Source: Akkermansia muciniphila
GTDB lineage: Bacteria > Verrucomicrobiota > Verrucomicrobiia > Verrucomicrobiales > Akkermansiaceae
Direction of reading: 5' to 3'
Assembly (NCBI GenBank): GCA_945901795.1
Contig: CAMDLP010000012.1
Coordinates: forward strand, 1-63,820
DNA: 63,820 nucleotides
Part shown: piece by piece, positions 1 through 63,820 of the stretch
Layout: each line of letters starts with the position of its first letter
Numbering within the stretch: position 1 is the stretch's first letter
Notes under the pieces: generated by a model
The model's input: the letters and a program-made list of their open reading frames with translations, nothing else
Database searches by the model: none
What the model was told of the DNA's origin: nothing
Translations under genes and position numbers: made by a program

Positions 1-209
1 AATGGGTGTTCATTCCATCGTCAATGGCCGCAGTGAAATGCAAAAGTCGCAAAAGTTCACGAAGGGATTCCGCCTCAGAGCCCGGGATAAAGCTTGCTCC
101 GCATACGCCGGAATGAATTCTCATGCGGATGGCACGGCGCTTGGCGAAACATGCAAATGTAAAAAAACAGGATCGCCCCCGGCTTGGCGGCAAGTCATTG
201 GACTTACCC

Positions 210-329
210 ATGAAAACGGGCCTTCGCTTTGACGCGTTTGCTCTCAAGCTCATTGCCATCACGGCGATGGCTGTGGATCACATCGGCGCGCTGATTTACC
301 CAGAGGCTCTCTGGTTGCGGGTGAGATAG
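210..329 (+). pseudogene. TraX-family protein, N-terminal remnant
   Basis: A reading frame from ATG 210 gives 39 residues containing ALKLIAITAMAVDHIGALIY, which is the typical first membrane segment of TraX-family proteins (integral membrane acetylase-like family named after F-pilin acetylase). Family members are normally above 200 residues with many membrane helices. Here the match stops at LWLRV, where TraX proteins usually continue with a second conserved block, and a stop codon follows one residue later. The rest of the gene is absent from the following sequence, which is a tandem-repeat tract. I read this as a truncated gene with its breakpoint near position 324. No upstream gene is visible in positions 1-209. 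Confidence 0.6.
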
Positions 330-370
330 CGAGATGTTGATTTCTGGTAGAATTGGTGACAAGACAAGCG

Positions 371-497
371 CTTGAACGTCAATGCGAGGAGCTTTGAACG
401 TCGATGCGAGGGGCTTGAACGTCGATGCGAAGAGCTTGAACGTCGATGCGAAGGGCTTGAACGTCGATGCGAGGAGCTTGAACGTCGATGCGGAGGG
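371..497. repeat. 21-bp tandem repeat, six copies
   Basis: Six head-to-tail units with consensus CTTGAACGTCGATGCGAGGAG start at 371, 392, 414, 435, 456 and 477. The second unit carries one extra T and the others differ by one to three bases, mostly at the GAGGAG/GAAGGG end. The period is seven codons, so frames read LERRCEE or LNVDARS repeats, but no frame has a convincing start and gene context. The array lies between the truncated TraX gene and ychF. Confidence 0.9.
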
Positions 498-551
498 GGC
501 TCAAGGGGCTCAAGGGGCTCAAGGGGCTCAAGGGGCTCACGGGGCTCAAAA
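498..551. repeat. 9-bp tandem repeat, six copies
   Basis: Four perfect GGCTCAAGG units (498-533) are followed by GGCTCACGG and GGCTCAAAA. The array abuts the 21-bp array directly with no spacer. In the ychF frame it reads as GLK repeats, but the real ychF start lies downstream, so this is 5' non-coding sequence. Confidence 0.9.
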
Positions 552-619
552 AGCGGCTCATCAACCGCCAAACTTTTTCCTCGTCCTCCCGCCCGCCTCT
601 CCCCCACCCTGCCCCCGCA

Positions 620-1735
620 ATGCTCAAGGCCGGAATCGTAGGACTACCCAATGTCGGTAAATCGACACTCTTCAACGCTGTCACCCGCACCCGCAAGGCG
701 GAGGCGGCCAATTATCCATTCTGCACCATCGATCCGAACGTCGGCATCGTCATGGTCCCGGACCCGCGCCTCGCCGTGCTTTCCAAAATCTCCGGCTCCC
801 ACAAGCTGGTGCCGACCGCCATCGAGTTCGTCGATATCGCCGGACTCGTCAAAGGTGCCTCCGAAGGCGCCGGACTCGGTAACCAGTTCCTCGCCAACAT
901 CCGCGAAACGGACGCCATCGTCCAGGTCGTCCGGTGTTTTGAAAACGACGACATCATCCATGAGCTCGGCTCCGTCGATCCGATCCGCGACATTGAAATC
1001 ATCAACTCCGAGCTGATCCTCGCCGACATGGCGTCGCTCGAAAAGCGCCGCCACTCCCGCGAGAAAAAAGCCAAGGGCGGCGACAAGGAAGCGAAGAAGG
1101 AAGTCGAGCTCATCGACATCATCATGCCGCATCTCGACCAGGGAAATCCCGCGCTCACCATCGACTTCAGCGAGGACGACAAGGCCATCGTGAAGGACTT
1201 TTTCCTGCTTTCCTCGAAGAAGACCATTTACGCCTGCAACGTCGCCGAAGACGAGCTCGCCGGTGCCATCGCCGATCCGGATTCGCACCCGCAAGTCGCC
1301 CGCGTCCGCAAGTTCGCCGCCGAGCATACCGGCTCCGAAGCCGTCGTCATTTCCGCACGCATCGAAGAGGAACTCAGTGACATGCCCGTCGAGGAAGCCA
1401 ACGAATTCCTCGCCGACATGGGCGTGACCGATTCCGGCGTCTCGGCCCTGATCCGCGGCGTCTATCACTTGCTAGGGCTTCGCACCTACCTGACCACCGG
1501 CGTCCAGGAAACCCGCGCCTGGACCATCATCGCAGGCGACAAGGCACCGGCCGCGGCCGGCGTGATCCACACGGACTTCGAGCGTGGCTTCATCGCTGCG
1601 GAAATCGTTCACTACGACGACCTCGTCGCCGCCGGCAGCATGTCCGCTGCCAAGGTCGCAGGGAAAGTTCGGATCGAAGGCAAGCAATACGTCATGAAAG
1701 ACGGCGACGTCGTCGAGTTCCGCTTCAATGTCTGA
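620..1735 (+). CDS. ychF: Redox-regulated ATPase/GTPase YchF (OBG family)
   Basis: A 371-residue Obg-family P-loop NTPase that in bacteria binds ribosomes and prefers ATP. It opens with MLKAGIVGLPNVGKSTLF, which contains the G1 loop GLPNVGKS, and G3 is seen as DIAGLVKGA. A basic coiled-coil segment (EKRRHSREKKAKGG region) follows the first part of the G domain and the C-terminal 80 residues (GVIHTDFERGFIAAEIV to the end) form the TGS domain. The length matches E. coli YchF (363). The open frame extends 44 codons upstream through the 9-bp repeats, but ATG 620 is chosen because family members start exactly at MxxxxGIVGLPNVGKS. It is transcribed toward recG, with only 10 bases between the two convergent stops. 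Confidence 0.97.
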   Translation: MLKAGIVGLPNVGKSTLFNAVTRTRKAEAANYPFCTIDPNVGIVMVPDPRLAVLSKISGSHKLVPTAIEFVDIAGLVKGASEGAGLGNQFLANIRETDAIVQVVRCFENDDIIHELGSVDPIRDIEIINSELILADMASLEKRRHSREKKAKGGDKEAKKEVELIDIIMPHLDQGNPALTIDFSEDDKAIVKDFFLLSSKKTIYACNVAEDELAGAIADPDSHPQVARVRKFAAEHTGSEAVVISARIEEELSDMPVEEANEFLADMGVTDSGVSALIRGVYHLLGLRTYLTTGVQETRAWTIIAGDKAPAAAGVIHTDFERGFIAAEIVHYDDLVAAGSMSAAKVAGKVRIEGKQYVMKDGDVVEFRFNV

Positions 1736-1745
1736 AGCCGTCGCG

Positions 1746-3797
1746 TCACGCGGTGCTTGGTAGATTCGTGCTCTCGTCAGGAGCCTGAATCAACATTCGC
1801 ATTTTCTGATGAATCCCGTCCAAGCGGGAATCCTCAGCAAGCACCCGGTCCGCCAAAGCCCGCGCCTCCCGCAGCAAGACGGTGTCGCCGAGAAAGTCCG
1901 TGAAGCGGAAATCCGACAAGCCGCTCTGCACCGTGCCCAGCACGTCGCCGGGACCACGCAGACGGAGATCCGCCTCGGCGATTTCAAACCCATCGGAACT
2001 CTGCTCCAGCACCCGGAGTTTCTCCAAAGCCTCGGGATTCTTCCCGTCGGTTAGCAGGACGCAGTAACTCTTGTGACCGCCCCGGCCGATACGCCCGCGG
2101 AGCTGGTGAAGCTGGGCCAGCCCGAAGCGCTCGGCGTGGTGAAGAATCATCACGTTCGCATTCGGAACGTCCACGCCCACTTCGATGACGGTGGTGGAGA
2201 CGAGCGCCGCGGTTTCACCTTCGCGGAACCGGCGCATCACAGCCTCCTTTTCCTCCGGCCGCAGTTTCCCGTGGATCAATCCAACCTCATGGGAACCCAG
2301 GCGTTTCTTCCATTTTTCAAACGCCTCGGTGGCGGACTCGGCCTTCAACGTCTCACTCTCCTCCACTAGCGGATAAACGAGATAAGCCTGGCGACCTTCC
2401 GCAAGCTGGTCCTTCACGAATTTTGTCACGTCCGTTTGCTTCGCGTCGATCCTCACGGCGGTGATGATCTTGCCACGACCGGGCGGCTTTTCATCCAACA
2501 GCGACACGTCCAGATCGCCGTAAATCGTCATCGTCAAAGTCCGTGGAATCGGAGTGGCGGTCATGACCAGCACGTCCGGCACGATCCCCTGGCGAATGAG
2601 CGAGGCCCGCTGGGCGACACCGAATTTGTGCTGCTCGTCGATGACCACGAGTCCGAGATCCCGGAAGGAAACCGAATCATAGAGCAACGCGTGGGTGCCG
2701 ATGATAATCTGCGGCTCGCCTTCGATTTCAAGGTGATTGCCTTCGTCCCGATTACCCGTTCGCAAGGCGACGCGAATTCCCAAAGGCTCCAGCCAGCGCC
2801 GGAACGTCAGATAATGCTGCTCTGCCAGAATCTGCGTGGGAGCCATCAACGCGGCTTGGCAACCCGAGCCGATGGCCAGCAGCATGGCCGCCATCGCCAC
2901 GAAGGTTTTCCCCGAACCCACGTCGCCCTGCAACAGCCGGTTCATCGGCCGGGCCGCCCGCATGTCGGCGACAATTTCCCTGATAGAACGCTTCTGCGCC
3001 TCCGTGAGATCGAAAGGAAGACTCGCGTAAAACCGCTTCAAAAATGAAGTGCTCTTCCCCAGCACGCGGCCGGTTTGCTCGCTGTAGCGAGCTCGCCGCC
3101 AAGCGACATTGAGCTGCAAGATGAAGAACTCCTCGAACGCAAACCGCCGGCGGGCGTCCTTGGCCTGCTCCAGCGACTCGGGGAAATGCACGTCCCTCAA
3201 TGCTTGGGCTCTCGCCGAGGGATCATCAGTTTCATGATCCGCTGCCAGTGTCGCGGGGTCGATTTGCAGCAGTAACAGATGGATGATTTCCCTCAAGCGG
3301 CGCTGGGCGATTCCCGAGATGTTCTTGTAGATGGGAACGATCCGTTCGAGGTGGATGGATGCCGGGTCGTCATCCCGCAGAATCTCGAATTCCGGGTGGT
3401 CGATGATGAGCCGCCCGTTCGCATCCTTCACTTTTCCATAGAGACTCACCTCCTGGCCAGCTGCGACGACCTTCTGGATGAAAGGCATGTTGAACCACCG
3501 GCAGGTGATTTTCCCCGAGCCGAAAACGCCGCCGGAACCATCCATCACGACCGCCTCATAATAGCGCCGGCCCGGGCCGAAATGCCGGAGAGCCGCGTCG
3601 ATCACCGTGCCGCGAAGACACACGGCGGCAGACGCCGCTTGATTGGGAAACGCATCGAAGTGCCGCCGGTCCTCGTAGCGCTTGGGGAAATGCGCAAGCA
3701 CCTCCGCGGCGGTGCCGAGGCCGGCATCGGCGAGCGCCATCACCTCTCGCTCGGCAAAAAGCGGCAGCGAAGCCAGGTCGTTTCGAGCGGAAAACAC
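1746..3797 (-). CDS. recG: ATP-dependent DNA helicase RecG
   Basis: A 683-residue superfamily 2 helicase that remodels stalled forks and Holliday junctions. The N-terminal third carries the OB-fold wedge domain (AVCLRGTVIDAALRHFGPG area). Helicase motifs follow: Walker A LLQGDVGSGKTFVA, motif II DEQHKFGV, motif III MTATPIPRTL, and motif VI QLRGRIGRGG. The C-terminal RecG-specific region (GDVLGTVQSGLSDFRF) is present. Length and order match E. coli RecG (693). It is the last gene of a minus-strand run that begins with a DUF971 gene 12 bases upstream. Confidence 0.97.
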   Translation of the reverse strand: MFSARNDLASLPLFAEREVMALADAGLGTAAEVLAHFPKRYEDRRHFDAFPNQAASAAVCLRGTVIDAALRHFGPGRRYYEAVVMDGSGGVFGSGKITCRWFNMPFIQKVVAAGQEVSLYGKVKDANGRLIIDHPEFEILRDDDPASIHLERIVPIYKNISGIAQRRLREIIHLLLLQIDPATLAADHETDDPSARAQALRDVHFPESLEQAKDARRRFAFEEFFILQLNVAWRRARYSEQTGRVLGKSTSFLKRFYASLPFDLTEAQKRSIREIVADMRAARPMNRLLQGDVGSGKTFVAMAAMLLAIGSGCQAALMAPTQILAEQHYLTFRRWLEPLGIRVALRTGNRDEGNHLEIEGEPQIIIGTHALLYDSVSFRDLGLVVIDEQHKFGVAQRASLIRQGIVPDVLVMTATPIPRTLTMTIYGDLDVSLLDEKPPGRGKIITAVRIDAKQTDVTKFVKDQLAEGRQAYLVYPLVEESETLKAESATEAFEKWKKRLGSHEVGLIHGKLRPEEKEAVMRRFREGETAALVSTTVIEVGVDVPNANVMILHHAERFGLAQLHQLRGRIGRGGHKSYCVLLTDGKNPEALEKLRVLEQSSDGFEIAEADLRLRGPGDVLGTVQSGLSDFRFTDFLGDTVLLREARALADRVLAEDSRLDGIHQKMRMLIQAPDESTNLPSTA

Positions 3798-3809
3798 TGC
3801 GGAAGGATT

Positions 3810-4121
3810 CTACACGGGGGGCAGCTCGGCGAGTTTTTGCAGATATGAATAACTGAAAATCCCGGTGGAGTGACCGTCGCCCCAAAACAACTGGATGGCA
3901 TAGCCTCCAACCGTCTCGAATTTCTGAAGTTCAAAGGCCCGCGGCCCGTGCTCCACCATCGGCCGGAGCACGCGCCCCATGGCGTCCGGCTCGCCTTGGC
4001 AGCCCGCGCAAGGGCATGCGCGGCGAAGCAGGGGAAGAGCCAGATAAGCCTCAAACCCGTCCGCGAACGACAGGGCGAGCTCGTCTCCAATCACCGTGGC
4101 GTTTTCCAAGATCAAAGTCAT
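3810..4121 (-). CDS. DUF971 domain protein
   Basis: A 103-residue protein that is essentially one DUF971 domain, the small module also found at the N-terminus of gamma-butyrobetaine hydroxylase and next to some Mrp/ApbC iron-sulfur carriers. Seen: the cysteine-rich RRACPCAGCQGE segment, a probable metal site, and the conserved GGYAIQLFWGDGHSTGIFSY block. ATG 4121 is preferred; a TTG two codons upstream (4127) is possible. It sits between yggS and recG on the same strand with 12-15 base gaps. Its role here is not known; the family is linked to Fe-S assembly by association. Confidence 0.88.
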   Translation of the reverse strand: MTLILENATVIGDELALSFADGFEAYLALPLLRRACPCAGCQGEPDAMGRVLRPMVEHGPRAFELQKFETVGGYAIQLFWGDGHSTGIFSYSYLQKLAELPPV

Positions 4122-4136
4122 GGGCAATCTTTGTCC

Positions 4137-4844
4137 TTATCCGAGTTCCTCGTCCACCCGATAGGAGCGTTTGCCGAAAATCGCGGATCCCACCCTCACA
4201 TGAGTGGAGCCTTCCTCGATCGCCACCCCGAAATCACCGCTCATTCCCATGCTGAGCGCGGGAAGAATGACTCCGAATTCGATCTCCAACGCATCGCGGA
4301 TTTCTCGCAGCAAGGCAAACCACGGCCGGGCGGATTCGGGGTCAGGACCCGCCGGAGGGATGCACATCAGTCCGATGATCTCCAAGCGTTCTAACTTTAA
4401 AAGCCCCTCCATTTCCGCCCGCAAGACATCGGGCTCAAAACCGCCTTTCGAAGCCTCCCTGCCAACGTTCACCTGCAGGAAAACTTTGGGAAACAGGCCG
4501 AGCTCACCCGCGATTTCATCGGTGTAAGATGCAAGCCTCAGCGAATCAATCGCATGAATGACCTCGAAGTTCTGGAGCATCTTGCGCACCTTGTTGCGCT
4601 GGACCCTGCCGATGAAATGCCAGTGCAACGAACCCGGCAAGGCGGCGATCTTGGGCTCGGCCTCCTGAACCTTGCTTTCACCGAATTGAAGCTGCCCCGC
4701 CTCGAAAGCCTCCCGCACCGATCCAACCGGAAAGGTTTTGGAAACCGCGATGAGTTCGACCGACTTCACATCCCGCCCCGCGCGCAGACAAGCGGCGGAG
4801 ATTTTCCCGGCGATGGCCGATAGATTCCCTGCAACTTCCGACAT
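4137..4844 (-). CDS. yggS: YggS/PROSC-type pyridoxal phosphate homeostasis protein
   Basis: A 235-residue single-domain PLP carrier with the alanine-racemase N-terminal barrel fold. The PLP lysine is in ELIAVSKTFP near residue 37, followed by FGESKVQEAEPKI and HFIGRVQRNKVRK, which are family signatures (usually FGENYVQE and HxIGxLQxNK). The phosphate-binding end LSMGMSGDFGVAIEEGSTHVR is intact. The start ATG overlaps the stop of prc as ATGA, implying translational coupling. An in-frame extension upstream to 4964 lies inside prc and is not used. Family role: keeps PLP and vitamer levels balanced. Confidence 0.95.
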   Translation of the reverse strand: MSEVAGNLSAIAGKISAACLRAGRDVKSVELIAVSKTFPVGSVREAFEAGQLQFGESKVQEAEPKIAALPGSLHWHFIGRVQRNKVRKMLQNFEVIHAIDSLRLASYTDEIAGELGLFPKVFLQVNVGREASKGGFEPDVLRAEMEGLLKLERLEIIGLMCIPPAGPDPESARPWFALLREIRDALEIEFGVILPALSMGMSGDFGVAIEEGSTHVRVGSAIFGKRSYRVDEELG

Positions 4845-7102
4845 CAGCGGACTTCGGCGGTGCCTTTCAACAACCCAGCGAGCCGGGCGTTCTCGGTGGT
4901 ATCGACCAGGTCCTTGAGCACTGAAATCGATTCGCGCTTCACGGGATCGAGTCCGGTGGGCCACTTCGGAGTTTCGTCCAAGTCGGCGGTCTCATCCTTG
5001 GCGCGACGCATGTATTCGCCGCTTTCATCAGCAGGGTTGTATCGCTTGAGATCCGCGCCTTTCTCAAGATCCTCGAGCCTCAGCTTGAAGAAACTCATGG
5101 CCTTCTTATCCTCTTCGCTCATCTTGGCAAACCGTACCCGGCGCTCCGCATTGCGGCTCTTCTGGAGCACGTCGGATTCGGCAAGCTCCTTCTCGCGGGC
5201 CGCCTTGTTCAGTGACAGCCGGTTGGTTTTCAAACGGTCCTTGGCCTTCATCACATCCTCGATCACGTAGGAGAAGTCCTTACATGCGTTCAGTCGCTCC
5301 TGACTCAATTCCTTCAATCGTGGTATGAACAACGATTGGGCATCGAGATGCTTGAAATCACCGGCAGGACGGATGCGGTCGTGTGGCAGCGGATGATCCA
5401 GGAACGCCTCGCCCATATCCAGGGCATCCGCCAAACTCGGAATGGCCACATTGGCCGCGACTCCGTCCATTTGCGTCGACGACCCGGATGGACGATAGAA
5501 TTTCTGGATCGTCACTTTCAAGAATCCGGCCCGGTTGCGTGCGGCGAAAAGCGGCAACATCCGGCCGATGTCCATCGGTTGTTGCACCGTTCCTTTTCCA
5601 AACGTCGAGGAATCCCCGACAATCACCGCGCGGTTGAAATCCTGAAGCGCGCCTGCCAGAATCTCACTCGCCGAAGCGCTGCTCTTGTCGGTCATCACGA
5701 CCATCGGCCCCGTGTAGATCGGCTTGCCGCCATCGGAATCCTTCACCTGGACCTGGCCCAAGGTGTTCTTCACTTGCACCACCGGTCCGCTATCGATGAA
5801 AAATCCGGTCATCCGCCGGACCTCCTCTAACGAACCTCCGCCGTTGTTCCGAAGATCCAGAATGAGGCCGTCAATCTTCTCCTCGGTCAAACGCTTGAGG
5901 ATTCTCTCAACATCGACGGAACAGCGGATTTTACCTTCCTCGAAATCGGCATAAAAGGACGGCAGCGTGAGCACTCCAAGCCGGCGGCTCGCACCTTTTT
6001 CCGCTTTCATCTCAATCAATTCACCGCTCGCCTGTTCGTCCTTCATCTCCACCTTGCCTCGCTGGATAAGGACGATTTTGGTTTCTCCGGGAGGCCCACC
6101 CGCGGGTTCGACTTTCAGCGCGACGGTTGAGCCCTCTTTGCCACGGATGTAATCGACCACCTTATCGATTTTCATGAACATGATATCAGTCATGTCCTCG
6201 GCCTTGCCGGTGTTGAGAGTATCCACAGCCACCACGCGATCATTGAGCTTGAGAGTCCCTTCGCGATCCGCAGGTCCACCCACCACGATGCCCATAATCT
6301 TGGTAGCGCCATCCTCCTCGCCTTGGAGAAGCGCGCCAATTCCTACCAGTTCGTTTTTCATTCCGTCCTTGAATCGATTCATTTCCCGGAAACTCATGTA
6401 ATCCGTGTGCGGATCATAAGCCCGGGCGATGGAGCTCAGGAAATAGTTGGCGATCTCCTCGTCATCGACGTCTTTTACGCTATTGAGAAATCGTTTGTAG
6501 CGGAGCGAGACCTTGTCCTTTGGGCTTCGATCTGCACTTCCCGGATCGGCCTTTCCCTGCTCCTTGGACAACTTTGTCAGCAATTCACGCCGCAAGGTTT
6601 CCCCGAGAACCGCCTCTTTGATCTGGCGACGCCACAAGTCGGCGGCCTCCTTGTCATTTTTCGGCCACGCCGCGTCTTTCCGGCTCAACATGACCGACTC
6701 GTTTGCGGAAAAATCAAAATCAGCCCCCTTCAACAACTTCTCGGTGAGTTTCACGCGCTCCTCAACCCGCTTTTCAAATACCCGGTAAATCTCGGTCGCG
6801 GCGGGCATGCTGTTTCCGTGCAACAAAAGCGTGTGGAGCTGTTCACCGTATTTCACAGTGAAACCGTCCACGTCTTCCTGAGTGAAATAAAGGCGCTGGG
6901 AATCGAGGTCTTTTAGGAAATCATCCAGAAAACGCTGGCTGAGTTCCGCATTGAAAGGCAAGCGGGCGAAGTGGCTGTTCTGCAACATGATTGCCATTTG
7001 CCTGCCAACCTCGTTGAAGTCGGCCTGTTGCGCCCACGCAGAACAAGAAATTACAACAAATGCTGCAGCTGCAGCCGCCTTTTGGAACCAGGAATTTCTC
7101 AT
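4844..7102 (-). CDS. prc: Tail-specific carboxy-terminal protease (S41)
   Basis: A 752-residue periplasmic protease that degrades proteins marked by non-polar C-termini. An N-terminal signal (MRNSWFQKAAAAAAFVVISC, cleavage probably after AWA) is followed by the Tsp N-terminal domain, a PDZ domain (VGIGALLQGEEDGATKIMGI onward), the S41 core, and the Prc C-terminal domain. The catalytic serine lies in TDKSSASASEILAGALQDFN and the lysine in TFGKGTVQQ, forming the Ser/Lys dyad. E. coli Prc is 682 residues. ATG 7102 is favoured over a TTG at 7111 because the positive N-region begins there. It is coupled to yggS by an ATGA overlap. Confidence 0.95.
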   Translation of the reverse strand: MRNSWFQKAAAAAAFVVISCSAWAQQADFNEVGRQMAIMLQNSHFARLPFNAELSQRFLDDFLKDLDSQRLYFTQEDVDGFTVKYGEQLHTLLLHGNSMPAATEIYRVFEKRVEERVKLTEKLLKGADFDFSANESVMLSRKDAAWPKNDKEAADLWRRQIKEAVLGETLRRELLTKLSKEQGKADPGSADRSPKDKVSLRYKRFLNSVKDVDDEEIANYFLSSIARAYDPHTDYMSFREMNRFKDGMKNELVGIGALLQGEEDGATKIMGIVVGGPADREGTLKLNDRVVAVDTLNTGKAEDMTDIMFMKIDKVVDYIRGKEGSTVALKVEPAGGPPGETKIVLIQRGKVEMKDEQASGELIEMKAEKGASRRLGVLTLPSFYADFEEGKIRCSVDVERILKRLTEEKIDGLILDLRNNGGGSLEEVRRMTGFFIDSGPVVQVKNTLGQVQVKDSDGGKPIYTGPMVVMTDKSSASASEILAGALQDFNRAVIVGDSSTFGKGTVQQPMDIGRMLPLFAARNRAGFLKVTIQKFYRPSGSSTQMDGVAANVAIPSLADALDMGEAFLDHPLPHDRIRPAGDFKHLDAQSLFIPRLKELSQERLNACKDFSYVIEDVMKAKDRLKTNRLSLNKAAREKELAESDVLQKSRNAERRVRFAKMSEEDKKAMSFFKLRLEDLEKGADLKRYNPADESGEYMRRAKDETADLDETPKWPTGLDPVKRESISVLKDLVDTTENARLAGLLKGTAEVR

Positions 7103-7188
7103 AAAAATCAAACGGGACAGGATTGAGAATGTTTCAAGAAAGTGCCACGACTTTCAAGGATGTCGATTTCTAAAAACTTGGGATCAGT

Positions 7189-7908
7189 TCACTTTTGTAA
7201 CTTTCTCTGAATCAGCCAACGCCGGAAATAAGCATCCTTGGCAGTCCGCTCACTGGCCTCAAGATCAAAATTTCGACCATTGAAATTGAAAAAAGCCATG
7301 TCGGCCTGTAGCGGCCGCCTCGCCAAGGTGACCTTGCAATCGGATAATCGCCCGTCCCGGAGGATTTTGAGGTCCACTTTCATGTTGGGCTTCATCGCCC
7401 GGATTTTTTCCCGAAACGGCAGCAAGGCATCCTCATCATGCCAGACTTTGCCGTCGAGCCCGACAATCAGATCATTCAATTGAATTCCCGCCTGCCGGGC
7501 GGGAGTATCCAGCCGCACCTCCGTCACACGGATCACCCTTCGTGGTTTGGGATCACCCGGAACATTTGCGATTTCATCCTTCATCGTAATTCCGATAAAC
7601 CCCTCCCCCTCTCTCGAATACTCGTCGATGACAAGTTCCCGAAGGACATCCAGGCAGCGCTGCCTCACTTCGGGATCTTCCGCTTCCCGCGACTTCCTGA
7701 AGAGTTCGGCCATCGCCAGTTCCGGCTGTTTGCGACTCCACGCGAGCAACTCGGACTGGGCGACCTCCCGCGCCCGGAAATCCCGAGAGCAAAGATCAGC
7801 TAAAGTTTTCGTGGGCAGTTCCAATGACAATCCGAGGATTGACGACCCGATCAACCCCGCTCCAAAAAGAGCGATCCTCGTCAACGTGTCAGTCTTGCTC
7901 AGTCGCAT
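7189..7908 (-). CDS. Secreted PDZ-domain protein
   Basis: A 239-residue protein with an N-terminal hydrophobic signal or anchor (LTRIALFGAGLIGSSILG). Residues 35-95 form a helical, HEAT-like stretch (FRAREVAQSELLAW, DPEVRQRCLDVLREL), and residues 105-205 form a PDZ domain with the carboxylate-binding loop FIGITMKDE and the LDTPARQAGIQLNDLIVGLD block. No protease domain is attached. It lies upstream of prc on the same strand (86 bases away), so an adaptor role for periplasmic proteolysis is plausible but is inference only. The PDZ assignment is firm. Confidence 0.8.
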   Translation of the reverse strand: MRLSKTDTLTRIALFGAGLIGSSILGLSLELPTKTLADLCSRDFRAREVAQSELLAWSRKQPELAMAELFRKSREAEDPEVRQRCLDVLRELVIDEYSREGEGFIGITMKDEIANVPGDPKPRRVIRVTEVRLDTPARQAGIQLNDLIVGLDGKVWHDEDALLPFREKIRAMKPNMKVDLKILRDGRLSDCKVTLARRPLQADMAFFNFNGRNFDLEASERTAKDAYFRRWLIQRKLQK

Positions 7909-7926
7909 CGAGGCGCACTTAAACAG

Positions 7927-8496
7927 TTAATTCCAAAGGCCTTTCTGGGGAACTTCAATCGTGTCGTTTGGCTGAACCGGAATGCTCATGAACTGCGACT
8001 TTGTGAGATCATACATCGTCTGACGACCACCCCGGAACAGCTTGACCCGCTTCATGCTGCCGAATTCCGTCGGACCTCCAGCCGCCTGAATGGCCTGATA
8101 CAGCGTCAAACCCTTGGTAAACGCCTTGGGGCCGGGTCCGCGGACTTGACCTCCAAGGTAAACCGTCTGTTCATCGATACTGTTGCCTCGATTCGATATC
8201 ACCTGAATCGTTGGATTCGTGTAGATTCCAAGACTTTTATACCGTGTCTGGAGAGCGACCGCGAGGTCTTCGTTCCTCAAACCCGCGGCCTGCACGGTGT
8301 TGATGAAGGGCATGTTGATGAAGCCGGCATCGGAAACCGGATACATTCCGTCGATGCGCCCCTTTTCTTCGGAGGGCACTCCTGAAATGGTGATTTGAAT
8401 CGCCTTGCCAGCCTCGATCTGCGCCAACAAAGGCAATGAGAAGCCGATCAACAGAAACAATCCAACAAGCGTATTTTTAATGTTCATGGTAGTCAT
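7927..8496 (-). CDS. Polysaccharide export protein (Wza/SLBB family)
   Basis: A 189-residue exported protein with a signal peptide (NTLVGLFLLIGFSLPLLAQ). The N-terminal half matches the Poly_export domain (ITISGVPSEEKGRIDGMYPV, GFINMPFINTVQAAG), and the C-terminal half is an SLBB domain (TVYLGGQVRGPGPKAF, LTLYQAIQAAGG). It is about half the length of E. coli Wza (379) and lacks a lipobox and the C-terminal transmembrane helix, so it resembles the short export proteins of PEP-CTERM/EPS loci. The start could also be ATG 8487. It follows the Wzc-like kinase by 13 bases and is likely co-transcribed. Confidence 0.88.
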   Translation of the reverse strand: MTTMNIKNTLVGLFLLIGFSLPLLAQIEAGKAIQITISGVPSEEKGRIDGMYPVSDAGFINMPFINTVQAAGLRNEDLAVALQTRYKSLGIYTNPTIQVISNRGNSIDEQTVYLGGQVRGPGPKAFTKGLTLYQAIQAAGGPTEFGSMKRVKLFRGGRQTMYDLTKSQFMSIPVQPNDTIEVPQKGLWN

Positions 8497-8509
8497 CAGA
8501 CTTGGGGTT

Positions 8510-10672
8510 TTAATATAATTCAGAATCATTTTCACGCGCGCCAGCCTGGGGTTTGGCAGGGCTTGAAGTAGCGGCCACTGGTGGTCCGCCTTGTAACTCG
8601 GCAGGGGCGTAGTAAGTATAGTAGCTGGTATAATATTGATACTGGCTGTCGCTCCGAACATCCACGTTATTCAGCACAACACCAATCACGTGGCCTCCTA
8701 CGTTTTCCACGGCCTGCTTCACGCGAAGAAGCATGTTTCGGGGCAGTTTCCGGTGCTGCACGACAATCATGGTAAGATCAACCTCACTCGCAAGAACGGA
8801 CGCGTCGCTGACGCCGAGAATTGGAGGACTGTCCACCAGCACCAGGTCGAAACGCTGCTTGACATCCTGAATCAACTCGGACATCCGCCGCGAGTTGAGA
8901 ACACCCGCAGCATCCGCCGGCAAAATACCGGACGGCATAAAATACAGGTTGTCCACCGGAGTCTGAAGAATCACGTCTTCCAACATCAACTCGGTCGTCA
9001 GGTAATTCGTCAGGCCAACCGAGTTATTGATTTCAAAAAAGGTGTGCAAGCGGGGCCTGCGCAAGTCAGCGTCGATCATCAACGTGGTATAACCTCCTTG
9101 GGCGCAGACATAAGCCAGGTTGACCAAGGTTGTTGATTTGCCCTCACCAGCACCTCCCGAAACCACCGTAATCGCATTGTCTTCAGGGTTCTTCCGATTG
9201 AACTCAATGTTTGTCCGCAGGATTCGATACGCTTCCGCATCCGGGCTCATCCCGCTTTGCCTATGAAGAATTCCCACGTCTTTGGGAATGACCGCAAGAA
9301 CCGGAACCTGGAGATAACGTTCGACGTCCTCGAGGCTCTTCACGGAGGTATCAAGATATTCCAGGAAGAACGCGATGCCGACTCCGAAAATCAAGCCCAC
9401 CACCGCACCCAAAACCAGATTGAGAGTCACGTTCGGACTCACCGGACTTTGTGAGATTTGTGGTTCTTCATGAACGACGATACTTTCATCGGTCATCTTG
9501 TCCGTGATGTTCTTGCCGATCTGTTTCAGCTTCATCGACTGCAGCAATTGCTGGTCGGTTTCGAAATCCCTTTTTGCATCAACGTAATCCTGAGCATCAA
9601 GCCCGCGCTTGATGGCCTCCTCACGCGAGTCGTCTTTCAAGATCTCGACATTCTTCAAACGATCGCTGGCCATGTCCAACTGCGCCTGCAACGTGGCCCT
9701 CAAGTTGACGACACCTTCGTCAAGTTGTTCCTTCATGGTTTTGATTTGATCCGCCGCGGCCAAAACCGTCGGGTGATTGACACCCAAACCGTTGATTTTA
9801 AGGGTATCGAGAGTCCGCTTCGCGTCGTTATACTGGGGAAGAAGGTTTTTAATGATGTTGTCAGGCAAATTAAGCCCGGCCGCATACACCATTAACTGAT
9901 CACTATCATATTTCAGGAGGCTGTTGATCTGGCTTTCAAGCTGCATTTTTTCCTGCTCAAGCTGATTATAGGTTTGAAGGGCTGTCCGGGCTCCCTGATC
10001 CTCGTCAACGCCAGACTGACCATAAAAGGAATCCTGCCCTTTGTAGATAATGCCTTTGGTTCTTACGATTGTGGCAAGCACCTTGCGTCGCTCTTCGACC
10101 TTGTCCTCTTGGTCTCGAACAGCCTTGTTCAACTCATACAAGCCCTTGTCCGAATCACGGCTTTCGATTTCAGTTCGATAGGCTTTGTAGGCACGCGCAA
10201 CTTCGGCGGTGACATTCCGCGCATCTTCCTTATCCGTATGGCGCACGGTGATTGAAATCAAGTCAGTGCCCCGAATGTTCTGGGTGTTGACGATTCCCTT
10301 TAAAATTCGAATGGCCGTTTCCTTATCGACGCTCCATTTGTTGACCAGCTCCAAATTCTCAACCACCTTGGCAAGCGAGTTGCTGCTCTTTATTTTCTCG
10401 AACTCCGTTCCAAAAAACTGGGGGGTCATCGGACTTGATCCATAGGAGGGGCTGTTCCCCCCCTCAAACGGAGACTGCCCCACAGACCGCGGTTTCACCT
10501 CGATGGTCGCTGAGCTTTCATACTTTTTCGGCATCACATACGTGATCACCGCCGCGGTCATGAAAACCAACAACAGGGTTAATAGAATGATCCCATAGCG
10601 ATTTTTAATAACCTGCCAATAGTCCACGGCATGCAGCGTGGCTTCGTTTTGTTGCGGGGTTGGTAAATTCAT
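8510..10672 (-). CDS. Exopolysaccharide chain-length regulator / BY-type tyrosine autokinase (Wzc-like)
   Basis: A 720-residue inner-membrane co-polymerase fused to a bacterial tyrosine kinase. TM1 is at residues 26-47 and TM2 around residues 420-440 (LNLVLGAVVGLIFGVGIAFF), with a long coiled-coil periplasmic region between them. The cytoplasmic kinase has Walker A VVSGGAGEGKSTTLVNLAY, Walker A' LMIDADLRRPRLH and Walker B LVLVDSPPILG. A tyrosine cluster near the C-terminus (YQYYTSYYTYYAPAE) is the expected autophosphorylation site. It pairs with the downstream Wza-like gene, and the barrel gene lies upstream, separated by a terminator. No glycosyltransferase or Wzy flippase gene is in the window, so the rest of the pathway must be elsewhere. 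Confidence 0.95.
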   Translation of the reverse strand: MNLPTPQQNEATLHAVDYWQVIKNRYGIILLTLLLVFMTAAVITYVMPKKYESSATIEVKPRSVGQSPFEGGNSPSYGSSPMTPQFFGTEFEKIKSSNSLAKVVENLELVNKWSVDKETAIRILKGIVNTQNIRGTDLISITVRHTDKEDARNVTAEVARAYKAYRTEIESRDSDKGLYELNKAVRDQEDKVEERRKVLATIVRTKGIIYKGQDSFYGQSGVDEDQGARTALQTYNQLEQEKMQLESQINSLLKYDSDQLMVYAAGLNLPDNIIKNLLPQYNDAKRTLDTLKINGLGVNHPTVLAAADQIKTMKEQLDEGVVNLRATLQAQLDMASDRLKNVEILKDDSREEAIKRGLDAQDYVDAKRDFETDQQLLQSMKLKQIGKNITDKMTDESIVVHEEPQISQSPVSPNVTLNLVLGAVVGLIFGVGIAFFLEYLDTSVKSLEDVERYLQVPVLAVIPKDVGILHRQSGMSPDAEAYRILRTNIEFNRKNPEDNAITVVSGGAGEGKSTTLVNLAYVCAQGGYTTLMIDADLRRPRLHTFFEINNSVGLTNYLTTELMLEDVILQTPVDNLYFMPSGILPADAAGVLNSRRMSELIQDVKQRFDLVLVDSPPILGVSDASVLASEVDLTMIVVQHRKLPRNMLLRVKQAVENVGGHVIGVVLNNVDVRSDSQYQYYTSYYTYYAPAELQGGPPVAATSSPAKPQAGARENDSELY

Positions 10673-10710
10673 TGCAGATATTTTTTCACAGTTTCAGCGA
10701 CATTCCAGAC

Positions 10711-10743
10711 AAAAAAATCCCGCAATGAAAAACATTACGGGAT
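10711..10743 (-). terminator. Rho-independent terminator after the outer-membrane barrel gene
   Basis: The inverted repeat ATCCCGCAATG / CATTACGGGAT (one mismatch, loop AAAAA) occupies 10717-10743, and on the minus strand it is followed by seven T residues (complement of 10711-10717). It lies 55 bases past the stop of the barrel gene and before the Wzc-like gene, so the kinase gene needs its own promoter or read-through. Confidence 0.85.
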
Positions 10744-10797
10744 CTCGAATCAGGAAAGCAATATTCGAATCAAAATGGGTGATCGGTGCAAAAGCTA

Positions 10798-12030
10798 TCA
10801 AAACTTGGCACTGGCACCCACACTGATTCGGTTGCGATCATAAGACCTATCTGAAACATCAGATGAAGAATTAGTGTAGGTGTAATAGCTATTGATCGAA
10901 AAAATTTCATTGATTTTAAAAGTCAATCCGACATAAGCATTCAGCAAGTTTTCATAGGCATCCGAGATGCTTCCGTTGTAGGCCGGTTCTGCAACCGAAC
11001 GCCCCTTTTCGAATGAGGAGGGAGTGTAATCCAGTCCGCCTGTCAGTGACAAACTCGGCGAGATCACATAGTCTGAAGACAAGCCGATCCTCAGCGTTCT
11101 CTTGTCATCGAACTCCACCGAACCAATTGCCGGATCCGGGTCGGTCAACACGGTATCGTAAGCTTCGATACCATAGCGGGTGAATGCACTGACCTTGAAA
11201 TCCTTGTTCACCTGCGCATTGATTGCGAGTTGGAGATATGGACTACTCGACGAAGTGCCTTGGTCAACTTCACGGTATTGAACACCTGCTGCGAAAACTC
11301 CTTTGAGTGTGGAACTGAATTCCCTCTCTGCGCCGAACGTCAAGTAGTGGTTCGTAGAGTCCGAGGCCACACCGTTTGCTTCAAGCTGGGAAAAACGGTA
11401 TTCAGGGGTTAGAACAGTCTGCGGGGACAACTGGTAGCGGAACTGAGTGTAAAGCTCCCAATTGAAACGGTCATTGTCCTCAGCATCGGTGTAGGTGGTA
11501 TTCATCACCCTGCAGCCGAAATAGTTTCCGACACGCTCCGTGAAGCGATAGCCGACAGCGTTGTCCGTGGACCAAGTGGTGTAGGCACCAAGAACACGCG
11601 ATGTCGCGTAGCCGTAAGAATAAGCAGGCTCTAATTCGTAGGCCACAAGGCTGTGATTCACAAACCGAATTCTCTCGCTGAAATTATGGATCAGATCAGC
11701 AGTCAACCGGGATTGGCTGTTGATGTCTTCACCACCCGCGCCAATGGGTTTGTCAAAATAATAAATAAAACCAAGAAGCCCCTTGATATCCCATACCGTC
11801 TGGGGAGTAGTCGCTCTTGTGGCTAAAGCGATGGATGGGTTGATGGCGAATGATGCATCCTTGGTATCAGCACCGGGAAGAACGTTGTCATCATAGATGA
11901 TGTCCGCACCAGCTACCCACTCGAGAGGAAAAGACTCCTGGTAATCCTCGCCAATGTCATAGAGACTTTGGGCTGGAGAGGAATTGGCTAGGATAAGAGC
12001 TAATGGACTTAGAAAGAACTGTTTTTTCAT
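10798..12030 (-). CDS. Outer-membrane beta-barrel protein of an exopolysaccharide locus
   Basis: A 410-residue protein with a signal peptide (KKQFFLSPLALILANSSPAQS) and a mature part made of alternating amphipathic strands, for example LNAYVGLTFKINEIFSINSYY near the end, and a C-terminus GASAKF ending in phenylalanine as typical for barrel proteins. It resembles the outer-membrane beta-barrel (EpsL/BBP2-like) proteins next to Wza/Wzc genes in EPS clusters. No catalytic motif is seen. Its likely role is outer-membrane passage or anchoring of the polysaccharide; this is inferred from context. It ends at a clear terminator and may be separately expressed. Confidence 0.75.
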   Translation of the reverse strand: MKKQFFLSPLALILANSSPAQSLYDIGEDYQESFPLEWVAGADIIYDDNVLPGADTKDASFAINPSIALATRATTPQTVWDIKGLLGFIYYFDKPIGAGGEDINSQSRLTADLIHNFSERIRFVNHSLVAYELEPAYSYGYATSRVLGAYTTWSTDNAVGYRFTERVGNYFGCRVMNTTYTDAEDNDRFNWELYTQFRYQLSPQTVLTPEYRFSQLEANGVASDSTNHYLTFGAEREFSSTLKGVFAAGVQYREVDQGTSSSSPYLQLAINAQVNKDFKVSAFTRYGIEAYDTVLTDPDPAIGSVEFDDKRTLRIGLSSDYVISPSLSLTGGLDYTPSSFEKGRSVAEPAYNGSISDAYENLLNAYVGLTFKINEIFSINSYYTYTNSSSDVSDRSYDRNRISVGASAKF

Positions 12031-12103
12031 GAGGTTAAAAAATTTGAAGTATCTCAGCGAGGTTGCATGAGGGGAATGTTTCGCGGCGGGACTTGAAACG
12101 GAT

Positions 12104-12943
12104 TCATGGATTCACGTCCGTCGTTTTTGGCGGATCAACAACGGGAGGGGCCGGCGGGGCTGGAGAGTTGTTGCCGCTACCCGGGGAGCCGAGCGGGTTT
12201 GGGGCAGCATTGATTTGAACCGCTGCAGCAGCTGCTGAAATTGCTACCGCAGCTGCAGGAGCCGCAAGCTTCGCAGCGTCAGCGATGGCTGTGATCGCTG
12301 CAGGAGCCGCTGCTCCAGCCTCACTCACAATTGCAGCAACCTGCTGGGCAGTCGGAGCATTGGACCCGTTGATCGCCGCAGTCACGATGGAAGCCGCCTC
12401 ATTCGGTGCCGCGGTCGTAGCTGCTTTGACGATTGCAATGATGCCCTCCGGACCTGGGGTCGCTCCGGTGATCGCCGCAGTCACGATGGCCGCCGCCGAG
12501 GTGGGAACAGCTTGGGTTGCGGCAGCGACAATCACGGCGGATTCGGTTGGCGCAGCAACAGCTGCCGCGCCTGCGATCTTCGCTGCAGATTTTGGAACCT
12601 CCGCAACAGCAGCTCCGACAATGGCCGCGACAAAAGAAGGCGATGCGGTTACCGCAGCGCTTACGATCGCAGCGGCGTTATTAGGAGAAGCGGCGCAAGC
12701 AGCCTTCACGATTGCAGTCACCGCTTCGGCATTAGCACCCACAGCCTCAATCGCGGCCTTGACGATGGCCGCCGCGTCTTCCGGAGACTTGGCAATTTCG
12801 GCCTTGACGATCGCGGACACCGATTGATTCGCCACGATGGCGGTCTTGACGGACTTGGTGATGGCCGCAGCATCAATCGCAGCTGAAGATGACGAAACCG
12901 CGATAGCGGTGCCAATTAAAGAAATGAAGAATGTCTTTTTCAT
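12104..12943 (-). CDS. Secreted alanine-rich repeat protein
   Basis: A 279-residue protein with a signal peptide (MKKTFFISLIGTAIAVSSSSA). The mature protein is made of roughly 15-16-residue units of the form AAAIVxAAVxAxPxx (for example NNAAAIVSAAVTASP, then SFVAAIVGAAVAEVP), about a dozen in a row, followed by a proline/glycine/asparagine tail of about 30 residues ending PPKTTDVNP. Alanine, valine and isoleucine dominate and there are almost no aromatic residues. ATG 12943 is chosen because the signal peptide starts there; upstream codons overlap the tRNA region. I do not recognise a named family. The regular helix-sized period with prolines at the turns suggests an alpha-solenoid or fibrous surface/matrix protein. 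It sits 73 bases upstream of the EPS barrel gene. Confidence 0.85.
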   Translation of the reverse strand: MKKTFFISLIGTAIAVSSSSAAIDAAAITKSVKTAIVANQSVSAIVKAEIAKSPEDAAAIVKAAIEAVGANAEAVTAIVKAACAASPNNAAAIVSAAVTASPSFVAAIVGAAVAEVPKSAAKIAGAAAVAAPTESAVIVAAATQAVPTSAAAIVTAAITGATPGPEGIIAIVKAATTAAPNEAASIVTAAINGSNAPTAQQVAAIVSEAGAAAPAAITAIADAAKLAAPAAAVAISAAAAAVQINAAPNPLGSPGSGNNSPAPPAPPVVDPPKTTDVNP

Positions 12944-12985
12944 ATTGCTGTGGGTGCCCTTTATCCGGGCCTTTGAAATTAAGAT

Positions 12986-13056
12986 AGCGGGCAGCGGGAA
13001 TCGAACCCGCATGTCTAACTTGGAAGGATAGCGCTTTACCACTAAGCTATGCCCGC
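12986..13056 (-). tRNA. tRNA-Gly (anticodon TCC)
   Basis: On the minus strand the acceptor arm GCGGGCA pairs with TGCCCGC, the D-arm is GCTT...AAGC, the anticodon loop CTTCCAA carries TCC, and the T-arm reads GCGGGTTCGATTCCCGC. The anticodon stem has one T-T mismatch. CCA is not encoded: the gene is followed by ATCTT. It lies just upstream of the alanine-repeat gene. Confidence 0.95.
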
Positions 13057-13332
13057 GATTCCGAAAGGATTAAGTCGAGGGTTCCGCCTGCGCGCAAGAC
13101 TTTTCTTCCACTTAGCCGAAATTAATTGCACTTTTTTCAAAGGTTAGATTCTCCGGGGTTATCAACCACATTTTGCAGACATATTTGGTTTTTAGTATTA
13201 AAAATCAATGGATTGTCGTCATATTTTGGGATTATGCGTGAATAACTGGGGCATTGTTTATCCTCGCTCGGAGCTGAGACTCAGTCCGATTAGCGGAAGA
13301 ACACCATCAGCGTGAGTCACAAGAGGTGCTAC

Positions 13333-14088
13333 TCACAGACCCGAAGGGTGATCATGAAACTTCCACGGAATGGAGTACAAATTGGCGATTCGTTCGGCGA
13401 TCGCCTTCACCCCCGACGTTTCCGTGGCGTAGTGGCCGCCATAGAAAACGTTTAGAGCAAGCTCCTCCGCGAGCGGATAGCTCCAGTGTGGGCCCTCTCC
13501 CGTGACGAAGGAATCCACCCCGGATGCGGCGACTTTCACGACTTCGCTGCCTGCCCCACCCGTGATGACGCCAATTTTTGAAATCACCTCCGGCCCTGCC
13601 GGGCACAGATGGACCGGACCTCCCAGCGCTGCTTGCAGCGTTTCGGCAAGATCTTGGCGGGTCCCAGCCCAGGAGCCGCGAAGGCCAATTAAGATCCCTT
13701 TTTGATCAAAAAACGGCTCGGGGTTTTGTAACCTGATCGCCCGCGCGAGGAGCATGTTGTTTCCCAGCTCGGGATGAATATCGAGGGGGAGGTGAGAGGA
13801 ATAGATTGCGAGACCCGCATCCATGGCGATTTTGAGTTTACGATAAAAGGCTCCGGTCACCGGCTGGGGTCCTTGCCAAAACATGCCGTGGTGCACAATC
13901 AAGAGTCCCGGCCCGCCTTCTGCGGCGGCCTCGATGACGGGAAGCGAGGCATCCACGGCCGCCACGACTCTCCCGACCTGTCCGGAGTTGGCCAATTGCA
14001 GGCCGTTCATCGCGCCGGGATAGTCCGGAATTGAATCGGTTTTCAGCTCCTGATCCAAATACGCTACCAATTCATCAAGTGAAACCAT
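13333..14088 (-). CDS. Nif3-like dinuclear metal-centre protein (DUF34)
   Basis: A 251-residue member of the NIF3/YbgI family, toroid-forming proteins with a dinuclear metal site. Seen metal-ligand motifs: LLIVHHGMFW near residue 62 (HH), HLPLDIHPELGNN near residue 100, and the C-terminal GGHYATETSGVKAIAERI. The length matches E. coli YbgI (247). Family members are suggested GTP cyclohydrolase-like or damage-control hydrolases; the true substrate is unsettled. The downstream stretch to the tRNA is AT-rich and gene-free. It is separated by 8 bases from the RluA-type gene upstream, so the two probably form an operon. Confidence 0.93.
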   Translation of the reverse strand: MVSLDELVAYLDQELKTDSIPDYPGAMNGLQLANSGQVGRVVAAVDASLPVIEAAAEGGPGLLIVHHGMFWQGPQPVTGAFYRKLKIAMDAGLAIYSSHLPLDIHPELGNNMLLARAIRLQNPEPFFDQKGILIGLRGSWAGTRQDLAETLQAALGGPVHLCPAGPEVISKIGVITGGAGSEVVKVAASGVDSFVTGEGPHWSYPLAEELALNVFYGGHYATETSGVKAIAERIANLYSIPWKFHDHPSGL

Positions 14089-14096
14089 GGCGAATC

Positions 14097-14894
14097 CTAA
14101 TCATGCCGACTCCAAATGACAATGTCAGGAGTCGGGCTGATTTCCCGTCCTTCGCAAAAGTCCAATAGATCCAAGCCCAAACGTGCCTCCCAGCCAACCG
14201 CCCGACCCTGCCAGGTGATCTCAAGCCGAGCGGCATGAAGCGCGTGACGGGGCAGGACCAGCCGCCGCTGCAATTCCGGAGTCCAGCCGCTCGCCATCCA
14301 TTCCAAATACTCCGAGCCATTCCCGGAGTAGAGCTTGTCGCCCACGATCGGGAAACCGCAGCTCGCCAAATGAACGCGAATCTGGTGCATCCGGCCGGTT
14401 TCCGGAAAACACCGAACTTGCGAAAACTTTCCATCTGCCCGCTCGAAGCGTCGCTCCACTTTAAATCGAGTCAGGCAATCCCGCCCATGCGGACTCACCA
14501 CCTGCCGCACCCAAATGTCCGACGGCCCCAACTCGCCCGCCCGGATGATCGGCTCGGCGCACTCCCAAAAATCCACTTCCGGCCAGCCGCTCACGATCGC
14601 CAGATATTCCTTCCTCGCCTGCCGTCTTTCAAAAATCCAACCAAGTTCGCGCGCCGCCTGCGTGTGCTTGGCCACCAACACCACTCCGCTGGTTTCCCGG
14701 TCCAGCCGGGTGATGATTCCGAGGCAGGCTCCGTTTTGAATCTCATACGCCAGAAGTTGCTCCAGCCCGCCAAGAAGCGTCGGCTCCGGTTTCAAATTTG
14801 CCGGATGCACGATCAACGGCGCGGGCTTATCCACCACGATCCAGTCGGCGGACTCGTCGATCACCCGGAAATTGACAACAACCTGAAGACTCAC
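14097..14894 (-). CDS. RluA-family pseudouridine synthase
   Basis: A 265-residue RNA pseudouridine synthase. The core motif GIITRLDRETSGVVLVAK holds the catalytic aspartate (HRLD/ITRLD type), followed by KEYLAIVSG and the C-terminal TGRMHQIRVHLASCGFPIVG block. Opening FRVIDESADWIVVDKPA is the family start after a missing S4 domain, so this is a short RluA without the S4 RNA-binding module. The frame stays open to 14957, but that extension runs through the hairpin at 14917-14944; GTG 14894 is the likely start. The target RNA cannot be told from sequence. Confidence 0.9.
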   Translation of the reverse strand: MSLQVVVNFRVIDESADWIVVDKPAPLIVHPANLKPEPTLLGGLEQLLAYEIQNGACLGIITRLDRETSGVVLVAKHTQAARELGWIFERRQARKEYLAIVSGWPEVDFWECAEPIIRAGELGPSDIWVRQVVSPHGRDCLTRFKVERRFERADGKFSQVRCFPETGRMHQIRVHLASCGFPIVGDKLYSGNGSEYLEWMASGWTPELQRRLVLPRHALHAARLEITWQGRAVGWEARLGLDLLDFCEGREISPTPDIVIWSRHD

Positions 14895-14912
14895 GGCCGA
14901 AAAAATACACAG

Positions 14913-14944
14913 AAAAGCCAGAGACCCGAAAACGAGTCTCTGGC
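14913..14944 (-). terminator. Probable terminator behind the mS38/bS22-like gene
   Basis: A perfect 9-bp inverted repeat GCCAGAGAC / GTCTCTGGC (14917-14925 and 14936-14944, loop 10) is followed on the minus strand by TTTT. It separates the tiny ribosomal-protein-like gene from the RluA-type gene. The short T-run makes it a modest terminator. Confidence 0.6.
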
Positions 14945-14971
14945 GATTGAAAAACAAACCAATCCTAGAGA

Positions 14972-15076
14972 CTAGGACTTGTAGCGGAGACGCTTCTTGT
15001 GGCGGTTCTGCTTCATGCGCTTTTTGCGCTTGTGCTTGTTGATCTTGGTCTTACGGCGTTTCTTGATGGAGCCCAT
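14972..15076 (-). CDS. AURKAIP1/COX24 (mS38/bS22-like) small ribosomal protein
   Basis: A 34-residue, extremely basic protein beginning MGSIKKRRKTKINKHKRK and ending KKRLRYKS. This is the AURKAIP1/COX24 domain found in mitochondrial mS38, in mycobacterial bS22 and in tiny proteins of Bacteroidetes; those bind 16S rRNA in the small subunit near the decoding region. More than half of the residues are K, R or H. It is too short for most gene finders. The gene lies 30 bases downstream of hisG on the same strand and is followed by a hairpin terminator, so it could be read from the hisG promoter or its own. Confidence 0.88.
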   Translation of the reverse strand: MGSIKKRRKTKINKHKRKKRMKQNRHKKRLRYKS

Positions 15077-15106
15077 GGCGTTTGCGGGGTTAGGTTAGAT
15101 GAAAGA

Positions 15107-15991
15107 TTAGGGGACGATTTTGTTGAGCGGATATTCAATGATCCCCTCTGCCCCCAGACGCTTCAGTTCGGGGATGATGTCCCTGACGACGATTTCGTCA
15201 ATCACTGTCTCAACGGCGACCCAACCTTCTTCCGAAAGCTGGGAAATCGTGGGACGGCGGAGTGACGGGAGTTTTTCCAAGAGCTCGGGCAAACGAACAC
15301 TTGGGAAATTCATTTTGAGCCCCACTTTGCCGCGGGCGCAGAGGGCAGCTTTGAGCAGCAGGGCGATGCGGTCCATTTTCTCCTTTTTCCAAGGATCCGC
15401 GGCGGCGGCCGGACTGGCGTAGAAATGGGGAAACGAAGTCAGCAGCGTATCGACGATGCGGAGGCGGTTCGCCTTGATCGAGGAACCGGTTTCGGTGACA
15501 TCGACGATGGCATCGACCAAATCCGGCACTTTCACCTCGGTCGCGCCCCAGGAAAATTCGACTTCCGCCTTGATTCCGCGCTCCTCAAGATAGCGGCGGG
15601 TAATTCCCACGCCTTCGGTGGCAATGCGCTTTCCTTCCAGATCCTCGGGCTTGCGGATCGGCGAATCCTCCGGCACCACCAAAACCCATTTCGTCGGGCG
15701 GGTGGTGGCACGGGAATAGGGCAACTCGCAGAGATCGATCAAATCCACGCCGTTTTCGTAAGCCCAATCGTAACCGGTGATCCCGCAATCGATGAAGCCC
15801 TGCCCCAGATAGCGGCCGATTTCCTGAGCGCGGATCAAGTAGAGATCCAGTTCCGCATCGTTCGAGCTCGGACGCAGGCCCCGCGACGAGACGTAAATCT
15901 CGTAGCCAGCCTTGGCCAGTAGCTCGATGGTGGGCTCCTGGAGGCTGCCTTTAGGAATCGCGACTTTCAGTGTGCGTGATGGATCCGGCAT
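15107..15991 (-). CDS. hisG: ATP phosphoribosyltransferase, long form
   Basis: A 294-residue HisG, first enzyme of histidine synthesis (ATP + PRPP to phosphoribosyl-ATP). The catalytic domain starts at LKVAIPKGSLQEPTIELL; the signature VDAIVDVTETGSSIKANRL lies near residue 165; the PRPP-loop is in the same region. The C-terminal 80 residues (GLKMNFPSVRLPELLEKL to KIVP) form the histidine-binding ACT-like regulatory domain, so this is the HisZ-independent long type, feedback-inhibited by histidine. ATG 15991 (MPDPSRTLK) is preferred over 16030. No other his gene is nearby. Confidence 0.95.
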   Translation of the reverse strand: MPDPSRTLKVAIPKGSLQEPTIELLAKAGYEIYVSSRGLRPSSNDAELDLYLIRAQEIGRYLGQGFIDCGITGYDWAYENGVDLIDLCELPYSRATTRPTKWVLVVPEDSPIRKPEDLEGKRIATEGVGITRRYLEERGIKAEVEFSWGATEVKVPDLVDAIVDVTETGSSIKANRLRIVDTLLTSFPHFYASPAAAADPWKKEKMDRIALLLKAALCARGKVGLKMNFPSVRLPELLEKLPSLRRPTISQLSEEGWVAVETVIDEIVVRDIIPELKRLGAEGIIEYPLNKIVP

Positions 15992-16085
15992 GGGGGGGCG
16001 CGGTTTAGGCCCCGCTTCTGGAGGAATCAAGCCAAGTTTTGAATATTTTCTTCAAAGCCACGCTCCTCCCGGCAATGCTCCGCCC

Positions 16086-16943
16086 ATGCCACGCCTCGCC
16101 CTGCTTCAGTCCGGAACCTTCGCCTCAAAGTCGGAATCGTTCGATCACCATGAAAAACTCATCCGCAGGGCCGCCGCGGACGGCGCGAACATCGTCGTCA
16201 CCCAGGAGCTTTTCCTCACGCCGTATTTCTGCACGGTGGAAGATCCGACCCTCTTCGATCTCGCCGATCCCCTGCCCGGCCCGATCACCGACCGCCTTGG
16301 AAAAATCGCCGGCGAGCTAGGCATCGTCCTGATTTCCTCGCTCTTCGAACACCGCGGCCCCGGCCTCTACCACAACACCGCCGCCATCCACGACGCCGAC
16401 GGCTCACTGATGGGCCTTTACCGGAAAAGCCACATCCCGCAGGACCCCGGCTTCGAGGAGAAATTCTACTTCACCCCCGGCGACAGCGACTGGCCGGTCT
16501 GGGACACCCGGTTCGGCAAAATCGGCGTGCTCATCTGTTGGGACCAGTGGTATCCCGAGGCCGCCCGTTTGATGGCCCTCGGCGGCGCGCAAATCCTCGT
16601 CTATCCCACCGCCATCGGCTGGCTGCCCGAGGAAAAACCCACCCTCGGCGACGCCCAACACTGCGCCTGGGAAACCGTCCAACGCGGCCACGCCGTCGCC
16701 AACGGTTGCTACCTCGCCGCCGTCAACCGCACCGGCACCCAAGGCGACACCGAGTTCTGGGGCCGCTCCTTCATCGCCAATCCCTGCGGCGAACTCGTCG
16801 CCAAAGCCTCCACCGACCGCGAGGAAATCCTCCACCACGACCTCGACCTCCAAGCCGTCGAAGACTTCCGCCGCATCTGGCCCTTCTTCCGCGACCGCCG
16901 CATCGACGCGTATGGAGACCTAACAAAACGCTGGCGTTCATGA
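16086..16943 (+). CDS. aguB: N-carbamoylputrescine amidase (nitrilase family)
   Basis: A 285-residue carbon-nitrogen hydrolase. The Glu-Lys-Cys triad is visible: VVTQELFLTPYF, LYRKSHIPQDPGF and GVLICWDQWYPEAAR. The extended IPQDPGFEEKFYF and WDQWYPEAARL blocks are those of plant and bacterial AguB, which converts N-carbamoylputrescine to putrescine, CO2 and ammonia in the arginine-decarboxylase route. Start ATG 16086 aligns with family starts; the longer frame to 15912 runs over the divergent hisG. The upstream 94 bases to hisG should hold both promoters. No agmatine deiminase gene is adjacent. Confidence 0.9.
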   Translation: MPRLALLQSGTFASKSESFDHHEKLIRRAAADGANIVVTQELFLTPYFCTVEDPTLFDLADPLPGPITDRLGKIAGELGIVLISSLFEHRGPGLYHNTAAIHDADGSLMGLYRKSHIPQDPGFEEKFYFTPGDSDWPVWDTRFGKIGVLICWDQWYPEAARLMALGGAQILVYPTAIGWLPEEKPTLGDAQHCAWETVQRGHAVANGCYLAAVNRTGTQGDTEFWGRSFIANPCGELVAKASTDREEILHHDLDLQAVEDFRRIWPFFRDRRIDAYGDLTKRWRS

Positions 16944-17008
16944 ACTGGCTCCACTGGTCGCTGCTCGGCGGGTTCCTGATTGCATCCGGCGCGGTGGCTC
17001 TCGCCTAG
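16940..17008 (+). CDS. Possible 22-residue membrane peptide
   Basis: A short frame starts on an ATG that overlaps the aguB stop (ATGA) and encodes MNWLHWSLLGGFLIASGAVALA, one hydrophobic helix. The coupling geometry is like that of real gene pairs here. It may equally be the first codons of a longer gene that has been lost, or chance. No ribosomal binding site is distinctive. Confidence 0.3.
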   Translation: MNWLHWSLLGGFLIASGAVALA

Positions 17009-17091
17009 AAAAGCGGTAGAGATTGACGCACCGCCCAAACCACGGCTTCTTTCGCCACTCGCCGAAAATTACCGCCTTCCACACCAATTCG

Positions 17092-19056
17092 ATGCGCCAA
17101 CTCTTCCGCTCCGCCCCAGCTCGCCTTGCCCTTGTCGCATTCAGCCTGTTTTTTTCGCTCTCCCTGTTGTCCCGCCTGGCGCTATTGTTCACCGCCCGCC
17201 ATGACGTGAGCTGGGATATTTCAGTCTTTGGAATCCTTGGCTGCGGGATTTTCTACGACGCCGCAGCAGGGCTCTTCGCGGCGGCTCCGTGGCTGCTCCT
17301 TGGAATCATCGCTCCGGTTCGCGGCTTGAGATCGCGGATCGGCCAGTGGCTCATCGCCGGGCTGATGCTGGTTTTCGCGAGTATTTTCATCTTCATCTCC
17401 TCCTCGGAATGGTTCTTCTGGGACGAGTTCAATGTGCGTTTCAACTTCATCGCCGTGGACTACCTTATCTGGACGCAGGAAGTCCTTGGAAATATTTCCG
17501 AGTCCTATCCGATGGTGCCCATCTTGGGCGGAATCATCTTTGCAGGAGGACTGGTCGCATGGGCGATGAAACGGAAAGGCGTGTTTGTCTGGACCATGAA
17601 TGGCACTACCACCTGGGCCGACCGCTGCGGTGGGATGGCCGCAGGGCTGGGTCTCACCTCGCTAACGTTTCTGTTGGTCAGCCAGTCGGCGCTGCCAGCC
17701 TTCACCAACCAATTTAACAGCGAGCTCGCCAAGAACGGATGCTGGTCGTTCTTCGCCGCCTTCAAACAGATGGAACTGGATTACACCAAGTGGTATCCCA
17801 AGCTGCCGCAGGATGAAGCGCTCGCCACCGCGAAAAAACTCCTCGTCACCCCCAGCGAAACCGCCGCCTCCCCCGCCAACGACGACCTCCGCCGCACCAT
17901 CACGCACACCGGACCCGAGCAGCGCTGGAATGTCATTCTCATCTGCATGGAAAGCCTCGGCGCGGACTTCATGACCTACGGCGGCAACGATCGCCACATC
18001 ACTCCGAATCTCGACCGCCTCGCCAACGAATCGATCTTCTTCGAAAACCTCTACGCCACCGGCACCCGCACCGTCCGCGGCATGGAAGCGCTCACCCTGA
18101 ACCTTCCGCCCACCCCAGGCCAGGCGATCATCTACAGGCCGGAAGGTACGGATCTCGTCACCACTTTCAGCCCGTTTTTGAAACACGGTTACGATTGCGG
18201 ATTCTTCTACGGCGGCGACGGCCGGTTTGACTTCATGAACCGCTATTTCACCACCGCCGGATGCCGCCGGATGGATGTCGGGGCCTGGGAAAAAAGCGAC
18301 GTCTCCTTCAAGACCTCATGGGGTGCCTGCGACGAGGACCTTTTCAACAAAACCATTTCCGAAGCCGACAAGGCCGATACCGCCGGAAAACCCTTCCACT
18401 ACTTCTGCATGACCACCAGCAACCATCGTCCTTACGATTTCCCTGCCGGACGAATCGACATGCCGTCACACACCGGGCGAGACGCCGCTGTGAAATACTC
18501 CGACTGGGCCGTGCAGGACTTGATCAACAAGGCCAGCAAGCGCCCCTGGTTCAAGAACACCCTCTTCGTCTTCTGCGCGGACCACTGTGCCAGCAGCGCC
18601 GGCAAGTCCGAGCTGAACGTCCGGAAATTCCACATCCCCTGCATGATCTACAACCCGCAGCTCGTGCCCGCCAGGAAGATCGACACGCTGTGCGGCCAGA
18701 TCGACGTGATGCCCACCGTCTTCGGGTTGCTGAACTGGACGCATGACACCCTCGGCTACGGTCATGACCGGCTCGCGCCGGACGCCGCGTCACTGCCGCA
18801 CCAGGCGTTCATCAGCAACTATCAGAAAATCGCCTTGCTGCGGGATGACGGACTCGCGGTGCTCAAGCCCAAAACGCAGACGTCGCTCTATCAATGCGAC
18901 CTCAAGACTGGGTTCCTCACGCCCATAAAGCCGGAGGCCGCCGGCAGCCTTTTACGCGACACCACCGCCTACTATCAAACTGCCTCCTGGCTGTTCGGCA
19001 GCGGCCGCTTGAAGAAATCCTTCCAACAGCCCAACCCGTCGCACCCCAAGTCATGA
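17092..19056 (+). CDS. LTA-synthase-like membrane phosphotransferase (sulfatase fold)
   Basis: A 654-residue protein with five N-terminal membrane helices (to about residue 215) and an extracytoplasmic alkaline-phosphatase-fold domain. Metal-site motifs of the LtaS/MdoB group are seen: NVILICMESLGADFM (Glu ligand), ATGTRTVRGMEAL (candidate nucleophile Thr), and VFCADHCASSAGK (Asp-His). Relatives transfer phosphoglycerol to lipoteichoic acid or periplasmic glucans; a Gram-negative bacterium would more likely modify glycans or lipids. ATG 17092 is favoured over TTG 17023. Its stop overlaps the start of the methyltransferase gene (ATGA), so both act in one operon. Confidence 0.88.
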   Translation: MRQLFRSAPARLALVAFSLFFSLSLLSRLALLFTARHDVSWDISVFGILGCGIFYDAAAGLFAAAPWLLLGIIAPVRGLRSRIGQWLIAGLMLVFASIFIFISSSEWFFWDEFNVRFNFIAVDYLIWTQEVLGNISESYPMVPILGGIIFAGGLVAWAMKRKGVFVWTMNGTTTWADRCGGMAAGLGLTSLTFLLVSQSALPAFTNQFNSELAKNGCWSFFAAFKQMELDYTKWYPKLPQDEALATAKKLLVTPSETAASPANDDLRRTITHTGPEQRWNVILICMESLGADFMTYGGNDRHITPNLDRLANESIFFENLYATGTRTVRGMEALTLNLPPTPGQAIIYRPEGTDLVTTFSPFLKHGYDCGFFYGGDGRFDFMNRYFTTAGCRRMDVGAWEKSDVSFKTSWGACDEDLFNKTISEADKADTAGKPFHYFCMTTSNHRPYDFPAGRIDMPSHTGRDAAVKYSDWAVQDLINKASKRPWFKNTLFVFCADHCASSAGKSELNVRKFHIPCMIYNPQLVPARKIDTLCGQIDVMPTVFGLLNWTHDTLGYGHDRLAPDAASLPHQAFISNYQKIALLRDDGLAVLKPKTQTSLYQCDLKTGFLTPIKPEAAGSLLRDTTAYYQTASWLFGSGRLKKSFQQPNPSHPKS

Positions 19057-19646
19057 AATCAGACCGCCTCAGCGCCCAAGGATTCGTCAACCTCCATCGC
19101 AAGCTGCTCTTCCGCCTCATGGCGGTCGGCCTCGTCGCCTACTTTTTCCTGGTTCCAGACCCGTTGAAACTTTCCGATTTCGCCATCCTGTCCTTACAAA
19201 CCGCGGGAGCGCTCCTGATGTTTGCCGGAATCCTCGGCCGTGGGCTCGCCACCATTTCCATCGGCGGCCACAAGGACAGGACCATCATGCAAACCGAGCT
19301 CTATTCCATCTGCCGCAATCCGCTCTACTTCGCCTCCTTCCTGATGGCGCTCGGCTTCGGACTGCTCTCCGGACGCTTGGATTTCGCGCTGCTCGCATCG
19401 GTCGCCTACCTCGCGATTTTCTATCCGATGATGCGCAACGAGGCGAAATACCTCCGGGGAAAATTCGATGACTTCGCCGCGTATGAAAAGCGGGTGCCGC
19501 TCTTCTTCCCGAACGTGCTCCTCTGGCAGGAACGCAAGTATTTCGAAATCAATTTCAGACTGGTGAGAAAAACCCTACAGGACGCCTCGCTCGCACTGCC
19601 GCTCATTCCCCTGATGATTCTGGTCCGGGTTTATCTGGCCAAGTGA
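19053..19646 (+). CDS. Isoprenylcysteine/phospholipid-type membrane methyltransferase
   Basis: A 197-residue integral membrane protein with four or five helices. The SAM-binding signature of the ICMT/PEMT superfamily is at ELYSICRNPLYFASFLMALG (RNPxYF), followed by YPMMRNEAKYLRGKFDDFAAY, with the conserved NEExxL-like helix. The substrate is unknown; the family acts on lipids and prenylated molecules. ATG 19053 overlaps the previous stop. Being coupled to an LTA-synthase-like gene suggests a shared role in envelope lipid or glycan modification; this is inference. Confidence 0.85.
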   Translation: MKSDRLSAQGFVNLHRKLLFRLMAVGLVAYFFLVPDPLKLSDFAILSLQTAGALLMFAGILGRGLATISIGGHKDRTIMQTELYSICRNPLYFASFLMALGFGLLSGRLDFALLASVAYLAIFYPMMRNEAKYLRGKFDDFAAYEKRVPLFFPNVLLWQERKYFEINFRLVRKTLQDASLALPLIPLMILVRVYLAK

Positions 19647-19705
19647 CGAAAATCCGGACTGCCGGAAACCTTGCCGAGCGCCGCCGGACTCGTCATGCTC
19701 ACCCC

Positions 19706-21118
19706 ATGATCCGTCCGCTTTTGTTCCTCGGCTTGCTCGCCGCCGCCTCGCAGGCGCAGTCCTACGCCCCGGTCAACGAGCGCCCGCCCGCCCTCGCCCG
19801 CGAATTCCGCGGTGCCTGGATCGCCTGCATTTATAACCTCGACTGGCCCAGCTCGCCCGGCCTCAGCGCCGCCAGCCAGCAAGCCGAAATGCGCGGCATC
19901 CTCGACAAGCTCGCCGCGCTCAGGATGAACGCGGTCATCTTCCAGGTCCGCCCGCAGTGCGACGCGGTTTACGCCTCATCCATCGAGCCGTGGAGTTCAT
20001 CGCTCACCGGCACCATGGGCCGCTCGCCCGGCTACGATCCCCTCGCCTACTGCGTCAAGGAAGCTCACGCCCGCGGAATCGAAGTGCATGCGTGGTTCAA
20101 TCCGTTCCGCGCCCTTTCCAACAACTCCCAACAGATAGCGGGAAACCACGTCTGCCGCAGCGCGCCGGGCATCACCAAGAAATTCGGCACCATGACCTGG
20201 TGCGATCCCGCCAGCTCCGACACCCGCTCCCGCGCCCTCAACGTCATCCTCGACGTGGTCAAGCGCTACGACATCGACGGCGTCCACCTCGACGACTATT
20301 TCTATCCGTATCCATCAGGCAGCCTGCGCTTCCCCGATGGAAAAAGCCCCGCCGAGCGGCGCAGCTACGTCGATGGCTTCGTCAGCAGCCTCTACTCCTC
20401 CGTCAAGCGCCAGAAATCCTGGGTCCGCGTCGGCATCAGCCCCTTCGGCATCTGGCGGCCCGGCATCCCCGCGGGCATCGAGGCCGGCATCGACAGCTAC
20501 GAGCAACTCGCCGGCGACTCGCGCAAGTGGCTCAAAAACGGCTGGCTCGACTACCTCGCCCCGCAACTCTACTGGCGGGACTCGCCGCAAAAACAAAGTT
20601 TCTCCACCCTCCTCAACTGGTGGCGCCAGCAAGGATCGCGCCCCGTCTGGCCCGGCATCGCCACCACCCGCATCGGCGGTTCGGAAGACAACCGGCCCGC
20701 TTCGGAAATCACCCACCAGATCGACCTCAGCCGCAAGACCGGCAAAAACTGGAACGGCCACATCCACTGGAGCGCGAAAAGCCTCGTGAAAAACCAAGGC
20801 GGCATTTCCACCCGGCTTGCTAACACCTACACCCAGCCCGCCGCCATCCCGCCCATGCCGTGGGTCAACGACAACGCGCCCGCCGCCCCCGGCGTCAGCG
20901 CCTCGATCCAGGACGGCGGCACCTCGATCCGCTGCACGCCCGGCTCCGGCACTGCGAAACTCGCAGTCCAAGCCAAGATTGGCGGCACTTGGCGCACGAT
21001 GAAAATTTCACCGGTCAGCTCCCAAAGCATCACCATTCCGCGCGCCGACGCCATCGCCGTGACCGCCCTCGACCGCTTCGGAAACGCCAGCGCTCCGAAG
21101 GTGCTCGGCTTGCAATAA
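19706..21118 (+). CDS. GH10-like glycoside hydrolase (GHL10/YngK type)
   Basis: A 470-residue secreted protein with signal peptide MIRPLLFLGLLAAASQAQS. The catalytic barrel (DUF187/GHL10) opens with EFRGAWIACIYNLDWPS and shows the family blocks MNAVIFQVRPQCDA, HAWFNPFRA, IDGVHLDDYFYPYP (likely acid/base Asp-Asp), VGISPFGIWRPGIPAGI and LDYLAPQLYW. A C-terminal beta-sandwich, fibronectin-like, spans about residues 385-470. YngK/YddW-like relatives act on cell-wall or exopolysaccharide glycans. ATG 19706 starts the signal peptide. It lies 60 bases past the methyltransferase gene on the same strand. Confidence 0.9.
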   Translation: MIRPLLFLGLLAAASQAQSYAPVNERPPALAREFRGAWIACIYNLDWPSSPGLSAASQQAEMRGILDKLAALRMNAVIFQVRPQCDAVYASSIEPWSSSLTGTMGRSPGYDPLAYCVKEAHARGIEVHAWFNPFRALSNNSQQIAGNHVCRSAPGITKKFGTMTWCDPASSDTRSRALNVILDVVKRYDIDGVHLDDYFYPYPSGSLRFPDGKSPAERRSYVDGFVSSLYSSVKRQKSWVRVGISPFGIWRPGIPAGIEAGIDSYEQLAGDSRKWLKNGWLDYLAPQLYWRDSPQKQSFSTLLNWWRQQGSRPVWPGIATTRIGGSEDNRPASEITHQIDLSRKTGKNWNGHIHWSAKSLVKNQGGISTRLANTYTQPAAIPPMPWVNDNAPAAPGVSASIQDGGTSIRCTPGSGTAKLAVQAKIGGTWRTMKISPVSSQSITIPRADAIAVTALDRFGNASAPKVLGLQ

Positions 21119-21191
21119 GCTTTTCGCGTCTCCGCCCTTGCCACGCGGCGGATCACCGCGTTGACTTTCCGCCATTCCAATTTTCCCCACT

Positions 21192-21692
21192 GTGAAAGCT
21201 CACGAACTCTATTCCGCCGTCGATCCCGCCATTGTCACTCAAATCCTCGATTGGTTCCGCGCCAACGATAAGAATGTGTACCGATCCGCCGTCGCCACCC
21301 TGGCCGCCAACCGCAAGCTCCGCCCCGTCTTCATCGAGAAAAAATCCCTGGCCGACCAATACGCCTGGATTCACAAAACCCTAAAAATTAACGCCTGCGA
21401 CACCATCGGCGAGCACCTGCTGCAAGCCTACCTGATGGCTGGCCAGCAATCGCTGCTCGCCATGTTCTGCGACGGCATGGGCATCCCGCACGACGGCAAG
21501 GGCTCCGTCGTCGGCAACCTGCCCAAGAAACTCGACACCGAGCGCCTCGACTCCACCATCGAGCGCCTCGTCGATATTTTCGAACCCAAGCTCTTCGCCG
21601 TTTATCTCCACTGCTTCAACATGCAGGTCCCCGGCGGCTGGCCCGAGCTCAGCGAAAAACTCGCCTCCGACGAGCGCCTCAAGCTCGCGTGA
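21192..21692 (+). CDS. Conserved hypothetical protein
   Basis: A 166-residue soluble, mainly helical protein starting on GTG 21192 (VKAHELYSAVDPAIV). There is no signal peptide and no membrane segment. Recognisable features are a helical N-terminus, a central GEHLLQAYLMAGQQSLLAMF segment with GDGMGIPHDGKG next to it, and a C-terminal LFAVYLHCFNMQVPGGW. I do not recognise a named family. Codon use is like that of neighbours (strong C/G third positions), which supports a real gene. Confidence 0.75.
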   Translation: MKAHELYSAVDPAIVTQILDWFRANDKNVYRSAVATLAANRKLRPVFIEKKSLADQYAWIHKTLKINACDTIGEHLLQAYLMAGQQSLLAMFCDGMGIPHDGKGSVVGNLPKKLDTERLDSTIERLVDIFEPKLFAVYLHCFNMQVPGGWPELSEKLASDERLKLA

Positions 21693-22022
21693 AGGCAGGA
21701 GCGAGGGGCGGAGAGCATCTGCAAGGATCTCGCCCTAACCGCAGGTTCCTCACGCTCCACAGCAGTCCCCTCGCGCCGCTGCCGCCACCTGCTAGAAATT
21801 CGCTCCTGAAGGGTGGCTGACGGGCTGACGGCGTTTCCCACGAGCAAAACTCAGAACCCTGAATCGTTCTCCGCATCCAGTCCTCGAACGCGCTCGACTT
21901 CGTTAGGACCCCGCATTGCACGCACCAGCGCTTCCACGCCCTGCGCAGGAGTGCCGGTGTGTAGCGTAATCATCGAGACCTTCGCGCTCGAAACATTAAG
22001 CACAACAGGCCAAGCCCGCAGA

Positions 22023-22118
22023 GTCAAAAATGGGTTCTATGCCCATTCTCAACGCTGCCTGCACCACGCGGTCGGTGACTGTTGGGATTCCCAACGGCCG
22101 CTTTTGATTCGCTATCGC
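22023..22118 (-). pseudogene. Group II intron reverse transcriptase/maturase fragment
   Basis: Minus-strand translation gives 32 codons containing KRPLGIPTVTDRVVQAAL and, after RM, GIEPIFD. This is the highly conserved RT-0/RT-1 segment of LtrA-type group II intron proteins (usual form RPLGIPTVRDRVVQxAL, then xxxEPIFE). A TGA codon precedes the fragment and the homology stops right after EPIFD, where the next family block (SYGFRP) is missing. No domain V RNA hairpin was recognised nearby. It is a decayed relic. Confidence 0.75.
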
Positions 22119-22159
22119 TCACCCCTCGCGGAAGGGAACGCCGCCCGCCCCGCACTCCG

Positions 22160-22320
22160 ATAGTGCGCGATGCTCTGCTCGCGCCCACGGCAGCTCCGGC
22201 TCTGCCGGATGCGGGGCGGAGCGTCTTCTCTTCGCACGAAGAGCTCCGCCCCGCATGGAGCAGAGCTTCCATCCCCCGCCGGCGGCAGCAGCAGAGCTTG
22301 CCGCACTCCGGAGTGCTCCA
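22160..22320 (-). repeat. Dispersed palindromic repeat, copy A
   Basis: About 160 bases closely resembling 45912-46071 in the opposite orientation. It contains a 12-bp stem GCGGGGCGGAGC / GCTCCGCCCCGC (22211-22222 and 22243-22254) with an inner TCTTCGCACGAAGA hairpin, a second palindrome CCGGCTCTGCCGG just before it, and TGGAGCAGAGCTTCCA after it. CACTCCGGAGTG-like sequences bound it. No protein frame is conserved as such. Confidence 0.85.
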
Positions 22321-22436
22321 GTCATCATCGCCGAGACTCTTCGGAACACACTTTGGCCAAAACACAGGTGACTGCCGAAAGCGCCGGAGTAACCGTCTAT
22401 CGGGATGGGCATGGGCATCGTGTATCCGGGAAGATG

Positions 22437-22853
22437 CTATTTCGAAACCTTGATGCGGGCGGGGACGTCTTTGATCGGGATGCCGGCTTTGGTGAGTGCG
22501 TCCCAGACTTTGAGCAGGCGCTCGAGGGGGATGTTCTTATCCGCTTCGAGTTCGAGTTTGCGGCCGGGATTCTGTTTCTGGTAGGCGGCGAGATAGGATT
22601 GCAGTAAACCTTCCGGCACTGCGAGGGAATCGAGGGTGACGTTTCCAACGGCGTCCAAGACGATGGTCGAGCGCGTGTCGGCGACGGTATCGGACGGGAT
22701 TTCGCGGACGGTCGGCAGCTCGATCCGCAGCACGTCCCGCGGCTTCTTGAAGGCGGTGGAAACGATGAAGAAGACGAGCAGGACGAAGAGGATGTCGATC
22801 ATCGGAATGACCGCGATCTGGCTGCGGGTGGTTTTGGGGCGATGGAAACGCAT
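22437..22853 (-). CDS. exbD: ExbD/TolR-family biopolymer transport protein
   Basis: A 138-residue protein with one N-terminal membrane helix preceded by IAVIPMIDILFVLLVFFIV; the aspartate in PMIDIL is the proton-channel residue of ExbD/TolR. The periplasmic domain follows (RKLELEADKNIPLERLLKVW). It is the third gene of a minus-strand TonB-like, ExbB, ExbD operon, with 6 bases after exbB. The trio uses the proton-motive force to energise outer-membrane transport or envelope maintenance. Confidence 0.93.
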   Translation of the reverse strand: MRFHRPKTTRSQIAVIPMIDILFVLLVFFIVSTAFKKPRDVLRIELPTVREIPSDTVADTRSTIVLDAVGNVTLDSLAVPEGLLQSYLAAYQKQNPGRKLELEADKNIPLERLLKVWDALTKAGIPIKDVPARIKVSK

Positions 22854-22859
22854 GCTGGA

Positions 22860-23534
22860 TCAGGCGTTCGGGTTGGGCTTTTCGCAAGCGGATGCGAGAT
22901 CCGCCAGCAACGATTCCAGGCGGGCCGTTAGCATTTCAATGCGGCGGATGAAGTAGCCGTGGGCAACCACGCAGGGCACGGCGATGGCCAGCCCGACGAT
23001 GGTGGTGGTGAGCGCCTCGGAGATGCCGCGGGCGATGGCGAGGTGGTCCGAGTTGTCTCCCAGGCCCTGGAAAATGCGGACCAGTCCGGAGGCGGTGCCG
23101 AGAAGTCCTAGCAGCGGCGCGATGGTGATGATGGTATCCAGCACGGCGATGCCGGCGTGGAGGTGGAAGGTTTCCTCGCGGGCCGCGGATTCCACGGCGT
23201 GGGTGATTTCGGCGCGCGGCTTGCCGCGGTGTTTGACGACGATCGCGGAGAGCCGGGCGAGGGTGCTGGCACCTTTTGCAAACTCCTTGAGAATGGGCTC
23301 CACCTTGTCCGTCACGATGCGTTGCGGGAACTGGGCCACTTCCCGCGCAAGTGTGCTCGGGATTACGCGGCGGTTGGATAGAGAGAGGAGTTTATACAGG
23401 ATGGCCATCATGCCCGCGACCGAGGTGATGCCGAGCGGGATCATGAAAACCCCGCCTTTCTGGAGAAATTCCCAAACGATGTTGATGCCGGTGAGGTTGG
23501 CTGCGGCGAGGGTGAGGCTGGAGGATTCGAGCAT
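22860..23534 (-). CDS. exbB: ExbB/TolQ/MotA-family proton channel protein
   Basis: A 224-residue protein with three membrane helices: FMIPLGITSVAGMMAILYKL, LDTIITIAPLLGLLGTASGL and TTTIVGLAIAVPCVVAHGYF. The conserved motif APLLGLLGTASGLVRIFQ is the MotA_ExbB signature. The second residue block ISEALTTTIVGLAIAVP is typical of ExbB and TolQ. Spacing of 6 and 9 bases to neighbours supports one transcript. Confidence 0.95.
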   Translation of the reverse strand: MLESSSLTLAAANLTGINIVWEFLQKGGVFMIPLGITSVAGMMAILYKLLSLSNRRVIPSTLAREVAQFPQRIVTDKVEPILKEFAKGASTLARLSAIVVKHRGKPRAEITHAVESAAREETFHLHAGIAVLDTIITIAPLLGLLGTASGLVRIFQGLGDNSDHLAIARGISEALTTTIVGLAIAVPCVVAHGYFIRRIEMLTARLESLLADLASACEKPNPNA

Positions 23535-23543
23535 GGCGGTGAG

Positions 23544-24695
23544 TTAGAAGTAGAAGTTGAAAATGAGTTCGAGAGGTTCCTTGGCGAAGTCTTTTCGGAC
23601 CGCGGCGGGCATCGCGGGGATGTCGGCGTCGCGGATGGAATTGAGGGTGAAGCCTTTCTGGACCTCACCGGTTTCCATGTCGCCGACGAACTGGACGGAG
23701 CGCACCCGGCCGTTGGTTTCGACGAAGAAGCGGACGGTGAGGAATCCCGGGGTGATGAAGTCGCGGTGCCTGACGCAGTTGCGCTGCCATTCCTGTTCGA
23801 CGGCGCGGCTGATGAGCGCCTGATAGCGGCCGAGCGGCGAATCCGCCACATCGAGGGCGCTGCGGCCGGTGCGGGAAATCGAGCCGACGATGGCGGTCTT
23901 GCGTTGGTAGCCGCGGAATCCGGGATCTTTGGCGGTGGCGGTCGGAGCGGGTTTCGGCGCGTCGTCGGCTTTGGGTTCGGGTTTGCCATCCTTGGGCTGT
24001 CTCGGCGGAGTGGGCTTGATCGCGTCGCTTTCAGCGGTGTCCTGCGGGACCGCGACATCGACCGGATTCGGACCTTCTATCAAATGCTCGCGGGGCGGAG
24101 GGGTTGATTTGGAATCGTCCTGTCCGGGCGTGTCCGTTTGTTCACCGGGGGGCGAAATTTCCGCGACCGCGGGATCGGCGGTGTTGGTGGCGGCGGCGGG
24201 GGATGGCGGCGTCGGTGGCAGTGGTTTTGAAACTGGATCGCTGGCGAGGCTGCCGTCTTGGTAACGGCTCTCCGTGGTCTCGAAATCCTCGCGGTCCTTG
24301 GGCGCGATTCCCGCCTGCGAAGGCAGCGGCGGCGCGCTGGCGTCAGGGCTCCGGTCACTCGTCGCCTGGGTGTTCCGCTCGCCGATAAACGCGGGTTTTT
24401 CGGGAGCCGGGGCGAGCTGGTCTTCGGAAGTTCTGGCGAACGATGGCTTGCCGGGTGCTGCGGGAGCTACCGGCTCGGAGTTTGCGGCGGCGACGACCAT
24501 TTCCGGGAAAATCGTCACCGTCGTCTCGGCGGCGACGGCTGGTGGAACGGGATGCGTTTTACGAAATACCTGTGATCTCAGGGAGATGAAACCGACGGCC
24601 AGCAAGATTCCCGCGTTGACCAGCAACGACAAGCCGAGCGCGATCGCCCACAGGCGGGCGTCGCTCCGGGGTGCGGTTGAAGCGGGTAAGTTCAT
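23544..24695 (-). CDS. TonB-like energy transducer
   Basis: A 383-residue protein with a single N-terminal membrane helix (LWAIALGLSLLVNAGILLAV), then a long proline/alanine/lysine-rich periplasmic spacer of about 200 residues (PPTPPSPAAATNTADP, KDGKPEPKADDAPKPAP), and a C-terminal TonB-like domain (FLTVRFFVETNGRVRSVQFV) ending ELIFNFYF. This is the layout of TonB/TolA-type transducers. ATG 24695 is preferred over 24737 because the helix follows a short basic N-tail. It is first in the exbBD operon and diverges from ilvB across 251 bases. Confidence 0.85.
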   Translation of the reverse strand: MNLPASTAPRSDARLWAIALGLSLLVNAGILLAVGFISLRSQVFRKTHPVPPAVAAETTVTIFPEMVVAAANSEPVAPAAPGKPSFARTSEDQLAPAPEKPAFIGERNTQATSDRSPDASAPPLPSQAGIAPKDREDFETTESRYQDGSLASDPVSKPLPPTPPSPAAATNTADPAVAEISPPGEQTDTPGQDDSKSTPPPREHLIEGPNPVDVAVPQDTAESDAIKPTPPRQPKDGKPEPKADDAPKPAPTATAKDPGFRGYQRKTAIVGSISRTGRSALDVADSPLGRYQALISRAVEQEWQRNCVRHRDFITPGFLTVRFFVETNGRVRSVQFVGDMETGEVQKGFTLNSIRDADIPAMPAAVRKDFAKEPLELIFNFYF

Positions 24696-24946
24696 GGGCG
24701 ACGCTGCAACCCTTGTCGGGAAATGCGGCGGACGCAATCCGCGAAATTCACATCTTGGAGGCTTCTATTGCCTCAGGATGGCGATTTTTGGAAACGGCGG
24801 CTTCATTTTTTCATCATTTCGGCAGAAAGTGGTGATTCTCGAAGCTGACTCGGGCGTGATTCATGCGAACTTGTCGCGATTTCGGCAATTTCTGGTTGAT
24901 CTTGGGAGGCGGATGTTGCAAGTTTCGGTCGCCAACCCCAATTTTC

Positions 24947-26674
24947 ATGAGTAAAAATCAAATGGACGGCGCACAAGCGCTTATCAAGACCCTCGACGAC
25001 CTCGGGATCGAATACATTTTCGGATATTCCGGCGGAGCGGCCATCCCGATTTTCGACGCGCTCGAGACGGTCAAAACCAAGATGAAATTCATCCTCGTCC
25101 GCCACGAGCAGGGAGCCGTGCACATGGCCGACGGCTACGCCCGCGCCACCGGTCGGCCGGCCGCCGTGCTGGTGACTTCCGGCCCCGGTGCGGGAAACAC
25201 CGTCACCGGCTTGATGACCGCGATGATGGATTCGGTGCCGATGCTCGTGATCACCGGTCAGACGGTGACGTGGATGCTCGGCAAGGACGCGTTTCAAGAG
25301 GCGGACATTTTCGGCATCACCATCCCGGTGGTGAAGCACAATTATCTGGTGAAGGACACCAACGCGCTGCCGCGGATCGCCCGCGAGGCCTATCACATCG
25401 CCACCACCGGCCGCCCCGGTCCGGTGCTCATCGACGTGCCGAAGGATATTTCTCAAGGCCCGTTCTCCGGCGACATGAACCCGACCTTCGACCTCCCGGG
25501 CTACGATCCCACCACGGCTTTCAAGATTTGCCCGCAAGCCATCAAGCAAGCGACCGATCTAATCGCCAAGGCCAAGCGCCCGGTGATTCTAGCCGGGCAA
25601 GGCTGCATGATCGCCCGCGCGGACAAGGAGCTCATGCATCTGGCGGAAACGCTCAATTGCCCCGTCACCTCGACGCTTCTCGGCAAGGGCGTTTTCCCGG
25701 AAAATCACCCGCTCTCGCTCGGCATGCTCGGCATGCACGGCACCGCCTACGCCAACAAGGCGATGGTCGAGTGCGACTTGCTGATCAATGTCGGCTCGCG
25801 CTTCGACGACCGGATCATCGGCCAGCCGTCGAAATTCTGCGCCACCGCGAACATCATCCACATCGACATCGACCCTGCGGAAATGGGCAAGATGGTCCGT
25901 GCGCACGTAGAAATCGTCGGCGACGCCAAGGCCGCGCTCACTGAAATCAACGAGAAGATCGGCCCGCTCGAAACCACCGAGTGGATCGCCAAACTCGACG
26001 GCTACAAAAAGAAATTCCCGCTCTCCTACAAAAAACAAGGCGGGCTCCGCATGCAGCAAGTCATCGATGAGCTCTATCAACTCACCGAGGGCAAGGCCAT
26101 CGTCTCAACCGACGTCGGCCAGCACCAGATGTGGGCGGCGCAGTTTTACAAGAATCACGAGTCCTACCACTGGCTCTCGTCCGGCGGTGCCGGCACCATG
26201 GGCTTCGGCTTCCCGGCGGCCATCGGCGCGCAACTCGCCTGCCCGGATAAAATGGTCATTTCCATCTCCGGTGACGGCGGATTCCAGATGACCCTGTTCG
26301 AACTCGCCACCGCCGCGATTCACAAGCTGCCGATCAAGATCGTCGTCCTGAACAACCACTATCTCGGCATGGTCCGCCAGTGGCAGGAGCTTTTCTATGA
26401 TGACCGCACCTCCGGCGTGGACCTCATCGGCAACCCGGATTTCTGCAAGCTCGCCGCCGCCTACGGCATCCCGTCCGTGCACATCAAGCGCCCGGCGGAT
26501 GTCACCAAACAGTTGGAAAAAGCCCTCGCCTACAACGACGGCCCCATCCTCATCCACGCCGAGTGCGTGAAAACCGACAACGTCTTCCCGATGATCCCGG
26601 CGGGTGCTGCCCTCGAAGACATGATCATCGAAGCGCCGAAAACCAAGATGGCCAAGCCCGTGGGGTCCACGTAA
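24947..26674 (+). CDS. ilvB: Acetolactate synthase, large catalytic subunit
   Basis: A 575-residue ThDP enzyme making acetolactate or acetohydroxybutyrate for branched-chain amino acids. N-terminal ThDP-PYR domain with [15 protein letters not shown] and the catalytic glutamate in [19 protein letters not shown]; central FAD-binding domain; C-terminal ThDP-PP domain with [18 protein letters not shown] ... [13 protein letters not shown] (GDG-NN motif). ATG 24947 ([13 protein letters not shown]) matches family starts. The regulatory subunit ilvN follows after 105 bases that hold an inverted-repeat-like element. Confidence 0.97.
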
Positions 26675-26779
26675 GAAGTGCCGAGTGATCAGTGAGCAGT
26701 GATCAGAAATGATTTCAGCTCACGTCGCTCTCACCGATTCTTCAACCTCTTTCTCTGATCACTTCCAACTCCTTAAAAC

Positions 26780-27322
26780 ATGCCTTCCATCGTCACCACT
26801 GACACGCCCGTCGCCGCTCCGGCGGTTCCCCGCGGCCCGACCCACACTCTATCCGTTCTCGTCAGCAACGAGCCCGGCGTCCTGATGCGGATCTGCCAGG
26901 TCTTCTCGCGCCGCGGCTTCAACATCGACTCACTCGTCGTTTCCGAGGGCCGCAACGTGAATTTCTCCCGCATGACCATCGGCATTTCCGGTGATCCGCA
27001 GGGGCTCTCGCAGATCATCATGCAGGTCGGCAAACTCATCGACGTGATCCACTGCTCGGAGCATACCTTCGACGACTCGGTGACCAAGGAAATGATCCTC
27101 ATCAAGATCCTCTGCTCGCCCACTGAGCGCTCGCAGGCCCTGCAAATCGCCGAGCATTTCTCCGGGAAAACCGTCGACCTGACCCCCACCTCGATGATCG
27201 TCATGCTCAACGGCGACAGCCTGAAAATCGACGCGGCGATCACCATGTTCTCGCAGTTCAACATCATCGAGACCGTCCGCACCGGCAAGGTCGTGATGGC
27301 CCGCGGCGAGCAACCGACCTAA
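26780..27322 (+). CDS. ilvN: Acetolactate synthase, small regulatory subunit
   Basis: A 180-residue regulatory subunit. An N-terminal extension of about 20 residues precedes the ACT domain (HTLSVLVSNEPGVLMRICQV, RRGFNIDSLVV), which binds valine for feedback control. The C-terminal domain (KEMILIKILCSPTERSQAL, LTPTSMIVMLNGDSLKIDA) activates IlvB. The length fits the 160-185 residue type. It is transcribed with ilvB. Confidence 0.97.
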   Translation: MPSIVTTDTPVAAPAVPRGPTHTLSVLVSNEPGVLMRICQVFSRRGFNIDSLVVSEGRNVNFSRMTIGISGDPQGLSQIIMQVGKLIDVIHCSEHTFDDSVTKEMILIKILCSPTERSQALQIAEHFSGKTVDLTPTSMIVMLNGDSLKIDAAITMFSQFNIIETVRTGKVVMARGEQPT

Positions 27323-27348
27323 CGGCGCTCATCGGCCGCAGGGGCTGA

Positions 27349-27489
27349 ATCCCACTCCGGGCATCCCCCGGAATTCCGGGCCGGGATTCCTTCGCGATTG
27401 ATAATTTCAGCATCACGACAATCCCGGAGTCCTCCGCCGCTTTTCTCGCCGCTCTCGGGCTTCTCGGAATCCTCCGTCGTCGCCGTTAG
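27349..27489 (+). pseudogene. Orphan PEP-CTERM sorting tail
   Basis: After an in-frame TGA at 27346, 46 codons read to a TAG and end with DSFAIDNFSIT, then TIPESSAAFLAALGLLGIL and four arginines. This is a PEP-CTERM exosortase-recognition tail (PEP-like motif, hydrophobic helix, basic end), with the DNFSI lead-in that such proteins commonly have. No start codon or body domain is present, so it is the 3' remnant of a lost secreted protein between ilvN and pgsA. Confidence 0.7.
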
Positions 27490-27500
27490 GCCGGTTCTCG

Positions 27501-28079
27501 TCACGCCTCGCGTCCGCCAAGAATCCGTTGGCCCTGGCGGATGTAGGCGATGCTCGACCAGATGGTGAAAAACGCGGCAATCAAGCAGGGGATCTCCGGC
27601 GTTAAATACGTGACCCGCAGCATCACCCAGCCGATCGCGAACATCTGCGCGACCGTGGTGATCTTGCCGGTCCAGTGCGGGACGATTTTCACTTCCCGGT
27701 GGTTCACATAGAGAATCTTGATGCCGCCGAGGATGATGCAGTCGCGCAGCACGACGATGGCCGCAAACCACAGCGGCAGCCGCCAGCCCGGCGCGCCCCA
27801 ATCGACGAGCGACAAGGTGATCACCCCGGCGAGAAGCAGCGCCTTGTCCGCGATGGGGTCGATGTAGGCGCCGAATTTCGAGCACTGGTTGAAGCGGCGG
27901 GCGACCCAGCCGTCGATCCCGTCCGACGAGGCGGCGAGCACGAAAACCCCGAGCGCCCACCAGCGCAGCGATTCGTCGGGCTGGCCGGTTTTCACGGTGT
28001 GGCCGTAGTAAAACGCCAGCGCGACATACACCGGGACCAAACAGATCCGGGCGATGGTGATTTTACTGGCGAAGGTCAC
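27501..28079 (-). CDS. pgsA: CDP-diacylglycerol--glycerol-3-phosphate phosphatidyltransferase
   Basis: A 192-residue CDP-alcohol phosphotransferase that makes phosphatidylglycerol phosphate in the inner membrane. The diagnostic motif DGWVARRFNQCSKFGAYIDP ... D fits DG-x2-AR-x8-G-x3-D-x3-D, with all four aspartates seen. Start MTFASKITIARICLVPVYVAL is typical. Other CDP-alcohol enzymes (cardiolipin type) cannot be excluded, but the length and the N-terminus fit PgsA. It is convergent with ilvN. Confidence 0.9.
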   Translation of the reverse strand: MTFASKITIARICLVPVYVALAFYYGHTVKTGQPDESLRWWALGVFVLAASSDGIDGWVARRFNQCSKFGAYIDPIADKALLLAGVITLSLVDWGAPGWRLPLWFAAIVVLRDCIILGGIKILYVNHREVKIVPHWTGKITTVAQMFAIGWVMLRVTYLTPEIPCLIAAFFTIWSSIAYIRQGQRILGGREA

Positions 28080-28138
28080 GAGCTGATAAAATCAGGTTCG
28101 CCGCCCTTGCGAAACCTGAAATTTCCCCGCCGGGAAAT

Positions 28139-28294
28139 CTAATACACCGGCGCTCCGGCGGAGTCGTCACTCGGGGTGCCCTGGATTTTGCTCTTGGTCC
28201 AGTTGTAGCCCTGCACGGTGTCCCGGCCGATGCCGATGCAGGTGTTGCAGGAATTCAGGGCGAGTGCGACCGCGATCACGACGAGCAATTTCAT
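28139..28294 (-). CDS. Entericidin-like small lipoprotein
   Basis: A 51-residue lipoprotein: MKLLVVIAVALALNSC is a lipoprotein signal with the lipobox ending at Cys16, followed by NTCIGIGRDTVQGYNW, which matches the entericidin family core (CNTxxGxGxDxQ). The tail KSKIQGTPSDDSAG is polar. Entericidins are tiny envelope lipoproteins with toxin/antidote-like roles in E. coli stationary phase. A second cysteine at position 19 is unusual. The gene is single, 59 bases upstream of pgsA on the same strand, with no partner copy. Confidence 0.75.
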   Translation of the reverse strand: MKLLVVIAVALALNSCNTCIGIGRDTVQGYNWTKSKIQGTPSDDSAGAPVY

Positions 28295-28489
28295 GCCTCT
28301 GGCTTAATGCCCGATCAGGCGTTCTGAAAGCGCAAAGTAAGGAAAAGTTAACCAACTTGCAGGTGCCTCCGCGCCTGTTCCATGAAAATGCGGATTCCGG
28401 GCGAAAAATGCCTTTACAAGGCAGGGCGGGTGGGTAGTTTTCGCCCCCCGGCGGCGCGTGCCACCACTCATTTTTACCTATTTAAAGCC

Positions 28490-28651
28490 ATGAAAGTTCT
28501 CTCATCCCTCGCCTCCGCCAAACGCCGTCACGCAGATTGCCAAGTGGTGAAACGCAAAGGAACGGTTTACGTCATTTGCAAATCGAACCCGAAGTTCAAG
28601 GCCCGCCAAGGCGCGACCGCCGGCACCCGGCTTTCGAAGAAGGGTCTGTAA
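28490..28651 (+). CDS. rpmJ: 50S ribosomal protein bL36 (YkgO/zinc-reduced type)
   Basis: A 53-residue protein starting [20 protein letters not shown] and containing [21 protein letters not shown]. This is the bL36 paralogue type of E. coli YkgO: the four zinc ligands of classical bL36 are partly missing (only C17 and C34 remain), so it should not need zinc. A strong terminator follows after 28 bases. It stands alone, not in a ribosomal operon. Confidence 0.95.
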
Positions 28652-28679
28652 TCGATCTTTCAATCTCTGTTTTCGAATC

Positions 28680-28703
28680 AAGCGGCCTCCGGGCCGCTTT
28701 TTT
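28680..28703 (+). terminator. Rho-independent terminator after rpmJ
   Basis: AGCGGCC-tcc-GGGCCGCT hairpin followed by six T residues on the plus strand, 30 bases past the rpmJ stop. It touches the stop of the convergent tcdA gene. Confidence 0.92.
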
Positions 28704-29500
28704 CATGCCTTGGCGGCGATCTTGTCCAGGACCCGCCCGGCCGCGATCAGGCCGAAGCTGGCGATCAGGTGGGACGCCGAGCCGAAACCCGACGCGCAGT
28801 TGAGCCGCAGCGAGATTTCCTCCGGCTTGTCTTTCGAAACCGTGCCGTCGCACGCGGAATACCAAGGCGCCTCATCGGAATAAACCGCGTCGATGCCGAA
28901 CAGGATTGGCTCCTTTCCGCGGGTGTTTTTCGGAAATCCGAAGTCGTTCCGCAGGCCACGGCGGAGTTGGAGAAGCAGGGGATCCATGCCGCTGTAGGCC
29001 AGATCGGTCACGCGGATGCGGGTGGGATCGCGCCGCCCGCCCGCGCCGCCGCAGGTGATCGCGTAGATGCCGCGCTTGTGGCACTCGGCGATGAGCAGCG
29101 ACTTGTGGCGGGCGAAATCGATCGCGTCGATCACCGCGTCGAAGCCGGCGTCGAGGATTTCCGCAGCGGATTTCTCGTTGAAAAACTTCGGCACGATCTG
29201 GATGTCGCAGCCGGGGTGGATCGCCAGCGCGCGGTCGGCCATCGCGTCGGTTTTCTGGCGGCCGATCTGGCCGTCCATTGCATGGAGTTGGCGGTTCACG
29301 TTGGTGATGCAGATTTCATCCAGATCCACCAGTGTCAGGTGGCCGATGCCAGACCGCGCCAGCGATTCCACCGCCCACGAACCCACGCCGCCGACGCCGA
29401 TCACCGCGACGCGCGACGCGTGGAATCGATCGAGCGCGGCCTGCCCGTAAAGCCGGGCAATCCCGCCGAAGCGGTGGTGGGTGGATTCGATGTCGGACAT
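28703..29500 (-). CDS. tcdA: tRNA threonylcarbamoyladenosine dehydratase
   Basis: A 265-residue ThiF/E1-like ATP-dependent enzyme that cyclises t6A37 to ct6A37 in tRNA. Seen: N-terminal HHRFGGIARLYGQAALDRF, the nucleotide loop VAVIGVGGVGSWAVESLARSG, the VDLDEICITNVNRQLHA metal/ATP motif, and the TcdA-type block AGGRRDPTRIRVTDLAYSG. The length equals E. coli TcdA (268). It overlaps nothing upstream; the SGNH hydrolase gene starts the same-strand run 9 bases before it. Confidence 0.94.
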   Translation of the reverse strand: MSDIESTHHRFGGIARLYGQAALDRFHASRVAVIGVGGVGSWAVESLARSGIGHLTLVDLDEICITNVNRQLHAMDGQIGRQKTDAMADRALAIHPGCDIQIVPKFFNEKSAAEILDAGFDAVIDAIDFARHKSLLIAECHKRGIYAITCGGAGGRRDPTRIRVTDLAYSGMDPLLLQLRRGLRNDFGFPKNTRGKEPILFGIDAVYSDEAPWYSACDGTVSKDKPEEISLRLNCASGFGSASHLIASFGLIAAGRVLDKIAAKA

Positions 29501-29509
29501 GCAGGGGAT

Positions 29510-30094
29510 TTACGGAGCGCCGCCGACGAGTTCCTTGACCTTGTCCCCGATGGATTCCGCCCAGATGTCATAGCCCTTGGCTGCGAGATGAAGGGAGTCG
29601 TGCATGACCTCCATGCTGATGGAGCCGTCGGCCTGAGGCTGTTTGGTCTGGATCAGGTCGATGATCGCCTTGATCCCGGCTGCAGCGTCCGCCGGCTCGG
29701 TCTTATTATCAAACAGGTTGTTAGTACCGATCATGACGACGAACAGCTTCGCCTTGCAGCCGTCCAACTCGCCGTTCTGGAGCCGCCAGAGGACGTTCTG
29801 CGTCCGGTCGCCGCCGATGCCCATGTTGACGGCCCGGTAGGAACCCCAGTGCTTTTCCCAGTTCTCGCCACCTCTCCAACGCGCCGTGATGGAATCACCG
29901 ACAAAGCCCACGTCGATCTCTCCATCCATCTTCTTGATGGCGGCCAGGATCCTCTCACAGTTTCCGTTCCACCATTTCTCGCCGTTGGTTTTGGCGGCGA
30001 CAGGTGTGGTGGTCTCCAGTTCGGCGGCATGCGCGGCGAATCCGGCAATTACCGACAGGGCGAGAATCGTTAGACGCGTGCGGAATGGTTTCAT
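29510..30094 (-). CDS. SGNH/GDSL hydrolase with an internal deletion
   Basis: A 194-residue secreted protein (signal MKPFRTRLTILALSVIAGFAAHA) of the PAF-acetylhydrolase-like SGNH group. Block I VGFVGDSITARW (Ser), block II VNMGIGGDRTQNVLWRL (Gly), block III VVMIGTNNLFDN (Asn) and block V HDSLHLAAKGYDIWAES (Asp-His) are all present. Between QTKQPQA and DGSISMEVM, however, the usual segment (ILLLGIFPRG... NxxIAKLDD...) of about 40-50 residues is absent. The frame is kept, so catalytic residues remain but a core strand and helix are lost; the protein is probably non-functional. Confidence 0.8.
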   Translation of the reverse strand: MKPFRTRLTILALSVIAGFAAHAAELETTTPVAAKTNGEKWWNGNCERILAAIKKMDGEIDVGFVGDSITARWRGGENWEKHWGSYRAVNMGIGGDRTQNVLWRLQNGELDGCKAKLFVVMIGTNNLFDNKTEPADAAAGIKAIIDLIQTKQPQADGSISMEVMHDSLHLAAKGYDIWAESIGDKVKELVGGAP

Positions 30095-30553
30095 GTGGGA
30101 TTGTGGGATCGGGTTGTTGGGGAGGATAGGCTCCGCCCCTTCGGCCGCAAGCAGGAAGGGTGAAGCCCAGGGCACGGGACATTCCGAGGCTCCACCGACG
30201 ACGAGCCATTCTGGAAAACGGCAGGCTTTCGCCGAACGCATTAACGCCGCGCTCATCACCCACCCAAATCCGGCGGGTTGCTTGATTCGAAGGCACCGCC
30301 CGCGCCTGTTTCGTGTTGCGGAATCCCACCCGCAAGCCGTGCCGGAGGCGCTGCACCGGTGATGAAATGTGAATCGGATTACACTGAGCCCATGCAGGTG
30401 GGTGGATGATATTCGCAGAAAATGTTACACTGCGGGGACCCCAGAGACGATGCTCATGGTGATACAGTGTCTAATCATCCCGAAAGGCGCAAGGAAGGAC
30501 TCTCCAATCGATGCGGTGGAGATTCCGAACAACGAAACGAACGGAATTCTTGT
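30095..30553. other. 459-base gap without a recognised gene
   Basis: No start-plus-domain frame is convincing on either strand. The plus-strand frame across 30422-31336 overlaps the hydrolase gene as a shadow. There are no strong hairpins with T-tracts. It probably holds the promoter of the SGNH gene and decayed sequence. Confidence 0.5.
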
Positions 30554-32320
30554 TTACTTGTTGAACCCCTCGTGGTTCATGAATTCCCAAATGCGCCCCA
30601 TCCAGGTGTAGCTGCCCGTCTCCGGGGCGGCCTTCCTTTGGAAGCAGTGCCCGCGTCCGACCAGCGTGTGGAGATCGGACTGGATTCCCATCCGGCGGAG
30701 CTGCTCCCAGCATTTCACCGAATTCATCGCCGCCCAACCGTCCGCATCGCCGTGGATGAACAGCATCGGGCACGTCGCGAGGTCGAACGGAAACTCAGGG
30801 ACGAGCCTCGCGTCATCTTCATTGCCGCCCTTGGCATTTTGGGAATCCGCTCCATCCGTGAGCGCGTAGGCCGGATAGATCGCAACCGCCCACCGCACGT
30901 TGCACGGAAGCTTGTCGAGATCGTCGATCGGCGAATAGGACCGGCTTTTCGAGCTGGTCGCTCCCATGAGCGTCAGGTGGCCGCCGGCCGAGGAACCCAT
31001 GATGCCGATGCGGTCGGGATCGAGCGATTTCGCCGCAGCCTCGCTGCGGACAATCCGTATGGCGCGTTGCAGGTCCTGCCACGCCGTCGTGTGTTTCGCC
31101 AGTCCGCCTTGAGGACGCGGCGTGCGATACTTCACCGTCACCACCGTCATGCCCTTTTCATTCAGGTAACGCCGGGCCGGCGCGACTTCGAAGCCGTCCG
31201 GATCGTTGCCGCCGTAGGCACCGCCCGAATAGATGATCTGAATCGCCTTCGTCTTGAGTTCCTTCGGCAGGTGCCACTCGAGATAAGGCTGGCACTGCTC
31301 CTTCTGCTCATCCGGCATCCTGCCCTCCGGCCATAGCGCTTGCTTGCGGTATTCGCCGCGCGCGTCGTCATTAGGGTAGCGGGCCATCAAATCCACTTCC
31401 GCACCGAGACGACCGTCGAAATTCATCTGGCGGAGGAATTCTGCGACACGATCCAACCAGTGGTCGTAGGCGGTGCCATCCTCGCCCTTGCCCGGGTCGC
31501 CCATGAAACCATGGGGACGATCCGCGAAGAGATGGATCTCGGCCGGTATTTTCATCCTTCGCAGCTGGCGGTAGATCTGCGTGGAGCCGTTCGGCGAATA
31601 GGCGTCCGTTCCGCCGTGGAAGAGCGCCATCGGACAGGTTTTCGCGTCGAACTTGAACACGTCCGAGAGCTTGACGTCGATCGCGTCGCCATCGCGGGTG
31701 TTGGGGCCGGTGAGTCCATCCGTGAGCGCGTAGGCGGTGTAGACCGGCACCGCCCAGTTGACGTGGCACGGAAGCTGATCGAGTCCGTCGAGCGCCCCGT
31801 AAGCCGGCGTGAGCGAACTCGTCGCGAGCAGGACCGTCAGGTGCGACCCCGCGGAGAATCCGAGCGCGCCGATCTTCTCCGGGTCGAACCCGCGCTTCTG
31901 CGCCTCGCTGCGGACGAGTCGGACGGCGCGTTGACCATCCTCCCATGCACTCTGATAGATCGGCAGTCCCAGGGGGCGCGGCGTCCGGTAAGTGAGGCTC
32001 ACGCAAACGAACCCGAGCCCGGTGAGCTTTTGCGCGACCCGGTCAATCCACTCCCCGTCACAGCAATTCTGATAGCCGCCGCCGGAAATAATCAACATGC
32101 ATCCGCCGTTTTTCTGCGCAGGAGCCGCGTGCCAGTCCAGATACGGCATGGCATGCTCCGCCGCCTTAAATCCCGGCGCTTTCACCTCCTGGGTGGTTGC
32201 CGCGATCTGTTGGGGCTGGAAATTCGGGATCTTTCCCTCCGGCCACAGCCCGACCCGCTCCCCGGCGTGCGCCAGAGCAGTGACCAGCAACCAAGAACCC
32301 ACAATCAACGTCTTTTTCAT
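30554..32320 (-). CDS. Tandem alpha/beta hydrolase (BD-FAE acetylesterase-like, two domains)
   Basis: A 588-residue secreted protein (signal MKKTLIVGSWLLVTALAHA) with two homologous esterase domains. Domain 1 (about 20-300) has nucleophile elbow IGALGFSAGSHLTVLLA, acid HGGTDAYSP and base ADRPHGFMG; domain 2 (about 320-588) has IGIMGSSAGGHLTLMG, HGDADGWAA and VGRGHCFQ. Both share the strand LLIISGGGY / IIYSGGAYGG and the block YRTPRP-LG/QG. Such BD-FAE/xylan acetylesterase-like enzymes remove acetyl groups from glycans. The start overlaps the stop of the SASA gene (ATGA), so both are co-translated. Confidence 0.9.
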   Translation of the reverse strand: MKKTLIVGSWLLVTALAHAGERVGLWPEGKIPNFQPQQIAATTQEVKAPGFKAAEHAMPYLDWHAAPAQKNGGCMLIISGGGYQNCCDGEWIDRVAQKLTGLGFVCVSLTYRTPRPLGLPIYQSAWEDGQRAVRLVRSEAQKRGFDPEKIGALGFSAGSHLTVLLATSSLTPAYGALDGLDQLPCHVNWAVPVYTAYALTDGLTGPNTRDGDAIDVKLSDVFKFDAKTCPMALFHGGTDAYSPNGSTQIYRQLRRMKIPAEIHLFADRPHGFMGDPGKGEDGTAYDHWLDRVAEFLRQMNFDGRLGAEVDLMARYPNDDARGEYRKQALWPEGRMPDEQKEQCQPYLEWHLPKELKTKAIQIIYSGGAYGGNDPDGFEVAPARRYLNEKGMTVVTVKYRTPRPQGGLAKHTTAWQDLQRAIRIVRSEAAAKSLDPDRIGIMGSSAGGHLTLMGATSSKSRSYSPIDDLDKLPCNVRWAVAIYPAYALTDGADSQNAKGGNEDDARLVPEFPFDLATCPMLFIHGDADGWAAMNSVKCWEQLRRMGIQSDLHTLVGRGHCFQRKAAPETGSYTWMGRIWEFMNHEGFNK

Positions 32321-33552
32321 CGAATCGCTCCCTTCATCATCGCGAGGTTGGCTTCGGCGAAGGCCTTGCCCATGAGGGCGAAGGTTTTGGCGCAGCCGAG
32401 GTAGTGATAGCCGGCGTTGGACGCGCCGCGAGTCCACTTGGCGGCTTCCTCGGGACTGATGAGCTCGGCCTCGTATTTCTTGAGGGCTTCCTTCTGCTGG
32501 GCTTCGTCCATCGAGCCGGCCGCGTTGGGATGCCCCTTGGCCTTGACATTGAGCAGGTGGCCCATCCGCTTCACCTGGGCGCGCTTCTTATCGATGGCGT
32601 CGAGTTCATCTGACCAGAATGGCGCGGTTTCCACCGCAGCGACGTTGCCCTTGAATTCCGGCAAAGACGCGGGAGCCGCCATGGCTTTGCGGAAGGCGAC
32701 TGTGCCTTCCTTCGCATTGAGGCCGTCCACGCCTAGCACGCCGATGACGAAGGGCATCTTGGGTGTTTTGAGGTCCTTGCGCACGTCGCGGATGAAATCG
32801 GCCAGCCACTCGCTGTATTTCGAGTAATCCCGGGTCTTGCCATCGGGGCCGTTAGGGTAGGTGTTGCCATCCACGAGGTCGTTGAAGCCCTGGAGCCAGA
32901 TGAAGCCGGAGATTTCATAGCCATCGGCCGGATTGTAAGCCGGGCAGACGCGCTTGGGATCGGCGAGCACGCTTTTCACGTGGTCGATCATGAGTTGATA
33001 GAATCGGCCGGATTCCTTCGCCTTTTTTGCATTTTCCGCTTCGATGTCCTTGCCCTGCTTTTTCATCTGCTCGATCTGCGCCTCGCTGAACACGTAGGGT
33101 CCGGCGCTGGGCGGGCGGAATTCGGTGTTCAGGCTTCTGCCACCCCACGCGGTCTTGATGAGGAGGACCGGTTCGTCGAGCGCGGCGTCCATGGCCAGGC
33201 CGAAGGTGAACTCGGGACCGATCTTGCCGCCGTCCTGCGTGGGATTGGAACCTCTGGCACCGTATCCCGCAGTGAGCTTGCCGGTGCCTTCGCCATTGGC
33301 GTTGCCCTCGTAATGGCCGGTCAGGTAGGAGATCCAGGCGTTTTCGGCGACGGCCGGTTTTCCATCCGCACCCCGCATCATCTTGAGCAGCGGCGCGGTG
33401 GCGGGATCGTCATCGATGTAATCAAACGTCTCGATGCGCGCGTGGCCCTCCATGTTCGACTGGCCGGCGAGGATGAAGACCTTGAGCGGCTTCGCTTCCA
33501 CGCTGACGGTGGCGAGAAGCAGGGATGTTAGGAATGTGGTGGTGGTTTTCAT
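32317..33552 (-). CDS. Sialate O-acetylesterase-family (SASA) protein
   Basis: A 411-residue secreted SGNH-type carbohydrate acetylesterase (signal KTTTTFLTSLLLATVSVEA). The SASA/DUF303 nucleophile block is VFILAGQSNMEGHARI, block III is SGFIWLQGFNDLVDG (usually WxQGExD; here Phe replaces Glu), and the C-terminal base is in NAGYHYLGCAKTFALMG. Relatives deacetylate sialic acids or plant and algal glycans. It is coupled to the tandem alpha/beta hydrolase gene (ATGA), suggesting joint deacetylation of one polysaccharide. Confidence 0.9.
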   Translation of the reverse strand: MKTTTTFLTSLLLATVSVEAKPLKVFILAGQSNMEGHARIETFDYIDDDPATAPLLKMMRGADGKPAVAENAWISYLTGHYEGNANGEGTGKLTAGYGARGSNPTQDGGKIGPEFTFGLAMDAALDEPVLLIKTAWGGRSLNTEFRPPSAGPYVFSEAQIEQMKKQGKDIEAENAKKAKESGRFYQLMIDHVKSVLADPKRVCPAYNPADGYEISGFIWLQGFNDLVDGNTYPNGPDGKTRDYSKYSEWLADFIRDVRKDLKTPKMPFVIGVLGVDGLNAKEGTVAFRKAMAAPASLPEFKGNVAAVETAPFWSDELDAIDKKRAQVKRMGHLLNVKAKGHPNAAGSMDEAQQKEALKKYEAELISPEEAAKWTRGASNAGYHYLGCAKTFALMGKAFAEANLAMMKGAIR

Positions 33553-33703
33553 GTGGGTAGAAGCTGAAAGCGGTGTGAGCGGTAGCGAAGCTATTTAGTA
33601 AAGCGAAGCCTAGTGGCTTGGACGGAGAGCAACGGAGTCAAATGCTGAAAAACTGAGATGCTGAGATTGGAAGAAGATGAGAAGACGCTGCGCGCTTTAT
33701 TCT

Positions 33704-34060
33704 TCACTTCGATGTTCGATGTTTAACGTTCGATGTTGGATGTTCAAAGAGATTGCCGAAGGTGTGCTTGGTGAACGGCTTGCTGTTGGCGCCGGTGATT
33801 TCATCGTCGATCCGGAGCTGGCCGTCGGCTGGGGATTTGGCGAACACGCATTTCACCACGAACGTGGTTTCCTTGAGGATGGCGCGGGCACCGGTGGGGC
33901 CGATGTTGACGAGGAATCCGGGGCACTCCTTGTCGGGGCCGATCTCGGTGGGCTTGTCCCATTGGCCGAGGTTGTCGGGACCGGAGATCGCGCGGGCGTT
34001 ACCAGTGATCACCACGGAAACGGCGAGAGCGAGGAGGGTGGTCAGCAGTTTGGATGGCAT
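33704..34060 (-). pseudogene. Truncated secreted PDZ-like (DUF6288-type) protein
   Basis: 118 codons: a signal peptide (PSKLLTTLLALAVSVVITGNARA), then ECPGFLVNIGPTGARAILKE and KSPADGQLRIDDEITGANSKPF, which resembles the opening PDZ-like region of the large Verrucomicrobial/Planctomycetal proteins I know as DUF6288. Those are many hundreds of residues long. Here the frame ends in low-complexity codons (HPTSNVKHRTSK) made by a short-period repeat. I read it as a gene cut off after its first domain. The family name is recalled and only moderately sure. Confidence 0.55.
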
Positions 34061-34196
34061 CGGGGATGGTGAAGTGCGGGAGGTAATCAGTGGAAGAGGG
34101 CGGCCACGCTAACGGAAACGCCGCCGTGAACCTCGGCAAAGCCCAGGTTCGCGACGTCATTCGCCATAAAAAGGTTATCCAGCACTCCGGGCCGTA

Positions 34197-35030
34197 TTAT
34201 TTAGCTGTCGCCGCGGCCGGTCGGTAGCCGGAGGTCGGCTTGCCTTCCGCATCGAGCTTGCCACAGGCCCAGAGCAGGCCGCGGGTAACGAAGTCGAGGT
34301 AGCGGGCGTCAGCCACGGTGTCGTTGTTGTGGCCGAGGGTGGTGGAGAACACGCGGGTCTTCTTGTCGCCGTATTCGTTGGTCCAGGCGATGACGGTTTC
34401 GGCATCGCCCTGTTTGCCCTTGGCGATCTGGGTGATGCCGTCGTGGACGCGGATGTTGTTATACAATTCCTCGTTGATGGTGGTCCAGTTTTCCAGCCCC
34501 TTGGTGATCGGGTTGGACGGGGAGAGGTAGGTGACATCGATGGGCAGTTGCTTGCCGTGGCCGGTCGATTGCAGGCCGAGATAGTCGAACCATTGCGCGC
34601 CTTCGGCTCCGGCGGCCATCGGGTTTTTGAACTCCGGAGAAACCCGGTAGCTGTGCATGGCGCAGTGGAGATTCACGCCGGGAAGCCCCTTGCGGTGGGG
34701 GTCGAGGATGCGGTTGACGATGGCCGGGTCCTTGATGTCGGCGGCGCACTCGTCGTGGATGATGACATCGTAACCTTCTGCCCAGGTGTCCTTTTCATAA
34801 CAGGAGAACACCGGCTTGGTGCCTTTTTCCGGCGAGTAGCAGACGTCGATCTTGATGTTCGCGCGTGATTCGAGGCCGGCGACGAGCAGATCCTTCTGGG
34901 TCGCGTAGTCGTGGCAGCAGCCGCCGATGACGAGCAGGGCTTTGAGCGGTTTGACGGCGGATTCAGCGAAGGCGGGGAGGGTGAGCACCGCAACGAGCGC
35001 AGGTAGAAGGAGAAGCGTGTGTGTTTTCAT
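34197..35030 (-). CDS. ThuA-domain secreted protein
   Basis: A 277-residue protein with signal KTHTLLLLPALVAVLTLPAFA and a ThuA/glutamine-amidotransferase-like domain: LKALLVIGGCCHDYATQK, YDVIIHDECAADIKD, LPGVNLHCAMHSYR, WFDYLGLQSTGHGKQLP, and near the end RVFSTTLGHNNDTVADARYL. ThuA proteins are linked to trehalose and other sugar use and are very common in Verrucomicrobia and Planctomycetes. It appears intact among damaged neighbours. Its substrate is unknown. Confidence 0.9.
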   Translation of the reverse strand: MKTHTLLLLPALVAVLTLPAFAESAVKPLKALLVIGGCCHDYATQKDLLVAGLESRANIKIDVCYSPEKGTKPVFSCYEKDTWAEGYDVIIHDECAADIKDPAIVNRILDPHRKGLPGVNLHCAMHSYRVSPEFKNPMAAGAEGAQWFDYLGLQSTGHGKQLPIDVTYLSPSNPITKGLENWTTINEELYNNIRVHDGITQIAKGKQGDAETVIAWTNEYGDKKTRVFSTTLGHNNDTVADARYLDFVTRGLLWACGKLDAEGKPTSGYRPAAATAK

Positions 35031-35209
35031 GATCGATGGGATATCTGGATTTTGGAGTTCGGCTGGATTCAATCCAGCCGCCGCCGCCGGATCAAGGAAA
35101 ACCCCGGCCCGGCGCTGTGGGATTACCGAAGACCCGCGACGGATTTTTCAAGCGGTGGCCGGAATTTTACCGTCGCGTCCTCTAGCACGCCACGATATCA
35201 ATCGCATCC

Positions 35210-35739
35210 ATGAAGCGGGGGAATTTTATCGGGCTTTCCACCTTGGCGATCTCGCTGTGCAAGTTGCGTGGAGCGGAAAGTGGCGGCAAAGCGGTCCTTT
35301 CCTTCGGCCTAATCACGGATGTGCAATACGCGGATGTGGATCCGGAGGGTGAACGGCATTACCGGGAATCCATCCCGAAGCTGAAAAACGCGGTCGAGTG
35401 GCTGGCGACGAGGAACTCACGGCGGCGGACGCGGCGAATCAACGCGTGATCCTGTGTGGTCATCACCCGCTGCTGCCCGCCACCGGCCATCAGGTATGGA
35501 ATGGGGACGAAATTTTCGCCGTGATCGACCGTCATCCCGCCGTGGCCGCCTATTTCAACGGCCACAACCACAAGGGCGCGGAGGCATTCCGAAATGGTAT
35601 TCCCTACATCACCTTCAAATCCATCTTGCACGAGCCGGAGGTGAACGCGTTCTCCGCGATCCATCTGTTCGCGGACCGCTTGGAAATCGAGGGAAACGGC
35701 CGCGAGAAATCGCGGGTGATTCCCCTGAGGCCGGTCTAA
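35210..35739 (+). pseudogene. Metallophosphoesterase pseudogene (centre deleted, frame shifted)
   Basis: The first frame (35210-35400) gives a signal peptide and AVLSFGLITDVQYADVDPEG ... LKNAVEWLAT, the N-terminus of an ADPRibase-Mn-like metallophosphoesterase with metal motif DVQYAD. The next frame (from about 35398 to 35739) continues with NQRVILCGHHPLLPATGH, then AAYFNGHNHKGAEAF, the C-terminal GHH and GHNH motifs of the same family. The middle (GDLIDR and GNHD blocks, roughly 150 residues) is missing and the reading frame shifts near 35400. Clearly a broken gene. Confidence 0.85.
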
Positions 35740-36260
35740 ACGAAGATCCCCGCCAGCCAGAGCGCGGCGTGGATTTTGAAATCGATGAGTTTTCCAGCAG
35801 CTTCCTGCGCGGCGAACCATTGGCGCAATTCCGAAAGCGGGACGTGGTGGACGATGATGTCCTCCCCCGCCACGCCGCCACCTTCATGCTCGCGGACGAG
35901 ATCGGTGGCGTGGAAAAGATGAGTGAATTCCGAGGACATCCCCGCCGAGGTCGGGCTGGAGATGAGCGGCACCACCGAGCCGGCGCGGTAGCCGGTCTCC
36001 TCTAGCAGCTCACGGCCGGCGGTGGCGGCCACCGATTCACCGACGTGCTCCGACTCGTCGCCGACGAGTCCGGCGGGCACCTCGATGACGTGACGCTGCA
36101 TCGGAATGCGGAATTGCTCGACGAGGATGATTTCCCGCGCGGGCGTGATGGCGAGGATGCCGACGCAGGCGTCCGAGCTCGGGCGGCGGACGAAATCCCA
36201 GTGGCCGATACGATAGAGTCCGAGCCAGCGGCTTTCAAAAAGAGTCTCCGGAGTGGGCAT
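35736..36260 (-). CDS. Nudix hydrolase (ADP-ribose pyrophosphatase-like)
   Basis: A 174-residue Nudix enzyme. The Nudix box reads VGESVAATAGRELLEETGYRAG, with the metal-binding REL-x-EE-x-G core intact, preceded by IEVPAGLVGDE. Strands around ILVEQFRIPMQRHVIEVPAG are typical of the ADP-ribose/NudF group. The N-terminus DFVRRPSSDACVGILAIT is also NudF-like. It converges with, and overlaps by four bases, the broken metallophosphoesterase. Confidence 0.92.
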   Translation of the reverse strand: MPTPETLFESRWLGLYRIGHWDFVRRPSSDACVGILAITPAREIILVEQFRIPMQRHVIEVPAGLVGDESEHVGESVAATAGRELLEETGYRAGSVVPLISSPTSAGMSSEFTHLFHATDLVREHEGGGVAGEDIIVHHVPLSELRQWFAAQEAAGKLIDFKIHAALWLAGIFV

Positions 36261-36325
36261 GAGTTGAATTAGGGCAAGAAACGGTGGCGCGTCGGCGTAA
36301 TGGGGGCTACTGCTTCCGCTCGCTG

Positions 36326-37477
36326 ATGTCCCGCTACGATTTCCAAATTCCCGTCACCTTCAAGCACCGTATCGTTTTCACCCGCGATGCATTCTCGTCG
36401 GGAAATCCGGCGCTTGCTGAAATCCTGAGCGAAGGCGACGGCCGGCGGGCGATGGTTTTCGTGGAGGAAAACGTGGCGGCGTTGTGGCCGGGGCTGGAGG
36501 ACGAGATCCAGAGCTACTTCGCGGAACTGGATTTGGATTTCCGCGGAATCACGGTTTTACCCGGCGGTGAATCGGCCAAGGCGGATGAGCACTTGGTCCG
36601 CGAGGTCTGGGCCGCGATCAACGCGGCGCATCTCGACCGGCATTCGTACGTGCTGGTCATCGGCGGCGGGGCGTTTCTCGATGCGGTCGGCTATGGCGCG
36701 GCCACCGCTCACCGCGGCGTCAGGCTGGTTAGGTTTCCGACCACCACGCTCTCGCAGGACGACAGCGGCGTGGGCGTGAAATGCGCGATCAACGCCTTCG
36801 GTAAGAAAAACTGGGTGGGTGCCTTCACCGTGCCCTACGCGGTGATCAACGATTTCCGCTTTCTGCACAGCCAGGATGAGGAGACCCGCCGGGGCGGGCT
36901 GATCGAGGCGGTGAAGGTCGCATTGGTGAGGGACCGCGAGTTTTTCGAGTGGATCGAGGTGAATCTAGCCGCGCTCGAGGCGCTGGATCCGGAAACGCTC
37001 GAAGCCTGCGTCGAAAAATCCGCGTTGCTCCATGCCCGGCATATCGCCACCGGCGGTGACCCGTTTGAAACCGGATCCAGCCGACCGTTGGATTTCGGCC
37101 ATTGGGCCGCCCACAAGCTGGAGACGATGACGTCCTATCAACTTTCCCACGCGCCGGCCGTCGGGGTCGGCCTAGCACTCGACACGCTCTACTCCGCGCG
37201 GGCTGGATTGTTGGAATCCTCCATCGCGGACCAGGTGCTGCGCGTGCTCGAAGGCTTGCAGCTCGCGATTTACCATCCCGCGCTCGATTGGCTGGATACT
37301 GCCGGGAGACGGCGCGTGCTGGATGGATTGGATGAATTCCGCGAACACCTCGGCGGCCAACTCACGGTGTTGCTGCTGGCGGATGTCGGCCGGGGCATTG
37401 ATGTCCATCAGCTCGATGAAGGGTTACTCGGCGAGTGCATCGACGAGCTCAAAGCGCGCTGGGGACGTCGCGGTTGA
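36326..37477 (+). CDS. eboD: EboD-like 3-dehydroquinate synthase-family cyclase
   Basis: A 383-residue sugar-phosphate cyclase. NAD loop and active-site blocks: YVLVIGGGAFLDAVGYGAAT, RLVRFPTTTLSQDDSGVGVK, GKKNWVGAFTVPYAVIND, IEAVKVALVRD, and GSSRPLDFGHWAAHKLE (metal His). The block order and the ending FREHLGGQLTVLLLADVGRG match EboD of the eustigmatophyte-bacterial ebo cluster rather than AroB. EboD is thought to work in transport or shielding of a compound with EboABCEF. Here none of those genes is adjacent. ATG 36326 is chosen; the longer frame to 36284 lacks homology. Confidence 0.85.
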   Translation: MSRYDFQIPVTFKHRIVFTRDAFSSGNPALAEILSEGDGRRAMVFVEENVAALWPGLEDEIQSYFAELDLDFRGITVLPGGESAKADEHLVREVWAAINAAHLDRHSYVLVIGGGAFLDAVGYGAATAHRGVRLVRFPTTTLSQDDSGVGVKCAINAFGKKNWVGAFTVPYAVINDFRFLHSQDEETRRGGLIEAVKVALVRDREFFEWIEVNLAALEALDPETLEACVEKSALLHARHIATGGDPFETGSSRPLDFGHWAAHKLETMTSYQLSHAPAVGVGLALDTLYSARAGLLESSIADQVLRVLEGLQLAIYHPALDWLDTAGRRRVLDGLDEFREHLGGQLTVLLLADVGRGIDVHQLDEGLLGECIDELKARWGRRG

Positions 37478-37528
37478 GGGCGTTTCATCGCTCTTGCATT
37501 CCCCGGGAAATCGCGGGTAGTGTCGCGA

Positions 37529-39088
37529 ATGCGTTTGCAATCCATCCCTCGGTTGTTGCTGTTTTCAGCGTTCACCGCCTCTCTTCAAGCCGCGGTCTCG
37601 CTTCCCTCGGACAATTCCTCGGCGCTTCCCGCCGCCCAAGGCCCCGCGAAAGAAGCCATGGAAGCCTTCCAGGCCGGCCGCCACGCGAAGGCCGTGGAGC
37701 TTGCCAAACCCCTTGCCGAACAAGGAAACATGGACGCTCTCTATCTTTTGGGATTCGCCCACGAATCCGGCAAGGGCGCCGAAGCATCCCGTGACAAAGC
37801 GCTCGAATACTATCGCAAGGCCGCCGCGGGAAAGCACAAGGACGCGATCTATCGCCTCTCCTTCATCCTGCTCGCTTCCGAAAAGGAAGAGGAGCGCAAC
37901 CAGGCGCGCGAAGCGCTCGAATCCGCCGCCAAGGAGGATCCGGCGGTCGCAGGACGCATTTTGGGAGAAGCCTATCTGCGCGGCAAACTCACTCCAACCG
38001 CCGATCCCGACAAGGCGATCTTCTGGTGGAACCGCGCGGCCGACGCCGGTGACATCCCGTCGATGTTGCTGGTGGCCCGCTTTTATGAAGGCCAGTTCGG
38101 CTTTCCTGAGTTGAAGGACATGAAGGCCACGTTGGCCAGTTACGCCAAAGCCGCGGGCTTGGGCGATGCCGGTGCCATGGCGGCGCTCGGTTCCCGTCTG
38201 CTCAGCGGCGATGAAAAAAACCGTGATGATAAAAAAGGCCGCGAGTGGCTCAAAAAAGCCATCGCCGCCAAGGAATACAGCGCCTACCTCGTTCTCGGCG
38301 ACTACGAGGAAAACGTCAAAAAGGATTTGAAGACAGCCCTCAGCGAATACGAGCGGGGCAAGGATGTCGGGCAAATCGACTGCATCCTCCGCACGGCTGA
38401 CTTTTACATTCAGGGAAAAGGCGTCGAAAAAGACCCGGTCCGCGGTCTTGCGCTGCTTGAAAAAGCAGCCGAATCCGGAAGCCCGGTCGCGAGTTTCCGT
38501 CTCGCCGTCCAATCCCTCTCAGGTGAAAAGCCCGACCTCCTGCTGGGTTACAAGCACCTCACTGCTGCGGCCACCGGCAACCTCCCCGAGGGCCAAAACG
38601 AGCTCGGCCTGCTTTATCTCTCAGGTAAGCTCGGCTCCGCGGATTCCGTCGCCGGTGTCGCCTGGCTGACACGCGCCGCGCAAAGCGGCTCCGCCCAAGC
38701 CCAGAACAATCTTGCCACTCTTTACGAGCGCGGCGCGGGTGGAGTGACCCAAAGCATCGAAAACGCCGGCCAGCTTTATTCGCTCGCCGCCAACCAAGGC
38801 CACGGCCCTGCGACACTTGCGCTGGCGCGTCTGATCAACGAAGGAATCGGCACCAAGGCGGACCCCGTCAAGGCATGGGCGCTCGCTACCCTCGCGCAGG
38901 AACGCGGTGCGGAAGAAGCCAAGAAAATGATCGAGGAAATTTCCAGCAGACTCGACGACACGCAGAAAGCGGCCGCCAAGAAAGAGCTCGCCGACATGAA
39001 GTCCGGCAAAGCACCTGAGACAAAGCCTGCACCAACCGCCCCAGAAACGGCTCCCGTGACTCCCGTGACTCCGAAAAAACCGAAGTAA
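37529..39088 (+). CDS. Secreted Sel1-repeat (TPR-like) protein
   Basis: A 519-residue protein with a signal peptide (RLQSIPRLLLFSAFTASLQA) and about twelve Sel1-like repeats, e.g. ALYLLGFAHESGKGAEASRD, IDCILRTADFYIQGKGVEKD, and QAQNNLATLYERGAGGV. The C-terminal 30 residues are a P/T/K-rich tail (PETKPAPTAPETAPV). Sel1 proteins act as scaffolds for protein complexes; nothing tells the partner. ATG 37529 is favoured over GTG 37520. A terminator follows. Confidence 0.88.
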   Translation: MRLQSIPRLLLFSAFTASLQAAVSLPSDNSSALPAAQGPAKEAMEAFQAGRHAKAVELAKPLAEQGNMDALYLLGFAHESGKGAEASRDKALEYYRKAAAGKHKDAIYRLSFILLASEKEEERNQAREALESAAKEDPAVAGRILGEAYLRGKLTPTADPDKAIFWWNRAADAGDIPSMLLVARFYEGQFGFPELKDMKATLASYAKAAGLGDAGAMAALGSRLLSGDEKNRDDKKGREWLKKAIAAKEYSAYLVLGDYEENVKKDLKTALSEYERGKDVGQIDCILRTADFYIQGKGVEKDPVRGLALLEKAAESGSPVASFRLAVQSLSGEKPDLLLGYKHLTAAATGNLPEGQNELGLLYLSGKLGSADSVAGVAWLTRAAQSGSAQAQNNLATLYERGAGGVTQSIENAGQLYSLAANQGHGPATLALARLINEGIGTKADPVKAWALATLAQERGAEEAKKMIEEISSRLDDTQKAAAKKELADMKSGKAPETKPAPTAPETAPVTPVTPKKPK

Positions 39089-39107
39089 GCAACCGCCTCT
39101 CCATCAG

Positions 39108-39139
39108 CCCGCCCCGGTTCATCCCGTGGCGGGTTTTTT
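39108..39139 (+). terminator. Terminator after the Sel1-repeat gene
   Basis: Inverted repeat CCCGCC / GGCGGG (39108-39113 and 39128-39133, 14-base loop) followed by TTTTTT, 20 bases past the stop. Confidence 0.75.
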
Positions 39140-39212
39140 CGTTTCCGAATTTAGCGCGGCCCCGCCGATTGCTTCGGCTTGCCTCTTTCCGTCCGCCGAT
39201 CAGACTCCCGGC

Positions 39213-39872
39213 GTGAAAGTCCTTGTCACCGCAGGCCCCACTCGCGAACCGATCGATCCGGTTCGTTTTCTGACGAATCGGTCGTCAGGGAAAATGGGTT
39301 ACGCGCTCGCCGGGGCCTTCGCCCACGAGGGCCACTCGGTGCTGCTAGTTTCCGGCCCGACGAATCTGGACGTGCCCGCCAACGTCGATTTCATCCCGGT
39401 CGAAACCGCCGCCGAGATGCATGATGTCGTTTCAAAACAAATCGGGCGCATGGACATCGCCGTGTTTGCCGCCGCCGTCGCCGACTACACGCCTGCCACG
39501 GTCCAGCCCCGGAAAATCAAGAAATCCGGCGACACGCTCACCCTCGAACTCGTCCGCACCGCCGACATTCTCGGCTCCGCCCGCCAGCCTTTCGGGTTCA
39601 CCGGCACCCTCGTCGGCTTCGCGGCGGAGACCGAAAACCTGGAGTCGAACGCCCGCGAAAAACTGACCCGCAAACACTGCGATCTCATCATCGCCAACGA
39701 CGTTTCCCAACCCGGCATCGGCTTCGATTCGGATCAAAACCAAGTTCTTCTCGTTTACCCGGACCGCACCGAATCCCTCCCCGCCGCCTCGAAACACGAG
39801 CTTTCCCTCCAGCTCGTCGATGCCATCGTCCTCCTCTCGACCAATGGTCCTCAATCCCTAACGAACCACTAA
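39213..39872 (+). CDS. coaB: Phosphopantothenate--cysteine ligase (stand-alone CoaB)
   Basis: A 219-residue CoaB domain without the usual N-terminal CoaC decarboxylase domain. Starts VKVLVTAGPTREPIDPVR, with NRSSGKMGYALAGAF, AVFAAAVADYTP, and LVGFAAETENLESNAREKL and DLIIANDV. The start is GTG 39213, because the conserved sequence begins there; the longer frame runs through the terminator. A separate CoaC gene must exist elsewhere. It heads a coaB, inositol-phosphatase, ispF run. Confidence 0.93.
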   Translation: MKVLVTAGPTREPIDPVRFLTNRSSGKMGYALAGAFAHEGHSVLLVSGPTNLDVPANVDFIPVETAAEMHDVVSKQIGRMDIAVFAAAVADYTPATVQPRKIKKSGDTLTLELVRTADILGSARQPFGFTGTLVGFAAETENLESNAREKLTRKHCDLIIANDVSQPGIGFDSDQNQVLLVYPDRTESLPAASKHELSLQLVDAIVLLSTNGPQSLTNH

Positions 39873-39878
39873 TTTCCC

Positions 39879-40628
39879 ATGACCGATCTCGAACTCGCCA
39901 CCCAAGCCGCCCTCGAAGCGGGCAAACTCATTCGCCAGAACTTCGGCAGCGATGCCACTGTGGACGAAGCCACCCACCACGACATCAAGCTCGCGCTCGA
40001 CAAGGAATCCCAGGATCTCATCACCGGAATCCTGCTAGGCGCCCGCCCCACAGACGCGCTTTACGGCGAGGAAGGTCTCGCCGGAAACCAGGATTCCCCG
40101 CGCCAGTGGATCGTCGATCCCATCGACGGCACGGTGAACTTCTTCTACGGTATTCCCCATTTCTGCGTCTCCATCGCCCTCCGCGTCGCCGGGGAAATCG
40201 TCGTCGGCGTGATTCACGACCCGATGGTTGGCGAAACTTGGACCGTCGAAAAAGGTGGCCCGGCGCTGCTCAACGGTCGCCCGATCCAAGTCAGCAAGCG
40301 CGATGATCTAGCCGAATCCATCCTCTACGTCGGCTGCGGCAAGGACGAGGAAGCGCTGCGGACCGGCGTCGAGCGGTTTCACCGCGCCTCGCTCCGCGCC
40401 CGCAAAATGCGCATGATGGGCTCCGCCGCGCTCGGCATGGCCTACATCGCCAGCGGTCGGATCGATGGCTACATCGAGTCCCGCATTTCCCTTTGGGACA
40501 TCGCCGCCGGCCAGCTTCTGGTAGAAACCGCCGGCGGCAAAGTGGACCTCACCGCCGTCCCCGGCCATGTGGATGCTTGGTCGATCGTCGCCAGCAACGG
40601 CAAAATCCCGCTTGAGGAAATTCTTTAA
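39879..40628 (+). CDS. Inositol monophosphatase-family phosphatase
   Basis: A 249-residue Mg-dependent phosphatase. Metal motifs are ALYGEEGLAG (Glu), WIVDPIDGTVNFFYGIPHF (DPIDGT) and SLWDIAAGQLLVETAGG (WDxAAG). Substrates of the family include inositol phosphates, histidinol phosphate and PAP; sequence alone does not decide. It lies 6 bases after coaB. Confidence 0.93.
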   Translation: MTDLELATQAALEAGKLIRQNFGSDATVDEATHHDIKLALDKESQDLITGILLGARPTDALYGEEGLAGNQDSPRQWIVDPIDGTVNFFYGIPHFCVSIALRVAGEIVVGVIHDPMVGETWTVEKGGPALLNGRPIQVSKRDDLAESILYVGCGKDEEALRTGVERFHRASLRARKMRMMGSAALGMAYIASGRIDGYIESRISLWDIAAGQLLVETAGGKVDLTAVPGHVDAWSIVASNGKIPLEEIL

Positions 40629-40722
40629 GAAGTTGATGGTTGAGAGTTGATGGAAAGAAAAAAATCCGCGCCATCGATCTCTCCCCAATCAACAATCAAC
40701 CCTCCACTATCAACCTCTTCCC

Positions 40723-41193
40723 ATGACCGGCATCGGCTACGACGTTCATCAATTCGCGGAAAACCGTCCGCTCGTCCTCGGTGGCGTGACCATCCCGCAC
40801 AGCCACGGCCTCGCCGGGCATTCCGATGCGGACGTCCTCTGCCACGCGATTGCCGACGCCGTGCTCGGCGCGATGGGGCAGCCGGACATCGGTTATTTTT
40901 TCCCGCCCAGTGATCCCGCGTGCAAAGACATTTGCTCGCTGGAAATCCTCGTGAAATGCCGCGAACTCGCCGCCGCGGCCGGACTAACCATCATCAATGT
41001 CGATTCCACCCTGATCGCCGAGGCACCGAAAGTCCTGCCTCACCGCGACGCGATGCGTGCCAACATCGGCACCGCGCTTGGCATCGCCCCGGAGCGCGTC
41101 GGGATCAAGGCCACGACTAACGAAACCATGGGTTTCATCGGCCGGAAGGAAGGGATCGCGGCCCTCGCCGTCGCGCAGGTGGAGGCCGGGTGA
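40723..41193 (+). CDS. ispF: 2-C-methyl-D-erythritol 2,4-cyclodiphosphate synthase
   Basis: A 156-residue MEP-pathway enzyme making isoprenoid precursors. Opens with TGIGYDVHQF (zinc DVH), followed by GLAGHSDADVLCHAIADAVLGA, DIGYFFPPSDPACK, and IKATTNETMGFIGRKEGIAA. Length equals E. coli IspF (159). The 95 bases upstream hold a self-similar repeat (see findings). Its stop abuts the stop of the convergent TPR gene. Confidence 0.97.
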   Translation: MTGIGYDVHQFAENRPLVLGGVTIPHSHGLAGHSDADVLCHAIADAVLGAMGQPDIGYFFPPSDPACKDICSLEILVKCRELAAAAGLTIINVDSTLIAEAPKVLPHRDAMRANIGTALGIAPERVGIKATTNETMGFIGRKEGIAALAVAQVEAG

Positions 41194-42093
41194 TCAACCC
41201 GCCACCGACTGGCCGATGACGTCCCTGACGCGGCCGGCGATGACTTCCGCCAGTTGCGTCTCGCCTTCCTCGCGGAGAAACTCGCAGTAGTTGGTGGCGA
41301 CGGCTTCGAGGTCGGCGGCGTATTCGGAGCCGAGCGCCTCGTAGCTGGTGAGGGCTTTTTCAAAATGCCTGCGCGCCCAAGAACGGTCGCCAGTATTGAG
41401 TAGGGCCAGGGCGAGATTGTTATGCGACTGGGCGGAGTCCGGATGCTCCTCGCCGAGGAGTTTGCGGCGGGTTTCCAGCGCGATCATGTGCATTTCCCGG
41501 GATTGCTCATGAAATCCCGCGGCTTGGTAAAGGGCACCGAGATTGCTGGAGACGGTGGCGGTCTGCTCGTGTTCCTGACCGAATTGCGAGTGGAGGATTT
41601 CCAGCGCCCGCAGGAAATGGGACTCCGCGGTTTCCAGATCACCCGCCGCCTTGGCGATGAAGCCGAGGTTGTTGGCGATGGCCGCGATATCGAGCAGCAA
41701 AGGCGGCTCGTGACGCTCGAAGAAATCGATGGAGTTCTGCCAGTGGGCGACGGCTTGTTCTTCCCGGCCGAGTCCGTCGTAGGCCGCGCCAAGCCCGGCG
41801 TGAAGCCTGCCAATCTGGTCGAAACGATCCGGCCGATCCTGCAACTGGTCGATCGCCTGACGGTAGTCGTCACGGGCGAGTTCGAAATTTCCCAGCTCAC
41901 GGTAAACGTCGCCGCGGATTTCGAGCGCGGATGCGAACGCGTCGATGCTATCGAGATTCGGGCCGAGGGTTTGTTGGGATTTTTCGACTGCGGCGGATGC
42001 GGCATGCAACGCCTCGTTGAGGTTTCCATCCGCGCGGAGGGATTCGACGCGGTCGTGAAGAATTCCAATCAGGGTGGCAGTCGGGGAGTCCAT
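41194..42093 (-). CDS. Tetratricopeptide-repeat protein
   Basis: A 299-residue cytoplasmic protein with five to six TPRs of the 42-residue Kinesin-light-chain type, e.g. GRLHAGLGAAYDGLGREEQA, AIANNLGFIAKAAGDLETAE, TVSSNLGALYQAAGFHEQS and AQSHNNLALALLNTGDRSWA. There is no signal peptide. A GTG at 42114 that overlaps the recO stop (TAGTG) is an alternative start, so it is probably coupled to recO. Function unknown beyond protein binding. Confidence 0.88.
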   Translation of the reverse strand: MDSPTATLIGILHDRVESLRADGNLNEALHAASAAVEKSQQTLGPNLDSIDAFASALEIRGDVYRELGNFELARDDYRQAIDQLQDRPDRFDQIGRLHAGLGAAYDGLGREEQAVAHWQNSIDFFERHEPPLLLDIAAIANNLGFIAKAAGDLETAESHFLRALEILHSQFGQEHEQTATVSSNLGALYQAAGFHEQSREMHMIALETRRKLLGEEHPDSAQSHNNLALALLNTGDRSWARRHFEKALTSYEALGSEYAADLEAVATNYCEFLREEGETQLAEVIAGRVRDVIGQSVAG

Positions 42094-42113
42094 AGTTTGT
42101 GGGAATGAATCCA

Positions 42114-42728
42114 CTATCGGCGGATTCCGTCCGCTGACGAGCCGAAATCACTCGCCGGGGAAAGTCTTTCGATCACTTCCCGGCGTGTAGCGGGCAAGGT
42201 GCCAAGTGCGTCGCGCAGGGATGCTTCCGCTCGGATCGGGTCTTGCAAGACGCCGAGCAGGCGGGCCAGTTCGGCTTCAAAATGGTGGAGCGCCCGCAGG
42301 CCGGGCGGCGTGGTGTCGAGATGGTCGAGCGCCCGCTTGAGCAGGTCGTGCAGTCCCGGCTCGGGATGCCCGGGCTCCACCGCCATTTCGATCAATTGGC
42401 AACAATAGGCGGCCAGCAAAGTGGAGGTATAGTTCTTGCGCAGGCCCTCGCGCCAGTGCCGGATCGCGACTTCCCGCAGCGGGTGAAGTTCACCGCTGCG
42501 CGACAATGCGAAGCTGATCTCGCCGCCGAAAAAAAGGTCTAGCTGACCGTTAAACTTGCTTTTCGCCCGTCTGGCTCCCTTTGCGACCGTTTTGACCAAA
42601 CCACAAGCTTCCGTAAACCAGTGAACGATCAGGCTGGTTTCCGTCAGACGGGTGAGACGGATGACGATGGCTTCCGTGGATTGCACGCCGTGATCTTCGG
42701 CCGCGTTTTTCAAATTGGCGATGCTCAT
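42114..42728 (-). CDS. recO: DNA repair protein RecO
   Basis: A 204-residue RecF-pathway mediator that loads RecA with RecR. N-terminal OB fold: STEAIVIRLTRLTETSLIVH, CGLVKTVAKGARRAKSKFNG and LDLFFGGEISFALSRSGEL; a helical C-terminal region follows. The zinc-finger cysteines found in many RecO proteins are not seen. ATG 42728 is favoured over TTG 42740. It is the first gene with the TPR gene behind it. Confidence 0.9.
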   Translation of the reverse strand: MSIANLKNAAEDHGVQSTEAIVIRLTRLTETSLIVHWFTEACGLVKTVAKGARRAKSKFNGQLDLFFGGEISFALSRSGELHPLREVAIRHWREGLRKNYTSTLLAAYCCQLIEMAVEPGHPEPGLHDLLKRALDHLDTTPPGLRALHHFEAELARLLGVLQDPIRAEASLRDALGTLPATRREVIERLSPASDFGSSADGIRR

Positions 42729-42784
42729 TGATTCGCACACACTGATTTTCTCTCATTCCATGCATCGTCCGGGAAATTTCTGAA

Positions 42785-42813
42785 TTGACTAAAACGATGA
42801 CTTTCAATAACTT
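42785..42813 (+). promoter_or_regulatory. Possible sigma-70 promoter
   Basis: TTGACT at 42785-42790, a 17-base spacer, then TAACTT at 42808-42813 on the plus strand. It would drive the AraC-type gene with a 200-base leader that contains the structured element at 42916-42975. This rests on consensus only. Confidence 0.3.
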
Positions 42814-42915
42814 GTGTTCCTCATGAAATAAATTTTGTAGGCGAACAAACGTTACCCCGCCCCTTATGAAATCCCCCCGGAATTTCTCGGCCAACGGCAC
42901 CTCACTGAATCATCG

Positions 42916-42975
42916 GCTCGGGTGTTTTCAGCAAAAACGTGCTGAAGAATGCCGAAAAGGTACATTGACCCGAGC
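42916..42975 (+). promoter_or_regulatory. Structured leader element upstream of the AraC-type gene
   Basis: Nested perfect inverted repeats: an outer 8-bp stem GCTCGGGT / ACCCGAGC (42916-42923 and 42968-42975) encloses an inner 7-bp hairpin TTCAGCA-aaaacg-TGCTGAA (42927-42946). No T-tract follows. It lies 47 bases before the TTG start of the regulator. It could be an RNA leader or operator sites; the family is not recognised. Confidence 0.5.
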
Positions 42976-43022
42976 GAGTTTAGGTCATGAAATTTAGTTC
43001 GGTTTAATTAAAGATCAATCTC

Positions 43023-43427
43023 TTGAAAATCATTCGGTCAAATCAAACATGGCGCGTCGTCGAGTCTTTCTCAGGCGCGAGTCACTGTCTTGAGCGACTC
43101 GCGTTGAGCAAGGGTTACCGGGTCGCCGACGTGTGCCGCGCCTTGGAATGCAGCAGCCGGTACCTGCATATTTTGTTTGTTAGAGACATCGGGCTGGCAC
43201 CGAAGCACTGGATGAAAATGGAGCGGATGGTGGTGGCCAGAAGGAAACTGGAAGGTGGCAAATCCCCCGACGATGTGGCGAGGGATCTCGGATTTATGTC
43301 GATCCACACCTTCTGCCGGCAATTCCATACTTTCTATCGAACGACCCCCACGTTGTTCCAGAGCAAGCGGAAGGTTTTCGCTCATCCCGACGGCTCGGGA
43401 TCAGGGCAAGAGCCCGGATCGGAGTGA
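43023..43427 (+). CDS. AraC-type DNA-binding domain protein
   Basis: A 134-residue protein consisting only of the two helix-turn-helix units of AraC regulators: YRVADVCRALECSSRYLHIL (HTH1) and PDDVARDLGFMSIHTFCRQF (HTH2), followed by the usual FYRTTPTLFQ. The N-terminal ligand-binding domain of classical AraC proteins is absent, so it resembles SoxS/MarA-like minimal regulators. The start is TTG 43023, which is poor, and a better start was not found. It is convergent with a lipoprotein gene. Confidence 0.75.
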   Translation: MKIIRSNQTWRVVESFSGASHCLERLALSKGYRVADVCRALECSSRYLHILFVRDIGLAPKHWMKMERMVVARRKLEGGKSPDDVARDLGFMSIHTFCRQFHTFYRTTPTLFQSKRKVFAHPDGSGSGQEPGSE

Positions 43428-43440
43428 TCCGTTAGTCGGC

Positions 43441-43779
43441 TCAGGGAATCCGGAAAATCTTCTGGTTCGACGGGTCGCGCGCGAGCTGCCCAGATTTAAA
43501 ACCGGCCACGTCGATGACGTTATAAGGCTCGTAAGGACTCAGCACTTGATCGGGATTCGCGGTGCGCTGGGCAGTGGGATAGCCACCTGTGGCTGTCGGA
43601 GGCTGCGCTGGAGCGGGTGGCTGCGGCGCGACGTCGGTTGGCGAGTCGTAGGGCGAAACCTGCTCGGGAGGGAACGGAGGATTCGGCTGGAAGCGCGGCG
43701 GTGGCACCGGTGGCGGCGGGGTGCAGGAGGCCAGCCCGGCGATGCAGGCCGCGGCGATGGAGAGGGTTGGTTTGGACAT
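43441..43779 (-). CDS. Proline-rich lipoprotein
   Basis: A 112-residue lipoprotein: SKPTLSIAAACIAGLASC with lipobox LASC (Cys19), then a proline-rich tract (TPPPPVPPPRFQPNPPFPPE, QPPAPAQPPTA), and a C-terminal conserved-looking YEPYNVIDVAGFKSGQLARD. Similar small proteins with a terminal SGQLARDPSNQKIFRIP-like block occur in Verrucomicrobia, but I know no name. Likely anchored to the outer membrane with a periplasmic spacer. Confidence 0.75.
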   Translation of the reverse strand: MSKPTLSIAAACIAGLASCTPPPPVPPPRFQPNPPFPPEQVSPYDSPTDVAPQPPAPAQPPTATGGYPTAQRTANPDQVLSPYEPYNVIDVAGFKSGQLARDPSNQKIFRIP

Positions 43780-43815
43780 GGGCTTGGGACTTGAAGTTTT
43801 GTATCTCTATTCCAA

Positions 43816-44646
43816 TCAGGAGGAACGCGCAATCAGATGCTTGGAAAGAATCGCAAGCTTGCGCGCCTTGGAGACGCGGTAGCGTTTTCCGAAAACATGA
43901 AAACGGTCGTCGCGCATTTTTTCCAGCAGGAGGTGGTAAATTTCCCCCATGATCCTGGCCGGCACCAGCGCGCGGCGATCCGCGACTGGGAGCGCTTCGG
44001 CGGCTTGGTGGAAAAAAGCCTCCGCCCGCTCGGCCTCGTAAGCCATCAGTGCCAGGAAACGCGCGTCTCGCACCCGATCGATGAGATCCTGCTCGGTATA
44101 TTGAAAGCGGGCCATGTCCGCCAGCGGCAGATAGATCCGTCCGCCGTTCGCGAGGTCTTCATCGATGTCGCGGAGGATGTTGGTCAGTTGCAGGGCGTGG
44201 CCCAGCGCCACCGCGTAGCGCTCCGATCCGGGATCGGTGCAGCCGAAAATGCGGATCGAAACCAACCCGACCGCACAGGCGACTTTCCAGATGTATTCTG
44301 ATAGTTTATCCCAGGTCTCGAATCGCTGCGGCTGCAGATCCATCCGGCAGCCGTCGATGATCGCGACCAGAAAATCGTTAGGAATTTGCCGCCGGTCACG
44401 CAGGGAAATCAATTCCCGCTGGAATTCATCGGGTGTTTCAAAGCCGCGAGTAATTCCGTGTTCCCAGGCATTCAGGAATCGGAGACGCTCTTCGGGCGCC
44501 ACGCCAGGATCATCTGCCAGATCGTCCATGGTCCGGCAGAACGCGTAGAAAACCACCATGTCCTCCCGTCGCTCGCGGGGCAGAATGTTCAGGGCGAAAG
44601 CCAGATTTGACTTCGCCTTGCGGGTGATTTCCGAGGCGGAGGACAC
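43816..44646 (-). CDS. Squalene/phytoene synthase-family enzyme
   Basis: A 276-residue trans-isoprenyl diphosphate head-to-head synthase. First Asp-rich motif AFCRTMDDLADDP, second motif LQLTNILRDIDEDLANGGRI with YLP, both intact, so catalysis is expected. The short form and DDLAD sequence fit the HpnC/HpnD group (hydroxysqualene/presqualene diphosphate) or phytoene synthase. Only one such gene is here, whereas HpnCDE usually sit together, so the product is undecided. Four bases separate it from lepB. Confidence 0.88.
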   Translation of the reverse strand: MSSASEITRKAKSNLAFALNILPRERREDMVVFYAFCRTMDDLADDPGVAPEERLRFLNAWEHGITRGFETPDEFQRELISLRDRRQIPNDFLVAIIDGCRMDLQPQRFETWDKLSEYIWKVACAVGLVSIRIFGCTDPGSERYAVALGHALQLTNILRDIDEDLANGGRIYLPLADMARFQYTEQDLIDRVRDARFLALMAYEAERAEAFFHQAAEALPVADRRALVPARIMGEIYHLLLEKMRDDRFHVFGKRYRVSKARKLAILSKHLIARSS

Positions 44647-44650
44647 GGCA

Positions 44651-45868
44651 TCAACGGATGAATCCCCAGTGTCCGGTGGTGATCGGCCAGAGTGAAAACA
44701 GCGCCGGTCCGACTAGGTTGAATTCCTTCACCTGGCCCCAGTAACGCGAGTCCAGCGAGTTTCCGGTGTTGTCGCCAAGGGCCGCGTACTCGCGCATTCC
44801 CGGGCGTCCGTTAGCGGTCAGCGACAGCGTCGCGCCTTCCCTCGCGAGGTATTGGGGAAGCTTCTTCCCGTTGTGGGCGGGTTCATTCGGACTGGCCAGT
44901 CCATAGCCGCCGGGGTTGATGCTGAAGGCACCCTCGCCGCGGATGACCCGCTGGATGCCCGACTCTTGGGCGATTTTCCCATCGACCAGCAGATTGGGAG
45001 GCTGGATGGAAAGCGTGTCGCCGGGGACGCCGCACAAGCGTTTGATGTAGTGCGAGCCGGCACCTTGCTCGCCGCCGCGCTTCTGAATGCCCTCGATGCC
45101 GATGGTGTCGAACACGAAAACCTCGCCGCGCTTGGGCTTGCGGAAATGATAGGAAAACTTGTCCACTAACACCAAGTCGCCACTGTCGATGGTGCCCTCG
45201 CAGATCACCATGTCCTTGGGGATCAAGCCGCCGTTGCGGACCGCGTGGTTGATGGCGGCGCTGAGGCCGATCGCGTAGGACGGATTGGAGGGGGCGGGAA
45301 GCCGGAGCGGCGGGGAATCCGAAAAGCGGATCTCCGAGCGGCTGAAAAAGTGCATGAACTGGGTGTCCTTGATGTCCAATCCGCCCTGGCGGGTGATGGC
45401 GATGTGGCGGTCCCGGTCGTTGACCTCATAGACGTAGGTTCTACCGCGCAGCACTTTTTCCAGCAGTCGCTGGGGAAGGCTCGGCCATTGGTCTTTTTTC
45501 AAAGGCGTGCCGATGATGCCGTTGAGCGTCGGCTGCATCGATCCGGTAGGAATCCGGAACGGTTGCAGATAGTAGGCACGCAGGCCGAGCGCGATGACGA
45601 TGGCAACGAACATGACCTCCACGTTTTCCTCGAACCAGCCGAGCGGTTTCTCGTGGGGCAGGGAGTTCTCACAGACCGCGCGGATCTGCTTCGAGGCTTC
45701 GCTCACTTTCGCGAGGTCTTTGGATTGGATCGCCGCCAGCAAGTCCGCGCGGCGGGAGTCGATCTCGGCGACGCGCTCGGGCTTCAACAGGTCGCGCTTG
45801 TAATCGACGAACTTCTTCGCGCCCTTCACCAAGTGCTGAGCTTCCTTTTTCCACTTCGGAGTGAACAT
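44651..45868 (-). CDS. lepB: Signal peptidase I
   Basis: A 405-residue leader peptidase. One membrane helix (VEVMFVAIVIALGLRAYYLQPF) precedes the catalytic serine in RIPTGSMQPTLNG; the catalytic lysine is in SHYIKRLCGVPGDTLS, and the C-terminal box is ALGDNTGNSLDSRYWG. It is long compared with E. coli LepB (324) because of an N-terminal helical extension (about 80 residues) and an inserted segment around RFSDSPPLRLPAPSNP. ATG 45868 is used. The dispersed repeat copy B lies just upstream, before the oppF stop. Confidence 0.93.
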   Translation of the reverse strand: MFTPKWKKEAQHLVKGAKKFVDYKRDLLKPERVAEIDSRRADLLAAIQSKDLAKVSEASKQIRAVCENSLPHEKPLGWFEENVEVMFVAIVIALGLRAYYLQPFRIPTGSMQPTLNGIIGTPLKKDQWPSLPQRLLEKVLRGRTYVYEVNDRDRHIAITRQGGLDIKDTQFMHFFSRSEIRFSDSPPLRLPAPSNPSYAIGLSAAINHAVRNGGLIPKDMVICEGTIDSGDLVLVDKFSYHFRKPKRGEVFVFDTIGIEGIQKRGGEQGAGSHYIKRLCGVPGDTLSIQPPNLLVDGKIAQESGIQRVIRGEGAFSINPGGYGLASPNEPAHNGKKLPQYLAREGATLSLTANGRPGMREYAALGDNTGNSLDSRYWGQVKEFNLVGPALFSLWPITTGHWGFIR

Positions 45869-45911
45869 GGGCGGAGTCTCACAACGGATCGGACCGACTG
45901 CAAGCGCGGAG

Positions 45912-46071
45912 AGTGTCCCAGAGTGCTGGAAGCTCTGCCCCAGCCAAGGCGGCTGGAAGCTCTGCTCCATGTGGTGCGGAGCTCTTCCTCTTCACTTGCA
46001 CGGAAGACGCTCCGCACCGCATCCGGCAGAGCCGGAGCTACCATCGGCGCGAGCAGAGCGTCGCGCACTCA
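45912..46071 (+). repeat. Dispersed palindromic repeat, copy B
   Basis: Inverted copy of 22160-22320. Its main stem is GGTGCGGAGC / GCTCCGCACC (45973-45982 and 46009-46018) with inner TCTTCC / GGAAGA. Relative to copy A the stem has a compensatory G-C to T-A change. TGGAAGCTCTGCTCCA and GGCAGAGCC palindromes flank it. The element reaches the oppF stop codon. Confidence 0.85.
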
Positions 46072-47073
46072 GGTGTGCGGCCGTAGCTTTTTCCAATCGT
46101 CGTCCGATACGCAGCACGGATCGGCGGCGACCCAGTGCTTGGAGGAAATTTCCCGCAGCGAGAGATCCGCGCCGATGGTCTCCGGGTAGCGCGGGTGGTG
46201 CATCCGGTGGCCGAAGGCGCTGCCGGGCGGCGGATCGATGGGCGAGGGGACGTCGCCCTCCAGCAGGATTTTTTTACGCTTCGCCTTCGGGTCGTGCGAG
46301 GGGATGGCGGATAGAAGCGCCTGGGTGTATGCGTGGCGAGGGTCCTTGTAGATGGCTTCGGCAGTGGCGAGTTCGACGATTTTCCCGAGATACATCACGG
46401 CCACCCGGTCGCTGACGTGCTTCACCACCGAGAGATCGTGGGCGATGAAAAGATACGACAGGCCGAAATCCCGCTGCAACTCGACGAGTAGATTGAGGAT
46501 CTGCGATTGCACCGAGACATCGAGCGCGGAGACGGGTTCGTCGCAGATGATGAGCTTCGGCTTGAGGGCGAGCGCGCGGGCGATGCCGATGCGCTGGCGC
46601 TGGCCACCGGAAAACTCGAATGAATAGCGCTCGGCAGACGACGCTGGCAGGCCGACGCGGTCTAGCAAGTCATCGACCCACCGGAGGCGTTCCGCCCGGT
46701 TGCCGAGGCCGTGGATGATGAAGGGTTCCTCAATGATCGCCCGCACGCTCATCCGCGGGTCGAGCGACTCGGCGGGGTCCTGGAAGATCATCTGGAAATT
46801 CCGGCGCAGCGGACGCAGCGCGCGCGGGCCGGCGTGGCTAATGTCGTGGTTTTCAAAATGGATGCTGCCGGTCGTCGGCTTGAGCAACCGGACGATCGCC
46901 TTGCCGAGCGTGGATTTTCCGCAACCGGATTCGCCGACGAGTCCGAGTGTCTCACCGGGCGCGATGTCCAGCGACACGCCGTCCACGGCGCGGACGGCCC
47001 CGGTCTGGCGCAGCATCACGCCGCCGCGCACCGGGAAATGGATGCGGAGGTCGTTTACAGATAGAAGATTCAT
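46069..47073 (-). CDS. oppF: Peptide ABC transporter ATP-binding protein (OppF/DppF type)
   Basis: A 334-residue ATPase. Walker [21 protein letters not shown]-loop [15 protein letters not shown], signature [16 protein letters not shown], Walker [17 protein letters not shown], and H-loop [17 protein letters not shown]-terminal oligopeptide extension is present. Its start overlaps the oppD stop by ATGA. It is the last gene of a five-gene yejB-yejE-yejA-oppD-oppF operon, ending on the dispersed repeat. Confidence 0.95.
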
Positions 47074-48056
47074 GGCTGATAGCATTCCGGGCAGGTTTCC
47101 ACCCAGTGATTAGACGACACTTCGGAGAACACCGGGCGCTCGCGGGTGACGGCGGTGGTGCGGCCCATGCGCTGGCAGAAGCGGCAGCCGTGCGAGTAGT
47201 CGGCGAGGGACGCGACGATTCCCGGGATGGTGTTGAGAAGGGATTTCGAAGGAGTGTCGAGAGTCGGAATCGAGTGGAGCAGACCCTTGGTGTAGGCGTG
47301 GAGCGGATTGGAAAACAGCTCTTCCGCGCTGGCCCGCTCGACGACGCGGCCGGCATACATTACCACCACGTCATCACAGGTTTCCGCGATGACGCCTAGA
47401 TCATGGGTGATGAGAATGGTGGACATGCCCATCTCGGACTGGAGGCGGCCCATCAGATCGAGGATCTGCGCTTGCACCGTCACGTCGAGCGCGGTGGTCG
47501 GCTCGTCGGCGATGAGCAGCGAGGGGCTGCATGCCATCGCCATGGCGATGACGACGCGCTGGCGCATGCCGCCGGATAAATGGTGCGGGTAGTCCATCAT
47601 CCGCTTTTCCGGAGCGGGGATGCGGACGAGTTCGAGCATCTCGGTGGCCGCGTCCCAAGCGTCCTTTTTCGAGAGTTTCTTGTGTATGAGAAAGACCTCG
47701 GCGACCTGGCGGCCGATGCGGTGCACTGGATTCAGCGCGGCCATGGGTTCCTGGAAAATCACGCCGATCTCGCCGCCGCGGATCTTGCGGATCTCCGAGT
47801 CGCTCGCCCGGACGAGGTCGTGGCCTTTGAAATAGACGTGGCCGCCGAGGATCTTTCCCGCGGGTTGCGGCAGCAGGCGGACGATCGACATGGCGGTGAC
47901 GCTTTTCCCGCAACCTGACTCGCCGACGATGCCGACGGTCTTTCCGGCAGGCACCGTGAACGACACCTGATCGACGGCGCGGAGCAGGCCGCGGTCGGTC
48001 TCGAAGGAAGTGATGAGCTTGTCCACTTCCAGAATGTTTTCTGTTTCTGGAATCAT
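47070..48056 (-). CDS. oppD: Peptide ABC transporter ATP-binding protein (OppD/DppD type)
   Basis: A 328-residue ATPase with Walker [22 protein letters not shown]-loop [17 protein letters not shown], signature [17 protein letters not shown] and Walker [17 protein letters not shown]. The C-terminal cysteine motif [13 protein letters not shown] plus CPECYQP (Fe-S/zinc type) is intact. Start overlaps the stop of the YejA-like gene. In true Yej systems a single fused YejF carries both ATPases; here they are split. Confidence 0.95.
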
Positions 48057-50152
48057 GGTGCGGCGGGGGTGGTTGGCGTTTTCACCCGATAGTCTTCGAT
48101 AGTTCTGTTGGATTCCGGGAAGGACATGCCGGTGCGGCGGGCGGATTGGGTTTCGGCTTTTACGTCCTCATCGATCCAGAAAACGAAAACCTCTTGCGGA
48201 TCATAGACGACGGGCGGGCTGAAACGGGTGCTCTCGCAGTCCGGCCATTTCACCCAACGCCATGAGCCGATGCGGACGAAATCCACCGAGTAGCCGGGGA
48301 CGAAAATCGCCTCGTCGTGCATGATCCGCTGGAGCTTCCAAGCGGCCTCCTTGAGCTCTTCCGCAGTGCTGGCGGTGCGGACTTTCTCGCTGAGGACATC
48401 GGTGTCGGCGCGGTGCCAAGCGAAGGTATTGTTGGTCTGCGGCTTTAAATTCCCCTTCTCGTCGATGGCGTTGGTGGAATGGAGGAACTGATGGAAATCC
48501 GGCACCGGCGGGTTGATCAGCCAGCTGCCGAGCGCCATTTCATGCTGTTTCTGCATCTCCTTTTTGTAAGCGACGGTGTATTCCAGTCCATCGAGCCGCA
48601 GCTCGAATCCGCAGGCTCTCGCCTCCTCTCGGAGGATGGCGAAGATCCGGTCGATCTGCGGCATCGCCGGGTAGGTGACCGCCACCGAGAGGCGGGTGCC
48701 GTCAGGCTTGGTGAGAATTCCGTCGCGCCCTTCCTGGGTGTAGCCGGCCTTGGCGAACGCGGCGCGTGCGGCGTCGATGGAAAACGGCCGCGCGACGATC
48801 GAGGGGTCGCTGAAGATGACATAGCCTTCATTGAACGCGTTGAGCCGCTGGTAGTCGCCGCGGAACATGACGTCGATGACCTTCTGCCAGTTCATCGCAT
48901 GCTGGATGCCAACGCGCACATCGAGGTTGTCGAGCGGAGGCTTGCTGACATTCAGATAGAGGCCGCGCGGAACCTTGGGGTATTTGTTATAGAATGTGAC
49001 GCGCTCGATGTAGCCCTTGTAAACCGGTTCGATCTCGGACTTCTCATACCAGAGCTGCGGCTGGGTGAGGAAGAACGTGTCGAGCTCGCCGGCGCGGAAT
49101 AGCTCGAACGCCTTGGATTCGTCGCGCACCACGGTGTGGACGAGCTTGTCGGGATTGAAACGGTATTTGTAGTATTTCCGGTCCTTGGCCCACCAGTCTT
49201 TAACGCGGGTCTGGGTGATGGTCGCGCCTTTGACGATGTCCTCGGGCAGCACCTCATAAGCGCCGGTGGTGGGCGGGAAACGCCACTGATAGCGCTCGCT
49301 GTAATCAGGCCCGTATTCCGAATAAAAGTGTGGTGGCGACGGCGTGATGGCTCCGGCGATGGCGGGCGCGTAGATCTTCGCCTCGGGTAATGAGACGGAC
49401 ACGGTGAGTTCGTCATACATCGCGATCTGGGCGATGTTCTCCCGGTAATACTGTTTCGAGTAGGGATTGACGATGTTGTCCGAAACGCGGAGATAGACGG
49501 AGATGAGGAAGTCCCGCGCCTTGACCTGGACGCCGTCCGAGTAGCTGGCCTCGGGGTCGATGCGGAAATAAATCGTGCGGCCATCGGCGGAGGTCGCCCA
49601 CTCTTTGGCTAGACCGGGAATCATTTCCATAGTTTCCGGATGGAGGCTGACCATCGGCACGTCGATATAGTCGTAGAGATCGCCGCGAAAAAAACTGTTA
49701 GAGTTTTCACCGATGGGCCGGATGGTTGGTGGGAAGGTGGGGATGAAGCGACGGAAAGCCCCGCCTTTTTTCGCGGCGGGATCGCCGATCTCCGGCTGGT
49801 CCATGCCGTTTTCCCAAACCAGATCCGCCGGGATTTCCGCGGGAGTTCCGACTTTCAGGAAGCCGCCGAGGCCGAGGCGGAAATTCCATTTCTCCTGATC
49901 CAGGCGCAGCGCCGCGGCATGGAGTTCGAGAGCGGATTTCGCCTCGCCCTCCGCAGTGGTTAGTTCGGTGGTGACGCGGGCGGCTTCGTCCCTGGTCGAT
50001 GCCTGTTGGACTTTTAGCCAGTTCTCGATATAGCGATTGTAAATCGGCAGGAAGGCGTCGAACTCGAGTTTTCGCGAGATTTCTTCCGTCTCGCGACGGC
50101 AGCCAGTCACGATGAACGCGAGGAAACACAGGGATGTGAGAAGTCGGCGCAT
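48053..50152 (-). CDS. YejA-like extracellular solute-binding lipoprotein
   Basis: A 699-residue substrate-binding protein of family 5. The signal MRRLLTSLCFLAFIVTGC has a lipobox (Cys18). The YejA-type N-terminal block GGAFRRFIPTFPPTIRPIG and YDYIDVPMVSLHPETMEM is seen; the C-terminal part holds VEIATE-like strands and NNTFAWHRAD. Residues 20-110 are an extra helical segment (SRKLEFDAFLPIYNRYIENW) before the domain. Substrates are probably peptides, including microcin C-like ones. ATG 50152 overlaps the yejE stop (ATGA). Confidence 0.9.
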   Translation of the reverse strand: MRRLLTSLCFLAFIVTGCRRETEEISRKLEFDAFLPIYNRYIENWLKVQQASTRDEAARVTTELTTAEGEAKSALELHAAALRLDQEKWNFRLGLGGFLKVGTPAEIPADLVWENGMDQPEIGDPAAKKGGAFRRFIPTFPPTIRPIGENSNSFFRGDLYDYIDVPMVSLHPETMEMIPGLAKEWATSADGRTIYFRIDPEASYSDGVQVKARDFLISVYLRVSDNIVNPYSKQYYRENIAQIAMYDELTVSVSLPEAKIYAPAIAGAITPSPPHFYSEYGPDYSERYQWRFPPTTGAYEVLPEDIVKGATITQTRVKDWWAKDRKYYKYRFNPDKLVHTVVRDESKAFELFRAGELDTFFLTQPQLWYEKSEIEPVYKGYIERVTFYNKYPKVPRGLYLNVSKPPLDNLDVRVGIQHAMNWQKVIDVMFRGDYQRLNAFNEGYVIFSDPSIVARPFSIDAARAAFAKAGYTQEGRDGILTKPDGTRLSVAVTYPAMPQIDRIFAILREEARACGFELRLDGLEYTVAYKKEMQKQHEMALGSWLINPPVPDFHQFLHSTNAIDEKGNLKPQTNNTFAWHRADTDVLSEKVRTASTAEELKEAAWKLQRIMHDEAIFVPGYSVDFVRIGSWRWVKWPDCESTRFSPPVVYDPQEVFVFWIDEDVKAETQSARRTGMSFPESNRTIEDYRVKTPTTPAAP

Positions 50153-51711
50153 CAACGGTAGAAGGTGAATTTTTTCGGGTCGAAGGCCTCGCGGACCGCC
50201 TCGCCGATGAAGGTGATCACGACCAGCAGGCCGACGAGAACCACGAAGGTGGAGGTGACGAGCCACGGTGCGGATAGATTGGACAAGCCGTCATTGAGCA
50301 GGCGTCCCCACGTCGCGTATTCCGGCGGGAGGCCGAAGCCGAGATAGTCGAGCGAGGTCAGCGAGAAGACCAGGCCGGACAAGGTGAACGGGACCAGCGT
50401 GACGATAATCGCCACGGTGTTAGGCAGGAGGTGGCGGAACAAAATCCGCGGGGTGCCGGCACCGAGAACCTTCGCGGCGGAAATATAATCCCGCTCTTTG
50501 TCGCGGTAGGCGGCGGTGCGCATCAGATAGGTCATGCCCATCCAGCCGAAGGCGACGAGGATGGTCAGGATGATCGGCAGTCCCTTGAAATTTTCCGGCA
50601 CCATGCTTGAAAAGATGATGACGATGAATAGGAACGGCATGTTGGAGAAAATCTCGATCAACCGCTGCGAGACCATGTCGAACCAGCCGCCGAAGTAGCC
50701 CATCATCATGCCGATGCTGATGCCGATGAGATAGACGATGGGCAGGTAGATGAGCGCCGCCTTGAAGTTCACCTGCAAGCCGCCGTAGAGATAGGCGAGC
50801 ACGTCGTAACCTTGCGAAGTGGTGCCGAGCCAGTTTCCCTCCTCGGGGATCGGCGGGGCGGGGTGGTATTTCACGGCCCGCAAGCCGCTGCTTTCCCATC
50901 CGAGGAACGCCTCCTTGGTGCCCTCGCCGTTATAGCGGTCAGAGACGAGTAGGCCGTCCTTGTATTCCGCGCTGTAAACCGGCAGGCCTTCCGCGTTCCA
51001 TCCGTCAACCGGGCCGGTTAGGACGCCCTTCCGCAGGGTGTATCTCAGGTGCATCTTCGCCTCGGCGGTGTCGAAATATTTCGCCGCCAATCCCCAGTAG
51101 GGTTTGCTGCCGGTTTCATGATAGATCCCCTCGCGCTGTTGGAGTTGCCGCGAGCGCGGCGGCAGGGTGTCGCCGGTCGGGTCATACGGGACGAGCGGCA
51201 TGATCACCCGGTTCTCCGTGGAGTTTTTCCACGTGCGCTTCAGCTTGCGGTAGTCGGCGGGTGCCTCGGCGGTTTCACCGGTCACGCCGAAGTCCTTGTT
51301 CTTGAGATCGCTTGGTAAAAACGCGGGAAACGTCCATTTCCCGCCGTGCTGGACGGCGAGGGCGCGCTTGCCGACGACTACCTGGTCCAAAGCGGCGAGT
51401 CCGCCGAGTGCGAGCAGGATGATGAGTGAGTAGTAGCCGCGCTTGATCTCACAGAACCGACGGATGCGGCGGGTGGTGACCGGGTTACGCGGTCCCGTGG
51501 TGAACGAACGTACAGCCATCGCGAGTCCGCCAAGCACGAGGATTGCCACGCAGAGCCAGCCGAACCACGGGAAGCCGTTTCCGCCTAGCAGCGGCACCTC
51601 GCGACTGATCTCGAAAAACCAGCGCGCCGTGGGAAGCGCGAGGTCCATGCTCCGCCCGGTGGCGGCGAGCGCGCCTAGCAGGATGCTGGAAATTCCGATG
51701 AGTCGCATCAT
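50152..51711 (-). CDS. YejE-like ABC permease
   Basis: A 519-residue permease longer than E. coli YejE (341). It has an N-terminal extra membrane region (GISSILLGALAATGRSMDLA, FGWLCVAILVLGGLAMAVR) before the YejE core RRFCEIKRGYYSLIILLAL. The long periplasmic loop contains GKWTFPAFLPSD, and EGNWLGTTSQGYDVLAYLYG starts the core transmembrane domain. The EAA loop is RDYISAAKVLGAGTPRILFR. It ends with GEAVREAFDPKKF. Coupled with yejB by a one-base overlap. Confidence 0.9.
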   Translation of the reverse strand: MMRLIGISSILLGALAATGRSMDLALPTARWFFEISREVPLLGGNGFPWFGWLCVAILVLGGLAMAVRSFTTGPRNPVTTRRIRRFCEIKRGYYSLIILLALGGLAALDQVVVGKRALAVQHGGKWTFPAFLPSDLKNKDFGVTGETAEAPADYRKLKRTWKNSTENRVIMPLVPYDPTGDTLPPRSRQLQQREGIYHETGSKPYWGLAAKYFDTAEAKMHLRYTLRKGVLTGPVDGWNAEGLPVYSAEYKDGLLVSDRYNGEGTKEAFLGWESSGLRAVKYHPAPPIPEEGNWLGTTSQGYDVLAYLYGGLQVNFKAALIYLPIVYLIGISIGMMMGYFGGWFDMVSQRLIEIFSNMPFLFIVIIFSSMVPENFKGLPIILTILVAFGWMGMTYLMRTAAYRDKERDYISAAKVLGAGTPRILFRHLLPNTVAIIVTLVPFTLSGLVFSLTSLDYLGFGLPPEYATWGRLLNDGLSNLSAPWLVTSTFVVLVGLLVVITFIGEAVREAFDPKKFTFYR

Positions 51712-53054
51712 TACTCGAATTTGATTCGCGGGTCCACCATCGCCACGACGAGGTCGGAAATGACCTGACCGATGAGCATCAGGAAGGCAGCGATGGTCAG
51801 GGTGCCCATGATCACCGGCACGTCGCGGGCGATCACGGCCTGGTATTGCAGCAGGCCGAAGCCCTGGATGTCGAAAACCGTCTCGATCAGCATCGAGCCG
51901 CCGATGAAGATTTCCACCAAGCTGCCGAGGCTAGTGGCGACGGGGATCATGGAATTCCGGAACGCATGGCCGAAGACGGCGCGGGGGTAGCTCACGCCCT
52001 TGGCGACCGCGGTGCGCACGTAGTCCGCGGCGAGGTTGTCCATCAGGCTGTTCTTCGTCAGCATTGTCAGCATGGCGAAGGAGCCGATGATATAACAGGT
52101 CAGCGGCAGCACCGTGTGGTGGGCGATGTCCTTCACCTTGTCCCAGTCGTCGAGCTGGTCGAAGCCCGGGCTGGTCAGGCCGAACAGCGGGAAGAGATTC
52201 ATGCGCGCGCCGAGGTGGACGAGCAGGATCGCGCCGAGCGCGAATCCCGGGATCGAGTAGCCGAGGAAAATTAGCACCGAGCTCGAGGTGTCGATGAAGG
52301 TCCGGTGTTTCAAGGCTTTCAAGACGCCGAGCGGCAGGCAGATCGCGTAGGTGAGGATGGCGGTGAGCAGCCCAAAATAGGCGGCGACCGGCATGCGCTC
52401 GAAAATCATCTCGTGGACCGGGTCATTATAGACCGTCGAGCGGCCGAGATTTCCTTGGAGCAATCCGGAGAAGCACGTTTGGTAGATCACCGCCCGCGGC
52501 TGATAGGCGGGTGGCTTTTCCTTGCCGGAGTTCCGGCGTTGGTAGCGGTCCTGGCGGTCCCTTTCCGTCTCGTAGCGGACCTTCCAGCCGTCGGCTTCGA
52601 CCGCTCCGCCGGTTTCCGCGAAGATGGCGGAAGCCACCGCGTCGTTCTGTCGTTTCACCAGCACCGCCCGGCCGTCGCCGCGCAGCACCACGGTGGCGGT
52701 GGTGGCGGGATCGATCTCGCTGCCGATCATTTCATCGCCGCGATCGCCGTATTCGCCCTTGGAAATGCGGACCTCGCGCGGCGCGATGCCGAGCCACTGG
52801 CCGTAGGCGACGAGGACCGGCTTATCGAGGCCGAACTGCTCCTCGAGTTCCTCCAGTTGATCCTCGCTCATTCCGCCTTGCGACTGGCTCGAGGTCGCGC
52901 GCTTGCCGCCCGAGTCCGCGCCGCGGGAGGCCTCCTGCAGCATCCGGTCGAGCGGTCCGCCGGGGACGAAGCGGGTGATCGTGAAGACAAGCAGCGTGAT
53001 CCCGATCAGTGTCGGAGGGATCAGCAGCAGGCGTCTGAGGAAATAACTCTTCAC
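51711..53054 (-). CDS. YejB-like ABC permease with a large inserted domain
   Basis: A 447-residue permease (E. coli YejB 364). TM1 LLLIPPTLIGITLLVFTIT is followed by the YejB-type PGGPLDRMLQEASRGAD, a loop, and then an unusual inserted hydrophilic domain of about 130 residues (GEYGDRGDEMIGSEIDPAT to RNSGKEKPPAYQPRAVIYQT) before the next membrane helices. The EAA loop is DYVRTAVAKGVSYPRAVFGH, and AMLTMLTKNSLMDNL is characteristic of YejB. It is the first gene of the operon; its start is 121 bases from the divergent oppA gene. Confidence 0.9.
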   Translation of the reverse strand: MKSYFLRRLLLIPPTLIGITLLVFTITRFVPGGPLDRMLQEASRGADSGGKRATSSQSQGGMSEDQLEELEEQFGLDKPVLVAYGQWLGIAPREVRISKGEYGDRGDEMIGSEIDPATTATVVLRGDGRAVLVKRQNDAVASAIFAETGGAVEADGWKVRYETERDRQDRYQRRNSGKEKPPAYQPRAVIYQTCFSGLLQGNLGRSTVYNDPVHEMIFERMPVAAYFGLLTAILTYAICLPLGVLKALKHRTFIDTSSSVLIFLGYSIPGFALGAILLVHLGARMNLFPLFGLTSPGFDQLDDWDKVKDIAHHTVLPLTCYIIGSFAMLTMLTKNSLMDNLAADYVRTAVAKGVSYPRAVFGHAFRNSMIPVATSLGSLVEIFIGGSMLIETVFDIQGFGLLQYQAVIARDVPVIMGTLTIAAFLMLIGQVISDLVVAMVDPRIKFE

Positions 53055-53175
53055 AAGATTGTCGCCCGTTCTTTTAGAGGTCCGGTCGGATCATGCAAGC
53101 ATCGGTATCTCCTGATTTTCTCGCAAGGGGAGGCGATTTTCTAAAATTTCGCCTGCTTTTCCGGGCGCGGTCGTC
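53055..53175. promoter_or_regulatory. Divergent promoter region of two peptide-ABC operons
   Basis: A 121-base gap between the start of the Yej-type operon (minus) and the OppABC operon (plus). It must hold two promoters. It contains AT-rich stretches (CGATTTTCTAAAATTTCGCC) but no operator that I can name. Shared regulation is likely because of the layout. Confidence 0.5.
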
Positions 53176-54792
53176 ATGTTCCCCCGCGTGACGTTCCGTG
53201 GATTATTTCTCATCGCCGCCCCGTTCCTGCTACTGCTCGGTTCCTGCCAGAAGGAATCGCAAGTGGACCGGGCGACTCGGGAGGGGATCCTGCTGGTGGG
53301 AAATTCCGCGGAACCCAAGGCGCTGGATCATCAACTGGTGACCGGCGTGATTGAGAGCAAGATCATCACTTCCTTGTTCGAGGGACTGGTCGAGGACGAT
53401 CCGTCCCTGGACGACGCGGCCGTACCCGGTGCGGCGGCGTCCTGGGAACACAACGAGGACATGACCGGCTGGGTGTTCCATCTTCAGCCCGAGGGGAAAT
53501 GGTCGGATGGCGCGCCGGTGACCGCGCATGATTTCGTCTTCGCCTACAACCGCCTGCTGCATCCGGATTTCGCCGGTCCGTATGCGGAAATGCTCTATTT
53601 TCTCGAAGGCGCAGAGGCCTTCAACAAAGGGGAAACCACCGATTTCTCCCAGGTCGGCGTCAAGGCAGTGGACAATTTCACGCTCCAGTTGAAGCTGCGC
53701 GAGCCGGTCCCCTACCTGCCGTCATTGACGCGGCATTACACCTGGTTCCCGGTGCCGCGGCACGTCGTGCTCCAGTTCGGGAAAATGACCGATCGCTTCA
53801 CGAAATGGAGCGTGCTGCCGAACATCGTCGGCAACGGGCCCTTCAAGCTTACCGAGTGGCGGTTCCACGACTTTATCGAGGTGAAGCGTAACACCCACTA
53901 CTGGGACGCGGCGCAAGTGGGCTTGAACGGAATCCGTTTCTATCCGGTCGAGAATCCCTACACCGAGACCCGGGCGTTCCTCTCGGGACAGTTGCACACG
54001 ACCTATCAGCTTCCGTCCGACCTGATCCGCACGGTGAAGAAGAATGATTCCGAATTTCTCCGCCAGGAACCCTACGTCGGCACCACCTTCATCCGCCTGA
54101 ACGTGACCCGGCCCGCGCTTTCCGATCCTCGCGTGCGGCAGGCGCTCTCACTCACGACCGACCGCAAACAGATCTGCGAACACATCATGGAAGGATTCAT
54201 CCCCGCCACCTCGTTGACGCCGAAAATGGGTGCCTATGAGCCAGAGGCGAAGCTCCGCTTCGATCCGGAAAAAGCCCGTGCGCTCCTTGCCGAAGCCGGC
54301 TTTCCGAATGGCGACGGGTTTCCGGTTTTCTCGATGCTCATCTCCCGCCCCTCCGCCCGTGCCGGTGCCGAGGCGCTGCAGGCGATGTGGCTCAAGCACC
54401 TCAATATCCGCATCAACATCCAGAACATGGACTGGGGATCTTACATCAGCGCCCAGCAATCCCTGAACTTCGACATGGCCTCCGCGGGATGGATCGGCGA
54501 CTACCTCGACCCGACGACCTTCCTCAACATCTGGACGCCGGGAAATGGCAACAACAACACCGGTTGGAGCGACCCGCAATATGAGTCGCTGTTGCGCGCC
54601 GCCGCCCTGAAATCCAACGCCGCCGAGCGCACCGCCCTTTTCCGTGAGGCGGAAAGCCTGCTCATGGACGCCCAGCCGATCCTGCCAATTTCCTACTACA
54701 CCCGCAACTATCTGCTACGCCCCGAGGTCAAGGGCTGGCACCCCCTTTTGCTGGACAATCACCCATGGGGAGCGATCCGCCTCGAACGCTGA
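53176..54792 (+). CDS. oppA: Peptide ABC transporter substrate-binding lipoprotein (OppA type)
   Basis: A 538-residue family 5 solute-binding protein with lipoprotein signal (LIAAPFLLLLGSC, Cys23). Blocks seen are EPKALDHQLVTGVIESKIIT, WSDGAPVTAHDFVFAYNRLL, LPNIVGNGPFKLTEWRFHD and PVENPYTETRAFLSGQLH, all OppA-like. The length matches E. coli OppA (543). It is the first gene of an oppA-oppB-oppC operon without ATPases. Confidence 0.95.
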   Translation: MFPRVTFRGLFLIAAPFLLLLGSCQKESQVDRATREGILLVGNSAEPKALDHQLVTGVIESKIITSLFEGLVEDDPSLDDAAVPGAAASWEHNEDMTGWVFHLQPEGKWSDGAPVTAHDFVFAYNRLLHPDFAGPYAEMLYFLEGAEAFNKGETTDFSQVGVKAVDNFTLQLKLREPVPYLPSLTRHYTWFPVPRHVVLQFGKMTDRFTKWSVLPNIVGNGPFKLTEWRFHDFIEVKRNTHYWDAAQVGLNGIRFYPVENPYTETRAFLSGQLHTTYQLPSDLIRTVKKNDSEFLRQEPYVGTTFIRLNVTRPALSDPRVRQALSLTTDRKQICEHIMEGFIPATSLTPKMGAYEPEAKLRFDPEKARALLAEAGFPNGDGFPVFSMLISRPSARAGAEALQAMWLKHLNIRINIQNMDWGSYISAQQSLNFDMASAGWIGDYLDPTTFLNIWTPGNGNNNTGWSDPQYESLLRAAALKSNAAERTALFREAESLLMDAQPILPISYYTRNYLLRPEVKGWHPLLLDNHPWGAIRLER

Positions 54793-54812
54793 ACCTGCCC
54801 GACCTGTCACCC

Positions 54813-55742
54813 ATGCTCGCGAATCTAATCGGCCGTTTTCTCCAGGGCATCTTCGTCCTGTTCGTGCTTTTCACGGTCACCTTCTTCCTGATCAAGGCGC
54901 TGCCCGGCGGCCCGTTCAAATCCGCGGAGAAGGCGATCCCCGAGCACATCCGGGCGAAAATCGAAGCCTACTACGGACTCGACCAGCCCGTGCAGGTCCA
55001 GTATTTCCGGCAGCTCAAGAACCTCGTCCAAGGTGATCCCGGGCTGAGCCTGCGACTCGAAGGGCGCGAGGTGACGGAAATCATCTCCCAGGCTTTTCCC
55101 GTCTCGCTCCGGCTGGGAATCGCCGCCATGGCCATCGCCATGAGTATCGGGATTCCGTTAGGCGTCATCGCAGCCTGGAAGAAAAACACGCTGATGGATT
55201 ACTCGGCCATGGCGTTGGCGATGGTGGGCATCTGCATCCCCGCCTTTGTCATCGGGCCGCTGCTGGCGGACCAGTTCGGCCGCCGGATGAACCTCCTGCC
55301 CGCGATGGGTTGGGATCCGACCGATCCGAGCTCGTGGCTGCTTCCCGCGCTGACCCTCGGCCTGGCGACCGGTGCCTACCTTTCCCGCCTCACCCGCGCG
55401 GGGATGTTGGAAATCCTCAGCCAGGACTATATCCGCACCGCCAAGGCCAAGGGCGTGGGCAGCTTCCGGATGCTCGTCCGCCACAGCCTACGTGGCGGCA
55501 TCATTCCGGCCGTCGCCTTCATCGGCCCGGCCTTCGCGGGAATCATCTCCGGCTCCGTGGTGATCGAAAGCGTGTTCGCGATGCCCGGACTCGGGTTGCA
55601 TTTCATCAAGTCCATCGAGGTGGGGGACGCGCCGATGATCCTCGGCAGCGTCATGCTCTACGGCACGCTGATCATCATCGCGAATTTTCTCACCGACCTG
55701 CTCGGCCTCTGGCTCAATCCCCGGCTTCGTGCCAGCCGCTGA
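54813..55742 (+). CDS. oppB: Peptide ABC transporter permease (OppB/DppB)
   Basis: A 309-residue permease with six membrane helices. Typical N-terminus FVLFTVTFFLIKALPGGPF, the YGLDQPVQVQYFRQL loop, and the EAA loop SQDYIRTAKAKGVGSFRML. Start ATG 54813 fits; the frame upstream overlaps oppA. The length equals E. coli OppB (306). Confidence 0.95.
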   Translation: MLANLIGRFLQGIFVLFVLFTVTFFLIKALPGGPFKSAEKAIPEHIRAKIEAYYGLDQPVQVQYFRQLKNLVQGDPGLSLRLEGREVTEIISQAFPVSLRLGIAAMAIAMSIGIPLGVIAAWKKNTLMDYSAMALAMVGICIPAFVIGPLLADQFGRRMNLLPAMGWDPTDPSSWLLPALTLGLATGAYLSRLTRAGMLEILSQDYIRTAKAKGVGSFRMLVRHSLRGGIIPAVAFIGPAFAGIISGSVVIESVFAMPGLGLHFIKSIEVGDAPMILGSVMLYGTLIIIANFLTDLLGLWLNPRLRASR

Positions 55743-55761
55743 AATCCCGACCCGCCTCTCC

Positions 55762-56739
55762 ATGTCCGACGCCACCCACGAACCCAGCCGCTCACTCTGG
55801 AAAGACGCAGTCCACCGGCTCGCCCGCAATCGCGCGGCGGTGATCAGCGTCTTCGTGTTAGCCCTCATCATCGCCGCCTGCGTCATCCTTCCCGCATTTC
55901 ACGGAATCATCCGGAATCCGGATCTCCAGGATCTTCCTAACAAAAACCTGGCGCCTTCCTTCAGCCATTGGTTCGGCACCGATCACCTCGGCCGCGACAT
56001 CCTCTCCCGCGTCCTCTCGGGCGGCCGCATTTCCATCGCCGTCGGCCTCATCACCACGCTCGTTTCCGTCACCATCGGTGTCTGTTGGGGCGCTCTTTCC
56101 GGCTATGCCGGTGGCAAGACCGATGCGGTGATGATGCGCATCGTCGATATCCTCTACGCCCTGCCATTCCTCATTGTGGTGATCTTGTTGGGCAAGACGC
56201 TTGAGCCGCTGACCGCCCAGCTTACCAAACTGGTCGTCGGCTGGTTCAGTCCGCCCGGCTCGCTCAGCGCGTCGATCAACAAGACGACCGCCTGGGTCGA
56301 GCCGATCACCACGCTGGTGCCGCTGTTCATCGCCATCGGCGCGCTCTCGTGGCTCACCGTTTCGCGGATCGTGCGGGCCCAGGTCCAGAGCATTGCGAAG
56401 CAGGAATTCGTCGAAGCGGCGCGCTCGCTCGGCCTCGGTCATTTCCGCATTCTCTTCCGCCACATCCTGCCCAACACCCTCGGGCCCATCATCGTTTACA
56501 CCACCCTCACCATCCCGGGAGTCATGCTGCTGGAAGCCACGCTCTCCTTCCTCGGCTTGGGGGTAAAGCCTCCTTACAGCTCGTGGGGAATCCTCATCGA
56601 CGAAGGGGCGAACCGCATGCTCTCCAATCCCTGGCTGCTTTTCTTCCCCACGCTGTTCTTCGCCAGCACGCTCTTCGCCCTCAACTTCCTCGGCGACGGA
56701 CTGCGCGACGCGCTCGACCCGAAGTCCGCGAAGGACTGA
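55762..56739 (+). CDS. oppC: Peptide ABC transporter permease (OppC/DppC)
   Basis: A 325-residue permease: HWFGTDHLGRDILSRVLSGG opens the core domain, EFVEAARSLGLGHFRILFRH is the EAA loop, and ALNFLGDGLRDALDPK is the C-terminus, all classical for OppC. One periplasmic segment (TKLVVGWFSPPGSLSASINK) is longer than usual. No ATPase gene follows; the next genes are unrelated. Confidence 0.95.
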   Translation: MSDATHEPSRSLWKDAVHRLARNRAAVISVFVLALIIAACVILPAFHGIIRNPDLQDLPNKNLAPSFSHWFGTDHLGRDILSRVLSGGRISIAVGLITTLVSVTIGVCWGALSGYAGGKTDAVMMRIVDILYALPFLIVVILLGKTLEPLTAQLTKLVVGWFSPPGSLSASINKTTAWVEPITTLVPLFIAIGALSWLTVSRIVRAQVQSIAKQEFVEAARSLGLGHFRILFRHILPNTLGPIIVYTTLTIPGVMLLEATLSFLGLGVKPPYSSWGILIDEGANRMLSNPWLLFFPTLFFASTLFALNFLGDGLRDALDPKSAKD

Positions 56740-56835
56740 TCCCCGAAACCCGCGGGCCAAGGTCTGCGCGGGCGGATGAAAATCTCCTCGCCATGCTTTG
56801 TCCCTGAAGCGAATATCTCTGTGTTAAGCAAAGCC

Positions 56836-57075
56836 ATGAATCCGACTCCTGATTCGTTCACTCCACCGGCTTCCCTCGCGGAAGAGTGGGATAACCCCGC
56901 CATGGCCGAGTTCAAGCGCCAGGAGGCGGAGGAACGGGTGGTGTTCGGATGTTCCGCGGAAGCGCGGCAGTGGCTGGAACGTTTGCGAAACTCCCAGCCT
57001 CCCGAGGCGATCATCCGGCTTGCTCCGAGAGGGCCGAAGAAATTCCCTTTCAAACCGGTAAGCCTTCCTTGGTAA
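56836..57075 (+). CDS. Small partner protein of a nucleotidyltransferase pair
   Basis: A 79-residue soluble, charged protein (MNPTPDSFTPPASLAEEWDN at the start; FKRQEAEERVVFGCSAEARQ in the middle; basic end RGPKKFPFKPVSLPW). No domain is recognised. Its stop lies one base before the ATG of the nucleotidyltransferase-like gene, so they are almost surely co-translated. Size and position are those of an antitoxin, but the sequence does not show a DNA-binding motif I can name. Confidence 0.65.
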   Translation: MNPTPDSFTPPASLAEEWDNPAMAEFKRQEAEERVVFGCSAEARQWLERLRNSQPPEAIIRLAPRGPKKFPFKPVSLPW

Positions 57076-57076
57076 T

Positions 57077-57799
57077 ATGCAACCCAGCCCGGAACGCCCT
57101 TTTTGTCTCGAAGATTACCGGCCCTTTCTCAAGTCTCTGGCAGAGAGCGAAGATGAAAGTGTGCTGGTAGGCGGGTTGGCCGTTTCGGCATGGGCGGAAC
57201 TCTTCCTCGATGGAGCCGAGCGCCTGCAGTTCGATCTTCCCATCTTCAGCAAGGACATCGATCTGCGGGGGCGCAAGATCACCTGTATCGTGCTAACAAA
57301 GATCATGCAGATGGACGGTGCGAAGCCCGGCGCGATGGTCGCCGCTACCCGTAAGAACGCTCCTCACATGGGCCGGGTATTCGCCGCATCCATGAGCTGG
57401 CGCGAGTTTCAGACCTCCGTCGAGGTTCTGGAGCGGTTACCCGGCCTGGACACGGGAATTGAAGACGCTCCATTGGGCACGCCGCTCAGTCCGATAGAGG
57501 GCTTGATCCTGCTCGACCCGTGCTCACTGTTCATCTGCAAGCTTCATGCCGCTAACACCCGCCCCGCCGGACACGCGGGAAATGATGCCAAACACCTCGC
57601 CATCCTCGCCTGCGTCATTCCGTGCTTCCTCGAAAAGCTGCGCTCTGTCCATGTTCCGGAATATGACGGGCGAGTCGATGCCGAGCGCCTGCTTGAGCAA
57701 ATCAATGCCTGCGAGTCCGGGCGACATCCATTCCGCGTACCATTGACTGCAGGTGAAATTTCCAGCCTTTGCGGGGCACTCCAGAGGCATCTGGAGTGA
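57077..57799 (+). CDS. Nucleotidyltransferase-like protein (AbiEii/MNT-type fold)
   Basis: A 240-residue protein. Near the N-terminus SVLVGGLAVSAWAELF (GG at residues 32-33) and IFSKDIDLRG (Asp60 and Asp62) match the nucleotidyltransferase pattern hGG...DhD, as in AbiEii-type toxins. The middle TPLSPIEGLILLDPCSLFICKL and a C-terminal helical part follow. The spacing between GG and DID is 26 residues, longer than the classical MNT minimum, as in some AbiEii-like proteins. Together with the gene upstream it is a candidate two-component toxin-antitoxin or defence module. It could also be a tRNA- or antibiotic-type nucleotidyltransferase. Confidence 0.65.
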   Translation: MQPSPERPFCLEDYRPFLKSLAESEDESVLVGGLAVSAWAELFLDGAERLQFDLPIFSKDIDLRGRKITCIVLTKIMQMDGAKPGAMVAATRKNAPHMGRVFAASMSWREFQTSVEVLERLPGLDTGIEDAPLGTPLSPIEGLILLDPCSLFICKLHAANTRPAGHAGNDAKHLAILACVIPCFLEKLRSVHVPEYDGRVDAERLLEQINACESGRHPFRVPLTAGEISSLCGALQRHLE

Positions 57800-57822
57800 G
57801 CAAGATGATTGCGCCCTTCCGC

Positions 57823-59154
57823 CTAATTCGGGAGCTTTACCGTTTCCAATTTAGGAGAAAGTATCTGCATGACTAACAGAGCGAGCAAATAGGATGAACC
57901 TGCGATCACGAACAGCGGCACATATCCACCGGTGTTGATGACGAAGCCGACGTTCGCCGCGAGCAGCGCGCCGCCTAGGCCGCCGCACAGCCCGCCGATG
58001 CCGACCACGCTGCCCACGGCACGACGGGGAAACTGGTCTGAAACAGTGGTGAACAGGTTCGCACTCCAGCCTTGGTGGGCTGCGGTAGCGAGCGAGATCA
58101 GGGCAATCGCCAGCGTGATGCTGCTCGTCATGGACGCGAAGACAATCGGGACAACACACAATGCACAAATGAGCATGGTGACTTTGCGCGCCTTGTTCAC
58201 GCTCCAGCCCATGCCGATGAATTTAGTGGCTAGCCAGCCGAAGAAGATGCTGCCGCCGTCGGAAATTAGATAGATAACCAAGAAAGGAATACCGATTTCC
58301 TTGAGGTTGAGCTTGGTGTCGAAGGCGGGGTTGCTATTGAAGAAAGTGGGGAGCCAGGTTAGATAGAACCACCAAATGGCATCCGTCATGAACTTCGGAA
58401 TCGCAAAGGCCCAAGTGGCGCGGTATTTCACGAGTTCGCGCCATTTCACACCCTTCTCGCTGTCCGGCGGACCATCTTGACGGATGTAGGCAAGCTCGGC
58501 GGCGGAGAGCTTGGGATGCTCCTCGGGCGTGCGATAGACGGCGAGCCACCAGAAAAGCACGAAGAAGCCGATGGCACCGGTGACGATGAAACTGGCCCGC
58601 CAGCCCCAGTGGGCAATGATGAAAGGCACGCACAGCGCGGTGACGATGATGCCAACATTACAACCCGCGTTGAAGACACCCGTGGCAAAGCTTCGTTCCT
58701 TGCGGGGGAACCACTCCGAGACGGTCTTGATGGCCGCAGGGAAATTTCCAGCTTCGCCCACACCCAGCAGGCCACGCGCCCAGGCCATTCCCGGCACAGA
58801 ACTGACCAATCCATGAAGCACAGCGGCCAAGCTCCAACCGCCGATGCTCACAGCATAGCCGCGACGCACACCGATTCGGTCAATCATGTAGCCAGCTAAT
58901 AGGAAGCCGAAAGCGTAGCAGTATTTGAAAATCGCATCCAGATAACTCATCTTTTCCCGGAAAGCCGCCATGTCCTTGCGGGTCAACGGTTGGTCAAGCG
59001 GGATGCCTAGCATCTGGTGCTGGAAAGTGGTGTCCAACATCGTGAACGAGAAAACATTCCGGTCGATGTAGTTGATGGTGGTCGCCATGAACAACACCGC
59101 GCAAATGCGCCAGCGGTAGCGGCCTATTTTTTCATTAGCAGAATTAAGAGACAT
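57823..59154 (-). CDS. MFS transporter, anion:cation symporter (hexuronate-like)
   Basis: A 443-residue major facilitator with 12 helices. Seen: YRWRICAVLFMATTINYIDR (the N-terminal helix with the ACS-family NYxDR motif), GVGEAGNFPAAIKTVSEWFP and RKERSFATGVFNAGCNVGI, which are typical of ExuT-type hexuronate and D-galactonate transporters. The C-terminal helices include AVGSVVGIGGLCGGLGGALL. ATG 59154 begins the conserved part. The gene stands alone, with no uronate catabolic genes nearby. Confidence 0.93.
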   Translation of the reverse strand: MSLNSANEKIGRYRWRICAVLFMATTINYIDRNVFSFTMLDTTFQHQMLGIPLDQPLTRKDMAAFREKMSYLDAIFKYCYAFGFLLAGYMIDRIGVRRGYAVSIGGWSLAAVLHGLVSSVPGMAWARGLLGVGEAGNFPAAIKTVSEWFPRKERSFATGVFNAGCNVGIIVTALCVPFIIAHWGWRASFIVTGAIGFFVLFWWLAVYRTPEEHPKLSAAELAYIRQDGPPDSEKGVKWRELVKYRATWAFAIPKFMTDAIWWFYLTWLPTFFNSNPAFDTKLNLKEIGIPFLVIYLISDGGSIFFGWLATKFIGMGWSVNKARKVTMLICALCVVPIVFASMTSSITLAIALISLATAAHQGWSANLFTTVSDQFPRRAVGSVVGIGGLCGGLGGALLAANVGFVINTGGYVPLFVIAGSSYLLALLVMQILSPKLETVKLPN

Positions 59155-59325
59155 GGTATGAGATACTTGGATTGAACTCGTGGAAATTTCAGTAAAGTCG
59201 CTTGGCAGGTTGTTTCGACCCAGCTCCCGTGGCAAGGCGCAAAATGAGTAACCGCGTTTCATCACCGCGGATTTTTGCACAGTGAAACGCCAAGCGGTTG
59301 ATCCTTCCGGCGGCAGAGCGCATTT

Positions 59326-59432
59326 GGATTGATGAGTGACGATTGAGGATTGTTGATTTTTGGAGTGATCGAAGGGCAAATTCTTCCTCTTTCAATCACA
59401 AATCAACAATCGTCACTCATCACAATCGGCAA
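59326..59432. repeat. Imperfect intergenic inverted repeat
   Basis: The left arm (59326-59361; GGATTGATGAGTGACGATTG core) and the right arm (59393-59432; CAATCGTCACTCATCACAAT core) are near reverse complements, with about 35 bases between. Internally each arm repeats TGATGAGTGACGATTG/GATTGTTGATT words. It lies in the gap between the MFS gene (start 59154) and ruvA (end 59541); the rest of the 386-base gap shows no gene. Confidence 0.7.
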
Positions 59433-59540
59433 TGTTTTCCTTGGATTGGTAAAACGGCGCAATTCCTTTGGGACTAATGATCGAGAGTCCGTGCAAAAAT
59501 CCGCCATGGCGTTTCATTCGACACGCCCGCACCCTTGGGC

Positions 59541-60137
59541 CTATCCCTGCAAGGCTCGCAAGGCCCCGCGTATCAACGCTTCCGTGGGTGCCGCCGCGTC
59601 CGTATCCAGGATTTTTCGCACGGCCTTGCGCGCGTCCACCTGTTTGTAGCCCAGCGCGATGAGTGCCAACTCCGCATCCGCCGCCGAGGCGCTCACTTGG
59701 CCGGCCGCCGCGTCTTGCCAGGTTTCCGTCACGCCGACCTTGTCCTTGAGTTCGAGCACGATGCGCTCCGCGGTTTTCTTCCCCACGCCCTTCAATTTCG
59801 AAAGTCCCGCGACGTCTCCCGCCACCACGGCTTGCTTGAAGCGCGTCACGTCCATGCCGCTCAACACCGAGACCGCCATCGTCGGGCCCACGCCGCTCAC
59901 CCGGTCGATGAGCAGCAGGAAAACGTCCCGCTCCTCCTCGCTGGCGAAGCCGAAAAGTTTCTGCCCGAGCTGGCTGAAATGCAGGTGCGTCCGCAAATCC
60001 ACCTCCAGCCCCTCCGCCGCGTGCAGACGGTCGAAGGTGGAAAGCGGGATGAAAACCTCGTAGCCCACGCCATGCACATCCACCACCAAACGGTTCGGAT
60101 ACGCCTCGATCACCTTGCCCCGCAGTCTCGCTATCAT
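59541..60137 (-). CDS. ruvA: Holliday junction DNA helicase RuvA
   Basis: A 198-residue RuvA. N-terminal OB fold MIARLRGKVIEAYPNRLVVD, GVGYEVFIPLSTFDRL, and HhH motifs RVSGVGPTMAVSVLSG and KLKGVGKKTAERIVLELKDK, then the flexible linker and C-terminal RuvB-binding domain (AELALIALGYKQVDARKAVR). The length equals E. coli RuvA (203). No ruvB or ruvC is adjacent in the window. Confidence 0.97.
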   Translation of the reverse strand: MIARLRGKVIEAYPNRLVVDVHGVGYEVFIPLSTFDRLHAAEGLEVDLRTHLHFSQLGQKLFGFASEEERDVFLLLIDRVSGVGPTMAVSVLSGMDVTRFKQAVVAGDVAGLSKLKGVGKKTAERIVLELKDKVGVTETWQDAAAGQVSASAADAELALIALGYKQVDARKAVRKILDTDAAAPTEALIRGALRALQG

Positions 60138-60253
60138 TGTGCCGACAGCTTGCCCGCGTCGTTTCCCCCGTCAATGCCGATCAGGCCATAGGCTCGTCCG
60201 GGATTTCCAGAACTCCGTTTGCGTTCCGCGTCAAGGTCCGGCTACGCTCGCGC

Positions 60254-60982
60254 ATGAAGCCGCTGTTTGAAGAACTTGATTTCCGCCCGACGCCGATTGG
60301 CGATCTGATCCTGCGCCGCCGCCGGATGGCGATGTTGGACGACCTGATCGTTTACGAAGTCCTGCTAGGAAACGGCTATCTCATGTCGAGCTTGTTCCAT
60401 GAGGTGGAGGAGGCGCTGGCCGATCTCGGGCTGGCGGCGGTGAAGGGTGAGGCGTTGGATGTCGTCGTCGGCGGGCTGGGACTCGGTTACACCGCGGTCG
60501 CCGCATTGCGGGATGCGCGGGTGGCGGAGATGTTAGTGGTGGACGTGATGCGGCCGGTCATCGAGTGGCATCAAAAGGGCCTGGTCCCGCTGGGCGAAAC
60601 GCTGACGGGCGACACGAGGTGCCGCTTGATCGAAGGCGATTTCTTCGCGCTGGCTGGCGCGCCGGAGATTGGCTTTGATCCCGAGCAGCCGGGGCGGAAA
60701 TTTCACGCGGTGCTACTGGATATCGATCACTCGCCGCAAAACCTGTTGGACGAGAAGAACGCCACCTTTTACAGCACCGATGGACTGCACCGCCTCGCCG
60801 CGCAGTTGCTGCCGGGCGGCGTGTTCGCGCTTTGGTCGGATGATCCGCCGGATGAGATTTTCCTCCAGCACCTCGCGGAAGTGTTCGAAAATCCGCAGGC
60901 GCACGTGGTGAAATTTCCCAATCCCCTTTTGGAACGCGACTCCTCCAGCACCGTCTATGTCGCGCGGAATCCGCCTTGCTAG
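60254..60982 (+). CDS. Spermidine synthase-like methyltransferase-fold protein
   Basis: A 242-residue Rossmann-fold protein. SAM/dcSAM-binding region EALDVVVGGLGLGYTAVAAL (GGLGLG), AEMLVVDVMRPVIEWHQKGL, and FHAVLLDIDHSPQNLLDEKN resemble SpeE-like and MnmC-like folds. The two polyamine-binding aspartates of true spermidine synthase are not clearly placed, so the annotation is at fold level. It diverges from ruvA (116 bases). Start ATG 60254. Confidence 0.8.
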   Translation: MKPLFEELDFRPTPIGDLILRRRRMAMLDDLIVYEVLLGNGYLMSSLFHEVEEALADLGLAAVKGEALDVVVGGLGLGYTAVAALRDARVAEMLVVDVMRPVIEWHQKGLVPLGETLTGDTRCRLIEGDFFALAGAPEIGFDPEQPGRKFHAVLLDIDHSPQNLLDEKNATFYSTDGLHRLAAQLLPGGVFALWSDDPPDEIFLQHLAEVFENPQAHVVKFPNPLLERDSSSTVYVARNPPC

Positions 60983-61010
60983 GAAGGTCCGCCAAGGTAA
61001 CGGTTCCCAG

Positions 61011-61199
61011 ATGGATCTCTCGAAAGCACTGAACATGGATCCCCATCTGCTGGTGGGCCTGCTCAACACCGAGCTGAGAAACCATTGCGACTCCCTCGAC
61101 GATCTGGTGAAGACCCACAACCTCGATCCCGAGCTGCTCATCGCTAAAATGACGGCGGCGGAATACATCTACCAGCCGGAGCAGAAACAGTTCCGCTGA
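61011..61199 (+). CDS. DUF4250 family protein
   Basis: A 62-residue protein matching the small DUF4250 family: MDLSKALNMDPHLLVGLLNT, then LRNHCDSLDDLVKTHNLDPE, and an ending AAEYIYQPEQKQFR (the EQNQFR-type terminus is the family hallmark). Function unknown. Start ATG 61011, 28 bases after the spermidine-synthase-like gene. Confidence 0.85.
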   Translation: MDLSKALNMDPHLLVGLLNTELRNHCDSLDDLVKTHNLDPELLIAKMTAAEYIYQPEQKQFR

Positions 61200-61345
61200 C
61201 GCCCGGTTGCTTCAGCCGCGATCGGGGAGCTTGGGCATGCATGAAAAATCCGTCGATCCAGTTTGAAATATCGGCGGATTCTGATTTTGCGCGCGGCTAG
61301 CGTGGAGACACCCTGAAGCCAGTATTCCAGTGAAAACTAAATCAT

Positions 61346-62479
61346 TCACTCTGCGACTCGTGATTCGTGATAGCACCGCAGCACCCGCGGCGTGATGCCG
61401 GTGAAAACCTCCCAGACGATGGTGCCCGCCTTGGCCGCAATCCCGGCTACCGGGATGTTAGGACCGAAGATTTCAACCTCGTCGCCTTCCACCACGTCTT
61501 CCGCCGCGGTGACATCGACCATCATCTGGTCCATGGTGACCCGGCCGAGAATCGGCAGGCGGCGGCCGCGGATCCACACGTCCGCGCCGTTTCCAGAGAC
61601 TTGGCGCGGGTAGCCGTCGCCGTAGCCGATGCCGACGGTGGCGACCCGCGTCGGCCGCGTGGTCACGAACTGCCGCCCGTAGGAAATCCCGTGTCCGGCC
61701 GGCAAGATGCGGACCAGCGTGACCCGTGACTTCAAGGTCATCACCGTCACCAGTTTTGCCTGAAATCCGGGCAGCGGCGAAACCCCGTAAAGCATCAGGC
61801 CGGGGCGGGAAAGGTTGCACGGGCCTTGGTCGAACCCTAACAATCCAGCACTGTTGGAAAGATGCATCCACTTGAAACGCTCCGCGCCGCCGAGCTCGCG
61901 GATGATCGCGTGGAAGCGCTCGAACTGAAGCAAGGTGAACTCCGCGTCCTCATCCGCCGAGGGCAAGTGCGAGCCGATCCCCTCGATCTCCAGGTTTTCC
62001 ATGCGCTCTAGCAGCGCGAGTTTTTCCGGCAAGTGATCCGCCACGAATCCGCCGCGGCCCATGCCGGTGTCCACCGCGAGATGGACCTTGAGGCGCTTGC
62101 CGTGGTTGGCGGCGATGCGGTTGAAATGCTCCGCCTCGGCGATCGAGGAAACGCACGGCGTCCACTCGCGGGCGACGATTTCCTCGCGCTCTTCCGACCA
62201 GGTCGCTCCGAGCAGATAGATGCGGGTCGCCACGCCCGCATTGCTGATGCGGCGGGCCTCGCCGACATTGGCGACACCGAAAAACTCGATGTTCTCGGTG
62301 GCCAGCGCCTTGGCGATTTCCTCCAGGCCATGCCCGTAAGCCCCAGCCTTCACCACCGCCATCAATCCGCCGCCGAACGCCTCGCGGGCGACGGCCAGGT
62401 TCTTTCTCAGCGCGCCGAGGTCGATCTCCGCCCAGGCGCGCGGCGGGGAAACTGGAAACGGTTCGTTCACGTTGGCCAA
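61346..62479 (-). CDS. alr: Alanine racemase
   Basis: A 377-residue PLP enzyme supplying D-alanine for peptidoglycan. Opens AWAEIDLGALRKNLAVAREA; the PLP lysine lies in LMAVVKAGAYGHGLEE, where the usual Asn of VKANAYGHG is replaced by Gly. The catalytic tyrosine is in AGHGISYGRQFVT; GRVTMDQMMVDVT is the C-terminal MDQ motif. The stop is close to the gene-free 146 bases after the DUF4250 gene. It is one base from the M29 gene end. Confidence 0.96.
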   Translation of the reverse strand: MANVNEPFPVSPPRAWAEIDLGALRKNLAVAREAFGGGLMAVVKAGAYGHGLEEIAKALATENIEFFGVANVGEARRISNAGVATRIYLLGATWSEEREEIVAREWTPCVSSIAEAEHFNRIAANHGKRLKVHLAVDTGMGRGGFVADHLPEKLALLERMENLEIEGIGSHLPSADEDAEFTLLQFERFHAIIRELGGAERFKWMHLSNSAGLLGFDQGPCNLSRPGLMLYGVSPLPGFQAKLVTVMTLKSRVTLVRILPAGHGISYGRQFVTTRPTRVATVGIGYGDGYPRQVSGNGADVWIRGRRLPILGRVTMDQMMVDVTAAEDVVEGDEVEIFGPNIPVAGIAAKAGTIVWEVFTGITPRVLRCYHESRVAE

Positions 62480-62480
62480 G

Positions 62481-63581
62481 CTATCCGTTGAGTTTTTCCA
62501 AGGCTTTTGGCAGGAAGATGCCGTCTTTGCGGATGAGCTTTCCGTCGAAGTAAATCCCGCCGCCGCCCCAGTCCTTGCGCTGGATGCTGACCATGTCCCA
62601 GTGGACTTGCGAGCGGTTGCCGTTGTCGGCGTCTTCGTAGGCCTGGCCGGGGGTGAAGTGGAAGGAGCCGCAGATTTTCTCGTCGAAGAGGATGTCGCGC
62701 ATCGGCTCGCGGATGACCGGGTGGAAGCCGAGGGCGAACTCGCCGATGTAGCGCGCGCCTTCGTCGCTATCGAGGATCTTGTTGAGCTCCTTGGTACGGG
62801 CTCCGGCTTCGGCCTTGATGATTTTCCCCTTGGAAAACTCCAGGCGGATGCCGTCGAAGGGAATGCCCTGATAGATTGTGGGGGCGTTGTAGAAGATGTG
62901 GCCTTCCACGGAATCGCGGACGGGGGAGGTGAAGACCTCGCCGTCGGGGATGTTATAATTTCCGCCGGAGGTGAGCGCGTTGATGCCTTTGATAGAAAAG
63001 CGCAGGTCGGTGCCGGGGCCTTTGATGTGCACGCTCTCCGTCTTGTCCATCAGCTTTTTGAGCGCGTTCATGGCGGGGATCAGCGCCTTGTAGTCGAGCA
63101 GGCAGACGTCGAAATAGAAGTTTTCAAAAGCTTCGGTGCTCATCCCGGCCTGTTGAGCCATCGAGGAGGATGGCCAGCGCAGGACGCACCACTTGGTCTT
63201 CTTGATGCGGTGGTCGAGGACCGGGCGCATGTGTTTCATGGCCAGGCGCATGCGGTCCGCAGGCACGTCGGAGTTTTCGGCGATGTTGCCGCCGCCACGG
63301 ACGGCGATGTAGGCGTCCATGTCCTTCATCTCGGCGAGCAGGTGTTTGGCGAGGATTTGATACTGGGGGTCCTCAGCGCCTTTCAGCATTTCACGGGTGA
63401 CGCGGCTTTGATGAACTTTAACAAAGGGCAGCGCGCCCTTGGCCCGAGCCTCGCGGATGAGGGCGATCCCGATGGAATCCGGGACGTCGTAGAGATCGAT
63501 GAGGACTTTCTCACCCTTTTTCAGGTAGGTGGAGTAGCGGACCAGTTGGCGGGCGAGGGCGTCGATGCGGGTGTCGTGCAT
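62481..63581 (-). CDS. M29-family aminopeptidase (thermophilic type)
   Basis: A 366-residue metalloaminopeptidase. Metal-site blocks: [19 protein letters not shown] (Glu/His region), [36 protein letters not shown], and the end [20 protein letters not shown] with HWDM. Length fits the AmpS/T/PepS group (about 370-410). ATG 63581 ([14 protein letters not shown]) is typical. It is adjacent to alr (one base), likely the same transcript. Confidence 0.92.
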
Positions 63582-63780
63582 GGGTGTTGGATAGCGATGG
63601 AATCCGGGTTTTCCAAGCGCCAAGTCGGGGTGCGGGGATTTGGAGATTAGGCACCGCGAATCTGGCGAATCTCAGGGCGGTTGCCCGGAAATCAGCCATG
63701 GTCGATGTTCATTGGCGATTTAAGAAAATACTAGACATTGGCCTCCGTTTTGGCAGTTTCAGCCTGCCATGGAAACACTT

Positions 63781-63820
63781 ATGACCAAATCCGCCCTCGT
63801 TGTCGACCACCTCGTCCTAC
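63781..63820 (+). CDS. Partial gene running off the window
   Basis: ATG 63781 (or an in-frame ATG at 63769) begins MTKSALVVDHLVL and is still open at the edge. The sequence is too short to name; the hydrophobic strand after the start would fit an ABC ATPase or a regulator. A GGAAAC motif just upstream is a weak ribosome site. Confidence 0.4.
   Translation, partial: MTKSALVVDHLVL

Follow-up and report, generated by a model that had tools for sequence, protein, structure and literature searches.

A dispersed four-hairpin element of Akkermansia muciniphila, probably a non-autonomous REPIN/BIME-like repeat that decays once inserted

The stretch of Akkermansia muciniphila DNA analysed here (the window; 63,820 nucleotides of contig CAMDLP010000012.1) carries two copies of a palindromic repeat, one at 22151-22315 on the forward strand (W1) and one at 45914-46079 on the reverse strand (W2). 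An earlier note on this DNA had pointed out both copies and had argued, from a base pair of the main stem at which both arms had changed together, that the folded form of the element matters, either as RNA or as single-stranded DNA for transposition. The stem letters quoted there are those of the two copies, which differ in them by a single base pair (G-C in W1 and T-A in W2). The question raised by the locus is whether such a repeat is a working RNA or a mobile hairpin.

The repeat is not confined to the window, as it would have been had the two copies been the only ones, the case which the earlier note had held to count against its reading. In the genome assembly (3.28 Mb in 120 contigs), W1 gave 42 matches on both strands, many of which were the element against its own reverse strand, since it is an imperfect palindrome. 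The family comprised 17 near-complete copies, and a covariance model built from them gave each a score of at least 116 bits (172 bits for W1 and 166.5 bits for W2) and matched about ten further partial places. The pairwise identity of the 17 copies ranged from 0.74 to 0.94 with a median of 0.84; the alignment used for the counts within this genome (A2) leaves out the partial copy C19. Tandem Repeats Finder detected no array of the element in the window or in loci L100 and L090. Elsewhere in the window, two short tandem arrays with periods of 21 (5.8 copies) and 9 (6 copies) were observed at 370-549. When genes were called from the genome's own codon usage, 17 of 22 copies had genes on both sides and three had a single neighbouring gene, while the other two were crossed by a called frame whose start was uncertain. 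Among nine open reading frames neighbouring the copies, Pfam named seven (a GHL10 hydrolase, ExbD, ExbB, a squalene/phytoene synthase, an S26 peptidase and two ABC ATPases) and gave no name to two short ones; none of the named ones was a transposase, which agrees with the earlier note.

Each copy is about 160 bases long and consists of several hairpins. From the outside in, an arm contains a short tag, a terminal hairpin (A) and a subterminal hairpin (B), followed by a central stem and a variable centre, and the other end is the inverted arm, so that the order in this genome is A-B-centre-B-A. In W1 (forward strand), hairpin A of the left arm (GCGCGA/TCGCGC) is located at 22165-22184 and hairpin B, a triloop hairpin (TCCGGC-TCT-GCCGGA), at 22195-22209. 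The 5' and 3' sides of the central stem are at 22209-22222 and 22243-22256, and the right arm has hairpin B at 22255-22272 and hairpin A, with an extra GCA, at 22281-22304. In W2 (reverse strand), the left arm has hairpin A at 46047-46066 and hairpin B, with GTAG directly before it, at 46022-46036; the central stem is at 46009-46022 (5' side) and 45969-45982 (3' side), and the right arm has hairpin B at 45954-45970 and hairpin A at 45925-45945. According to the pair table, the last of these hairpins (GCTGG/CCAGC) is compensated relative to most copies.

Hairpins A and B have a common short loop core, GC-TCT-GC in this genome and AGC-CCT-GCT in relatives. The tag is mostly GGAGT here and GGACT in relatives; among the 17 copies, it ends before the A stem with GAGT in 12 of the left arms and 13 of the right ones and with GACT in a single left arm and three right arms; in the other arms it is different or cut off. 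Conservation is highest in the loops and the B hairpins, where 0.98 to 0.99 of the letters equal the column majority, and lowest in the centre (0.71). The A stems differ between the arms and each pairs with itself: GCGCGA with TCGCGC on the left and GCGGCA with TGCCGC on the right, where W2 and C43 have GCTGGA with (C or T)CCAGC. Before the left hairpin B, 12 copies have the four bases GCAG, three have GTAG, and one each has GTGG and GTAA; these bases are possibly a weak echo of a GTAG tag, and possibly part of an alternative stem. A second repeat module, GGACTTCAGTCC beside CCTTTAAGGATT, adjoins several copies (flanks of L004, L005, L007, L009, L011 and L018) and is also present without the element in L050.

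Both copies were predicted to fold strongly. Against 200 dinucleotide shuffles, the fold of W1 had a z score of -7.9 as RNA and -7.5 as DNA, and that of W2, also against 200 shuffles, -6.5 as RNA. The base pair on which the earlier note relied did not behave as a conserved pair in the family: it was Watson-Crick in 6 of the 17 copies, compared with a shuffle mean of 7.2 (P 0.84), and the agreement of W1 and W2 at this position is chance. Two copies that agree at one pair are no evidence of covariation. In the central stem, a double change was found in two of 17 pairs, in one copy each. The long end-to-end fold was rejected as a selected structure, its covariation not exceeding that of shuffles.

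Compensation was seen in the flanking hairpins. Taken as a set, the local hairpins had a covariation score of 0.082, compared with 0.065 when shuffled (one of 500 shuffles was as high); by other measures the signal was weaker, with 22, 90, 39 and 76 of 500 shuffles as high. W2 and C43 have two compensated pairs in common in the right terminal hairpin. Among 11 distinct A-stem units, pairs 2 and 3 were above shuffles with P about 0.002, a rough value since three of the 34 picks in this test (C23 left, C36 left and C3 right) were B units. The earlier view of a dispersed element that depends on its folding is thus supported, through hairpins other than the stem on which it had been based.

The covariance model found the element in 15 of 195 genomes, this genome included, and a looser pattern of the terminal hairpin matched 31 of 386 genomes of the order. 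As a control, the pattern was written backwards; it then matched about a dozen genomes, never more than once on a strand of any of them, and single pattern matches were therefore not taken as evidence. Five genomes (G145, G180, G320, G215 and G287) had 6 to 16 matches each. The element in these genomes consists of GGACT, hairpin A around AGC-CCT-GCT, a short spacer, hairpin B with a near-constant loop, a variable centre and the inverted arm. In G048, neighbouring matches sometimes lie head to tail with a 14-base overlap.

Hairpin A is near-invariant in the relatives, so that no covariation can be read from it. For hairpin B, 49 loci in 16 genomes yielded 67 distinct arms, of which 64 were readable and three were not, and these gave 56 distinct units. 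Pair 2 was Watson-Crick in all 56 units (36 G-C and 20 C-G), while 2000 shuffles had a mean of 30.3 and a maximum of 44. Pair 3 was Watson-Crick in 46 of the 56 (shuffle mean 31.4) and pair 4 in 18 (mean 9.8), so that pairs 2 to 4 were above every shuffle, or nearly; pairs 1, 5 and 6 carried no covariation signal in the same units. Pairing was found in 175 of 224 cells in register, and fell to 72 when the arms were slid by one position and to 37 when they were slid by two. The stem types were GCC/GGC in three genera, GGC/GCC in three, TGC/GCA in two and CGC/GCG in one, and units unpaired at the third place occurred in several genera. The swap at pair 2 often falls between the two arms of one element and the arms within a genome are related; the 56 of 56 may thus go back to a small number of independent compensatory events. 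That there was more than one is suggested by the T-A and C-G types at pair 3.

Compensated stems might belong to a structured RNA or a 3' end element, such as a terminator, an mRNA stabiliser or an attenuator, that is under selection and has been copied between gene ends. The strong predicted RNA folds of W1 and W2 are consistent with this, as is the position of 8 of the 17 copies with genes on both sides between convergent genes. However, six others lie between co-directional and three between divergent genes, so both gene orientations are found along with other contexts, and the covariation of the central stem did not exceed chance. In the local stems, with the odd pair left out, G-T mispairs (23) were about as frequent as A-C mispairs (28), and therefore neither strand is favoured as RNA. 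At the gathering score no Rfam family matched the element, the sole match in the window being a tRNA at 12986-13056, and one terminator-like site was found near each of W1 and W2, compared with 0.7 and 0.6 in shuffles. A terminator or a known RNA was rejected on these grounds, and since orthologous copies also lose pairs, as described below, we regard a selected RNA in general as quite unlikely.

Sites in relatives were compared with those of this genome, as the earlier note had proposed, and five were found without the element in one to three relatives, indicating that it was gained. At the W2 site, the flanks were joined by about 26 other bases in G012, G010 and G040, with DNA identities of 91 to 94 percent for the left flank and 88 to 91 percent for the right. 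When 17 further sites were compared with the same three genomes, 10 were uninformative because the flanks were on different contigs or only partly found. Contiguous flanks without the element were observed for C41 (in G010 and G040), C4b (G012), C51 (G010) and C44 (G012, with 85 flank bases unmatched); the junctions of C41, C4b and C51 were read by eye from the sequence, their alignments being poorly anchored. A shared flank adjoins an element for C6 and C68 in G012 and for C35 in G010. In G024, the place of W2 (L128) has an unrelated GTAG-tagged inverted REP pair between the same flanks.

The C6 copy, which has both the element and one flank in common with G012, showed what happened to the stems in place. 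Six paired positions differ between the two orthologues, and in each the partner is unchanged (read by eye, in one orthologous pair). These six uncompensated differences fit decay after insertion.

The absence of the element from these sites also bears on the idea that metagenome assembly accounts for part of its apparent spread, the repeat having caused contigs to be misjoined and the copies themselves being old and neutral. Several contigs do end inside the repeat (C23, C1, C87 and C93), W1 lies at a synteny break relative to G012, G010 and G040, and the many uninformative sites among the 17 leave room for it. But contiguous flanks that lack the element at W2 and four other sites would hardly result from misjoining, and the element is present in other genomes too; we consider this explanation very unlikely. 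The synteny break itself (window 21692-22372), whose two flanks fall on separate contigs in all three relatives, would be explained either by a repeat-mediated rearrangement or by a wrong assembly join. Similarly, the left flanks of C21 and C84 (L010 and L009) lie about 75 to 80 bases apart and in opposite orientation in C5 of G010 and C60 of G040, as if the copies had recombined or contigs had been misjoined.

If the element was gained by transposition, the agent could be a DDE transposase for which the double-stranded terminal inverted repeat CCGGAGTGCG/CGCACTCCGG is the recognition site; the element would then be a classical MITE or an ERIC-like long palindrome, and the hairpins a by-product. 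Its inverted ends, its full-length imperfect palindrome and the lack of an adjacent RAYT gene are in line with this. On the other hand, stems that covary around a near-constant loop are needless for recognition of a double strand, and the loci inspected contained no gene flanked by such ends. No target site duplication was seen at the five empty sites, whose junctions bear extra unmatched bases. A DDE transposase is therefore an unlikely agent in our view.

The earlier note had suggested a link with RAYT transposases, and the link proved to be an indirect one: of the Y1 genes examined none is next to a copy, but some are flanked by hairpins that have the triloop of the element. Eleven matches to Y1_Tnp (PF01797) were found in this genome, none of them on the contig of the window. 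Across 41 Y1 loci (these 11 and 30 of the 72 matches in seven relatives) no similarity to the element was detected near the gene, and the terminal hairpin pattern was absent from the 30 loci of the relatives. Perfect triloop hairpins with a stem of at least 7 numbered 43 in 56 kb around Y1 genes versus 13 in 118 kb of background, with the background taken from two genomes only and paired hairpins counted twice. The leading triloops near Y1 genes were TCC (14) and TCT (7, at four loci), neither of which occurred in the background.

The hairpins with TCT loops flank Y1 genes that lie in frame in IspG and CarB of this genome, IspG of G012 and G040, and LeuS of G048 and G215, and the LeuS insert of G048 starts with AAGGAGTG, which resembles the tag of this genome. 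According to Pfam and NCBIfam, in-frame Y1 (RAYT-type) domains are present in CarB, AlaS, MetH and IspG of this genome (L036, L037, L038 and L040); in the relatives they were found in G012 (L241 and L258), in G040 (L259) and in LeuS of G048 (L261) and G215 (L260). These inserts in housekeeping genes keep the HUH motif and are flanked by hairpins. The IspG and AlaS inserts are common to this genome and G012, with protein identities of 97 and 93 percent, and that of IspG also to G040 (96 percent). The AlaS and IspG inserts scored above the cut-off of NF047646 (REP_Tyr_transpos), and those of CarB, MetH and LeuS below it. A literature search returned no description of Y1 domains in frame inside housekeeping genes. 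Of the five free-standing Y1 genes of this genome, four have other repeats in their flanks; the free-standing genes encode proteins of 361-365 aa or 337-342 aa. A Y1-like frame and a hairpin pair, GGACG-TCT-CGTCC, were also observed beside the left flank of the C69 copy in L136 (G040) and L139 (G010).

Taken together, the covariation of the hairpin units, the absence of the element from the same sites in relatives and the uncompensated loss of pairs in place fit a mobile hairpin of single-stranded DNA better than a working RNA. We favour, with rather better than even confidence, a non-autonomous REPIN/BIME-like element that a Y1 (RAYT) transposase probably mobilises in trans, in single-stranded form, and that decays once inserted. 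A HUH transposase of the RAYT type would bind the hairpins on single-stranded DNA and place copies of the element between genes, where the inserted copies would not be maintained by selection and would decay. From the sequence comparisons we infer the single-stranded intermediate, the transposase and the recognition by loop and tag alike; the likely agent is a Y1 transposase that works in trans. Observations that count against this reading are that none of the Y1 genes examined is next to a copy, that the junctions are unclean, with no target duplication seen, and that G040 has a Y1 gene with TCT hairpins embedded in IspG, yet no element copy was found in that genome.

A more specific version of this reading is put forward only tentatively, as we hold it to be possible and somewhat doubtful. 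A verrucomicrobial RAYT system might read the loop and the tag (a TCT or CCT triloop and GGA(C/G)T) while the stems, unlike in the two arms, drift by compensated changes. The autonomous copies would then be the RAYT genes that lie between similar hairpins in frame inside IspG, AlaS, CarB, MetH and LeuS, and the 160-base element would be the non-autonomous form.

A search by title and start of abstract yielded no earlier description of the element, which is weak evidence of absence because the literature covered lacked most subscription journals. The available parts of PMC3733652, PMC6006769 and PMC3116915 contain no description of it, and PMC12306157, searched by terms, returned no verrucomicrobial name. 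If the proposed reading is true, the element would represent a REP-like class whose ends belong to neither the GTAG nor the CGTC superfamily, and such repeats have seldom been described in this phylum. The element would also offer a clean case for separating a mobile hairpin from a working RNA, as the units covary while spreading and the resident copies lose pairs.

BIMEs are clusters of REPs. The element resembles them in its palindromic modules arranged in a row, with four hairpins per copy and neighbouring modules that give a mosaic, and differs in its fixed A-B-centre-B-A order and its length of about 160 bases in this genome. With ERIC sequences and intergenic repeat units (compare PMC2759123), it shares imperfect palindromes of more than 100 bases between genes; unlike ERIC, it has four hairpins with one loop, and its stems covary in relatives. 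Many GTAG repeats occur in Opitutus terrae, which also belongs to the Verrucomicrobia, according to PMC3733652. The GTAG and CGTC REPs described there are likewise short GC-rich hairpins with clusters and mosaic neighbours, whereas the ends here are neither GTAG nor CGTC and the terminal hairpins bear GAGT or GACT. GTAG or the degenerate GCAG does precede the left hairpin B in 15 of the 17 copies; CGTC was found at neither end. A REPIN, as described in PMC3116915, is formed by two REP sequences in inverted orientation. In contrast to REPINs, the element has two hairpins per arm with one common loop, GGAGT or GGACT tags and no RAYT gene beside a copy, and none of the 41 Y1 loci had a RAYT gene with this repeat in its flanks. 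As in the REPINs of the same source, it is a short intergenic unit with inverted hairpin ends, a variable spacer and many copies per genome, and its two inverted ends carry compensatory changes, at pairs 2 to 4 of hairpin B.
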